DNA of 64,000 bases, taken from assembly GCF_905475395.1 (NCBI RefSeq), contig NC_058339.1, positions 37,891,172 to 37,955,171 on the forward strand, in the 5' to 3' direction. Made by a program: the position numbers and the translations under genes. Origin of the DNA: Chrysoperla carnea (lineage: Eukaryota; Arthropoda; Insecta; Neuroptera; Chrysopidae). Positions within the stretch are counted from its first letter, which is position 1, and the number at the start of each line of letters is the position of its first letter. The notes below the pieces were generated by a model that saw nothing but the letters and a program-made list of their open reading frames with translations, made no database searches and had not been told where the DNA came from. Shown here in pieces: positions 1 to 64,000 of this stretch.

Positions 1-165
1 TTTTTTCGAGAAGGAAACTCTAAGCTCGCACTTGAAACACTCTCCGATAATTACCTTTCAAATGATACCAAAAAAATTAAAATCGGTTCATAGCGTCGAT
101 GCCACAGACGCACACACACAGCGGTCAAGCTTATAACACCCCCTTTTTTAATTCGGGGGTTAATA
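1..165 (-). repeat. Dispersed repeat family F2, partial copy at window edge
   Basis: This stretch shares its word order with 3770-4035 and, on the other strand, with 49600-49890: a phrase on increasing a gene-like 'first-letter' block (cgcacttgaaac), then ctttcaaa, then aaaatcggttca, then an ACAC-rich segment and a GGGGGTTAA end. Three diverged copies in one window make it an interspersed repeat. The class is unknown; no open frame or terminal repeat is visible, and the copy is cut by the window start. Confidence 0.5.
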
Positions 166-3100
166 ATTCTTTTTAGCATTCTCTTTGCAAACTATGCATG
201 CCAGTAGCAATTATGTAGAAATAAGGTCATTATGACAAAATGATTTCCCAGCAAAATGAAACAAAGCAGTATAATGATTACAGACGTGCAGACAAAACAA
301 ACAATAAATATTCACTGTTTATAAACAGATGATATAAAATTAAAATTTTAATGATTCTATCGAACACATAAATTGTAGCAAAACCTAACAGCTAGAGCTT
401 CTACTCATAGCTCTTTCTCTCAAAACCTACCCACTTAATCGATTTTTTTAACTTTATATACCTTCCTCATATCAATTAAATTTCATAGTGGGTGGTTTTT
501 GTTATATATGTATATATAGGGCAGGAAAAGCTTGTGATATTTAAATTAATATGGAGAATTTAACCACTATTATAATATAAAATACAATAACACAGTGAAA
601 TCTCTTAATAGATGCTTGATAATATGCTTGATATATTTACAAAAACTGGCTTTTATAAAAAAAAAGAGCAATCTTTGGGGTATCTCGAAATCGTATCAAC
701 CTATACTGTACTATACGTAAAAGCGAAAGAACACACTGAGCCCATAAAAAAATTGCTTTTATTCTCAAGTAATAACTTTATTTCATGTATGAATATCGAG
801 ATAATTATGAAATACAATGAACTGAATTACAAACTAAATTTGAAATGCATTGAACGGGCAGTTATTATTTTATTATATATATTACGTATTGCCTCTGGAA
901 GAAAGACAATTCCATTCAAATAAAATCGATTTACATAATTTTTAGATCTAATTCATAACAAAATATTAATTTCGAAACAAAATATAAAAAAACAATCTTA
1001 AGAAATCTGATTCGAGTTATGGCTCTTGAGATTACAACTTCCTAGAACTCTAAATGGGATAAAAATAAGTATTTTAAATTCTTAACAAGAAAATTTCTTT
1101 TACGAAATAGTGAAAAATCTTTCTGCTTCAATTTTCCACCCTCTTAAATCTATTTCAAATTATAGTTCCCGAGATATAAATTCCACGAGAATCAAATTTA
1201 AAATCAATGAATAAAAAAATTGTTTTGCAAAAAAGACAAGGCGTACATACATTTTTCGGAGAAAAACAATTTTCAAAAACGATTTTCACTAAAAAATGAT
1301 TTTTTATTACTTAATATTTGTCTGTGATTCAATCAATAAAAATATAAAAACCTTCCTTCATAGAATGTTAATGCTGATTTTTGACTTAAAATAAGGCTTG
1401 CTACCTCAAAGCTACTCTAAAAGAAATCGGCATATAAATCAAATAGTCGGTAGACACTGAAATTAATCAACGAACCATGATAATTTACAATTTTTTGTAT
1501 CTTTTAAATCATTACATAATCAATAATCTCTTTATTTATTAAACTCTAGAGGATTTTTGTTAATGACAGGAGTCAAAAGAGCCTATACAATATCTGCAGT
1601 GTACATAATTTCTACAGAAATTTCTCTGTAATATATAATAATAGTATATGATATACAACATATTCCTAATATTCTACAAAACAGTATAATCTTATTAATT
1701 TTGCTATTATAATTATTATTATAATAATGATGTGGGGGAGTTAGTTGTTCGGTAGGTGTAGGTTTGGTTGGTTTTGTTGGATGTTGATCCAAAATAATAC
1801 AAAAACAAATTGTTTTCATGTCACTCGCTGTTACTCGTAGGGAACAACAAAACAATTGTTTTAATAACATATTATATTTATAAAATATACAATATTTTTA
1901 TTTTATATTTTTGTTATATTTAATTTAAAATATTAAACAGTTTTATATTAATTTGTAAAATTAAAATGTTTTGTAATTTATAATTATTATTATTAAATTA
2001 TGAAAAATTGGGATAATTTTATAAATTGATAGGATGTGTCATTTTTATTTGTATATGAATGTTGCAAATTAGAGACCTTTTGTGAGAATAATCAAATTAA
2101 ATTGAATTAAAAATTTATTTGTTTAATAAATAATTTTCCAAACGATTTGTTGTACAAACATAACTTTTAATTGGTCTTTTTAAATAATTATCTTATGTGC
2201 CAGAAAATTTATGAGTATAAACATTTTTATTTTCATTTCTTTTTGAAACTAAATTTCAAAAAACTAATGTGATAAGACGATTACTAAATATTTTTTAACA
2301 TTGTCAAACTTCAGTTCAGTTCGAAACAAAAAATAGTTTCATGCTTGCTTTAACAAAAAATGTAAAATAAATTCGTCCACGTGGTTACAAATTTCCATTA
2401 TTGTAAATATTTTATGGACAAATATTGGTAAAAGTAAAGTCATTACAAAATATCTTAAAAAGCACTCCACGCTTTTTAAGATAAAATAATTTTTTAGAAT
2501 TTAAAGAAATTATTTTCTACCTTTTAGCTCAGCTTATTACAAAAGCGTGTTTTTTAGTTTTGTTAAATTATTACTTATTTTGTGTTTTTTAGTTTTTTAG
2601 ACTATTATTTATTTATCAAAAATTCAGTATAAATTATGGTGGGAGCGCAAATAAATGTATATATTTTTTGCTTGTGGAAATCGTTAATCTTGAATTCCAG
2701 ATCAGGATAATCAAATAAACTTATTAAATTATTGTATTGTCATCGGTCCTTGATAAGTAAGCCATATTACGAGTTAATTCGACGTTTTGAAAGGGGTAAA
2801 AATCATGTTCAAAGTTTCCGTTACATACTAACATAGTAACCATACGTATGAAGCTAATAAAAGCGTGTTAAAAATAAAAACAATTATTTAATAAAGCAGA
2901 TATTATATCCTATATTATCTTTGCCAAAATATTTTTCCACAAATATATTCCCATGCGTTAGACTAAACTTATAATATTCTTAAATATTCCGTATTATACA
3001 TGATATAAAAAAATGTACACTGCATAAAATAATCATATTGAGATATAAATAAATAATCATATAATCATCATTATCCCGGAAGCTATTATCATAAAAAGTT

Positions 3101-3769
3101 TAACATTATTGTATGCGCATGCGGTTACAAATTTTTATTATCAAAGGATCAGATTAAAATATAAATTTCACGTTAATTTTATTTTAATTTATTTCCACTC
3201 AAATTAATTGTCTGATTTCATTTCATACAAATGATTTATTCAACTGATTAATTTATAGAGATTAGCTGAGCATTAATAAGCAAAGACTAATTGGTTTGGA
3301 ATTTAAATATGAAGAAAAAAAAATGAAAAAGATTTATTAGATAAACATTCTTTACTATGTAATATAATTTTTAAAGCATTCATACAATAATTTTAAGAAG
3401 ATATTTTCTTCGTAAAACATAGTTAATTTAAACAAACAGTATGAACAGTCTTGGAACATTATGGCATATATTTATACCGCGTGTACCACGATTTATTTTG
3501 ATTTTTTAGGTTTTTAGGTTATTATGATATCTTATATATCAAAATAGGACATAGACTATAATCTATTTTAATTTTATTTACATATCTATGGCATAACTCC
3601 TCGAAAATAGAAGAAAATCCTCTAAAACTAAGCTTTTCACACTAGAATAGTGGTGTTTTTTCATTCGACGCGTAATAAAATCAAATTAATCGTAAAGTTG
3701 AAGGTATGCATCTTTACCCCCAAAAAATTTCTTAAAAATATTCTTGAAACTACCTTTTTTATCCGATTT
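166..3769. other. AT-rich non-coding stretch
   Basis: I see no supportable gene here. The short open frames at 612-923 and 1583-1870 have low-complexity composition and no recognisable motif, and look like chance frames in AT-rich DNA. There are A/T runs and short direct repeats only. Confidence 0.5.
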
Positions 3770-4035
3770 TTTGCTTTTGACGTGAAACTCCATGAAACTT
3801 ACAGTAAAAATCGACAACTTTCACGATAAAATCTGCTCAGCCATTTGAAGATCATGACCTGTGTTCTAGTTTTTCTGATAGGAAACCCTGAGTTCGCACT
3901 TGGCACATAGCTAAGAACGTGATCAAATTATCTTTCAAACAAAAGAAAATTAAAATTTCATCATCCGTTTAACTACCATTCCAAAAACAAACATATAGAT
4001 ACTCAGAGGCGTTAAACTTAACACTATTCCTGTCC
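3770..4035 (-). repeat. Dispersed repeat family F2, copy 2
   Basis: A diverged copy of the family at 1-165: it holds the block 'gagttcgcacttggcacata', then 'atctttcaaac', then 'aaaattaaaatttcatc', and ends near 'cgttaaacttaacac'. The same blocks in the opposite orientation occur at 49600-49890. The class is not known. Confidence 0.45.
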
Positions 4036-4734
4036 TCGAAGGCATGCATAAAATGTCTTTTTTTATCACGGTAGTTTACAGTAAGTATTTAACAAATGAA
4101 AAGGTATCAAAGGCTCATGTGCATAACGAATCATAAGCCTTAATTTTGAAGGTTTCAGAACCATATATGCATGTCCTGAGAATTGTACTTAACGTGGCAC
4201 ATTGCGTAGGTATATATAAGATTCGAATATTGTTAATGCTACTACACTATAATTGAAGATCCTGCCTGGTATGTCTATTAAAGAATTTACATAAAATTAT
4301 TACAAACAAAATATAATGTTTTAATATCTTAAATAAACAAACATCCGAACAAAACTACCAAATAACTTACAAACACATACAATGTTTACATAGTAAAAGA
4401 CTACACTTTTATTCATAAAAAAATGAAACATTATCAATAGTCATCTTCATTTTCATTAAGGACGTTCTTCAGCAAACAAATCTCTATTTCTCAATTTATA
4501 CTTTATATGCAGGTAAATTTAATATTTCTAATAAGTTAAATTTAGATGTAGATTTGGACTGTTAAAGTTTTGCTGTTTAAAAGCTAGTTTACTTAAGAAA
4601 AATTTGGAAAACTAATATTCATTGGTTAAAACATGACAAATATTTTCCTAAAAGAAGCAAACCGCACTCGTTTTTCCATAAAATACATTGAAATTGGTGA
4701 AATTGCATGCGTTTATGTGCTATTTCAATAAGTG
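4036..4734. other. Non-coding, no feature seen
   Basis: AT-rich sequence between a dispersed repeat and the SINE at 4735. I see no open frame with coding character and no clear repeat. Confidence 0.4.
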
Positions 4735-4930
4735 AAATCAGCTCAATGGGCGTACGAGTTAAAGTGCAATCGACTTTACTCGTTTGGCTACGGACGAGAA
4801 GGTTGTGGGTTCGAATCCAGGCAGGGGCAGTTTGATTAATTATAATTATAATTAATGAGGTTATAAATTGACCCCAATGTCGTCGCTTGGACAAGAACGA
4901 AGTAACCGACTCCAACCACGGCATAAAGTT
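4735..4930 (+). mobile_element. tRNA-derived SINE
   Basis: The head is tRNA-like. A B-box (ggttcgaatcc, near 4809-4819) follows an A-box-like block (ggcgtacgagttaaag, near 4748) at the spacing expected of an internal pol III promoter. It is followed by a short AT-rich spacer and then a tRNA-unrelated body of higher GC content (near 4870-4925) that is unlike its surroundings. The open frame on the minus strand across this element is only a by-product of it. The exact ends and target duplications are not clear. Confidence 0.6.
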
Positions 4931-5432
4931 AACTGTAAATATGGATGCAGTTTAAATAAAAATCATGATCTGAGTGGCGTCTGTTATAGATAAATATCTG
5001 AAAAACGGAAATTATAAATTCTTAATTCATGGGAATTTTATTCCAACCTGTACTAGTAAACATGTTATTATATAAGTATTATCGAAGATTATAAATGAGA
5101 CCTCTAAGATATAACAAATAAAATTTCGATTTTTTGCCACAATTTCTTAAGAATTAAGGTTAGCAAATTCATATTGATACAGTCATCATGGTAGTCGAAA
5201 CCTGGTACATATACGTATTTATATATTACAAAATTGATATAGAAAATTGGGTAAAAAACCGAAATTTAATCAAACATGCATGCATGTATAAAGTTGCGCT
5301 CAGAATAAAAAAAAACAATGAATTGAATAAATTTATTAATCAAAATAAATCACAAAATTTATTGTTTAACTATAATCCACAGTTTATGATAAACTAGAAA
5401 TGTAGGTTTTCTTTTTAATTTTTTTAGAATTT

Positions 5433-6735
5433 TTATTGGAAATAATTAGATATTTCTCCCGCTTGCATAGGGTCATACGTTTCGATAGGTTCTAACAACT
5501 TGTTCATAAATTCACGGCATTGTTTATCAGTCTCCCACTTCAGACGGCTATCAGCACATGCTGTAAGAATCATAATATTTACTACATTATTATATGCAAA
5601 TGATATTTTGCCTCATTTAAACATTCCAATTCTTTCATAATTAATTAAATTCAATTAATAATAATATCACTTCAAGTTATAAAGATTTTCTTGAATTTAT
5701 TATGTTTTTAATCAACAAAATCTGCGGTGTCTGCTAATACGAATCTTCTTGTCAGCAGTCTTAAACTGGGAAACGATTTTCAAATAAATCTGTATGCTGT
5801 ATTACTTTCAAAATCAATGAATTTTTTTGTTAAAAAAATAAAAAAATTTTTAACAAATTTAAATTAGAAAACAAAATATTTTTATATTATTCAAAAACTA
5901 CTAAGTGTATTTTACTGTGATTTTTGCTATAACTATAAGGTTATCAAAACCCGTATATATAGAAATTGTTCTTTTTACGTACCCAAAAAGGCAACAAAAT
6001 AAAGCTTAGTTTGGCTTTCTTAAGTGACTTTCTTCAGATTTATGGCCCAAAAAAGCCATTAAACACAAAAAATGAAAAATTCCAATACGAAGATATTCGG
6101 ATCACGGTTAAACCGTTTCCGAATTTCGCCAAAAAAAGGTAAAAGTCAAAGAGGCTTAGAAGTTTAAAAATTGTTTGTTCACCATATATCGATAATCTAT
6201 TTTTGTTTTTTCAAGATATGTGAGCTAGTAGAGATATGAGCTATAGTACTTACAAAGCGATTCCAAGTGCTCAGATCAGCTAAGTGTATCCATTGCAAAA
6301 TTTATAGAAGTAGATATTTATATTTTTTAATAAAAACTCTTTTGAAAATAGTTTTAATTCTCAAAAAACTGTACCTTTAATTAGACATTTTTCTGCGGGA
6401 TCTGGTCCAATTTTTTTCATTCCGCCGAAACATTCATCTACAATATAAATTACAAATTATGATATTGAATTTTTTTATATTTTTATTTTAAATATTACCA
6501 ACACGCGTGCACAGTTCTGTTGCTTTTATTACTGAAACACCCTTCAGGTTTTGATACAATGTTTTTTTACATTCTATAATAAAGTGGGATGAATATTTTG
6601 AATAAGGATAGATTAATTATATAATTCCTCATACGAACCTTCAATGTCTATATGAAGTCTGTTTGCAGGTTTTTTAACAATTGGTTTTTGCGCTATCACC
6701 AATCCAAAGAATAGTACTAAAATTAACTGATTCAT
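5433..6735 (-). CDS. Small secreted six-cysteine protein, four exons
   Basis: Four short minus-strand exons join in frame: 6639-6735, 6499-6573, 6375-6437 and 5433-5560. All borders are GT/AG, and the 363 nt give 121 codons with the stop. The protein is about 120 aa. It starts MNQLILVLFFGLVIAQ, a typical signal peptide, so it is likely secreted. The mature part has six cysteines at residues 34, 54, 60, 75, 80 and 93 (spacing x19, x5, x14, x4, x12) in charged, helix-prone sequence, and ends in SNYFQ. The introns are only about 60-65 nt, apart from the last of about 815 nt, all in phase 1. The spacing does not fit the classical odorant-binding-protein pattern, and I do not recognise the family. 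It lies far upstream of TMEM132 on the other strand, perhaps nested in one of its introns. That all four exons agree in frame, phase and cysteine content is the main support. Confidence 0.8.
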
Positions 6736-9284
6736 TGTTTTTTGAGAAATAAACTAAGTGTTGCTAAATCTAATGAAGTTTACTAAATCAAGAAAAATTT
6801 ATGAAATTCAAAATTAAGAAAATAATGTTATTTTAAGCAACGAAATTTTAAGTAGTTAATTAAATCAAATAACAAAATTCTTAATTGGAAAATTTTGCAC
6901 AATTGTCTTGGTAAACAAAATTTTTTACTGATAATGTGTATTACAGAAAAATGTGTATGTATTATGTGTACTCGTTTTGTAGTTAAGCAATAAAAAAATA
7001 TCGTAAAAACAAAAGTTGCAGTTTGATGGGGGGCATCATGTTCTGATTGTATGTAGCTCTCCGGGTTGCTCTAATAGTCAATTTAGATATTAAAAGATAA
7101 GATATAGAATAACTCTTTAAATTAGAAAGTTGAACCTCATAAAAAACCTAACATTATTTATTTAAACAAAAAATAAAAGCTTTTGATTTTAGAAAAAAAG
7201 ACAGTTTCGGAAAAGTATGTCATTATTGCATTAAATCCAAAGAAAACACTTCAGAAAAATGCTTTGGACAAAATTTGTCAAGGACAATAGAAATTTGTCA
7301 AGGGCAAGGATAGAAAAGTAAAACAATATCTCTGATCAGCGTTTGAGATATCCTTATACATATTTCTAATGTTGCTTTTAAATGATGGAGTCATTTTTTA
7401 TTTAATAAATTGTACACTTTAATGTAAAATCCAGAAGTTAGTATTTAAACAGACAAGTGTGTGATACTTCTTGTTTATTTACATGTATTTGTATATACCA
7501 TACTACTAAATATCTACTTGGAACGGAGGATGCAGTTATTAAAACGTTCTTCATCGTTTTTACATGAAATATTTCATTATTGTGTTGATAACAGAAATTT
7601 CAAGGTATCAAAAGCATTCTTATTGTAATGTTTTAATATAAAGGGTCATAATAGCAAATTCTTCCTCATAGTCATAACAAGTCCATGATTCCTAATATAT
7701 AAAGTAATCTTCTCGAAAGATGGCTAAAACTTGACGACAGCGAGGCTTTTTACGAAAAGCATTGACAAATTGTAAACTTCACTTTGAAATTGGGTACTTG
7801 TTAAATACAAATTTAATGGGAGCAATTAGAAATATTAAATGTTATATATCTTTAAAATAAAGAGATTCATTCCAAAAATGATTTAGCTTTAGAATAAGTG
7901 GATATTTTGGTAACTCGTTATATCTAGAAATTTGAGATAATTTTTTATGGTCACAATTTCAACTATAAAATTATTTCAAATTTGAAATCCTGAACTTCCC
8001 TCGGCTCGAGATCCATTTGTATCTATGCTAGAAGAAAGCAGTGTTTTGATTACAAAGCCACTTTACAGAATCTTCCACGTAACGGATCAAATCGAAAATT
8101 TCAATTAGTTTAATTGGTTCAGAGTAGTGTGGTTACGAAGGTTTTAGTGTGGCTACAACAAAAATCATCGGATATCAGAATAACAACTAGGAATTACCGA
8201 CCTTTTTCGCTCGATTATTCAAATCTTCATCAAATTATTGTAATGTAAATAATGATTGGGTATGAAGAACTCCACAACAAACAATCTTTGCTCTGCATTA
8301 CAAAGAATTCTTATTTTATGTTTATATAGATTTATACCACCTTCCACTCAAAATTTTTTTTAAAAGCTTAATATATGCCTTGGAAAATAATGTTTCAACA
8401 CAATAATTTGTGTGTATCATATTAAAAATCATCAATTATAATCGAGAGATCATGATGTAAATAAATATCGTATACATTATTAAAAGTAAGCAAAAACAAA
8501 AAGTAATAATAATAAAAATAAGTGAATAAACAAAGTTAAAATAAAAAATTCAATGAGTTGAAAAAATTGCACTCTGTGTCTAGAACTCGAATAGCCTATT
8601 TTGTAGGACGCTTGACATGAATCCAAGAAGTCCGGGTTCGAGTCCTGGTTCGAGTGTATTTTTTTCAATTTTCTTTAATTACAAAGTTTTATTTGAAAAT
8701 AAGGGTTAAAATAAGTACTTTTAATTAAGATATTGTCGTATACGACAGGCGACAGGGTTTAGTGTTATGACCTCTTGTATCTACTATTTTATTATTATGT
8801 TGAAACTATAGAAATTTCTAGGTACTTTTGCATTCTTCCTGTTATATAAACTATACTGTTGTATTGTACGAATATTAACAGAACAATGTAAGCCCTAAAT
8901 TAGCTTTATAAATAATTAATTATAATCTCTACATATAATAAGTTTGTTCGTACTATCTCCTTCATTCATGATGTTACTACACCTGTAATAACGTGACCGT
9001 AACATACCAACTGACGCCGAACAAGCACTTCCTTATTATTTTAAATATTAAAATGTTAAATAGTGCACGGAGAAAATTTTGTGGTAACTAATATGCTACT
9101 AATAGCTACAAGACCTTACTATTGTAGGTTGCTGTTCTTTACGTTTAATCATTTGTAAAAATTAGTAAATAATTTCATTACTTTTTTTATGATTTCGGCT
9201 TGGTTTTTCCGTAATCCGTCATTATGCTTTTTAGCATTTCATAGACCTATCTAGTAATTATGAAACTCAAATCTCTTATCTCTA
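6736..9284. other. Non-coding with old repeat fragments
   Basis: Apart from the tRNA-like element at 8585-8655 no gene is supportable. The segment near 7210-7260 shares a block (atgtcattattgcatta) with 12448-12470, so both may be remnants of one dispersed element. Near 8195-8245 a short plus-strand frame reads NYRPFSLDYSNLHQII, which resembles the NYRPISLL block of LINE reverse transcriptases, but it is too short to call. Confidence 0.4.
8585..8655 (+). tRNA. tRNA-like sequence, probable pseudogene
   Basis: A 71-nt segment has a perfect 7-bp acceptor stem (actcgaa with ttcgagt), a 5-bp T stem (ccggg/cctgg) closing a canonical 7-nt loop (ttcgagt), a D-arm-like block (gcct...agga), and a T run just downstream that could end pol III transcription. 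The anticodon arm is irregular: cttg pairs with caag but closes a 9-nt loop, so no anticodon can be assigned, and the D loop lacks the GG pair. It is best read as a decayed tRNA or the head of a SINE rather than a working gene. Confidence 0.5.
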
Positions 9285-9728
9285 TCTCTATATATTATAA
9301 ATGCCAAAGTAAGCATGTTTGTTTGTTTGTTTGTTTGTTACGCATTCACGCTAAAACTAGCGAATGGTTTTTAATGAAACTGTACAACCATATATCATAC
9401 TTCAGAATAACACATGAGATATAATTTATAAAGATATATTATTAAACAAACAAACAAAAATTAAAAATTAATTAATTTGGCATTACCATAAATTACAGAT
9501 TTCTGTAAAAATAGACAATATAAAATATTTCACGGCCATCTTTTCTGATATACTCAATGAATAATTACGACTATTATACATTTACAAAAATAGAAAACCA
9601 TACATATATTTTACCTGTGTAAAACAATCCTTACCATTATTTCGAATGTTCTAGAAAGAGGATAAGGAAGAGCAATCTTTATCAATCTTTACTTTTAAAC
9701 CCAGCGAAGCGGGTGGATATCAATCTAG
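9285..9728 (+). mobile_element. Non-autonomous Helitron, family A, copy 1
   Basis: It begins TCTCTATATATTATAAATG after an A and ends CTAG before a T, the Helitron insertion signature, with a hairpin (accc-agc-gaa-gcgggt, near 9700) just before the 3' end. The 5' part (gtttgtttgttacgc, cacgctaaaactagcgaatgg) recurs at 9729 and at 28119-28648. It has no coding capacity. The hairpin and the CTAG end fit known Helitron 3' structure, and the family matches the common insect type with a short TTTG-rich head. Confidence 0.75.
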
Positions 9729-9800
9729 TATATTATAAATGCCAAAGTAAGCATGTTTGTTTATTTGTTTGTTACGCTTTCACGCTAAAACTACTTTTTT
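9729..9800 (+). mobile_element. Helitron family A, copy 2, 5' fragment
   Basis: Directly after the CTAG end of copy 1 the sequence restarts with tatattataaatgccaaag and runs through the same TTTG-rich head to cgctaaaactac, then loses similarity. This is a head-to-tail second insertion or an incomplete rolling-circle concatemer. The 3' hairpin and CTAG end are absent. Confidence 0.65.
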
Positions 9801-10974
9801 TTCTGATGGGCTCTGATATTAACCGTTTAAATCGAAATACTTCAAAATTTGTAATGCAATATTATTTCAGCATTCTATTTCATCACCTGTACAAAACCAA
9901 AAGTTTAATTTCTTTGAAAACGAAAATAGTTGAATAATTTTATGTACTTACTATAACTTTTAAGTTGCAATAAAAAGATCTCCGTTTACCTAAAATACAT
10001 ACTGCTAAAATAATTATATTGCAATTAAGACTTGTGCAGAAATTTGGTCCTCTTAAACTAGTGTTATTAAACATTTAGTAAATTCAGTACAATTATTTAA
10101 GTAATTTGAATGTTACTTTCTTAAGATAACTATATTAATATTTGTAATATTTGCTAAGGAATCCTGATTATAGATTTTTAACCCGCCTTCAATGTTAAAT
10201 GTCGTTTTGAGAATTTTTTGGAATGGATTCATTTTTTTCGTCAATCACATATTGGCAATTTTTAGTGGAGTAAGAAAAAATTTTCGAAATTATAAGAATC
10301 TTTAATCCGTTGCAGTTGTTTTTTCAATTCGATAGAAATACGAATAATGTTTCCTTTTACAACTAGTAATTATCCGAAAAACCGTATGAAAGTGTTTCCA
10401 TTTGATACATGTCTAAAATACACTTCTTTATTCCTATTGTCATTTCGATAGGATGTACCTACTAAAGTTGTGTCAAAGTTTTAGTATAAGTAATGTCTTT
10501 GTAAAATTCTCTATAGAATATATTGTTTAGTGAGATTGAACTAAGAGAAAACATAAATTTGAAATTCGAATCGAATCATACAATAATATCTGAAGTATAT
10601 ACTTCTTCCTACAGAATGTAACATAAACATAAAGGGCTAAACTTTGGAAGTCATTTTAAAAAAAAAATTTACAAATCAGAAAACCCGCTTGCGTTAAATT
10701 TAAACTGAAAAGAAAAAATCAAATGCAGTAATTTAAACTACTGAAGTTGTATTTTTCTTTAACTTGACTTATATTTAAAAAAATATACAAATTAATTTGT
10801 TTTAATTTCATTTGAGTGGAGTATTTAAATAATCTACGTTTAAATATAATCAAATTGTTTGCAGGAGAAGAACAAGCCGTAGATAGACTCTGGTGCGACC
10901 CTTCAGGTTCACACAAAAAACTTCCCTGCAAAATAAAGAGTAGTAAAAAATTTCAAAAAATTAAAACTCGACCG
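9801..10974. other. Non-coding; one weak exon-like segment
   Basis: Mostly AT-rich DNA. At 10865 an AG acceptor-like site (tttgcag) is followed by a plus-strand frame reading EQAVDRLWCDPSGSHKKLPC, richer in GC than its surroundings. The frame then runs into the tandem repeat at 10975. I cannot link it to any other exon, so it is only a candidate. Confidence 0.3.
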
Positions 10975-11385
10975 ACTCGAAACTACTCGGCTGAATGTTA
11001 TGAAATTGTTTTCGGATCATATAACCTTTAATACGCTTCGTTCGGCACTTCAACAAAGTCGATATCATTTTTGTTCACGCGATATCGATCCGGAAAAAAT
11101 TTAAGAAAAAAGTCACCCGCTTAGCCTGAATGTTACAAAATTCTTTTGGATTATATTGTCTTTAATACGCTTCGATCGACACTCCAACGAAGTCAATTTT
11201 TTTTTGTTCGCGCGATATCGATTAGAGAAGAATTTTAAAAAATCATCACCGAAACGCCTCGACTGAATGTTATGAACGTTCCGATCGACACCTCAATGAA
11301 GTCGACATCATGTTTTGTACGCGTGAGATCGATTAGTAAATAATTTTTAAAAAAATTCCCCCCGACTCGAAACGACTCAAACGGT
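10975..11385. repeat. Tandem repeat of about 135 bp, three diverged units
   Basis: The anchor block ctgaatgtta occurs at 10991, about 11126 and about 11263, giving periods of about 135 and 137 bp. Each unit also carries 'gaagtcga' and a 'cgcgatatcgat' type block. The units have drifted with small indels, and a partial fourth unit begins near 11355. GC content is above the local background. Confidence 0.7.
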
Positions 11386-14300
11386 TTATTAGCGTATTTT
11401 CGACTTTCAATGTGAAGTCATATATTATTCAAAATTTTCAATATTCTTTGAGCCTTGTGAACGCTAGGTAGAACATACCCTAAATCTCAGTAGACATATC
11501 CATTTTGTGTATACCTGATTCCATTTTGATTGGTTTATAAGCTTACAAAAAAGTAATGTATGTCCCATCAGATTGTTTTTCGTATTTTGCTGAGAGCTTG
11601 TACTCGAATCTCGAATTTTAATATTAGTACACGCTGTATAAAAGCAACCAAGAGGGAAATCTTGACATTTTCAGATAATATTAATACCATGGTTATATGC
11701 TCCTCTAGCTGCATTGTACAATATTATTGTTAAAATATTTTCTATGAATAAACATCAACTTCTTCGAAATAGAATACAAGAATAAGCTCGGTTCGTCTTC
11801 TTATTCATCGTCTCTCTTGGTAACAGTTTTGAACAAATAGAAGGTGGTTGGTACTACTTACTGCTACAACAACATAATCAATTATTATTTAGTACAACAA
11901 TTACATACAAACATTGTTGTTATCTAATTAAATACAGATTTGTACTTCGACAATACAACAACTTCAAATTGAATTTATTTTTAATTAAAATTTTAGTTTT
12001 ACTCAATAGAAATGTGATATGGTTTGTGAAGATAATTGATAATTAATTAGTTTCAATTCTAAGTAACATAACTTGTATTTGTAATTCAAGATCAATGAAA
12101 AAAAGCCATAAACCTTTGTAGATTAAACACGAAAATCAGATTAGTGGAATAACTATAGGCAAATTATCTAATCAAAAGAAAAAAGAAAATTTTTTTTGAA
12201 GAGATATTTTTTTCGAATTTGAAAAGTTTACTGGATAATGTTTAAACACAGAAATAGTTTGGTATCAAATATCAATTTCATGATGAGTTTTTAATGTTTC
12301 GCCTGTAAGTGTGCAACAGTATATTTGATATACAGGGTGGGTCATTTTAATAAATAATGGATCAGATTGGATCTAGTTTTCTAGAAAACTAACATATTTT
12401 GTTCAAAAGACTTTTTCCAAAAACATTAGCTTTCGGGGGAAATTAAAAATATGTCATTATTGCATTAGATCGAAAAAAATACTCTTAAAGTTTATTGATA
12501 ATTGTAGGTCAAAGTCATGGATACAGGCGAATGTCCTCCATTGATCATGACAACTTTTGGCTAAAGCATTTTTCCGTAGTTTCCGTAGTAGTTATGTTTT
12601 CTTTCGTTTAAATGGAGGGTTAGGAATGATGATTATATATTTAGATTTAAGAAAATTAAAAAATCATATAGATATGTTATATAGCTCCTTGAACTACGCA
12701 GGAATGTTTCCTTCTTTATAAAATATATGAGTGGGAGAACGTTGCATGTATATTACCTACATAAATTTTCAAAAAATTCATCCATAAAACAATGAAGGAA
12801 ATTTTAGCAAGCAGGCATATTCCTACTTTACAATAACAATCCATAAATTTGAATAAATACAACTCTGAATTAAAATATATTATAAACCTGACTTATGCCT
12901 ATACAAGAAGTTTGTAAAATATTGAAGGTTTCTATGATTCTGAATTCGAATACTTTTCTTATATACACTAGTCTTTAACTTTCCTGTTTAAATTTTGTAT
13001 CTATGGCTTGAATTCAACGTAAAATTTATTGTAAAAAATGTAAGGAAGTAAGTAAGAGCTGTAATTCCTTTGGTCTGCGTTTTAAAAGATTAATAAAAAT
13101 AAGTTCGATAATAAAGAAAATCGAGATATCTTAGGACTTTTTTTGTTTACCATTTAAAATAAAAAAAACATTGAAAGCAAACTGATACTCTTCATAATCA
13201 CTCAAAATCGACTGACTTTGATCCAGACTTCAAATTTGGCTTGGTATTTACCAAATTTAACATTATAAATTCTCCAAAAAGTAAACAAAAAGATCCACTA
13301 TTTTAAGATTAAATAGATCAGATGTTTTTTACAAAAAATGGAATGGCAAAGACTTTCTAATACGAACTTTTTATTCATTGTTAGGCATTACAGAAAGCAT
13401 GGGGCTGAAAACTAGTTCATATTCTTAACTGATAATATGAGTAAGATATAGGACGTTATTTAGTTTACGATAAAATAGTTTTCTAATAATAACCTTCTAA
13501 TAGAAATTTTTCTCTATCCCTTACTGGGAAAAAATGAGATGTATACCTACATGAACTATGTTTTAACCTCCTGCGCTATGCAATGAACGCATAAAATTTT
13601 GCATTTCGAATTAAGATCTATCTCAATTTTGGTTATTAAAAAAAAGAGTTGTATTCTGCAATTCCATTTTAATATTTTGTTAAAATCGCCCGATCCTAAA
13701 GAACTTGTCGTATTTAGTTGTAAACGTTGTATAATTTCTAACTCTTCCGCCTAACTTTACCTTTCGATTTGCGTTTTTTTGGACTTTCAATGTGATGTCA
13801 GACATATATATTTCTATAACATCCTTAATAATATCTGCAAATTTTTCAATACTCTCTGTATAACGGTATTATATTGATAAGATATGTCTTGTGTGTTGCC
13901 TATACTCTTGTATTTTGCTACCAAATAATTCATTTGTTACCTAATTAAATTCTATGGTAGGTAATACGGTTGATATGAGGAATGTGTATGAATGAGGATT
14001 TCTGTGGAGATGATAGTTGGTAGATAGATGTTGATACATGATGCTCCATTTTATTTTCATTTTACAGAATTTTTATTAGAAATGGAATATTCATCTTTCT
14101 ATGTGAACGAAAACATACAATGTCAATTTAAGACAAGAAGACATTTTTGAAAACATTCTGAAGCTTTGTTGTATAAGTCTGTTTAAGTTTGAAAACTTAA
14201 ATGAAATTCACTATCAACTTGTAAACATTACAAAGTTTGCATTAAAATTACAAAATCAAGAATCATCAAGAATTACAAGAAAAAAACCGGTAAGGAACTT

Positions 14301-14499
14301 ATGTTCCTCCGCAATTATACTGACATTTGATCGCAATTATTACTGCCAGTAGGAAAAAAATACGTAAACAGAATAATCCTTTGAGGCAGAAACAGTAGTT
14401 GTAGGATTTATGCAAATCTTGTATTCTTTGCGAAATTGAAATAGCATTTATTATGTTCCACAACCTTGCTTTTATACTCTGTATATGAAATATATTAGT
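11386..14499. other. Non-coding, no gene seen
   Basis: I see no exon-like segment. Near 12330 a block (acagggtgggtcatttta) resembles the terminus of a mobile element and shares an internal phrase with 7210-7260. Otherwise there are AT-rich runs and microsatellite-like stretches only. Confidence 0.4.
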
Positions 14500-14760
14500 T
14501 ATATAAAATTTGTTACGCTTAGAAATATTGATGTCACAAACAAAATTTTGGTATTGGTGCTTCTAGAATCACCAATATAATCCATTTTCAATTGTCCGTC
14601 TATCTATCCGTCTGTCCATCCGTCTTCAAGATAAAAAACGAAGAGAGATGTCGAGATAGCGTGCTCAGGACCTAACCAATTAATTCAAGTTCGTACATGA
14701 ACAAAATTGGGTCCATTGGCTCCATTAAGTAGAATATACGCACCATTAAAAGAGTGGACT
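14500..14760 (+). repeat. Dispersed repeat family F1, copy 1
   Basis: It holds the family's ordered blocks: aaaattttggtat, a 'gaatcacc' block, a gtccgtc-rich segment, a block on aaaaacgaa-agagat, and a 'gggtccat' end. The same order is seen at 18485-19000 (plus) and, inverted, at 27230-27620, with a weaker copy at 20760-21000. No terminal repeats or coding frame were found, so the class is unknown. Confidence 0.55.
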
Positions 14761-17439
14761 ATTTTTTATTAGACAGTTCATTCATGCATTTGAATAGTAT
14801 TATTGTAAAGTACTATGGTTTTTTATTCCCGCCTATTTACTAAATGCCTGCTTAAACTCAGTTTAAGCCAGTTCTCGTAGTTCTATTTTAAACTACCGGC
14901 AGTGACATGGCAAAAGTATTTACCCAATAAATATCATCGAAATTTAAAACTTTATTTTTTGCAAATACATCAATATCTCAACAAAAAAAGATTTTACAAT
15001 TCTAAAAGTTAAAACGGAACACCGTATATATTCATTCATTCAATATTATTGTAAAATATAATATCTATTATTCATGAATAAATAAATACAACATTTAAGT
15101 TAGACAGTTTATTGATGAATATTTCAAATATCGGAATATTGTATTATTTACATAGCTTACAGTAATGATTCTCAATATATTATTATAAGACTTTAAGGAA
15201 TCGATAAATTTATCTGAATTTTCGTTTTAAAAGCATTAATTACTATAAAAGCTACTAGATTTAGAGGAACGTAATTTATCTAAAAAAGTATTCTGGCTTA
15301 TTATTGCATGCATAAAAATTTGTGTGCATCAAATCGACACCGCGAATAAAAAATTTTGAACTTTATGTAAAAAATTCTAAAACACTATTTTTAGAAGAAA
15401 ATGAGCTAAGTGTCACACAAGCAGAAACTAAGAACCCGTTGTAAAAATTAGGTAATTTTCTTTCTTTATTTGTAAAAAAAATAAATTTTCTACTCATAAA
15501 ATTAGCGAATACCCATTTTTATTTGCAAGAGCCATAATTATTTTTAGTGATCGACCGAAGGTTCCGGTTCGGCAATTTCGGTAAAAAACATCTAGCTTCG
15601 GCATACAGTTTCAGTTTTGGTAAAATCTTAAGCTTCGATTTCATATAGGGCTTTATAGTAATTCTACTCTATATGTTGGTGTTGGCGAATGGCAGTATAT
15701 AAATAAAACTTTTTAATTAGAATATTTATCATCATTTTCTACGATTCCTATTATACTTTATTAAAAATTTCTGATGAGATTAAATTTCCGGACTGTTTTA
15801 TTGCAGTTTTTCCATTTGTTACCTTTCTTTCCTTGTCATAAGAGATGGAGAACTATTTTTACAAAATACAACGTTTCTATACTTTGTAATGTGTACTATG
15901 CGTGTATAATAATAATTACAATGATTTTATTTTCTGTGGTTAGCGTGATATTATTGTGTGACAAAAATGAAAAGAAAGAGAGTTAAATTAAGTTACTACA
16001 AAAAAGCTTGACGCCATAATAAACATGCAAAAACATTTTTTTATATTAAATTTAATGTTTCATAAAATGTACACACATGTGAAGTTTATTTTGTTTTGAA
16101 ATAGTTTTTTTATCTTTCACACTTTTTACTATAACATAAGGCCTTAATTTACAGATAAAATCACTTGTTTATTTGTTTTTTAGTTTTTTTTTTGTTTTTT
16201 TTTTGAAGGGGATATAATATCACTTTCTTTTGTGTCGTATAATCTATGTATATCATCGAAGACATAAAATCTCATCGAAGACGTCTAAAGTAAATAGTTC
16301 TTGTCTAAAGTTTTAAGAAAATTTAATTTTTTATTTTATGATTATGGTTTCAAAACTTGCTAAATGGATGGACTAATTAATAAATTTTCTGAAATTTTTA
16401 TTGTTTTCAAACTGAGAATTGAAATATCTTTACGGCTAAAGGAATTTGCAATGCTTTAATACTCTTTTTAAATATATATGTCTATTGTTAAGTTATTAGC
16501 AATCTTTGGTAAAAAATGATGAAATTAATTTGTAATTATGGTAGATGGTGGTAAATCTCTATGAGACTTTGATGTCATGAGCTAATGGACAATAGTAATT
16601 AAGGATTTGAAATTATCGCTTCCTATTGTAAATAATTATTTATCACGGACAAATTGGCAGAAAATAGACTTAACTTTGATATATTAGGATGTTAATTTAA
16701 GAATAGCCTCCTAATCTACCATAAAGTGAGAAATCAAATAACTTTACGAAGTGTTTCTTTGCTACCGATCTAATAACAAATACTTTATCACTTGTCTAAT
16801 CAAATAACGTATACAACTCAACTCAACTAACGGATTGTCTTACAGTGCCCAATATGTAAAAGTACCCAATTATTCGTGCTACGACAATTTATCACACTAG
16901 TCTATTTTAGTTTATTAATGAAAAATAAATGATAAATGATAGACGATTCCATTATTATGACGTAATATTAATACTCAAGGCAAGGGTCCTATGAAAGACG
17001 AGGGTAGCTAAATTATATTATTAATATATTTAGATTGTGGTGACGTATATATTGTTATATTTATGAACGAACAATGCCCCGAAGATATTTCTTCAAATTC
17101 TGTGTCATCGTTATAAAATATGGCAATAGTTTCCTCAGTGAAATACCCTCCCAATGATAAGATAAAAATGTTAACTATCGAATATACAGGCTGAACTTAA
17201 GTTTAAAAATTCACTCATTTTTTTTAAATATTGAATAGGGAAGATCATTAAAATTTGAACAGAGATGATTTCTTGCTTATTTTAGCTGAACTCTTAGTAA
17301 TACCTCGAGAGTCCAAATAAAAATCTCACGAGAATAGATCAATATAAGAGCGTCACAACGCCACAAAAAATTTCATTTCAAGAAATCTGGATTTTGATCA
17401 TTCCTTTCTTACTAACATTAGATAAGGTATGCTTTGAGG
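14761..17439. other. Non-coding, no gene seen
   Basis: AT-rich DNA. A motif rich in TTCGG/CGGTT words near 15545-15615 recurs loosely near 59240-59300, so it may be another old repeat. The frame at 15774-15986 has no recognisable motif and no support. Confidence 0.4.
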
Positions 17440-18191
17440 CAACGCACGACGCACTTTGAGACGACGTTTTAAAGTAGCGTTCATGCGTCGCTGTTGTCAC
17501 ATGCAAAACTGCCAGACGCGAATAATTTATTAGAAATTCTGAAACGCAACTTTATTTCAAATATCGAGTGCTTCGAGTGAATTTTTGGCACCCCACCCGG
17601 CAAGGTTTTTTTGCCAAAGTTGAACTTTGTCGGCTCAGATGTCACGGATTCCCGTGACATGCAAAATTAAATATTCTAGTTCAAAAAGTCGAGCAAGAGT
17701 TTTCAACAAAATTTTTCATTTTATTGAGGAAGAGACAAGCTAAATTTGATAAAATATTGCTATGATTCAAAATTAGATATATAATCTTCCACTGAATCAC
17801 TTTGTGTATTCGAGCGTTGAGTCTGCTATGCCGTGAACCTTGGCTTCCGCACTTCTATGTCGTATTTGTCGCAGATATTGCTCATGGTTTTGAAAATTTT
17901 TCTGAACTCTTCTCCAAAGTCTCCTCTTTTTTCAAGCAATATATGTTTTGCAGCATCAGATAGTTCAATAGCCTCGCCAAGAACAAGGCTTTCTGTTTGG
18001 AGTACTAGACTCAAAGACAAAGTCAAAGAGTGTACCGGGAGCACAAAATATGTATAGATATCTGAATCGTCAGTGAAAAGCGTCTCAAAAATGGGTTCAT
18101 TTATAGGACTGTATTGTTAGTTCAAAATTTATGTGGACAGATTCTCATTGGGAGTTTTGACCCCAAAACCCATCCCTTGCGCACGGGTCTG
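17440..18191 (-). mobile_element. hAT transposon remnant (ZMYM1/DUF4371 type), copy 1
   Basis: The minus-strand frame at 17826-18044 reads like the late catalytic part of hAT transposases of the zinc-finger MYM1-like group, with LEKRGDFGEEFRKIF and ICDKYDIEVRKP blocks. Below it, at 17440-17540, is a decayed version of the C-terminal hAT dimerisation region (VTTATHER), interrupted by stops and shifts. The 5' terminus is visible at 18170-18191 (cagacccgtgcgcaagg on the minus strand) and matches the terminus of copy 2 at 53244. The other end is missing. The reading frame is broken many times. Confidence 0.7.
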
Positions 18192-18411
18192 TTGTAGATC
18201 AATTTTCTATAATCAATTATGGCAGATCGATTTCAGAATCACTCAATATCGTTTAAATAAAATTGAGTTTATCACCAAAATAAAATAATAAAAAAGATAT
18301 TTTTGTTTAACATAGAATTTTACAAAATAAAATCAATAGTTACAAGTTCACCCTCATATCATATAATGTAGTATATATTGTGAAATATTTTTACATGCTG
18401 CGAACTGTAAC

Positions 18412-18445
18412 CATAATAATAATAATAATAATCATAATCATAATT
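18412..18445. repeat. (AAT)n microsatellite
   Basis: A run of about eight AAT/ATA units followed by three ATAATC-type units. Confidence 0.8.
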
Positions 18446-18484
18446 TTGATAAAATAGGATAAAATACATTTTAGAGCAGGAGCT

Positions 18485-19060
18485 GGAGATATGAGATTGC
18501 AAAAAAATTGTGGTATAAAAATATTGATGCAACGAAAAAAATTTTGGTATAGGTGTTCATAGAATCATCTAATTAGTCCATTTTCGGTTGTCCGTTCGTC
18601 CGCCTATGAACACGATAACTGGAAAACGAAAAAAGATCGAGTTGAAATTTTTACAACGCACTCGGGACGTAAAAATGAGGTCGAATTCGTAAATGAACAA
18701 CATAAGTCAATTGGGTCTTGGGTCCATAGGACCCATCTTGTAAGAGATAGAACGAAAATTTAAGTGTGAAAAATGTTCCTTATAAAAAAATAAACAACTT
18801 TTGTATGAAACAAATTTTTTGTAAACATCACTGTTTACTCACGAGAGCACAAATTAGATGCGTTAGAGATTAGAGATAGAACAAAAATTTAAGTGTGAAA
18901 AATGTTCCTTATAAAAAAATAAACAACTTTTGTATGAAACAAATTTTTTGTAAACATCACTGTTTACTCACGAGAGCACAAATTAGATGCAAATTTTATA
19001 GTATGTATTACTATGGGATTATCAGTTATGTATGTGTGACATGTATTTCAACAATTAACT
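18485..19060 (+). repeat. Dispersed repeat family F1, copy 2, with an internal duplication
   Basis: It shows the F1 blocks in order (aaattttggtataggtgtt, a 'gaatcatc' block, gtccgttcgtcc, ggtcgaattcgtaaatgaa, gggtccatagg). A 129-bp segment is duplicated in tandem: 18744-18860 and 18873-18989 are almost identical, differing at one or a few bases, which marks a recent event inside an old repeat. The frame at 18895-19197 is a by-product. Confidence 0.65.
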
Positions 19061-19274
19061 CAGTCAATAGTTTGTTTTCACTTGTTTTCAATTGTTTCTT
19101 GTTCAGAGTAATTTATACATTAATATACCCTGGATGTTATCAGAAACCCTATTACTCCAACTTTTATAAAACCTCCAACCCCACCACAGAAATGTAAATT
19201 TTTTGAACCAAATAATCTTACCCTAGATTTTTTGAGTTATTTAAAGTCAAAATGGCCTCTTGTGACGATATGAG

Positions 19275-19630
19275 GATCTCGAAATTCACCGTTTTCGAAA
19301 TAATAACAGTTTCATGTTTGAAAAAATTCCAAAAAGCCACTTTCAAAGCTGAAAAACGAAAAAAAAATTAAAATTTTGAGCTTACCAAAATCCGGAAATA
19401 ATCTTTCAAAAAAAAAAAATTATTTAATAAAGTTCTCATGAAGCTTTAGAATTAAACAATCTATAATTACTTTCAAAACTTTATATAAAATGTTCAAAGA
19501 TCATCTTAAGATTTTGAAAAGCTCATATTTTAAATTTTTTAGCATAATTTTTCAGATTTGAAAATGACCTTTTTGGAGTTTTTCCAAACGTTAAACTGTC
19601 AATAACTTGAAAACGGTGAGCTTTACGAAA
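19275..19630. repeat. Inverted-repeat (foldback) element
   Basis: The left arm, about 19278-19385, contains caccgttttcgaaataa and aaattccaaaaagccac. The right arm, about 19505-19625, read on the minus strand, contains caccgttttcaagttat and aaactccaaaaaggtca in the same order. The arms are diverged, so this is an old palindromic MITE. No clear target duplication was found. Confidence 0.55.
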
Positions 19631-20759
19631 AAATCACAAAAAATTAACATTTTACTGTTTCTGAGGAGGTAGTTACAACATTGATCCAATAGGATTTCTT
19701 TCCGCATTCGAAATATTAATCTACATGATTTTCTAAGTATCAATGCACAGAATTTGGTTCTTACATTTTTCAAACTCGAGTATCTACAGCGCCCGCACAA
19801 TAAATGATAAAAAATATATGAGATACTCTCACGTATCCAATAAATCGATCCCTCGAATCGTAAGAATTGAGGATGTATATACTACAGATAGTACGATGTT
19901 GTTCCATATACTTTATGTATGCATATTATGTATCTGTATATAAAACAGTTTTGGTATCATATTTTTCTGTTGCCAAAAAATGTTTCTTAAACATCGAGAG
20001 TATGTGTAGTTTGTTTTAGTTATTGCTATTTATGAAATCAGTAGCGTACGTTACAAATATTTTTTATAAGAGAACATGTTCCTATCTTTTAAAGATGTCT
20101 CAATGTGGATCCTCGGAATTTTAGTAATTCTTATACACTGAAAACATGATACACATGAAATAGGTGTCCATTCCGTTTCCCAATCGTTTTCCCATAACAG
20201 TTTATTCAATTTCGGCATTTATGTGATGAATGAATATTCATGAAATTCTTTTCACATTTCTTATTAATATATGAAAATACCGATACAGAGATGTCAAAAA
20301 ATAAAATTAAAATCGACCAAGAAGTGGGACTATTAATTAGACAGATATTAGACAGAGAAATTTGACATTGTATTTGACATCATATACTATGTTTGCATAA
20401 GAACTGTATGCTAAATTCAGTTTTGTTAGAAAGTAATACAAACAAATGTTTGATGGGCTTTTCTTGGTTGATTTTATAGTTATTCGAAAAATATTTTTTC
20501 TCTTTTATGTGTGCAGAAAAAAATAGTGAATATTTAGAACTTTTTCAATTGGAGTGCTCATGTATCTAAGAAAGAAAAAACGTTAAGCATGTTATTAGAA
20601 ATGAATATCACTATATCTTAACACTACTGCCTTGCGCTGGGAAATTTATTATAGAACACTAAAATTAACTCTAAAAAAACACTGATGAAATTTCTGGTCT
20701 GAACTATATTCTCAGTGTGTGATAACTCGTTCCTGTAATAACTCGTCAATGAAAAAAAT

Positions 20760-21005
20760 TTCAAACAAAAGTGGATGGTATCTAGACTTTCTTCCTATCT
20801 CTTACGGTTTAAATGATCGGTTCTGCTCGTTTACAAACTCAAAGTTACTTTAAATTATTCTATAAAAATACCATACCAGAAAAAATATATAAAAATTTCA
20901 GCTTAATATATCATAGTTTGTATTCTATCTTTTTGACGGACAGGCGTATATAGAAGGATTAGCTGATTTTATGAAACCCTATACCAAAAATTCTTCTCGT
21001 TCTAT
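20760..21005 (-). repeat. Dispersed repeat family F1, degenerate copy
   Basis: Read on the minus strand it retains 'ccaaaaattt'-like, 'gtcaaaaag' and 'tttgtaaacgagcaga' blocks in F1 order. The divergence is high and the boundaries are guesses. Confidence 0.3.
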
Positions 21006-21019
21006 CATCCATAATAAAT

Positions 21020-21620
21020 TAATATACTATTGAAGTATTAGATAATAATATATCAAGTCCATGAATGCATATCTGTGCATACAATTGGTTTGAAATGATG
21101 CACTAAATCTTCGCCTTGAAAAATACTCCTCAGTAAAATAAAAATTTAATAAACGTGTTTTGTTGGTATACAAAATGCTCGATTTACATCTAGGCATATA
21201 AATATCACGAGTATAACAGATTACATGTGTTATGCAATACATCTAAGTAAGAGGTATTGTAGGTGTTATATGATATTGCAAAAGTGACTTTTATCGTGGC
21301 TTATCTGTTGTAGTTCATCTATTCAACTAAGAAACTCCCTCTCTCCAAGCGTCTTACAACTATCGCAACGCATATCGAAGCTTCAACACAAGTATTTAAT
21401 ACCTTTCACTTAAATGCATTGCTTAACGCATGTATTCTGTCATACTCGTGATATTCATATGCCAAGATGTAAATCGAACATTCTGTATATTGTACGCAAG
21501 TTGTTTCAAAATATTTCTTATTATAAATCCGAAAATATTTATTGTTTTCAAACGATAGTGCACAAAAAGTCTTACAAGACAAACAATTTTTTTTCACCGA
21601 TTATCTGAAAATATAAATAC
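21020..21620. repeat. Inverted pair of dispersed repeat family F3
   Basis: About 21140-21260, read on the minus strand, and 21375-21500, read on the plus strand, share a long ordered run: cacttagatg, cattgctta-cgcatgt, tactcgtgatatt, atatgccaagatgtaaatcg. A third relative, plus strand, is at 60140-60260. The two open frames here (21027-21242 minus and 21414-21608 plus) are similar to each other only because they lie in these copies. Confidence 0.6.
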
Positions 21621-22192
21621 TCCTCATTGAATTTCTAATAGCAACGCTCCTTCTCATAAAAGATATATGATATATGCAAACATACTGTCTAACAAGACAA
21701 GTTATGTGACGTATTTTAAAGAAGAATCCTTTACGATGATCCTTCATAAATATTTATATACTAACTTGTAGTTTATTGATAGTAAAAATATTACATATAT
21801 GCTTTAATTAAATAAAAAAAAAAGGATATGCTATACTACAGACTATACATATATAAAAGCTTTTTTGGATGAAATATTATTCAAATAAAATATATTAAAT
21901 CCCTTTCTCCTTTTTTTTTTCTTTTTTGAACTTTGTGAACATTTGTGGTTTTTTGATAGACATATTTTTTACCTCTATATAAGGATTTAACAACCCAGAG
22001 TATATAATTTAGCAGGAATTCTCAACATTTTTATAGTCGAACGAAAATTATTTTTAAATTAACGATGTTTTCCTGAACAGTATTTTACCGATCAAAAATT
22101 TTGCTAGTAAAATTCGTGGCGTATCATAGTAAAGCTGTAAATTCCATCGTTGTCAAAATGCTTGACAATGGCATCGAACAAAACATTTATAT

Positions 22193-22484
22193 CAGGCATG
22201 GGCAAACGTGGCTTAGATACGTCCTTCAGACTTCTGTATCTAAAATACGAGTAAGACAGTGACAACCTAACCAGTGCCAATCAAAAATAGGAGTAAAACA
22301 GGGAGACAACATTTTTTTTCTACCTATTTCATTACTATTAGAGAAACTGAGATAGGTAGAAGAGTCGTATACCCGTCTCGCTTCCTTCTCTATGAGCAAT
22401 GCGGACTTGGACACACAATAAATTTTATGAAACACAAGTTGTAACAAATGGTGATTTCGACTTAAAATAACTCGCCCATTCCTG
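22193..22484. mobile_element. hAT-type MITE, family M1, copy 1
   Basis: It begins CAGGCATGGGCAAACG and ends ...CGCCCATTCCTG, so the ends are inverted repeats of the hAT kind (CAG...CTG). The flanks atttatat and atctacat agree at 6 of 8 bases, fitting an old 8-bp target duplication. A second copy of the whole 292-bp unit is at 29125-29428. It has no coding capacity. The open frame across it is a by-product. Confidence 0.8.
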
Positions 22485-22569
22485 ATCTACATAGAGTATA
22501 AAAGAAAGTAGACCTCCGCGTCTGTCTGTTAATCCGAAAAATTAGGTTAAACCCATAAATTAATACAGT

Positions 22570-22821
22570 TAGAGAACGCCAAGGGTCTGCTAGCCCGTAA
22601 GTGTATCCGATTTGCGAAGCGAGAGAGAAGACTGTCAGTGAGTTCTCCTTTGTTCTTGTCATAATCATATGTACATATATACTTATTATAGGTATAAGAT
22701 ACATATATACTTATTATAGGTAAGTATAAGTATATGTATTAGACAAGGACACAAGAGAACTTACTGGCAGTTTTCTCTCTTGCTTCGCATAACGCATCCA
22801 CTTACAGGCCAGCATTCTCTA
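22570..22821. mobile_element. Foldback MITE, family M2, copy 1
   Basis: The two halves are reverse complements: the left arm has tgctagcccgtaagtg, gcgaagcgagagagaag and gtgagttctc; the right arm, read on the minus strand, has tgctggcctgtaagtg, gcgaagcaagagagaa and gtaagttctc. The ends read TAGAGAACGCC and, on the other strand, TAGAGAATGCT. A second copy is at 43944-44160. The centre holds a duplicated 'atacttattatagg' block. Confidence 0.75.
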
Positions 22822-23430
22822 TTATCTCTATGGTTAAACCTGAAAAAACTATTGTAAAACTATTTAGTATAACCAAACAACATATTTCTGTATAAGTACC
22901 TAATATAAGTACCATTAATCTTTTGTTTGGTAATTTCTTCCGTCTGTTTGATATAAAGACGTTATTACAAGATCAGTGTATGTTAAAATGGTTTTCAATT
23001 AGAAATTGTTTTATCTTAAATCGTTTTACCGTTTTACCTCATCAGTTTCTGTCGGGATAAGGTATCATTTATTCTATATTTTTCATGTTTTAAAAACCTT
23101 CCAAAAGAGGTACGGTACCTCATACACATAGCTAAAGAAATAAAAATTTAATAAATGTAAAATACTGACTCTGTTGGAAGCGCATTTTCCTTCCATTTTG
23201 TTAGAAGTTAATAAATATATTTAAAGATTATTCTACTTCAGCCCATATAGGGACGTCTACCATAAACCATCAAAGAGCTAATGATGTTTATAAATGAGCT
23301 AATACATACTAAGAAAATCCGTTCGAAATTTCATAAAAAAATTAACTACTGTGTGACTTTTGTAAACAGAATCATTTAACCTCTAAATACTAACTGTATC
23401 TAATGTGGGAATAGATTTCCGAATTTAAAT

Positions 23431-23498
23431 TGTAGCCCTACTAAGAATTTGATATAAGCCTTAATTGTAGCCCTACTAAAAATTTGATATACGCCTTC
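23431..23498 (+). repeat. 35-bp tandem duplication
   Basis: The block tgtagccctactaa-aatttgatata-gcctt occurs at 23431 and again at 23466 with two or three changes. Confidence 0.75.
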
Positions 23499-26400
23499 CA
23501 TGCGAGGCTTCTATATAGATGTTGTGGTCTATTCAAACCATTTTTTTTTTTTTAGTTTTTGCAATGAAATATATCATAAAATGGAAACCTGATCGTTTCT
23601 GTATATAAAATTTCAAATTTATATATATTTTTGATTTTTTATTTTAAATTTAATTTTACCTTTTTTTTTCCTTTTTGAATCAACGCATAAAAAATAAAAA
23701 CCTTTTTTGGCAACAAACTTAAAACTTTTTTTATATATACGCCATTAAGTTGTTGATAAACAATTTTTTATAATTTGCTTATAAAACTTCCTGAAAAATG
23801 GTTTAGAATTTATTATATTATTCACCAAAAATGACATGGGTATACTCATAATACTATAAAGAAAATATAATGGTTAGACCACATGACCACCCAAATCATT
23901 CTGTGTCATACTTTTTCACCCACAGCTTTTAAAGCTTTAACCTCTAATTTGAAATGAAAATTTTAAGTAAAATTTTAATTTTATTATTCCTGTTATTACA
24001 GACTCGATTGTCTAAAATTTTTATCTACGTCCATGGCATAAGAACTACTTTTCTCACTCAAGATGCGTGGGAAAAATAGCTTGTTTTACAATTTCGAAAA
24101 TAGCTAGAATGTCAATTTTCATGAGAAGGCGCAGCGCACTCAAATTGTTTAGTTAGTTTAATGGTTCAATTAACGTTGGATTTTTATCCACTAAACCTTT
24201 GGTCAACACTTCAAATTTCATAATTTGCAGTCGTTTCCACAAGCAAGGATTATGATGACTATTATTATTATATCTTCGCTCGTGAAAACTACTCCAATTT
24301 GTGAAATTTGAAAGTAGTCATTGTGAATAAAATTTAATTTAACCAAAAAGAAAGCAGCTATTCTCCTTTCAATATTTTATAAATCATCCGTATAAATAAT
24401 TTCCTCGCACATAATGTTCTAAATGAAAATCATTTAATGATAATTTTTCTGCAAGAAATAATTAAATGTCACTTGATGATAATCGTATTACGACTTTGCA
24501 TTGACATTTATTTTATAATGGTGTATTTTATTTGGTATAGAGTCAGTTAGTTCCACCAACTTACCAACTGTTCATTTATTATATTGCATGTTCCAAGACA
24601 AATTGTAAACACGTAGGGTTTCTAAGCTGTGTTTGGCGAAAATTGTATATTTTTCAGTGTTTATTATTTTTTGTTTCCAAGGAATCAAAATGGTATTGTT
24701 TTTCCAATTTTCAAAAATTTTGATACTTAGTTAGTTTGTTTCTATGGTGTTAAAAATATATTTGATGGAAAACTGCTATTGGATTATTGATAACTAGGAG
24801 TTGAAACTCGCCAACTGGCGATTATAATTCGTACTAGTTAAAAACAGAAGAAGTACCGAATGCAGTAGTTACAATTTCGCCTACCAGATATCAATGCTTG
24901 TACAATGCTTCAAATTCAAATCAGATAATTTTTACTATTAAACAGGAAGTGGAACACATTTTTCCAATTTAGCTATTGTCAAATTCAGCCCTAACAAATT
25001 TTTCCTTTACGAAAATGTTTGGGTTGAATAGGATATTCAACAAACATTTACAATTGAATAAAAAGAGGCAAAAATAGATTTTGCCCATCACTCAACCAAG
25101 CATGAAAGCATGATACCCACTTCCGTCATCTCACTCTTTCGAGATTCGAACAAAATGATTTTTCTACTTCTAATCAATTTTCTTCTTGCTTGAATACATT
25201 CCTTAATTAAAGAATATTTCCCAACTTTAGGCTTGCCGATTATGTAAGCTTTTGTAAATGAAAAGACTGTTTAGTGCAGCCTTAGCAGCAATTTGTCAAA
25301 TTTCTGTCTTTTTCTTATAAAATGAGTCCCAAAAATGTGCCCTAAACAATTATGAATAACTCTTTTGAGTTATAATATATTAATTATTAAACGTCAGCAA
25401 ATACAATTTCTTTACATTTTTTACTAGGCAATATACAAGCTTAAAATATTGACCCACAGAATTATCTTAAAACATGCTGTACAAAATAAAATATTCTCAT
25501 TTCTAATTTAAATTCTCATTGAAAATAATATTAACTGTTACATTTTGAAAGGTACACAAATGATTTGTTATATAATTTCCTATATTTTCCGATTTTCCAT
25601 TCACATTTATAAATTCATACGAATATAATAATAATAATAATGAGAAAGCTTTTCTTTTATAAATAATGTCCTTGCCCATCAGTTAGTTAGTTAGTTATTG
25701 TCCTATTATATTATTGTTATATTTAGGTTCAAGGATAATTAATAATCGATCATTATAAGTTTCAATAGAAAAAGCTTCTTTTTTTTTATTACAAAACATG
25801 ATAAAAAGGTGCTGGTAATTATTAAATTTTTTTGTTTTGAAATAATATAAAATCTTTCAATAAGAATGATACTTTTTAAAATTTGAATAAAAAGCAGTTA
25901 AAACAAACAACTGACTGAATTAATTGTTGAAATACTATATATAAAAGGATTGATTAATGACGTATTTGCCTCCAAAAAGTTAATAGTTTAACATTTTACA
26001 CAGGGCTTAAAGAAGTTTTTTCTTATTGTTCACCTTCACAATTTCTCTTATTTATCGAAAAATATTAACTTTTTCTATCAGATCGATTAAAAATTATACT
26101 TTTTATTTGTCAGAGTTTGGGAGTAGCAAAGTTAAAAAGTTCTTGAAGAAGAAAATTGAATATAAAATTTTATAATCTTGTCCTTGAGTGAAGCGTAGTT
26201 TTTGAACTTGGACCCTTTTCCCCAATATCTCAAGAACTTTTGATCTACTCATCACGAACTGGCAGAATATATATACACTGATAATGCATGACCGTAAATC
26301 ACTTTCCATGAATAGTAAATGGTACCCTTCATGATCTGTTTGATATGTATTCGCACCGTGCGTGAGTTTTTTTTGGAGGCGTTTCTATGGTGAAGATACA

Positions 26401-26616
26401 CTACTCTAATTATAGAATTGTATGGATGCATATATAATTACACTTACATTGAAAATTAAATATAATTGTCTCACAAATTTAAATAAATAATTATGATAAT
26501 TTACATTTGAAAAATAATATCTGTGCAATTTGATTTCTTATTTTCACAATTTTTAATGCATTAAGTTTAATTAATTAGTGTTTTTCAATAATTTTAATTT
26601 AACATTTTCTATAACA
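23499..26616. other. AT-rich non-coding stretch
   Basis: I see no exon-like segment and no clear mobile element. The frame at 26103-26309 (minus) has a GC-richer block but no recognisable motif or splice context. Confidence 0.4.
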
Positions 26617-26748
26617 TTAGCATGTAAAGAATTGCAAATTAGTCATAACAGCCTCCTTTAACGCCAAAATTTTCTCTGGAAGAGCTGGCATCGATATTAT
26701 TTTCCCTACCATGACTGCACACACAAAGAATAGGTAGAGATAGGCCAT
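26617..26748 (-). CDS. Candidate short secreted peptide or first exon
   Basis: A minus-strand frame of 43 codons starts MAYLYLFFVCAVMVGKIISM, which reads like a signal peptide, and continues PALPEKILALKEAVM before a stop. The DNA is richer in GC than its surroundings. A good acceptor-like tract (pyrimidine run then tag) lies nine bases before the ATG. No convincing donor or partner exon was found, so this may be a stand-alone small peptide, an orphan exon or chance. Treat it as weak. Confidence 0.25.
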   Translation of the reverse strand: MAYLYLFFVCAVMVGKIISMPALPEKILALKEAVMTNLQFFTC

Positions 26749-27229
26749 CGTACATATCTACCAGAAAAAAACAGCAAAAATGTTTTAAGGATATTTATTG
26801 AAGAATCAGAACACTAGCAGCGTTAAGCCAAAATCCATAACTTACTCACACTTTGTTTTTACGGGATTTGGATCTTAAAATAAAAATTCATTAAATTTCT
26901 TTTTTTTTTAACTGAAGAGTTTTTTTTATAGAGCCGTCTGTAGAGATAGAAACATTATTCAATGTTTTTGTCTCCTCTATTCATGTTACTACAAATTAAA
27001 AAACATGTTAAATGTTTTCATGATTAATTACTTTGAATTTCAGTCGTTATGTTGGGGGTAAAGTCGATATAATTTGTATAACTTTTATGTTATGTATATT
27101 TTAGGTGTTTATTTTTAAGGATTACGTACCAAAAAACAAATTCGAAAAGAATATTTCGATAAAGTATTAGGAGATATAATATCAGAAAATTTTAAACTCA
27201 TATATAACTGATATTCCCATATAATGCAG

Positions 27230-27625
27230 ACTATATAATTTGCGCTCTCGCCAGTAAACAGTGATATTTACGAAAAACAATTTTTACATTTAAACTTCAG
27301 TTCTATCTCTAACGGTTTACAAGATGGGTTCTACGGACCCAAGACCCAATTGACTTATGCTGCTCATTTACGAACTCGACCTCACTTTTTACGTCCTAAG
27401 CAAGCTATAACAATTTCAGCTTGATATCTCTTTTCGTTTTTGAGCAATCGTGGTGACAGATAGACGACAGACAGATGGCAGACAGACGACAGACAGACAG
27501 GCAGACAGACAACCGGAAATGGACTAATTAGGTAATTTTATGAACACCTGTACCAAAATTTTGTTCATAGTATCTATATTTTTAAGCGTTACAAACTTGG
27601 GACTAAACTTAGTATACCTTAGTAT
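27230..27625 (-). repeat. Dispersed repeat family F1, copy 3 (inverted)
   Basis: On the minus strand it carries the F1 blocks: acaaaattttggtacaggtg, ttagtccatttccggttgtc, a GTCT-rich tract, gaggtcgagttcgtaaatga, gggtcttgggtcc. It is the best preserved copy in the window. It contains a (GACA)n simple tract at about 27455-27512. Confidence 0.6.
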
Positions 27626-27972
27626 ATTTCATATACATGGTATAAATATATATAAAATTACAATTGGATAAAAACGAAAAACTGATCCATTAGTATTTCA
27701 ATACAGCTTTGAAATTTATTCGTTAACAAAATAACTATTGATGTAAATTTAGAAGAGTACATAAAAAATTGTTTAAAAAAACAAACAACATGATGAACAA
27801 AAATTCGTTTATAAGTTCATACAATGTTCGAAAATATACGATTTAAATACTCAGTTTCAATAATAAATAATTAGATGTACCTATGTGTTACAAAAATAGA
27901 GCATCAATAGTTTATAAATTTGACTTGAAATTTTAAATTCCTAATTATTGAAAACATTGTTTGTTCTAAATA

Positions 27973-27973
<1 letters not shown>

Positions 27974-28014
<41 letters not shown>
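27974..28014 (+). repeat. Poly(A) run of about 41 bases
   Basis: An uninterrupted A homopolymer. It could be the tail of an unrecognised retroposed sequence or simple slippage. The length in the assembly may be unreliable. Confidence 0.8.
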
Positions 28015-28016
<2 letters not shown>

Positions 28017-28118
28017 ACAAAAACATGTGAAAAATAGTCCGGGTAAGAATGACGCAATCATTTGCAAGTATGACATGAACCTACTACCTGGAAAATATTA
28101 TCTTCATTTCGAAAATTA

Positions 28119-28648
28119 TCCCTATATATTATAAATGTAAATGTAAGGATGCTTGTTTGTTACGCTGTTCACGCAAAAACTAGCGAATGGATTTTAATGT
28201 AACTGTACAGCAATATAGCTCATACATCAGAAAAACACATGAGCTAAAAATTAAAAAGATACAGATACCAAAAAAAAAATTTTTTTTTAATAAATTTAAT
28301 CTGACATTTACTATTTTAAATTTTTACAGAAATCTTAAATTCATTGTTCAAAATGATGATAACAGATGGAGTAGAGTTATGATCATCATTTTGAACCATA
28401 AATTAAAGATTTCTGTACAAATTTAAAATAGTAAATGTTACAATTCATGGCTACCTTTTCTGATATATACTCAATAAATTATGACTGCTTTACAATTTAA
28501 AAAATTGAAAACTGTGCATATCTTTTAGCTGCGTAAAACAATCCCTTCAAGTGTTATGGAACGTTGATAAGTGAGATCAAAGGAGGGGAGGCTATAAAGC
28601 GGTGGTTTTTACTTTTAAGCCCAGTTAAGCGGGTGGGTATCAAGCTAG
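28119..28648 (+). mobile_element. Non-autonomous Helitron, family A, copy 3
   Basis: It starts TCCCTATATATTATAAATG after an A and ends ...gggtatcaagCTAG before a T, with a hairpin (cccagttaagcgggt) before the end. Head and tail match copy 1 at 9285-9728. Unlike copy 1, its middle has a near-perfect inverted repeat with arms at about 28303-28360 and 28381-28438. The open frame at 28187-28426 comes from this palindrome and is not a gene. Confidence 0.75.
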
Positions 28649-28882
28649 TAATTATATACAAAATCATCGACACTTGATTAAAGAAATATAAAATCTTAAA
28701 AATTTAAGAATTAACAATAAATATAAAAACTTTTTATTTTCATTTGCATTGTGAAAATTTTTGTTTAAACTTTTCACTTTTAATATATTTGAATTCAAAG
28801 GTAGTTGAAAAATCGCATAACCCAAGAGAGTATTTAAATATTATACGATTTTCACATGAACAATAAAAACACTGGCCACTTA

Positions 28883-29836
28883 TCTATATCTATAAAGAAG
28901 AAACTGATAAGCTGACTGATAAACTGCAACGCACAGCTTAAACCACTAGAAGCATGCAATTTTGTACACACATTCCTTAAATGACGTAAGTTAAAGTGAG
29001 GGTTGAATGTTTATATGAAACTTCGTTAGTTTTGAAGTTAGAAAAGTAAAAAAATGATATATGAGCTCATGGTTCAAAACAAAAATTTACTATATGACTA
29101 TTTTCAAAAATTCAGGCCCTAAGGCAGGCATTGGCCAATGTGGCTTAGAGAAGTCCCTCAGACTTCTGTAACTAACATACGAGTAAGACAGTGATAACCT
29201 AACCAGTGACAACCAAAAATACGAGTAAGGCAGAGAGACAACATTTTTTTTACTACCTATCTCATTACTATTAGAGAAACTGAGATAGGTAGAAGAGTCG
29301 TATATCCGTCTCGTTTCATCCTCTATAAGTAATGTGGACTTGGATAAAGAGACACACAATAAAGTTTATGGCACACAATAAAGTTACAACAATGATGAGT
29401 TCAACTTAAAATATCTCGCCCATGCCTGCCCCAAGGGGATGATTAAACTGAGCGTTGAAAGTTTATATGAAACTTTATCCTTTTTGAAGTTAGGAATATA
29501 TAAAAATTAAAATATGTGCTCAAGGTTCAGAACAAAAGTTGATTGTATCACTTTTTTTATTTCATCATTTTAGGATACGCGGTAAGCTCCATGACCGAAG
29601 ACCGCGTTATGTGCCAAGAGGATGGGAGTAAAGTTGATGTTTAGAGGGCGAGCTAAACGAGCACAAGCGGGTTGAAGAATAGTATATGGGATATTATTGT
29701 CTATATTAAGAGTAGTATATAGAGCGAATAAGTGAAGTAAAGTAAGGTTCTCTAAATGAATCTATAATTCACTAAATTAATCATTTATAGAATCCATAGA
29801 AATGAATCATTATCACCAGCCAAGGGAAAAAGCTAG
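28883..29836 (+). mobile_element. Helitron-like element, family B, with a nested MITE
   Basis: It starts TCTATATCTATAAAGAAG after an A and ends ...ggaaaaagCTAG before a T, the Helitron signature, with a head (aactgcaacgcacagc, aaccactagaagcatgcaa) of the kind common in insect Helitrons. The internal block gtttatatgaaactt...ttgaagttag occurs twice (about 28985-29095 and 29440-29545). The M1 MITE at 29125-29428 lies between these direct repeats. No helicase coding was seen, so it is non-autonomous. Confidence 0.55.
29125..29428. mobile_element. hAT-type MITE, family M1, copy 2
   Basis: It begins CAGGCATTGGCCAATG and ends ...CGCCCATGCCTG. It is flanked by ccctaagg and ccccaagg, an 8-bp target duplication with one mismatch. 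The interior matches copy 1 (22193-22484) throughout, including tttctctaatagt-type and aaactgagataggtagaaga blocks. It is inserted in the Helitron-like element at 28883-29836 and so is younger than it. Confidence 0.85.
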
Positions 29837-32800
29837 TAACTCATAAGCTCTATAAATGTTGAAATTTTATCTGATTTAATTTCTCGGCCGTTCCATTCTT
29901 AATCAATACATTCATTACGCCACAACATTAGCCAGAAGTTATTTGAGGCATTGTAAAAATTAGCATTTATAGAAGAAAAGTACATACAATGTTTTACAAC
30001 ATTTCCACCATATTTCTTTTATTTTTTTATGTCATAATATTGTATTTTCATCTAATATGAAAATATTTTGCATTAAACTTTCTAACTCATCGAGAAGTAC
30101 CTTAATTTTCAAATACAAGATTCGTACTCAAAAAAAGACAGGTTAAAAAAGTTAGTTATTTTATAATAACATGGTATAAAAACTTTGAAATCAACAAAAA
30201 TTGGCTCTCTTCTACCAATTAAAAATGTTTTCACCATTCTGACCTGGTCTAAAAACATAGAATATGTAGTATTAAAAACATTCTCATATGTTATTTCAGC
30301 GTGAGAGAAACTGGCGAAGGCTGCTTCAGTAACTAGGGATTAATGTTTATTAAGTATTTATAACGAGAGAAGATGTTCATTTATGACTGCAATTGTACAC
30401 TTTAGTTGAAATAAATCTGAAACGAATTGAAATTATTTTTAACTAAAAAGTTCAATAAATAATTGTTAGCCAGATTTTTATACTCAAGTAGTAGGTGCGT
30501 TACGGTTTGCGCCAGGGGAAAAATTTCAACGATAGATATCATATGCCTTGAATTAATATCATCGAATTAGTTCGATAAATATTGATTTTACTTAAAAAAT
30601 GATTGTGCCAAAAATATTATTGAGAAATTTTCTTAGAATTTTTATTTGAAATTTTGGAAAACTTTTTATATTGAATAAAGTTTCAATAGATTTTAAACAG
30701 TGATAACGTTTGAAATTGGAAACAGTCTTCCAATTTCAAAGAGTAAGATAAGAATTTTCTTATCATCTCTGTTTCACTTCGTAAGAAAAACTCTTTCTAC
30801 TCTTCAAGGTATGATTTTTGGAGCTTCATAAATTTTCAAACATTCAAATTTTAAAAATTTTAAACAAAAATTGTTTGAATTATTGTTTCCGAAAGTCATC
30901 TTCACGTAAAATCAATATATATCAAGATATTTGATTGTACTAATCAATTTCAAAAACGCTCCTTTGAAGTTTCACGGGGGGAATGCCATAACTGAAAGTT
31001 TTTAGAGGAACCAACGATTTGAGATGACAGAGATTATAGAATTGGGTATGGAATTCGATTTCGAAGCACACGACAAACAATCATATAAGGACCCCATTCA
31101 GAGGTTAACTGAATTGTTCATCTAAAGATATGTTCCACATTTTTTGTTTGGGTAGTACCAATGTTTATAAAACGCCCGCTTCATGTTTTTATTTTTGTTT
31201 TTAAACATTTGATAATTGAAAATATTCATTTGTTTCGTAAACAACGTGTCATCACCTACGGATATTATAAATTCATTTTTTAATTGCATTGTGAGCATTT
31301 TTTAAATTTCGTACAAAAAAAACAATTTTCAATAAAACAAATGTTATTTTTGACAGAGTGCCTTTAAATTGGTATTTTTATAATTTTTTATGCTATCGCC
31401 TATACTCGAATTTGGTTACTAATAAAAAAAAAATGAATAATGGAAATGACGATTCTTGAAAATTGGATAAATAAAAAATAACTTGCTTTTTAATGGCTTT
31501 ATTTTGGAACTTCACAGTTAATAATAAGTAATACCTGATATGAGATAAAATGTTTTATTTTTAATTTTACCTATTTTTGTGCCAACACTATTTTGACTTT
31601 ATTAGTTTTGGCACAGAAAATGCTAAAAGAATATTTTTTAAGTAACTACATTCACTGAAAAACAACGTCGTATTTCTGTTTAAAGAGTGATTAATGAAAG
31701 GTGAAAATGGAGAAAAGTACTGAGAATTTGTAAAACATTTATTGAAATAGCCAGTTTTCTCTTATTCAAATGCAAAATATCTATAAATGGAATAAATATT
31801 TTTTTAGAGCACTTCCACCATTTTGGGGATAAAAAATCAATTTTTGGTCCATACGACAGAGCTATGGATTTCAAAATAATCATAAAAATTTGTTCGAATT
31901 TTCTTCGTTTATGGCAGTTTTCTAATTAATTTCGTCTTTCTAATTAATCAGTATTATTATTTCCATTCATTTAATAGAACTAAAAATAACCACACTATTT
32001 TTATGAAATAAATTTCGATTTTTGTCCCAATTTCCTATGTTACTCGTTGTTAATTTGGTGGTGGACTGCACAGACTGTAGTGAGCTATGTGCTTTAAACT
32101 TGACAAAACAAATTCCGCGTCGCTTTATCTATTGTCAGCCAAGTTTATCTATTGTCAGTCAGTTCATTTTCAGGTTTGGTTGAAAAATAACTAGCTAGAG
32201 AAAATTGATAATGTGTTAATGCAGTAAAAAGCGATCTCGGAAGTTTAGATGACCGGTGCATTTTACACACCTTTTAAATATTTGAGGGACAAATTATACG
32301 ATAAAAGAATTTTAAGGGTCATTAGCTGAACTATTATCATTTTTTATCAGAGCACGTTTTTTGCAATGATTCAACTAATTTAAATTATGAAAATCGCTCA
32401 CTAAACTCAACTAAATATAATTTAGTCCGTTGAACATTTTACGACCCCTCATTAAAATCAAAAAACATAATTTACTGACACAGTATTATGCACTTTGTAT
32501 CTGCATTTATTTTATTTTATAAAAAGTTTTTGTATGCACTTAAAACAGTTTTATTTTTTATTTTTAAAACATCATTATTATTGTCCATCAAAACAATAAA
32601 ATAGAAATAGTTGTACATTGTATTTAAAATGTTTGCGGATTACTGCCCATTAGAATAATTATGGTTTAAAAATATAAAATCTTTTCTCTGTCGTCATTAA
32701 AGAAATATATACATTAGCGAAAAGGGGTCATAAACAGCATCGTCATCAATTCTAAAGCCATAACATAAATTCTTTTATTTTATTATAGAAATTTTCATAA

Positions 32801-32838
32801 CGGTCCATTTTTACTAAACCTATTGTTTTTTTTTATAG
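29837..32838. other. Non-coding, presumably TMEM132 intron
   Basis: AT-rich DNA up to the acceptor of the first visible TMEM132 exon (ttttttttatag). I looked for a preceding exon ending in phase 1 with a signal peptide and did not find one. No repeat could be assigned with confidence. Confidence 0.45.
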
Positions 32839-35800
32839 GTCAAACATCAAAAGCAGTTGAAGTACATTTTGAAAACAAAGATGGCGGGTTCTTCTTAAAG
32901 CATGTACCCAGACAACATTATCAGTCTTCTGCAGATCTATCGGGTACATCATTGCCACCAAATGTTGGGTCTTCTTCAGAGACAATTCTATCGGTGGATA
33001 GATTTACAGTCTTTCAAAATTCCCAACCAATATCGGTGCGTGCCACATATGGTCCCTTTTCAACAAAACAGACAGTACCAGCTAGATATATTGTTCCTGA
33101 TCCGTTAGATCCAGTTTCCATAACAGAGAAGCAAGCGAAATCAAATGGAAGTTCGTCATTGGTTGTTGATATGCAAGAACTTAGTGCAGCTGCAACGCAT
33201 CACTTAGATATGTCAGCGCATATTGTACGTCATGAAATTCCACGTGACTCTCCTGTGTTACGTGTACTATTTCATACAGGATCGGACCCTGGCGGGCGTA
33301 GACAATTCTTACTGTCGAGGCATCAACGTGTGTGTATTGTTTTGCATGCCACTCTCCCTGGTCGAATTCCATTAACATCCGCATGCAGTCCTGATGGAGA
33401 GGATGGAGTTTGCCTTGCACAAATTGCAATTCCTTCTAAATGGTGGCCACCACTTCCACCACCTGACTCACAAATTCGACCAATGAAAACTCCACCACGT
33501 TTAGTACACTTAGCGTATTCTGTGCTGGAACCAAAACAAGGATGTGTTCCTCGTGTACAAATACAGCCAGTCACACCAATCGGTACAGTTTCTTTAGTAC
33601 CCGCAAGATCATCTTACAAAGAGCTACGTGCAGATGAGTACTTAACAATGCTAGTACCTCATACACCATTGTATCCATTATCCAGAATACATATTCCTGT
33701 ATTCCTTCAAGAAAGTTTAGACATTCCTATTACAATGTTTATTGTACGAGCAAGAGTAAAAAGTGGATTGCGAATATTGGGCGCAGAACCCAGTAACCCA
33801 CATTGGAATATTACAACAGAACTGAACCCAAAACGAACGGGGGCTACTGTCACAGCAGTTTACCGAGATAATTTGCAAAAAAGTGGACAAAACCATAAAA
33901 GTAATTCAGTACCAAAGTAAGTACTGATTTTTCACTTAATGATTTGGGGATATAATTAATTTTCTCATTTTGTTCACAGTGTAAATGAAATTTTTACATG
34001 GTTACTAGAAGTAGCTGAAGATAGTGCTGAATTATGGGATGGAGCACGGATTGTTTGGACAGTTCGTTATTTGGGTGCTATAGATATTGGCACATCCCAG
34101 AAAACAAATTATTCGCATAACAATCCACCTGTAGCATTTCAACAGCCAATTACAAGTGCTGGCATAACAATGGTTGGTGACGATCATGTGACATACGCGC
34201 CACATGTTCAAGATTTGTTCACTGGACAACAAGAAGGCCGTAAAAAGCTAACTGCTAGATTAGAAGTGCAAAAAGATGATATCCAGGCAGTTTTACCCAT
34301 AAGCAAAGTGAGTATTTAACAAAGTGATTTACAAATATCTAAAAATATTTGATTGTCTAAAATTAATTTTCGTTTTCCAGAATTGGGAAGTCATGAATAC
34401 AGCAGTATTAACTGGTCGTCAAGTCTCACAAACAATGAAAGTGTTTATTGTATCCCAAGCGGGGAAAGCTGCAGATGTTACTTTACAATCTTCATGCCAT
34501 TCTGAGGATGAAAGTGTTTTAAAGGTAAATGATTTCAAAAAAATTTTAGACAAGTTCCCTTTATAATCGAAATTCGTACACTTTACAGGTATCCTCATCT
34601 TGTAGTTCAGTATATGTAGACGGAACAGAAGCACGAGGATCTGTAAATGGGTCGGTTCTAGTAAAATATGGTACATACACGGGGTTGGCACAATTTACAG
34701 TATGGATGCCAGAATTTCCGTTAGAGATAACAGTGCCAGATGTGAGATTATCACAAATAAAATCGTGGAAAGTAATGTCAAATTTTATTAACCCAGCAAA
34801 ATCAAATCGACCGGAACGTTCTTATAACTGGCCAAATAATGATAATGGTGGAATGTTTACGGACGAAATGAATGGAATTGGAACAGACCAACCAGTATGT
34901 CGATTACGATATCAGCAAACACCAGTTGATGTATATGGTCGTTTCTTAGCTACAGATCATGATTCAGGACGTATTAGTTATTTTATATCCCGGCGTAGTT
35001 GGCTACGTGTTACTGATTTAGTAACATCATTGTTACGTGTTAGTGATCCCAGAATTGCTACTCTATCTGGTCGTATTTTACAAGGTCATACAATGGGACG
35101 ATCTGAAGTGCAAGTGTTATCTCCAATTACTGGACGAGTGATTGGTGCAAAAGAAATCCGTGTAGTGAATGATAAAGTTAGTATAACAAAATTATCAGTG
35201 AGCGTGATTTCTGGATTACAATTAAACATATCACCGGATAGTACAATTGAAAATGGGTATATTGCAGAAACAAGTGTAACGAAACGCTTAACAGCACAAT
35301 ATCAGGTACGGTTTCAATTCAAATTTCAAATCATGGAAAGAAATTTGTCACTCTTTCGTTTTTAGGAGGGCTTATTAGATATTGAACTAGATTTTTCGGA
35401 TGGATCCAAAATACCATTAAGAGATGTTAATGACGCTGATTATCATTTAGTTGTAGAGAGCTTAAATTCTGATGTTGTAGCATTTGCACCGATGGTTGCT
35501 TCACATCATCCTCGCGTCATAGCTATCGGCGAAGGTAATACTTTTTCAAATACAGAAATAATTCTCAATTCTATCAAATTAAAACTTTTTCAGGAAGTGG
35601 CGATTTATTAAAAGTCACATTACTTTTAAATGACGAATGTCGTCTGCAATCGAGAGGAAAACCAGCTGGGAAATCAAATGGTATTCTGGCGTTTACTTCA
35701 ACGTCTGTAGATGTTGATTTTACCGCGGCCGAAATTCCACACAGACCTGATTTTGTGCAGAATGATGGTGGAATGCCAATAAAAGATGAACATCATGAAC

Positions 35801-37250
35801 CACCTAAATTCCAAGCTAGACAACATCATTCTATTGCGTTAGGCCCACACGGGCGAGGAGTACCCAGGCATGCTGAATATCCTGTAAATATGACACCTTT
35901 AGAAATTGGAATGTACGTTCTATTAGCTGCATTCTGTTTTGCTATTGTGGTAAGTTGAAAGCAAAAACAAATTTTAAGTTTAAAATTAAATTGGATTTTT
36001 TTTTTAAATTTTAGGTTTTCGTAGTATCTTGTATTGTTTATGCTTCCAAATTTAAGCCACAAAATTTAGAAGGAGGAGTGATATTAAATGGATCTTCATA
36101 CAATACATCAAACAATTCTTCAATGGGTATAATGCGGGAAACTAGAAAAACACGTCCAACCACATTAAACGCTCACGATTGGGTTTGGTTAGGAAGAGCC
36201 ACGATTGGCTCAAATGGACAATCATATACTAACTCTCGATGCTATAATAATAATAACAATAATAATAATGTGGGTCCAGATACTGAAGAAAATAATGTAG
36301 TTCGAATTACCGCAAACCCAATGAGTATGAATTACTCGGATCCGGATGATTTAATAACAAATTCAAATATTGAGCTGATGCCCACACGTAGTGCCCAACC
36401 AACAATTGATTCGTCGACATATTCAAAGCGAAACTCAAACTCACATAAAAATTATCACCTGGAAAACAACGAAATTGCTAGTCGTGTTTCAAAACAAGAT
36501 ATTCCACCTGCAGTGCCTGCACACGGTATTAAAATAACAGATGATAAATATAAACCACCAGTTCCACCTCATAGAAATATTGGAGTAACAGCGCAAATAG
36601 CATCAAATAAATCGCCAGAACCAGATATTAAAAAGCACCATAAACATTATCGAAAAAATAATATACCAAATAATTTAACAGCAGATTTAGGCGCATGTTT
36701 AGTGCCTGATATACCAAAAAATGCATTCACATTTGATGATGCGTTACCATCAACTGCAACAGGTGTATTTCAGCAAGAAATATTACAACTAGCTGAAAAA
36801 AATAAATTAAAAACAGATTTAGATGAAGATAAAACTGAATCTACACGATTTGTAGAATTTCCTAAAGATGCTGCGGGAAATTCTAGTCTTTCAGGTAATT
36901 ATTTTTAAAATTTTTTCTAAATTAATCGAGTCTTTTTGTTAAACTGTTTTTTATCTGTTTCAGTGCGTGGAAATAGTCCAGAAGTAAAAACAGCAACAAT
37001 TGTAGGAAATCCTATGTTCGGCTCAAAAGAATTAGAGCCAAAGAGTACATCAGCAACAGCAAACACAGCCGAATTGGAAGAATTACAGTTAGATATGGAT
37101 TATGATCAAATTTTGAATTATTTTAATAATTTAAAGGTTCGTCCATACGAGAAATAATATTCCTAATAAAATTTTTTATACTTTTACATTTAAATTTTAA
37201 CGGTACAAAAAACTAAAATTACTTTATTTTTGCAGGAATCAAATGCCTGA
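32839..37250 (+). CDS. TMEM132: TMEM132-family transmembrane protein (detonator type), 5' exon(s) missing
   Basis: Nine exons join in frame: 32839-33916, 33979-34307, 34381-34524, 34589-35305, 35366-35534, 35594-35949, 36015-36894, 36964-37135 and 37236-37250. They give 1285 codons plus stop, entered in phase 1. TMEM132 proteins are type I membrane proteins with an N-terminal cohesin-like region and tandem Ig-like domains, tied in animals to cell adhesion and actin regulation. The family match rests on the RARVKSGLRILGAEPSNPHW and LNPKRTGATVTAVY blocks, the whole ectodomain order, and one helix (IGMYVLLAAFCFAIVVFVV, about residues 917-940) split by an intron. The tail of about 340 residues has a run of eight Asn encoded by AAT/AAC, proline-rich patches (PPVPPH), and an AFTFDD block resembling a WAVE-complex-binding (WIRS) motif. 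The last exon encodes only ESNA. The signal peptide exon lies upstream. It is a host gene with no breaks seen. Confidence 0.93.
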
Positions 37251-37865
37251 GTAGATGAGATCATTGCAAAGATTCGAGCCATATTACAGACGTTCGATGC
37301 ACAATATCGTACAACGGCGATGTCACCAAGAAGTCCACGGATTATTACTGAAAGTTTTGAGTATGCGTTTGATACTTTCAGCGAATCATATACATCATAG
37401 CTTTAAGGACTCTCCAAATTTCATACATTACATTTGTTTTTTCATTCATATTATCCTCTCCCAAAAAGTGGTTGTGTGAGTGAGAAATACTTATCTTGTC
37501 AACAAACAAATATCATCATATAATGCATGAAAATGTCTTTTTGCTTCCACTCTAAACAAAAAAACAAAAATAAACATCTTCAAATGTCCGTTGTCATCGT
37601 CATTCGATTCGAATTCAACCAGATCGTATTTAATTCGCCTGGTTCTGTATCTTTGCAGTGATCACACAAAAACATATTTTTCAAAAACAAAAAACAAACA
37701 AAATACCAAACTCTAGTCAAATTATTCTTAATCATCACTTTTTAAACAATAAGCATAAATAATGTAGTTTAATGTACCTAATATTTAGTGAATGATCAAA
37801 ATCATTAAACCATTTGCATTTATTTAAAGCACTTACATTACATGAAAATACACCAACACATGTAG

Positions 37866-38190
37866 TTTTACAATTTTTGAAACCGTATTGTAGGCTAAAA
37901 GTAATAACTGAGCTGTCATTTATTTAAAAGAAAGGTTATAATTGCTTTCGAAAGTCACCTTAAGTAAATGCGGGTAGGTACTTATTAGTTAAATGGAATT
38001 AAGATGAAAATAGATCAATAATACTAATATAATTCATAACTCTACATCGTAGGACATTTTAACCTAACCCAACGCCACACGTCATAAAGTAAAATAACCT
38101 AACATTTTTCATTATTTTTGATAATTTGACAGCTCAGTTATTATTTAAGTAGTTGATAGAGTGTAGTAAGTTTCAAAAATTGTACAATTT
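37866..38190. repeat. Inverted-repeat element (MITE-like)
   Basis: The left arm has ttttacaatttttgaaac then taataactgagctgtca. The right arm, at about 38127-38188, has tgacagctcagttatta then gtttcaaaaattgtacaa, its reverse complement in order. The spacer includes aaccta words. The ends and target duplication are not resolved. Confidence 0.6.
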
Positions 38191-38993
38191 TCTTGTTTAT
38201 ACTCAAAACTCATTACTTAATGTAATATAATTCTAGCTTTTTAATATAATGCGAAATGTGGAGATAAGAATGTGGAACTCAGTGATAGAAACAAACAAAA
38301 ATCATAATATTAAAAAAATACTCGTATTCTAAAAAAAATTTCTTCCAATCAATTTGTACTCAACAAAAAAATATGAAAGAATAATTAATTAAAATTTGTA
38401 TATAATATTATGTGAGTTCCTACGATACGTAATTATTATTCCATAATATAAAAATTTAAATTATTTATTATGTAAGATTAATAATTTTAAAATATTTGGA
38501 CTGAGATCATACAATAAATTCTAGGATGTAATTTTAGTAATACAAAGGCAAATCAAATTTTTTTATGTAAAGAACTTAAAATACTAATTTACACTTAATT
38601 GACTCAGTCCTCTCAAAATATTAAAAAAAATTTCATTTCATAAATTTTAACCAATTTAATCGTTAGAATATTTTTGACTGATCTTTACAGTAGTTTTTTT
38701 AAAAATATGTGAACCTTGCAAACAGTCCTCTTATTCTTCAAAGAACCGTCATAAACAGGTATCCTTCTTTTGTAAATGGTTTAAATGTCTTGATGAAACA
38801 GTAAGATCTACATATCCCACTCGCTACGAAGCTCGTTACACAAGTATAGTTTTTAAAGATAAAAGATACCTTTAACCACATACAAAATATTACGATAATT
38901 TTTTTTCAGGCATTTGAAAATCGACTAATTAAGTTATTTAGTAAGTGACTAAAATTAGTTACTTAATCAGTGACTTTATATCTTAACGACACA

Positions 38994-39013
38994 TTAGGTT
39001 AGGTTAGGTTAGG
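38994..39013 (+). repeat. Short interstitial (TTAGG)4 tract
   Basis: Four perfect units of the insect telomere repeat, directly abutting the 3' end of the LINE fragment on the minus strand. Confidence 0.85.
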
Positions 39014-39292
39014 TGAGAGTGGTTGTCCTGGGGTGGGACACACTTAGACCATAGGGTCCGTTGTGATACCGTAAAAGGGTTGGCCCATCCCCGGCCACCA
39101 CTCCATGAACCATTTGGAGCTGTTTAAGAACAGCAGGAGTGCTTTGACATCGACTGACTTTAGGTCGGAGAGGTCATCAAAGAGAGGCTGGCTCAAGTAA
39201 GTCCATCTCCTCGTGACAAGCGCTGGGCAGTGACAGAGAAGATGAGACATTGTCTCCTCCTGTTCACCACTGTTTACGACACATTGCTTGAA
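39014..39292 (-). mobile_element. LINE 3' end fragment (C-terminal ORF2 region)
   Basis: The minus-strand frame reads CVVNSGEQEETMSHLLCHCP, the C-x-H-x-C type zinc-knuckle block (EET..HLLC.CPAL) found at the C-terminus of ORF2 in R1/Jockey-like LINEs, and continues through WWPGMGQPFYGITTDPMV to a stop. A short GC-rich 3' UTR then ends at the (CCTAA)4 tract. Everything 5' of the C-terminal block is absent, the usual result of 5' truncation. Confidence 0.8.
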
Positions 39293-40926
39293 TTAGATTT
39301 ATATTATACACCACTATATAAAGGTCGATTTAAGTATATCCATAAGGGGAAGGCATAGATATTTGATATTTTTCTATATCGCTAGCTATAGTTAGTTTCA
39401 GTCTTCCACCTGTGACAATTTTCCAATCAATGCTTACATATAACATTTTGTGGTAAAGTGAAGAAGATGCTTTGTGTCTTTAATTCACGATTCGCTTAAA
39501 AACGAAGAATTATCACTTTTGAATTTTCAAGTTTTACTTATAAGTATTGATAAGGAAACAGGTAGAGCTAGAAAAAGATTGGTGCTGTACTGATGTCCCG
39601 TCCTATAACTTACATTGCTCTCTCTCTTATTATATATTATTGAAATTACTACCTGCTGTCTAAAATAAATTTTTTTATCTTTTTCTGCCGATTAAATTTT
39701 TATACAATTTATGAAATGAAATAGTAAAGTAGAAATAAAAATAAGAAAAATGTTAATGTTTGATAAAATGAAAAAAAAGTTTGTGCACCAATATTAAGTT
39801 TTAATTGTACGTTTTTTGTACTTCTTACCTTTTCATGATGATACAACGCCAATTCATACTAGTCATTATGCCAGTATTAAAATACAAAAAAACAAAATAG
39901 TTTATTTAAAAGAAAAAAACAAAATCGTGTGTTATTTAAAATGCCATTGCCACCGCCATATTGCAATTCCAGCTGCGCCAAACATATTTATATAAAATGC
40001 TTTTCAAGAAAACATGAAAATTTCTTCACATCACTGTTCGTTGGCTGAATATCTCTCTCTAGTAGTTTTAATATTCTCTCTGACCATTCCCTTCTCTATA
40101 ACATAATATTTATAAGCTATTTAATTTTTCTTACAAACTTTTTATGCTCAAAAAATAAATGCTGCTGTTGTTGTTGAATGCTCTATGATGTGAATGAGAA
40201 CATCATACTTAGATTAATAGCCCCCACCTTTCATTACCTACCAAACCACGTAAAAAATGTAGCAACAGCGAAAAAAAAATGTAAATTAAAATATTGTAAG
40301 AAAGTAATATATAGCTCATGAGAACATAAAAAAGACTAAAAAATTTAAAGTAATTGTTGTGAATTTTTTCTTTTTTGTATTTAAAAATAATAAATCAGTA
40401 GTTTTCGCAATACATTGGTTACATATCATAATTATTTTTTTTACATGAGAAAAAATGACATAATTTTTTATCGTAAATAAAAATAAATTGCAATACGACA
40501 AAACTCAAATATCTTTTTTACGTAATTCTATTTGAATTACTAAATATTGGAAAAATTTTCTCCGAACAATATTATATAGCGAATATCCTTTGACTTTTGA
40601 GATTATACTTGCATCAATATTTTGTAAATGAAATAGAATTTTTAATTATAATTAAATTATATAAATTAAAAAAAAAAAAAGGAAAAATTTTTTATTATAT
40701 TTTGTAATTATAGTTTAAATTAGAATTGTAAAGCTTTTATTTTATTTAATTGCACGCTCGAAATATTTATAATTCTGGATTTTTTTTTTAATAACGAAAT
40801 ATTATTTTAATATTTTGTTTGTAAAATGAAAATCTGTGAAATTTTATTTAAAAACAGGCAAATAAATTATGAAAAAACCTAATTTAGTCGAAATAAAGAA
40901 GTAAAGATATACTTCTTTTACCCTAA

Positions 40927-41232
40927 TACTATCCGGATAGAGTACCTTCAGGTATGTATATAACACACACTGAGCTATCTTCAGTCATAACCTAAAAACG
41001 GCAGCTTAAAACGTAACTATTATTAAAAATGGATGCCTGAATTGCGACTATTCGGGGACGAAAAGTGTTCTAGTGTTCAAAATGCATATCAGCCTTACCA
41101 AAAACAATACTAATTCTACTGAACGAGGCTAGTAAATAATGTAAACAATGTGATATGATTGTTGATTTCTTAGATTTTGAATAGTTACGGAAATTTTTAT
41201 TCGGGAAATGGAATACTCTATCCAAATAGCGT
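40927..41232. mobile_element. Putative MITE
   Basis: The left end reads actatccggatagagtacc. The right end, on the minus strand, reads cgctatttggatagagtatt. The two form imperfect terminal inverted repeats about 300 bp apart, with no coding between. Confidence 0.5.
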
Positions 41233-41299
41233 CAGCTGTAAAATTTTTAATATGCAATACTTTGTTTTTTAAATATAGTAAAGTAAGCTGAGGCATCTA

Positions 41300-41598
41300 C
41301 AGTGTGTCGCATTTAAGATGAAGACACCCTCATATTTTCGTTATTTATAGGAATATCGATTTGAAATTTTGGGGTCATACAGGGTGATATGTCACATTTT
41401 TAAGATACATAACCAAAATCTGAATATTAAGAATCGGCCCTATTAGTCAATTTGTAGTAGGCTGAGTTTAAAGGTCAGATTTCGGTTAAGTATCTTAAAA
41501 ATGTGAACCATTACATGATTTGACTGTAAAATTTTAAATCGATATTCCTATAAAGAACGAAAATATATGGGTGTCTTCATCTTAAATGCGACATACTG
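41300..41598. mobile_element. Palindromic mariner-like MITE with TA target sites
   Basis: Both ends are flanked by TA. The left reads CAGTGTGTCGCATTTAAG and the right, on the minus strand, CAGTATGTCGCATTTAAG. The inverted arms extend inwards over about 120 bp (gatgaagacaccc, ggaatatcgattt, cacatttttaagata), so nearly the whole element is a hairpin. Confidence 0.8.
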
Positions 41599-43943
41599 TA
41601 TATGATAAAATATGTAAAATAACTTTTAGCATTCATTGTACATAAATACTTAGATGTATCAGCTTTTCATAGCCTAAACTTAATGCCTCTTGTGCATTCC
41701 TTCCGAGGTATAAAATGACGCTACCTGTTCATTTTCAATTTGAGTATTATGCCATAATGTATTATTGAGGAAACTATTTTCCGTAATTGAAAAATAAGTA
41801 TATGAATGCAACTTAAATGAAATAAAAGCTTTATGAAGAAAAAAAGAAAATAATTAAGGTAGTTACCACTAGCTCACAACTATTTGATAATAGTAATTAA
41901 TTATTTATTATACCTATAATTTGTAAAATATGTAAATATTCTTTATCATAAAAAAAAAAAATGTTAAAATTTAAAAAAAGTATACATTCATTTTTTTTGT
42001 TAATGTAATAATTTATTTCATTGCAAACTGTGCTTATAAAATTCGTATAAATAAATTAACGTAATATTTAATTAATAGAGAATATTAATTAATTAATTTA
42101 TATTTTTATTTAATTATTTTTTTTTTTTTTTACAATTTATTGTAATATACCTTAAAAAAAAATTAAAGCGATTGTGCTGTTTTGTTTATTTAAAATGATT
42201 TGTATGAAATTTATGATTTTAGTGGTTTTTTGAATTTTAAGAAGTCGATTCGAAGCCTAGACAACGATCATTGAAAAGCCTTAAAAAATTCGACAAATAT
42301 TTTAACATTCTATATATAATTTGGTGCCTTTAAAATGAATTTTATAGCAACTTCACAAAAAATGTCTGAAAATATCTCCTGTATTCTATAAATATATTAC
42401 CTATTGTTGTTATTTTCGTTAAAATATAGTTAATCGAACTAGCCCAAGTTTTTATTCGGTATAATATTTTTGATTCATGAAAACTGAATCATAAGCTTTC
42501 CTACGAAGGAACATCGCTTATTGTACTATGATTTTAAGATTCTGCTGGTACAACAAGCAGCCAAGAACTGGGACAGCCAGTAAAACGCGTACAACCGTAA
42601 TTTCCCTGCAGTACAGCTACATGGCCGCAGTATTTCCTGCGAAAATTAGAGCGAAAAAATATTATATACACGATGTTTTTACCATCATTCGCCTTAGATG
42701 ACATTCATATTATATGTTCCCCGTATTTGTTGAGCCAATCAGATGTATTTTGCGTTTCCGAGAAAATTTTCATCTATCTCGTTCGTCTTAATAATAAACC
42801 GGCCACTCAATTTTGATTTGTTTGTGCCTGTTTTACAGAAAAGACAAACTAAATTAGCAGTCTACATCTGCGTCTGTTACTCTGTCGATTGGGATAGACA
42901 TTGAAAAGCAAAGTTTGGTCGCGATTACCCTCGATATCTTTTCTTTTTGTTGAACCATACTTATTTCACAAATGGCAGAGTTCAATCGTTGTATATTAAA
43001 ATATTATCAATGAAATGACAAAACCATCGCCCAGGCCTGCATACTAGTACCAAGAGAAAGAAAAATGCGAGGTTCTTAGAAATAAGTTATGTTAATATAC
43101 TGATATTTCATTTGAGGTTAACTTTATAAATGGACCTAATTACCTCAGGTTCAAAAACCTTTCGTAACTAATAAAAAAAAAATCTATTAGCAAATTTTTT
43201 TCTTAAAAATTTTTTAACACTAAAATAAACATAAATTTTACTACAGACTAACGAAACGAAATAAATAAAACAGTTACACATCGCTTTATAGACGGTTAAA
43301 TATGACAGAAAAACTATAAATTTGTGTACTTTATTATTCAAGTAGAGATTTTATGTAATATAAACATTAAAAAAAAAAAGAAGAAATAATCTAAAATATT
43401 TGTGTTAAATGCTTGCAATTAAGATTATTAAAATAAATATTTAATCAAAGCTTTAAATAAAAAAAAATAAAAAAACAAAAATCAAATCTCTTTAAATGGT
43501 TGTACTTAAACAAAAAAAAAAAATGTCGTACTGTAGTAGAAGTTTTAGATAGACGATGCAAAAAAAAAACCCAAAAAAATAACAAAAAAAAAAAAAATCT
43601 AAAGATCCCAATTTACTTTGTTTTCATTTATATATAAAGAAAATATCTTTCCCAACTGTATTTGTTGTGACTACAAAAACCAAGAAAAAAAATTTAATAA
43701 TAAATAATATTAAATTAAGTTTTAATTGCATATTTTATTTTTACTTGTCCTTAAATCCTTTATCCTGAAAATACTCATTCCTTATTAATTCTCAGTCTTC
43801 TATATAATAATAAACAGTACGCAGTGACATGAACGCTAATATCGACAGATATATTTATTAATCACAAAGGCACAAGATAGCAAGATACAACTTGATAAAG
43901 ATATAATTAGATAGCAAGATACAATTAGAATATTATACAAAGA

Positions 43944-44160
43944 TAACGCGAGGGATATGCTAGCCTGTAAGTGGATGCGATATGAAGGATGAGAGAGAAG
44001 ACTGTCATTTAGTTCCTATATGCCATTGAACATAGTCATATGTCATAAGCATATGATGCAACATCTGGCCAATGACATATATATTAGACAAGGACACAGG
44101 GAACTCACTGACAATCTTCTCTTTCATTCATCGCAAGTTTGGGACCCTGGCGTTCTCTAT
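43944..44160. mobile_element. Foldback MITE, family M2, copy 2
   Basis: It shares atgctagcctgtaagtggat, gagagagaagactgtca and attagacaaggacaca with copy 1 (22570-22821). The right end, read on the minus strand, is TAGAGAACGCCAGGGTC, the best-preserved terminus of the family. It lies just beyond the 3' end of LRR gene 1. The frame at 44020-44223 is a by-product. Confidence 0.75.
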
Positions 44161-44409
44161 TTGTATAAATTCTTTGATATGATCACAGTGCAGAGTCAAG
44201 GAGGGCAAAGTGGAAAAACATAATTAGGGTAGGGATGCCACTTCAAAGTTCCGAGAAGTCGGGAGATAAACAAGAAAGTATAGAGATAGTGAAATTAATC
44301 TAATTATACCACCGAATTAAAATACTGTTCGATATTTTTGATGTTTTAGACCAATTTTAGACCAGAATTTTCCATTAATTAAAATTAATATTTTTGCACA
44401 TTCGAGCAA

Positions 44410-47400
44410 TCAAACAATTATTTCATACAGTTGTTGAGATTCCAAATTCATTTCAGGAGTAAAGTTAATAATACGATAATAAACATTTAAATGCTGCTGA
44501 AATGCATCTGAATCTACATCTAAATTTGGATTTTCAATACATGTTCCAAAATTAGTAACAACACAAATTGGAATATAGCCATTATATGATTGATAATTAA
44601 ATCCTTTATCAATATTTAAATTATGTAACGTATTCATCATTTGAAAATAACATATGCATTGTATGGGGTTCTTAAAAAATATAAAAATTTTTAATTTAGA
44701 ATTCACAAAAAAATCTACGTCCACAAAAGTTACATTATTGGAGTAAATTGTTAAATTTTCCACTGAACTATTTTTTAAAGCCAACGGAGATAAATAATGT
44801 AAATTATTAAAATCAAAATTAACAGATCTTAGTGATTGTAAATTTAAAAATATATTATCTGGCAATATTTTTAATTTATTAGCAGATAAATTAATTTCTT
44901 GTAAATTTTTTAAACTTGTAAATAGTCCTGTTGGTAAAATTTCTAACAAATTATGGCCTAAATTTAAAGATTTTAAGTCAATCAAGGAACGAAAAGCTTC
45001 GGGATCAATTTCATGAATTTTATTCGATTGTAAACTCAGTTTATTTAAATAAACTAACGGCGAAAATACTTCGTTATTAATCACCGTTAATTGATTAGAA
45101 TCAATCGTTAAGTATGTTAATTTTGAATAATTATCATGGTGATAATTTACTTTCAAGTCAAAACAATTTTTATGTGATTTTCTAAAATTTACAAAGTCTA
45201 AATTTAAGTTGAAATTCATATTTATCAGCGTAAAATTTAGAATTATGTTGTTTAGATATAAATCTAATTTATCAACTAAGAAATGATTGATATTTGTTGA
45301 ATTTTGCTCCATGAAATCAACAAATATTTTTTCTGGAATTTCCTCTATATTCTTTCCTAATAATTTAAAAATTTTATCAAATGGATTATCGGTAAATAAT
45401 AACATTTTTATTTTATTTTCAAAATCAACTAACAAATCAGATACTGTTGGAATTTCAAAACAAAATTCATTAAATATATTCTGTTTATTAGTATTGGCTA
45501 ATAATTTAAACAATTGATCTGGAATTTCAGTAATATTATTTACTGATAAATCTAAATATTGTAAATTGCCTAAATTAGAAAAAGATTCATCATCAACTAA
45601 TCTAATGGAATTGTTCTTAAATGATAATATTTTTAAATCGGTTAAGGGATCAAATATTTTATTTGGTATGTCAACCATCCTGTTTACTGATAAATCTAAA
45701 TACTTTAAATTATTCAAATTTTCAAAACAATTATCATCAAATGAATTTATTTTATTATCCCGTAATAATAACGCATCTAACTTTTCTAGCGAGTTGAAAA
45801 CGTTTTTGGGTATTTCTATTATTTTGTTTTCTGATAAATCCAAATATTCTAGTTGGTTTAAATTTTCGAAACAATTATCAACAAATGAATTTATTTCATT
45901 TTGTTTAAAAGATAAAGCTTTTAAAAAGCTTAAAGAATTTAATATTTTATCGGGTACTTCAATTATCTTATTTGCTGAAAAATCTAAATACAATAATTGA
46001 TGTAGATTTTGAAAAGAATTTTCATCAAATAAATATATTAAATTTTCTTTTAGAGATAATATTTTTAACATTTTTAATGGATCAAATATTTTTTCTGACA
46101 CTTCAGTTAAATTGTTTTCTGATAAATCTAAGATGCTTAATTTGTGCAAACTTTTAAAACATTCATCATCAAAAGAATTAATTTTATTATTTTTAAGTAA
46201 TAAGACTTTTAATTCTCTTAAGGAATTAAATATTTTATTAGGAATTTCATTCATCTTGTTTACTGATAAATCTAAGTATAATAATTGATCCAAACCAACA
46301 AATCCATTTTCATGAAAAGAATCTATTAAATTATTCTGTAATTTAAGAATATTTAATGAATGTAATTTATCAAAAACTAAAATTGGAATTTCGTTTATCT
46401 TGTTTGCTGATAAATCTAAATAAAATAAATTATTCAAATTTGTAAAACAATCATCCACAAATGTATCTATTAAATTATTATTAAATAAAAGAACTTTTAA
46501 TTTTATTATTGAATTAAAAACTTTTTCTGGAATTTCGTCAATCTTGTTTACTGATAAATCTAAATATTGTAATTTACTTAAATTTACAAAACAGTTCTCA
46601 ACAAACGAATCTATTAAATTATTTCTTAATACAAGTACGTTTAAAATATTTAATGAATCGAAAACTTTTTCAGGAATTTCATTTATCTTGTTTGCTGATA
46701 AATCCAAATACGTTAATTTATTTAAATTTATAAAACTTTCGTCACCAATTGAACTGATTGAATTATTATTAAGTAAAAGTATTTTTAGTTCTTTTAAGGA
46801 GTTAAATATATCATTAGGAATTTCTGCCATATTATTTAATGATAAATCTAAGTATAATAATTCAAATAAATTTGAAAAACCATTTTCATGGAATGAATTG
46901 ATTAAATTATCTTGTAATTTTAGTATTTTTAATATAGGTAACGTATCAAATACTCTTATTGGAATTTCGCCTATGTTGTTTACTGATAAATCTAAATAAA
47001 TCAATTTCTTTAAATTCATAAAACAATAATCAACAAATGAATTTATTGAATTATTATTCAATAAAAGTACTTTTAATTCGTTTAACGTATCAAATACTTT
47101 TTCTGGAATTTCAATTATCTTATTTGTTGATAAATCTAAAAATGATAATTGCTGTAATTTGATAAAACAATCATCGTCAAATATGTCTATTAAATTATTA
47201 TTGAGCAAAAGTACTTTTAAATTTGTTAACGAATTAAAAACTCTATCAAGTAATTCCGTTAACTTGTTTACTGATAAATCTAAGTGTGTTAACTGATTTA
47301 AATTTACAAAACATTTTTCATCAAAAGATTTAATTAAATTTCTATTTAATTTTAATACATTTAACGAAATTAATGAATCAAAGACATAATTTGGTACTTC

Positions 47401-49291
47401 AATTATCTTGTTTACTGATAAATCTAAGAATAATAATTGTTTCAAATTATTAAAGCATTCTTCATCGAAAGTGCTTATTAAATTATCATGTAATGAAAGA
47501 AATTTTAAATTTGTTAACGAATCAAAAATTTTATTTTCTACTCCCGTTAACTTGTTTACTGATAAATCCAAGTGTGTCAACTGATTTAAATTTACAAAAC
47601 TGTCTCCGTCTATCGATTGAATAGAATTTTCATTGAGTAAGAGAACTTTGAGATTATTTAACGAATCCAATATTTCATTTCGTATCTCCTTAATTTGATT
47701 ATTCGATAAATCTATGTAAATTAATTGATGTAAATTTGCAAAACAATTTTCTTCAAAATAATTGATTAAATTATTTTTTAAAGATAATATTTTTAAGTTT
47801 GTATTAAATATTTCGTTTGGTATAATTGCTAATTTATTGTTATTCAAATTTAATTTTTCTAAAGTAGATGGAAAAATATTTTTTGGTATTGTCTGTAAAA
47901 AATTAGAAGATAAATCTAATTCTTTTAAATTTACTAAAAAGATAAAGGAATTTGATTGTAAATTTAGTAGACGATTTCCTTTCAAATTCAGATATTCTAT
48001 ATTATTTGTTTTAGGTATAAAAGTATTTTCTGGTAAAAATACAATACTTCCATTTAGTTTTATTCGATTATTAGCTAAATCCAAATATTTTAACTGTGGA
48101 ATATCTCCAATACAATTTGGTATTGTTTCTAGAAAATTATAACTTAAATTTAATTTTTGTAAATTATTTAATGATTCAAATGCATTCTTTTCAATTACTC
48201 GAATTCGATTGCTATGTAAATCTAGTTCTTCCAATGCATGTAAACCTAAAAATATGTAATTTTGAAGAGTTTCAATTGATGAATTTTGTAGAAATAATTT
48301 TTTTAATTGAATTAAGCCATTCAGTGATTTTTGTTCGATATATGTTAAAAAAACATTGTGTATTAGATATAATTCATTTAATTTTACGAGGTTTTTAAAT
48401 GAATTTTCTTCAATTCTTGCAATATTTGTGTCCTGTATCCTTAATGACTGTAAAGATGGTAATTTAATCGCTTCTGATCGTAAGAATGTTTCAAGTTTTC
48501 CATGGTAATTCAGTTGATTTACCGTACTCTGAGAAAAATATAAAATAAAATAATTTTTAATATTTGAGAAGAGTTTAAGTTTTTTAATTCAAGCAAAATT
48601 GATTACAAATAATATGAATAGCTTGTTCAAGCATACAAAAAGCAGATATTTTTTCCTCATTTTTCATTATGCTTTAATAGGGGATCGGACTAAATTTTTT
48701 TTATCACTTTAATTGAAGAGTTCTTATTTCAACAATATAAGAGTGAAATTGGTTTTTAAAAATCTTTGCTAGTACCTATGCAAGATATGAACGCTTTAAA
48801 AATTCCTTATTAAACAAAGAGGAAGATATCCACTAGTGACGTCATACGTGGGTATTGCCATATAGAGATTACATACAAAACTTTGTTTTGCTAAAAAGAG
48901 ATGGTCAACCTTTGAATGCAATCTTTGATTGCTTATAACTTCTTCGTTCTTAATCAATTTTAATTTCACTTTCAAATTTTGTCATGGTATCAAATCTAGT
49001 TTAACATTTTTTTTGGGTAAAATGGCCAATTCGACATCAGGATTATCTTCCATTGAGTTTTAGTGGACATAAAACGTATTTACTCGTTGATTTGTGTTTT
49101 TATGTTTTTTAGTAAATTTTAGTTAATAAAACAATACTTACCCGGATAGATGTAGATAGCGCATTAATTTCAGTTAAATTTGATGAAACATCACATTTTA
49201 CTATTTGTTTATTAACATTGCAAAAGCCATGAACTTTATAATAATTATTAAAACTAATTAATAAAAATAATATAAAAAAATTAATATGCAT
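44410..49291 (-). CDS. Secreted leucine-rich-repeat protein, gene 1 of cluster
   Basis: Two exons: 49142-49291 (signal peptide MHINFFILFLLISFNNYY and an N-terminal cap with two Cys) and 44410-48528. They join in phase 0 (GTAAGT donor, CTCAG acceptor) to about 1422 aa. Tandem 24-residue LRRs fill most of it. From about residue 319 to 1058, two LRR types alternate in a 48-residue module: a LDLSxNKIxEIP type then a LLLxNNxIxSF type, with 16 LDLS-type units countable. An LRR-free, Asn/Phe-rich island of about 130 residues (about 1058-1186) follows, then about five more LRRs and a four-Cys C-terminal cap starting NPIQCICYF. No membrane helix or GPI-type tail follows, so it should be secreted. The ligand is unknown. 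It lacks the extra C-terminal Cys pair of its two paralogues. Confidence 0.88.
48529..49141 (-). other. Intron of LRR gene 1
   Basis: A 613-bp intron with GT/AG borders, AT-rich. It contains a GC-richer patch near 48830-48860 (gacgtcatacgtgggtat) but no coding frame. Confidence 0.75.
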
Positions 49292-49599
49292 GATTATTAA
49301 ACCAGTTTGAAAACTTATTTTAAAATTAAAGTTTTAATAAAAAATAGCCGAAGCTCACATAATTATGAATAATATAAAATTAAGAAGTAATTTCATTCTA
49401 TAGGTAGGTAGATACTTTTAAAATATCTATGAAAGGCAGTAGCGTCACAAATAAAATTTATAATTTACGGATTATTTTGTTTTATTTTTAATTATAACAT
49501 TATTCAAATGGTAATCAATACATATGGGCATATCGTTTACGTACGGTACAGTCTATCAGATATAGATGTGAATGTGCCTTTAATTTATAGTTTAGTCGT

Positions 49600-49890
49600 A
49601 AAAAATAAGATATGTGATGCATGTGTGTGTCTGTTTGTGGCATCGTAGCGTCAAAGAGTTTGAACCGATTTTGATTTTTTTAATTTTCTTTGAAAGGTAA
49701 TTTGATGGGGAGAGTTCTAAGCTATGTTTAAAGTGCGAGTTTAGGGTTCCATACCCAGAACAACTAAAAAATAGGCGATGATCCTCAAAATCGGTTCAGT
49801 TTCCAGAAGGCTTTAAGGCAAAAGGTAATTTAATGGAGAGTGTTCTTAGATACGTTTCAAAGGCGAGTTTAGGGTATCTGAAAAAATTCT
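49600..49890 (+). repeat. Dispersed repeat family F2, copy 3
   Basis: It carries the F2 blocks on the plus strand (aaggtaatttgatgg, agttctaagctatg, aagtgcgagtttagggt), with the block aaggtaattt-atgg...gcgagtttagggt present twice about 130 bp apart. It lies between LRR genes 1 and 2. Confidence 0.55.
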
Positions 49891-51251
49891 CGGGGGTTTT
49901 TTAAATTTTGTAAATTTTACTTGTGTTTAATAATTTGCAAGCGATTATTCAATATTTTATAGTTTATTATTAGATAATTATTAATAAGGAAATTTTTATT
50001 CAAAATAAGAAACATATATGATGTGACCTTGAAATTGATTGAAATCTGTATATATTTATAATAAAAACAAAAAAATTTTTGAAAATTTTTATTTTCAAAT
50101 TGTAATTAAAATGCAACAACTTTAGCTATATTTTAAGTTTAATTTATAAATTGAATAAATATTTTCTATATAAACAAATTAGGAGAAATATGCACGAATT
50201 AATTTTGATCATTTTCGATTAAGTGCTTTAAAGAAAAGAAACTAAAATCAAAGATTAAACGTTTTAGAGTCCTCCTTCGAGCCCTTTTTTAATAACATGA
50301 TTGAGGGCTAGATTTTTACTTAAAATAATTGAAACTCATGTAAAAATATGACTCTTCAAAATCATCGCTAAAACCAGGGCCGGGTGAAGAATTTAAGGAA
50401 CCCCGGGCCAAAAATCATAGGGGCTCCATGTAAGGGGATAATTTTTTTAAATTATCTTGACTTTCTGATTTTTACATTACCCTGAGTTATGTAGTTTTAC
50501 ATCAACCATTTGCTGATTGATTCTTATTAAATTTTTTGCATTTGATTGTTGGAGGGTCCCAGGACACTTTGGGACCTTGGCTGTATAAATCCAGCCCTGG
50601 CTAAAACACAAAGTCATAATATGACTTCACTACATCGATATTTGAATACCTATATCAATATACATGATCATAGCGAAATAGGATTATATGTATCATATAT
50701 TACTTAGAAATTCAAATAAAATGGGCTTGTTCAGCAGAAACAGGCGACTTAATGCATATTCGCTTTTATGCAGATGCGCAGAAACTTTTCGCGTTAAAAA
50801 TACCGTATTTATTTATGTTAAACGTAAAAGAACGGAGGCGATTGTGTCTAGTGTTTCCAATGTTTTCTCGATAGACATAGTCCCTGGTATCCTCATTAAA
50901 GTTCAACAGAAAATTGAAATTTTAAATTGAAAACAGTCTGGGGCTAAGGAGGATTTTTTTTGGTTAGATTCTATTAAACTCAACTTAGAAAAAAATTTTT
51001 AACAAATTTTATTATTTATTCAAAATAGCATAAATAGAACATTACCTAGACTATAAATAATCATTTTTTTCATTTTTAATTGTTTATAACTTTTGCAAAT
51101 TATGTGCTGAAAAACGCTTCTAACACATTTTTCTAGACATCATTCCAACGAGCAAACTTGTTGACTAAACTATCAGAGAAAAACGAACAAGTGTAAACGT
51201 ACTGCACCTCAAGAGCGTTAATAGAGAATAAAGTTAGGACGGGGTGTATTT
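49891..51251. other. Intergenic DNA between LRR genes 1 and 2
   Basis: Apart from the hAT MITE at 50375-50599 I see nothing to annotate. The plus-strand frame at 50688-50930 has no recognisable motif. Confidence 0.45.
50375..50599. mobile_element. hAT-type MITE with perfect 8-bp target duplication
   Basis: It begins CAGGGCCGGGTG and ends ATCCAGCCCTG, hAT-style inverted ends. It is flanked on both sides by gctaaaac, a perfect 8-bp target duplication. It is 225 bp long, with no coding capacity. The intact duplication suggests a fairly recent insertion. Confidence 0.9.
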
Positions 51252-54200
51252 TTAGCAAAAATCTGGATCAATACATTTTTTTGGAGATATTTTAATCATA
51301 TGGAAATAAAATTTGAATACTTCTAAATTTAAATTTGGATCTTTTACACATTTTTCCAAGTTTGTTATTGTACAAAGTGGTATTTCACCATGTCTTGATT
51401 GAGAATGAGTACCTTGTCTAATATTAAATTTTTCCAATGTTTTCAACATTTCAAAATAACATTTACATTGGATTGGATTCTTGAAAAATGTAAAATATTT
51501 TAATTGTGGAGAATTAATGAAAAATTCGTCTTCAACAAATGTTAAATTATTAAAATGTACTGTTAAACGTTCCACTGGACTATTTTTTAATGATAACGGA
51601 GATAAATAATTTAAATTATTAAAATTTAAATTAATTGATTTTAGTGATTTTAAATTTGAAAATATATAATCTGGTAATATTTTCAATTTATTTTCATATA
51701 AATCAATTTCTTCTAAGTCGAGACAATTACTAAACAAACCATTTGGTAAAGTTTCTAACAAATTAAAGCGTAAAGTTATAAATTTTAACATATTCATTGT
51801 ACGAAATGCACCGGATTCAATTTCAATTATTTTGTTCGATTTTAAATCCAGGTTTGTAACACGAACTAATGATAAAAACGAATCCTTCCCTATACGAGTT
51901 AATTCACTGAAATTTATTTTAAATGAAGTTAATTTTAAATTATTTTTTTTATTTTTTGCATCTAAAACACCTTTATCGATTGTTTGTAATTTATTTCTGC
52001 TCAAATCGAGTGTACTTAAGCTAAATAATGTTTCAAACGTTTTTGGTTGGATTGTAATTATTTCATTTCCAGTGATTACCAATGACGTTAAGTATTTAAA
52101 TTTATTAAAGGTCCCTTTCAACAAATAAATAATATTGTTATCCCCTAAATTTAAAGTTTGAAGATTTCTTAAATATTCAAAATCGTCCGAATTTAACAAT
52201 CGTATGCGATTTTTGTATAAATTTAAAACCTCTAATTTTGTTAAATTTCTGAACAGCATTTTTGATAATTCACTTAAATGATTTTCAGATAAATCTAAAA
52301 CCTTTAATTCAACCATATTCTTAAAACAATCTTCATCGAATGATTTAATTAAATTTTGGTTTATTGATAAAGTTGTTAAATTAGTTAACTTATCAAAAAC
52401 GCCGTTTGTTAATTTTGTAATATTATTTGTATTTAAAATTAATTTTTTTAACTTGGAACCAAATACACTTTCATTTTGAGGAATTGTGACCAATCCGGTA
52501 AAAGACAAATCAATTTCAATTATTGATTGAAAATTAAAGTTACGCTTTTGTAATTTTAATTTCTGATTACCACTTAAATTAATATATTCGAAAGTTGATT
52601 TCGGAAGGACCATGCATTCTACCCCATTTTTAGGTGATCTAACCAATGTAAAACTAGTTAGAAACTCTTGCGGTGAAATTTTTTCTATGTCGTTGTCATG
52701 TAAATCCAAGTGCACAATTTTAGGTGTTTTTCTAAATAATCCTGCTGGTATTTGTTGTATTTTATTATTATCTAAATATAATTCCTTTAAATTATTTAAT
52801 GACTTTAATGCATCTGGTTCAATAATGCGTATACGATTTTCTCGTAAATTCAGAATTTCTAAATCTGTAAGTCCTTCGAATATATCATTTCCTATGACTT
52901 CTATAGCACATTTAGTTATTGTTAATTCTGTTAATTGAACTAATCCGCTAAAAGTTTTTGGTTGAATTACAGAATAATATTTATTTTTTTCTAATTGTAA
53001 TTCTGTTAAATAATCTAAATTAGCAAAAGCTTCTCCCTCAATTCGTTGAATGTTTGTGTCGTGGATTTTTAGTATTTGTAATTCAGATAATTTAAACGTT
53101 TCCGCAGGTAAATTTGTATCGTTGTTTCCAGCATAATTTAATTCTGTTATCGTTTCCTAAAATAATACATTCATTTTATTATATGTCTCTCAGTTTTTTA
53201 GTTAAGTCCAAATTCAAAGATTAAAATTTAGAAGTCACCAGACCAGGCCCGTGCGCAGGAATTATCAAAGGGAAGGGTTCAAACTTTTAATCGCCATGTT
53301 AGGTCATAAAGTCAATAAAAACCAAAAATTCTTTTTTTCGAATAAGAGAACTTAATAAGGTCAAAATGTGAAATTCAGTCACTGTTTTTCAATTAGAGAA
53401 TTCTGCGAGGTACAGTTTAGCCGATTTTCAGTCATTGTCGATCTAACGTAGATATGTTTTGAGACGAAGCAAGGTTGAAAATAAGCGTTCATTCGTCAAC
53501 GTTGTCACAGACACAACTGCCAGAACACAAAGCATTTAGTAGACATTCGGAAACGCATCTTTAACCCCGCCCGGCAATGTGTTTTCGTCAAAGGTAAGCT
53601 TCCGCCTACCCAGATGTCACGGGATAAAATATTGCGATGATTCAAAATTCGAGCGTTAAGTCCGATCTCCTCGTTAAGATCCAGTTTTTCAGTTTGAAGT
53701 ACTCGACTCAAAAACAAAGTCAAAGAATGTACCTAGCTCAAAATATTTTTAAATTTAAAAAATTTTCACCGACTAGTTTTGGAGAAATCTACGAAAACAT
53801 ATTATCTATTTACTGTTTTACCATAAAATCAATGTTAAATATGTCTATTTTTGAAGGCATTTATTTATTTAAATAGTCGAACAACTCCCCCTAAAATTTT
53901 CATAATTGATTGTGACTCAGTTCAACTTGATATAAAAAAAAAACACGCTTTTTATGAAGTATTGCCTTTGTGTTCGTATATCCTTAAACATGTAGTTTTA
54001 AACTATGCAGTAGTAAAATAAATAACACAATTTTTTTTAGTCCAACTTGGCCGACATACTTATCAAGTGAGTGAAGATTTTAAAAGTGAAATGTAAATTA
54101 TGATAATTTTTATTGAATAGTTACCCGTATTGTTGAGGATAAGTTATTGACTTCATTAAGGTTTGATGTTTTATCACATTCGACTTCTTGTCCATGAACT

Positions 54201-54268
54201 TCACAATATGCAATTACATAATTACAATTATTTAAACATAAAATCAACAACAATAATAGAAAAATCAT
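51252..54268 (-). CDS. Secreted leucine-rich-repeat protein, gene 2 of cluster
   Basis: Exon 1 (54125-54268) encodes the signal peptide MIFLLLLLILCLNNCNYVIA and a cap with the Cys pair CEVHGQEVEC. Exon 2 (51252-53156) is open for 635 codons. The phase-0 junction falls after SSTIR, as in genes 1 and 3. The total is about 682 aa. The start was placed at the ATG before the hydrophobic run; an upstream in-frame TTG is not used. About 20 LRRs run through exon 2 (for example LKVLDLSENHLSEL), broken near residues 230-260 by a looser stretch, and end in a four-Cys cap (NPIQCKCYFEML ... CTITNLEKC). A short tail adds two more Cys (KKCIDPDFC). No membrane helix is seen, so it should be secreted. It is closest to gene 3. 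The intron carries an old hAT fragment. Confidence 0.9.
53244..53740 (-). mobile_element. hAT transposon remnant (ZMYM1/DUF4371 type), copy 2
   Basis: It lies in the intron of LRR gene 2. The minus-strand translation shows the hAT dimerisation block (VTTLTNERLFSTLLRLKTYL) at about 53440-53520, and an upstream part related to copy 1 (SRVLQTEKLDLNEEI at about 53670-53715), with the stretch between them mostly deleted. The 3' terminus CAGGCCCGTGCGCAGG at 53244 matches that of copy 1. The 5' end is missing, and stops interrupt the frame. Confidence 0.75.
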
Positions 54269-55272
54269 TATTAAATCTTTTATTAAAATAAATTTGATCA
54301 ATTTTTATTTGCATGCTTTTTTTAACCAAAACAGACAATTTTTTATATTGCCACAATTTTTTGTTTCATGTTTAAAAACTGGTATTTTGATGAACTGTGA
54401 CGTTTCATATCAGTTCAAAGTATAAATATATTTTTATTGATAGCTAGCACGTACATATTTCATTTAACTCAAATTTTGCCTGCAGGATTGGAAAAGTGAG
54501 ATAGGGATGGTTTAATTTCAGATGTACAAATTTTTTTTATCAATTTGATTCGAAGTTAAGGGAAAACTGTAAGTACTCTTTTGAATTACAATGTAGGCAT
54601 TGACGTTCTTACAATGTTAAATATGTAAAATTTCATTAATCTCGGAATATAATTTACAGGGTGTCCCAAAAGCCCTCAGCAACTCTCTTCTTCTAGGTCA
54701 CGTACAGAAACAAAGTCAATTAAAGGTCAACTCGTTTTCGTTACAGGTAAGCAATTATAGGTCTATACCAAAGTACTGGAAACTTTCGTATGGCTGTGCA
54801 AAATTCATATATGGTTGTGTAGTACTCCCATAACTTAATAAGAGAATGTATCTGTAAAAAGCTCATTGTTTTATTTTAAACTATATACCTGTTATTTAAA
54901 AATATAGATACCATTTTTAAAGCATCTCGTTAGCCATTATAATATATTTAGTAAGAAGAATTTTTATGGATGTTCTTATGTATAAGACAAAGAAAGACTC
55001 TTCAGACATTTTATTGTGTGTAATACGTGTGTAATCTTATCATTTGATTTAGATAGGAGTCGCATCACACACAGTAAATTGTCTGAATTGACTGGAAAAA
55101 CATCCTGTATCACTATCAATCTCTAAAGGTATCCCTCAAAGTTTTACTCAAAGTGTCCCTTGAACTTTAGCCTATCGTGGTCCTACTGGATACAGAATGA
55201 ACCGGAAACAATTTACCTTAGAGTACCTACATAGCTATAGAGTTTAATTTTTACAAAAACGCGTTCTTTGTA
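54269..55272. other. Intergenic DNA between LRR genes 2 and 3
   Basis: No gene is seen. At 54655 a block (acagggtgtcccaaaag) resembles the end of a mobile element, but no partner end was found. Confidence 0.4.
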
Positions 55273-58229
55273 TTATGCGCAGTATTTATTCCAGTTTAAA
55301 TTGACATCACATTGTCTTGGTCCAATTTTAATCATATGAAAAAATAATTTGAATACATCTAAATTTAAATTTGGGTCTTGCACACATGTATCCAAGTTTG
55401 TAACTGTACAAACTGGTATAGCACCATATACTGAATCACGTTGAAAACCATGCTCAATATTTAATTTTTCCAAAGTATTCAACATTTCAAAATAACAATT
55501 ACATTGAATTGGATTCTTAAAAAATACAAATTTTTTCAATTGTGGAGCATTCATAAAAAATTCATCTTCAACAAATGTCACATTATTAAAAAATATTTCG
55601 AAACGCTCCAACGAATTACAATCTTTAACAGCTAGCGGTGATATATAATTTAAATTATTAAAGTTTAAATTAATTGATTTTAGCGATTTTAAATTTGAAA
55701 AAATATAGTCCGGTAATATTTTTAATTTATTTGAATATAAATCAATTTCCTCTAAATCCTGGCAATTACTAAACAATCCATTTGGTAAAATTTCTATCAA
55801 ATTTTCACGCAATATTAAAAATTTTAACTTATTCATTGTACGAAAAGCTCCAGCTTCGATTTCGATTATTTTATTTTTCCATAAATCAAGTTTCGTAACA
55901 CGAACTAATGATAAAAACGAATCATTTTCTATTCGAGTTAATTCACCATAATTTATTTTAAATGAAGTTAATTTTGAATAATTATTTTTATTCCTCGCAT
56001 CCAAAACACCAGGATCGATTGTTTGTAATTTTGTTCGGCTCAAATCAAGTGTAGTTAAACTAAATAGATTCTCAAAAGTTTTTGCTTGAATTAAAGCAAT
56101 TTCATTTCCAGTAATATCCAATGATGTTAAATATTTAAAATTACTAAACGTCCCTTTTAGTAAATAAGTAATATTATTATCTGCTAAATTCAAGGTTTTA
56201 AGATTTCTTAAATATTGAAAATCATCAAAATTTAACGATCTTATTCGATTTTTATTTAAATATAAAAATTCTAATTTTGTTAAATCTTTAAACAACATTT
56301 TTGAAATTTCGCTTAAATGATTTTCTGACAAATCCAAAACCCTTAATTCTATCATATTCTTAAAACAATCTTCATCAATTGAATTAATTAAATTTCGATT
56401 AATTGATAAATTTATTAAATTAATTAGCCTTTCAAAGATTCCGTTTGTTAAATTCGTAATGTTATTTAAATTTAAGACTAATTTTTGCAATGTAGGACTA
56501 AATATATTTTCATTTTGTGGGATTGATGTCTGGCCTGTATTTGATAAATCGAATTCAACCAAGTTTTCATTAAGGTGATTATTTTTTTTGTCAGGTTTGA
56601 ATCTTTTATTACCACTTAAATTAATGGATTGTATATTTGATGTGGGATATGAAGAGTATGCACCGTCAGTATACGATTCAACTATATGTGTAGCAAGATT
56701 TAAAGGTGGAATTTTTTCAATATCATTGTTATGCAAATCTAGATACACAATTTTTCGCGTTTTACCCAAAAACAATCCTGCTGGTATTTGTTGTATTTCA
56801 TTATTATTTAATATTAAATGTTTTAAATTACTTAATGAATTTAAAGCATTTGGTTCAATAACACGAATAATATTATCTGCTAAGTTTAAAGTTTCTAAAT
56901 CTCCAAGCCCTTCAAATGTATCATTTCGTATAATCTCTATTGGACATGTAGTAATTATTAATTCTGTTAATTGAAATAATCCGCCAAATGTTTTTGGTTG
57001 AATTTGAGAATAATATTTATTACTTTCTATTTTTAAATGTGTTAAGTAATCTAGATTTGAGAATGCTTCTCCTTCAATTTCTTGAATATTTGTACCGTAG
57101 ATGACTAATACTTGCAATTCGGCAAATTTAAACGATTCCAGTGGTAATTTTGTGTCATTCCTTCCACCATATTTTAGTTTTGTTATTGAATCCTAAAAAA
57201 TAAAAATGTATTAAATAATTATTTTGAAAGTTCATAAAAAATACACACACCAAAGTATTAAAGGAAAAATTTGTTTCCAAAAAGGAAATTTTTTAAACAC
57301 AAAATTTCAAACAGTCGTATCTCTACGAAAAATCATCGAATTTGGAACTGCGATAGCTCATTTGAAGACTGATACTTTCTAGTTTTGGAATCTATTGCTG
57401 AAAATTTTTTATTACATCTTGCCTCTTTGAAATTTTGTTAGAACCACTCGAAAGCTTGTTTTTTTTTTCTTGAAAATGAGCTATAAAAAATTTCCATGGA
57501 AGCTTTTTGGACCAAAATATACGCTTTCCAAGCAAAATTGACACTTACTTATAGATTTAAAATCCTGTATCTTTTGAAATTATCATCGCACTGAAATTTT
57601 TTTCATTCCAAAACTTAAAGTATTTTTTTTAAGCCTTGGATATTGTTTTGTAAAGACTTTTATCATTCCTCCGCCTTTTCGTCAAAAAACAGAATTGTTC
57701 CATGTTTTAATCGCAAACATGGAACAATAAATGAAACTTCCTTGACATTAACCCAACCTACCTACCAATTCTTCAACCTTGTATCTTAATTTTGAAGGTC
57801 TGTAGAGATGAGCAAATCGAAGCATCTTAGAAAGCATCGAAGAATACTGTTCCTGGGAATCTCCCTTTTATAACATCCTTCTATATAGGCCTATATACCC
57901 GGTACAGTAATCGTAAAATAGCAGAAGGTATAGGATATATTTCGTACCTACATCAGAAATCCTCAATAAACCGTGTTTTAGAGGTCATGAAACGGATTTA
58001 TTACACACACATCTCACCTTTGACTGTATCGACGGAGCATAAATCCTCTATCTATATTTTTGGGGAAAATGACTAACATTCTTACCCGTATTGTTGAGGA
58101 TAAGTTGTTCACTTCATTAAGATTTGATTCAGAATCACATTCAACTTCTTGTCCATCAACTTCACAATTTGCAATCACATAAATACAATTATTTAAACAT
58201 AAAATTAACTACAATAATAGATAAAACAT
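55273..58229 (-). CDS. Leucine-rich-repeat protein, gene 3 of cluster; signal exon has a stop
   Basis: Exon 2 (55273-57192) is open for 640 codons and aligns with gene 2 throughout: the same LRR order, the four-Cys cap (NPIQCNCYFEML ... CTVTNLDTC) and a Cys-containing tail. Exon 1 is recognisable at 58086-58229, the same 144-nt length as in gene 2, and has a good donor after SSTIR. Its reading is MFYLLL, then TAG (58209-58211), then LILCLNNC. The TAG stands where gene 2 has a Leu codon (TTG). No in-frame ATG follows in the exon. Either the gene has recently lost its signal peptide, or it uses another first exon, or the base is a polymorphism or assembly error. The clean long exon argues that any loss is recent. 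If made, the product would be a secreted LRR protein of about 687 aa. Confidence 0.75.
57193..58085 (-). other. Intron of LRR gene 3
   Basis: An 893-bp interval between the exon 2 acceptor and the exon 1 donor, AT-rich with no coding frame. Unlike the gene 2 intron it has no recognisable hAT fragment. Confidence 0.65.
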
Positions 58230-58551
58230 TATTAAATATTTTTTAATAAAATTTGTTTAAAAGTTGTCCTCATACTATGTACTAAAACATTTTTTACGTT
58301 CTTAAGGAAAAAAAGCAAAATAAAAAGATTTAGAAACTACTTAACTAAGACCAGCAATTACGTAAGACTAGCAGTTACCCGTCTGATTTGCTCGATAATT
58401 TCAATTTTAAAATTAAGGACTGCCGCATTATAGGCTTCATCTTTCTTGTCTTCCAAACATTTTTTATAATGGTAATGAAAAACATGCAAGATACAGACTA
58501 CCCCACGCTATAGCCTTCAACTCCCTTCTCCCCTCCATAACTGTCGAAATA

Positions 58552-58949
58552 CAGTCAAACCTAAGACGGTGAGAACTGGATAAGTGAGAAAACTCTATGA
58601 GAGTAATAGCCAGGACTCGTCATTTTAAGCTCCCAAAACCTCTATTAACGAGAAACAGAAACCTCTGTAAGAGAGAGTCGTTGTTCCCTCATGGACCTCC
58701 GTAAGTGAGACTGCTACTTATCTATACCTCTATAAGTCGAGGTTTATTTATCTATATTATTTAAGAGAAACTATAGCTTCAATTTTACTAAATTCGCACT
58801 TGCTGTGACTTCTTATTTCTGCGTACCTCTATAAGAGAGAAACGCTACCCATATACCTGCATTAGCGAGAAACTTGGGTTAGTGAGAAACCTCTATAAGT
58901 GAGAATGAAATTGTGCTCCCTTGAACTTTCGCTTAACCAGGTTTGACTG
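58552..58949. mobile_element. pogo/Tigger-like MITE with internal repeats
   Basis: It is flanked by TA on both sides. The ends are perfect inverted repeats (CAGTCAAACCT / AGGTTTGACTG). Inside, the phrase acctctataag-gaga recurs at least six times with variation, forming a degenerate tandem array. It has no coding capacity. Confidence 0.8.
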
Positions 58950-60712
58950 TATATTTTACTTTTTATTATGAAACCAAACTATTAACTCTTTGCTTTTAAA
59001 ATTGAAATTATAGCCCATTTTACTCGGTGATAAACATTAAAAACAAACATACAAGCAAACAAAAAATCAAATCTTTTCTCTTTATAATATTCGTATCATT
59101 GAAGGTCAAATTGTTAAACTTACCTATGTTTGAATTTTGTACAGTGGCGTATTTAAGTAATTCAATTCGAATAAAATAAAGTCATAAATAAAAGCTTTGT
59201 TAAAACAACATCAAAAAATGAAATTTAAAAATCATTAGTCGATCGAATAGTTTCAGTTTCGGTTTCGACCAGTTTCAATTAAAACAGCTGAAACTTAAAC
59301 TTTGGCTCACCTACCTATCGTATATATTATTTGTCCAGCATGTTTTTAGCCACGGGTACCGCACTATGGAATTCTGTACGGGTCAAACTAGTATTTTCTT
59401 ATTTTATGATGGGGGGAAATTTACTTGGGGAACAAATCTGAAATATTAAAAATCGATTCGGGGACTCAAAAAAACATAGGAAATGATCTATCTCTTGGCC
59501 ATAGACTAGATTAAAAACAAGATTCTTTTTACAAATTTTGTTTATGATGTTTTCGAAATCATAAAAAAGAAGTTATGTAATAAATATTTTTAATTTTATT
59601 TTACAGCCATCTATGAAGATCTGTTCACAAATCTAAATAATAAATATTATGATAACTATCTAAGAGTTTTAAATACTCGAAGTTAATAACCAAGCATATT
59701 TAAATAATAACTGTATAATTCCATAAAATACCTACCGCTGAAGTGGCATTGGGTTGAAAAAAAGTAAATATTTAATTATCATTTGAGAATTAAAAAACTT
59801 GACAAATTGTTAACTTAATAATGTAACTACCCGATGGAAAAATTTGTTTAAATGTAAACAGTGGCGGGGTTAACAAAAGGCCTCAGAGGCCGTTCTTTCG
59901 CGAGATTCGGTTTTCAAAGGACGGACTGTTTGAGAATTTAGTATGAAAAGAAAAATTAGAAAAACTCCAATAATTCGAATCATTGTTTTTGTTTACAAAA
60001 GTAGTATATTTGATGCCCCGTTTACAAGGATGGAGTTTGATTAAAATATCATAAAGATCATTTTAAAAGAGTCAATTTTTCCTGGTCACTTTAACTTATC
60101 GACTCAAGTAATAGTAGCAATAAAGTAATAGTTATTTCACTTACAACTAACTCAACGCGTATCGAACCTTCAACACATGTCTATAACACCTCTTTCTTAG
60201 ATTTTTTCTTAGATCGCATTTATTCTGTCATATTCGTGGTAGGCCTATGCCCAGATGTAAAATTATAAAAAAGAATGATTTTCAATTAGCATTACGGAAG
60301 TCATGTGATAATTATTAATATAAATTAAGAATATCATGTTATATTATTCAATGCTATATTACGTTTTTCATGGAAAAGCCAATAACATTTTTCCTTGTTG
60401 TTCTTAGAAAAAATATACAAGTATCTGTATATACATGTATAATTAGAAACCGTAGGTAGAACATAATAATTGGTAACATCGATACATACATAATACATAC
60501 CTATTTGATGCTTACAATTTACAAAATCAATTTAGAGGCCAGAGCTACTTTTAAAGAATCTAAGATGAAATATTATATTTGAAGTAAATAGCATCGTTCA
60601 ATAGAATATCTGTTTCTTTTCGCGAAGTGAGGCACATTATAGGTAAGTGTACATAGAAAAAGATTAAAGTGTAATAAGATTTTTTTTCTGAGTATACTAC
60701 TGAGTAAACGCT
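58950..60712. other. Non-coding with repeat fragments
   Basis: An F3-family copy lies at about 60140-60260. Two CAGTGGCG-type blocks (59142, 59861) resemble hAT ends without partners. The TTCGG-rich block near 59250 resembles the one at 15545. No exon is supportable. Confidence 0.4.
60140..60260 (+). repeat. Dispersed repeat family F3, copy 3
   Basis: It shares, in order, caactaactcaacgcgtatc, gaaccttcaacaca, attctgtcatattcgtg and atgcccagatgtaaaa with the copy at 21330-21490. Confidence 0.5.
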
Positions 60713-61081
60713 ATGTTTGTTGTTACACTACTAGTCACTCTATTATTTTTAACCTATTTTGTTATTTTTGTCTTAAATAGAACTATTCACCAGAAGTATT
60801 GTGGAAACCACCAGTCAGTATGGGTCTGTTAACTATACTGACATTCGCTCATGTGGCCTAGCTGTTGCTCATGTTCCGATACATTTCATGGTAAAATCAT
60901 CTATGTTTAAAATTTTATAGGAAATCAAAATCATCGAAACCATACAATATTACGTTCACGCCCATATAGTGATATCGGCAAAAAATTTCTTACTGGTGTT
61001 AGTGAAGATGAGATAGGAATGAAATACGCTTGGCACCTGAGAGCGGTTGCATTGGCTGTGTTTACTAGTATGCATTTCTGA
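60713..61081 (+). CDS. Candidate two-exon gene, unresolved
   Basis: An ATG at 60713 opens a frame with a strong hydrophobic start (MFVVTLLVTLLFLTYFVIFV), then LNRTIHQKYCGNHQS, ending at 60814. A donor-like GTATGG after codon QS and an acceptor (aaaattttatag, 60909-60920) would give an intron of about 105 nt. The next segment (60921-61081) is GC-rich and open for 52 codons to a TGA, with blocks RSRPYSDIGKKFLTGVSEDE and GMKYAWHLRAVALAVF, but this frame does not match the phase of that donor. A second reading of the first part (TSQYGSVNYTDIRSCGLAVA) is also open. So there is real coding character, but the structure is not solved. It may be a gene fragment, a gene with another first exon, or a decayed mobile-element gene. 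Confidence 0.35.
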
Positions 61082-62521
61082 AAAAGCTATGAAAATTAGT
61101 ACTTTGGAATCATTTTAGGACAATTTCTTTTTAAAGCATTAGTCATTTTCTTTTTTCCGTTAATTAACGGAATAAACGCGCAAAGTATTATCTTAATAAT
61201 TAAAAAAAAACCTAGTAAAATCATTTTAGTGAATCTGTAATTAATGCTTTAATTTTGTAACTAAAGAATGAAATAGTATGCAAAACAAAAATTCGATTGC
61301 TTTACTGACACCCATCTCGCATTAATACTAACTAACATCAATAAAAAAAGAAAATATCCGAAATTCAACTGTCGTAAAATAAACTCTCGAAAACATTGCT
61401 AGTTTTTAAAAATTTTAAATTTTCTATTCAATTTCTAACAAATAATCATATACATATATCAAAATGCAAACGGCGTTGCAGTTGCCGTAAAAAGCCAGTC
61501 ATTTACATGAATCGCTTTATCGTTTTTAAATAAAAAAAAAAAAGCCATTGGCCAAGAAGTAAAGTTTTAAAAAAACATGTTGGTATCTTATATACTATTT
61601 TTTTTTTTTTTTTTAATTAAAAATATTTAACTGGTATTTAATGACCCTTTATTCACTAAAACCACAAATATACATAAAAATGTTAGGCTCTGGAAAACAT
61701 GGATAATACAATACTTTATAATTTAAAAATATATTAAAGACTTTTTTAAAATTATTTAAACAAATGGATACAATATAAATTTTTTTTTAATTTTTATTTT
61801 ATAAATATTACATTTTTTTAACAATTTTTTTATTAAAAATATAAATTAAAATTTTTCTTTTTCAAAAAATAAATTTTGTTTAAAATTGAAAGATAAAATC
61901 AATTAAAAAAATTAGCAAGTTTTTTTGAAAAACATAAAATTTAAGAATTATTAAAATTCAGAATATTTAAGAAAGTTTTTTTTAATTCTTTAACTTACAA
62001 TTTTACGTTATCAAAATGTAGCATATAATTATTGAAGTTAAAAATTAAATTTTTATGACATTTTAGTACCTACTGAAAAATTTGCCAATTTAACTTGCTC
62101 ATTATCAAATACAATGAACAGTAAATATTAATTATATATTCACAATTTTGTACCTAAAAAACTTATTTTTGAGTTAAGTTGTTTGAAAGTTGAACTAAAT
62201 ATAAAACTGAAAATTTGTAAATATAATTTTTCGCTTTTATTAAACATTATAAAAAATTAACACGCATACAAATTGTAGTTATTTTCAAAAATTTTAAAGT
62301 TTTTACGAATTATAAATTTATTACAGATCCTTTTTATTTATTACGAATACATTACATTAAATAGATACTAAATAATAATAAAAAATATCAATCACCAAAA
62401 ACAAAAAAAAAAGGTCGCCACACACTAGCGCCTGGCATATTATCAAAATTCCTTATTGAATGAAAATCAACAAAGAAAAATTTTTAAAAACTAATCAGAG
62501 ATCTTTTTCCACCCGCTCGTT
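61082..62521. other. Very AT-rich non-coding stretch
   Basis: Long A and T runs, no open frame of coding character and no assignable repeat. Confidence 0.5.
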
Positions 62522-63029
62522 AATAGGGTATTCTACTATATTTGAAAAAGTACTTCATGTTGTCTTCATTGTTGATTTTGTAAATAAAAAGCCACCAAAA
62601 ATTTATTTCGGAAAAGTACACACGCTTTATTGCCAAAAACTTAAATTAAATTTTAAACCTTTTTTTAAACTGTCAAAAACGCGGGCCTTCAATTTGGTGA
62701 CGTAATATCGGTATCATTATACGATATATATTCATAGACAACTAATTATAATAAATATAAATATTTATTATCTATGGATATATTATACCCAGCTGTCTAC
62801 ACTAAACTAACTGATGGTCTATGGTTCATACCGATATGACATCACATCAAGGCTTGCCCGCGTTTTTGGTCACGTGATATACAGTTTAAAAATTACGATT
62901 TTTGATTTTAATATTATAAAAGAAAAATGTGCTTTTATGACTCGAAATAATATTTAAGTAAATTTTTACATAAATTTTAACTTTTTTCAAATTTCATAAT
63001 TTATTTTTCATTACCGAAAGTACCCTATT
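62522..63029. mobile_element. Long foldback MITE
   Basis: The ends read AATAGGGTATT and, on the minus strand, AATAGGGTACT. Inner arms also match in inverted order: aaactgtcaaaaacgcgggc, ggtgacgtaatatcggta on the left, with aaaaacgcgggcaag and tgatgtcatatcggta on the right read on the minus strand. The frame at 62460-62705 is a by-product. It lies only about 45 bp beyond the stop of the gene at 63075. Confidence 0.65.
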
Positions 63030-63074
63030 GGTGTTAGGCTAGCTAGCATGTGACTAAATGAAACGAAAACATCT

Positions 63075-63569
63075 CTAAGAAACTAAATGCTTAAAACAGT
63101 CATATTGCATGGTACGTTTATCCTGTAATTTACCAATTGTGGACATATAATTATCCTCTTTACATCTTGCACAATACACACTAACACATGAATGTAACGG
63201 GCTACGAAAATAGTATTTTGGATCATTTAATGTTTTATTTTTACGATGTGCCCACATATGTATAGTAATTTCGACCACGGCTAATATTAATGTTAAAGCT
63301 GGATATACAAATAGTGTTGGTAATAAGAATAATACTATTGGGCTAATATCGCTATTAAATGGTAAATGTTTTGATCGAAATTCATCATCGTCGAAAATCT
63401 CTTTATTTTTTGTTATTATATTTGGCGGTATTTTAAATCGATGACTGTTTCTTCGATTTGTTGGATGTCGATATACATAAACATTTGGTCGTTTATGTGG
63501 ATATCGTTCACCAGTCTCAATATCGTAATCGATTTCGCCTGTTTCTAAATCACACATTTTTTTCTTAAT
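63075..63569 (-). CDS. Unrecognised small membrane protein, last coding exon
   Basis: A minus-strand exon starts after an AG acceptor (tattttgcag) at 63569. The first ATG (63557) has a purine at -3 and gives 160 aa; the 12 bases before it are also open, so the exon could be internal. The N-terminal half is basic and polar, with two DxETGE motifs (residues 3-8 and 12-17). One strong hydrophobic segment (about residues 72-97, ISPIVLFLLPTLFVYPALTL) suggests a single membrane helix or a hairpin. The C-terminal part has Cys 124, 129, 132 and 154, with a CVSVYCARC cluster that might bind metal or form disulfides. I do not recognise the family. Composition and length make it a convincing gene. Confidence 0.7.
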   Translation of the reverse strand: MKKKMCDLETGEIDYDIETGERYPHKRPNVYVYRHPTNRRNSHRFKIPPNIITKNKEIFDDDEFRSKHLPFNSDISPIVLFLLPTLFVYPALTLILAVVEITIHMWAHRKNKTLNDPKYYFRSPLHSCVSVYCARCKEDNYMSTIGKLQDKRTMQYDCFKHLVS

Positions 63570-64000
63570 CTGCAAAATAAAGATAATTTTTTTATAAACT
63601 TATTAAAATGATACATATTGGATCCTATCTTTAAATAGAGGTAGGTCTATGACCATAAACTAGTTAGCGCCATATATTTATATACGAAAAATTTATTTAT
63701 CAAAAAATTGCTCCAGAAATTCTCCTTCAGATTATACAATTGCTCCACTTAAATAATTAATAATTAATTAGTAATTCATTATTAAAAAATTTGAATTTCC
63801 AATTATCTACTTTTACATTTAATTATTTTAATTGTTAATATTTAAAAACAAATTAGTTATTCATAATTAATAATTTTTAATTCCCGATTGTCCCCATTTA
63901 CATTTACATATACATACTTCAAACGTTGAGGAGTGAGGATTGTATGACAAATTAATATGAAATTTAAAACGTCATATATTTCTAATAATGAATAATTGCC
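63570..64000. other. Upstream or intronic DNA of the 63-kb gene
   Basis: AT-rich, with several ATTAATTA-type words. No exon is seen before the window ends. Confidence 0.45.

What the first reader, a model, noticed from the sequence alone, without database searches (positions are those of the whole stretch)
44410..49291. LRR gene built from 16 copies of a 48-residue double-LRR module
Within a tract of about 2.2 kb, two distinct 24-residue LRR types alternate: a LDLSxNKIxEIP type and a LLLxNNxIxSF type. This shows that the unit of duplication was 144 bp (two LRRs), not one. The two paralogues next door lack this array, so the expansion belongs to this copy. A long, regular, secreted solenoid of this kind could be a structural or multivalent binding protein. 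Copy number may vary between individuals.
Basis: partly seen in the sequence, partly recalled or inferred. Interest (0 to 1): 0.72.

Follow-up and report, generated by a model that had tools for sequence, protein, structure and literature searches.

The report
Lacewing secreted protein with 16-fold array
A green lacewing gene makes a very long, probably secreted leucine-rich-repeat protein that grew by copying one pair of repeats to sixteen, while close relatives in the same genome carry that pair once or not at all; its job is not yet known.

Summary
Minus-strand gene A (44410-49291, two exons) of Chrysoperla carnea encodes 32 consecutive 24-residue LRRs (45493-47796), i.e. 16 modules of 48 residues. 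Two LRR types alternate strictly: mean identity 52-54% within a type, 30% between; 32 of 32 units match their own type best. So 144 bp was the unit of duplication. The founder is visible: genes B and C next door and three of four other close relatives carry one such pair exactly where gene A's array begins. None of the other LRR frames tested alternates like this, though 20 loci could not be read. The array is old: longest exact internal repeat 26 bp, silent divergence like that between the genes, frame kept. Recent copy-number variation is unsupported but not excluded. The protein looks secreted (signal peptide by eye, cysteine caps, no membrane span in exon 2). LRR proteins are reported in C. 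carnea larval venom; whether this is one could not be checked. Best reading: an elongated, acidic, secreted binding solenoid, possibly in the oral secretion. Paired-LRR modules are known from NLRPs, so the principle is not new.

The parts
49142..49291 (-). Gene A exon 1: signal peptide (by eye) and N-terminal cysteine pair, ends at a GTAAGT donor
   Evidence: Translation and splice donor; similar exon before gene B
44410..48528 (-). Gene A exon 2: all LRRs and the C-terminal cysteine cap, stop TGA
   Evidence: Open frame 1392 aa stop to stop, acceptor TTTCTCAG, Pfam LRR_8 E 2.2e-180
45493..47796 (-). Array of 16 modules of 144 bp, each one type-a LRR (LKvLlLnNNLInSFDDnCFxNLnQ) and one type-b LRR (LxYLDLSVNKIxEIPnKVFDSLxx)
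   Evidence: Autocorrelation, unit identities, shuffle test
45121..45492 (-). 124-residue island after the array, without regular LRRs, with short pieces resembling modules
   Evidence: blastn to the array with low-complexity filter off, best piece 56 columns at 79%; mostly pLDDT below 50
44413..45120 (-). C-terminal LRRs and cysteine cap shared with the close relatives
   Evidence: 55% identity to the gene B cap, E 4.8e-36
52236..52379 (-). Single founder-like LRR pair in neighbouring gene B
   Evidence: coordinates
56275..56418 (-). Single founder-like LRR pair in neighbouring gene C
   Evidence: coordinates
51252..54268 (-). Gene B, paralogue without array (exon 1 54125-54268, exon 2 51252-53156)
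   Evidence: model of exon 2 mean pLDDT 87.6
55273..58229 (-). Gene C, paralogue without array; its exon 1 homologue holds an in-frame stop in the signal peptide

Best explanation
Gene A encodes an extracellular LRR protein of about 1400 residues (about 162 kDa, acidic). SHOWN: it belongs to a small C. carnea subfamily (seven close members by their C-terminal cap). In gene A alone among these seven, an adjacent pair of LRRs, kept once in five relatives, was duplicated in frame as a 144-bp unit to sixteen copies, which then diverged while keeping frame, spacing and scaffold residues. INFERRED: the product is secreted and folds as a long regular LRR arm of over 30 coils, followed by a flexible or decayed island and a short capped second arm; it works as an extended, negatively charged, multivalent binding surface for partners outside the cell. 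INFERRED and weaker: it is one of the secreted LRR proteins that green lacewing larvae put into their oral secretion/venom.
For: Alternation and unit size. Founder: the first module of gene A aligns column for column with B260, C259, L009 253, L010 257 and L015 283; the six non-array LRRs closest to type a in the unit tree are the ones at that position in L010, B, L015, C, L009 and L016, and the smallest clade with all 16 type-b units adds only the following LRR of L009, C, B, L010 and L015 (midpoint rooting). Array only in gene A: of 24 frames with six or more consecutive LRRs the other 23 have runs of at most 11 and scores of at most 0.05; of 139 listed genome matches to an array query none outside gene A exceeds 44% identity. 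Selection: mean pN 0.28 against pS 0.51 between modules, pN below pS in 120 of 120 pairs. Secretion: signal peptide by eye, highest 19-residue Kyte-Doolittle mean in exon 2 is 1.25. Solenoid: a strand about every 24 residues in the model. Charge: array pI 4.7, net about -36. Organism: contig 1 of 139,979,878 bp and 337 contigs match the published C. carnea assembly. LRR proteins in C. carnea venom: PMC12758981 passages, PMC11319779.
Against: No expression, proteomic or binding data for this gene were reachable; the venom papers' supplements could not be opened. The type-b founder is less clear than type a: by mean identity several other LRRs (L009_373, L010_377, gene A 221) tie with the positional ones, and gene A 221 ranks second by tree distance. 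The island and a dip near residues 838-860 are low-confidence in the model (pTM 0.62), so one unbroken solenoid is not shown. Silent sites are near saturation (2 of 120 dS values undefined), so dN/dS and age are rough. No signal-peptide predictor was run. Twenty LRR loci asked for were not read.
Confidence: 0.5

Rival explanations
1. The array is neutral growth in a tolerant repeat protein: LRR number drifted up, the extra coils have no specific role, and function rests in the capped ends shared with the relatives.
For: L016 has a 24-residue gap, one LRR, at the same site; the island contains pieces that look like decayed modules. That solenoids tolerate whole-unit insertion is general knowledge, not tested.
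Against: Frame open over 1392 codons at 21% GC; key LRR residues invariant across modules; pN below pS in 120 of 120 module pairs. These show that the fold is kept, not that the extra length has a use.
Confidence: 0.3
2. A secreted immune or extracellular-matrix LRR protein acting inside the lacewing (adhesion or recognition), unrelated to the oral secretion.
For: Secreted LRR-only proteins are a normal part of insect genomes (10 in fly in a table of PMC2235866, passages); best fold neighbours include Toll-like receptor ectodomains, LGR4 and TOL-1, which is generic for this fold.
Against: No TIR domain in the Pfam scan and no membrane-span-like stretch in exon 2; no data on tissue.
Confidence: 0.3
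3. The array length is an assembly artefact or varies between individuals.
For: Tandem repeats in general are prone to both (general knowledge).
Against: Modules are 59-81% identical in DNA and the longest exact repeat is 26 bp, far shorter than long reads; the assembly used PacBio long reads. No second haplotype or individual was examined.
Confidence: 0.05

Closest known systems
Ribonuclease inhibitor / NLRP leucine-rich repeats
   Same: Alternation of two LRR types; in NLRP3 each exon of 171 bp encodes two LRRs (passages of PMC6642158).
   Different: There the LRRs are 28 and 29 residues, one pair per exon, RI class. Here both are 24 residues, of the other (S/T) consensus, all in a single exon.
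Secreted LRR-only extracellular proteins (eLRR, LRR_Only)
   Same: Signal peptide, cysteines at both ends, 24-residue LRRs, no other domain recognised.
   Different: Gene A has a 32-unit alternating array, not seen in the relatives tested.
Small leucine-rich proteoglycans (LRR supermotifs)
   Same: Higher-order LRR periodicity (PMC2637281 passages).
   Different: There repeat lengths alternate (21-24-26); here length is constant and only the sequence alternates.
Green lacewing venom LRR proteins (LRRP)
   Same: Same species; LRR proteins reported in the venom.
   Different: Not shown that this gene is one of them.

Membership tests
S/T (typical extracellular) LRR class | LxxLxLxxNxLxxLpxxoFxzxLxx consensus (as given in PMC6642158), 24 residues | tested here: met
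   32 of 32 array units at exact 24-residue steps start with the motif; type consensuses fit; Pfam LRR_8
Secreted LRR-only protein | Signal peptide, caps, no other domain, no membrane span | tested here: inconclusive
   Seven Pfam families hit exon 2: six LRR families and PF20919 DHU1_N, above its cut-off, which I take as an LRR cross-match without testing it; no membrane-span-like stretch; signal peptide by eye only
Ribonuclease inhibitor / NLRP double-LRR | Alternating 28/29-residue LRRs, one pair per exon | tested here: not met
   24+24 residues, array inside one open frame
SLRP | Alternating repeat lengths 21-24-26 | tested here: not met
   All 32 units are 24 residues
Toll-like receptor | Transmembrane segment and TIR domain after the LRRs (recalled) | tested here: not met
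   Exon 2 stops soon after the cap; no TIR in Pfam, no membrane-span-like stretch. An unseen 3' exon is not formally excluded
C. carnea venom LRRP | Peptides in the venom proteome, venom-gland expression | not testable with these tools
Hessian fly LRR effectors | F-box plus LRR (recalled) | tested here: not met
   No F-box in the Pfam scan of exon 2

The most novel reading that the evidence does not exclude
Gene A is a lacewing-lineage secreted scaffold whose paired-LRR lattice presents sixteen near-equivalent acidic sites at a fixed spacing of two coils, used in the larval oral secretion to bind or cluster prey (or symbiont) surface molecules: an LRR protein turned into a multivalent, polymer-like binder by duplicating a two-repeat unit.
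Probability: 0.12. Interest if true: 0.6.

Novelty: new member of a known kind. Interest (0 to 1): 0.35.

Why it matters
It is an unusually clear case in which the founding pair, the point of insertion, the unit size and a possible reverse event (one LRR fewer in one relative) can be read from one genome, so it is a good test case for how LRR solenoids grow. If the protein is in the larval secretion, it would give a concrete target for the unexplained LRR proteins of lacewing venom.

Tried and rejected
Copy-number variation as a recent event: set aside as unsupported, the modules are too diverged. A later copy of a four-module block: modules 6/10 and 7/11 are 81% and 80% identical in DNA, but at silent sites only 6/10 stands out (pS 0.27); 7/11 has pS 0.43, rank 31 of 120 pairs, so I no longer claim it. 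A membrane anchor in exon 2: not found. Frame-shifted modules in the island: the other two frames give many stops; only short module-like pieces are seen. NCBIfam matches to a bacterial fibronectin-binding protein and type III effectors lie far below their cut-offs and were taken as generic LRR cross-matches. PDB and viral fold neighbours are generic LRR folds and give no function. The paper on LRR expansion in Chrysopa pallens is not held; it and the Hessian fly paper are known here only as cited in PMC12758981. One search returned no paper.

Full report
What it is. The window lies in Chrysoperla carnea (common green lacewing): the genome behind it has 337 contigs and a contig 1 of 139,979,878 bp, as in the published assembly (PMC10116181, part 1 of 2 of the text read). 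Total length differs slightly (559.5 Mb held, 560.2 Mb published). Three LRR genes stand in tandem on the minus strand: A (44410-49291), B (51252-54268) and C (55273-58229). Each has a short signal-peptide exon and one long LRR exon; gene models are mine, from frames and splice sites, without transcripts.

The array. In gene A, 32 LRRs at exact 24-residue steps run without interruption (45493-47796). Self-identity is 0.52 at 48 residues but 0.29 at 24; in DNA 0.68 at 144 bp but 0.43 at 72 bp. Mean identity is 52.4% among the 16 type-a units, 53.6% among the 16 type-b units and 29.6% between types, though single pairs overlap (lowest within 33%, highest between 42%). The alternation score of 0.234 compares with a maximum of 0.136 in 5000 shuffled orders; 32 of 32 units find their best match in their own type.

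Where it came from. A search with the C-terminal cap of gene B lists 16 places in the genome, seven of them with E below 1e-34: A, B, C and the genes in L009, L010, L015 and L016. In an alignment of the N-terminal parts, the first module of gene A falls column for column on one LRR pair of B, C, L009, L010 and L015. In a tree of the LRR units of all seven genes (24-residue units, midpoint-rooted, support not examined), the six non-array units nearest to type a are the units at that position in the six relatives. All 16 type-a units form a clade of their own, and the smallest clade with all 16 type-b units adds only the following LRR of L009, C, B, L010 and L015. For type b the picture is less clean: by mean identity other LRRs (L009_373, L010_377, gene A 221) tie with the positional ones, and gene A 221 is second by tree distance. 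I conclude that the array grew from this pair, in gene A's lineage only among the seven. In L016 the alignment shows a 24-residue gap at this very site, one LRR fewer, which could be the reverse event. The unrooted gene tree does not make A a close copy of B or C: A is 41-47% identical to the six relatives and joins L015/L016 with support 0.955, on a long branch.

How unusual it is. In the 40 loci read, 45 frames of 150 aa or more hold at least four LRR motifs. Taking each frame's best 240-residue stretch, the highest self-identity at 48 residues is 0.448 (L017), but there 72 gives 0.446 and 24 gives 0.384; the largest excess of 48 over both others is about 0.06 (L015), against about 0.22 for the whole array of gene A. 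Of 24 frames with six or more consecutive LRRs (A, B and C included, frames with fewer left out), gene A has 32 in a row and score 0.234; the other 23 have at most 11 and at most 0.05. A 192-residue array query gives 139 listed matches in the genome (150 of 347 candidates scored); none outside gene A exceeds 44% identity.

Age and maintenance. Between modules mean pS is 0.51 and pN 0.28, dN/dS about 0.37 with 2 of 120 dS values undefined; pN is below pS in 120 of 120 pairs. A against B or C outside the array gives pS 0.43-0.62. Silent sites are near saturation, so this is rough, but the array looks about as old as the split between the genes. The longest exact repeat is 26 bp, which gives no support to present-day copy-number variation; no second individual was examined.

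Anatomy of the protein. About 1400 residues after an assumed signal-peptide cut, 162 kDa, pI 5.0; the array has pI 4.7 and net charge about -36. Type-b units have Asp and Ser at positions 5 and 7 in 16 of 16, and 10 of 16 type-a units carry Cys at position 18, as five of the relatives' matching units do. After the array comes a 124-residue island with short module-like pieces, then six LRRs and a cysteine cap. The AlphaFold2 model of residues 205-1392 (12-row alignment) has mean pLDDT 78.3 and pTM 0.62, with a strand about every 24 residues; the island is mostly below pLDDT 50, and a dip at about 838-860 may come from the alignment. Gene B exon 2 models better (87.6). Among the best solved folds are Toll-like receptor ectodomains, LGR4, SHOC2 and TOL-1, which is generic. 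Besides LRR families, Pfam lists PF20919 (DHU1_N) above its cut-off, which I take as a cross-match.

What it may do. LRR proteins have been found in C. [quoted passage not shown] PMC12758981, passages). The latter cites an LRR family expansion in another green lacewing (paper not held). A large secreted protein of an expanded kind fits, but presence in the venom could not be tested. My best reading is an extended, acidic, multivalent extracellular binder, with the oral secretion as one possible site of action. Neutral repeat growth and an internal immune or matrix role remain serious rivals.

Literature. Searches of the open-licence library for LRR with lacewing, Neuroptera, Chrysopidae or Chrysoperla, and for intragenic LRR duplication in insects, listed no paper that by title or abstract describes this array; most subscription papers are not held. 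Two-LRR modules as such are known (PMC6642158 passages).

Noticed in passing
window 58086-58229, minus strand: Exon 1 of gene C, similar to that of gene B, has an in-frame stop inside the signal peptide while exon 2 is open over 639 codons: gene C may be a recent or polymorphic null, or use another first exon.
   Followed up: partly
L016:1890-3689 (minus): The relative in L016 has a 24-residue gap at the founder pair: one LRR fewer at the site that expanded in gene A.
   Followed up: partly
L017:1349-3490 (plus): Another LRR gene with fairly even self-identity (0.38-0.45) at 24, 48 and 72 residues, as if grown by single LRRs.
   Followed up: no
window 32769-36905, plus strand: Open frames with TMEM132-family Pfam domains, N-terminal to C-terminal.
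   Followed up: partly
window 18743-18990: A 129-bp unit repeated 1.9 times at 99% identity, apparently a recent tandem duplication.
   Followed up: no
window 63078-63599, minus strand: A 174-residue open frame with a hydrophobic stretch (by eye) and no Pfam match at E 0.001.
   Followed up: no
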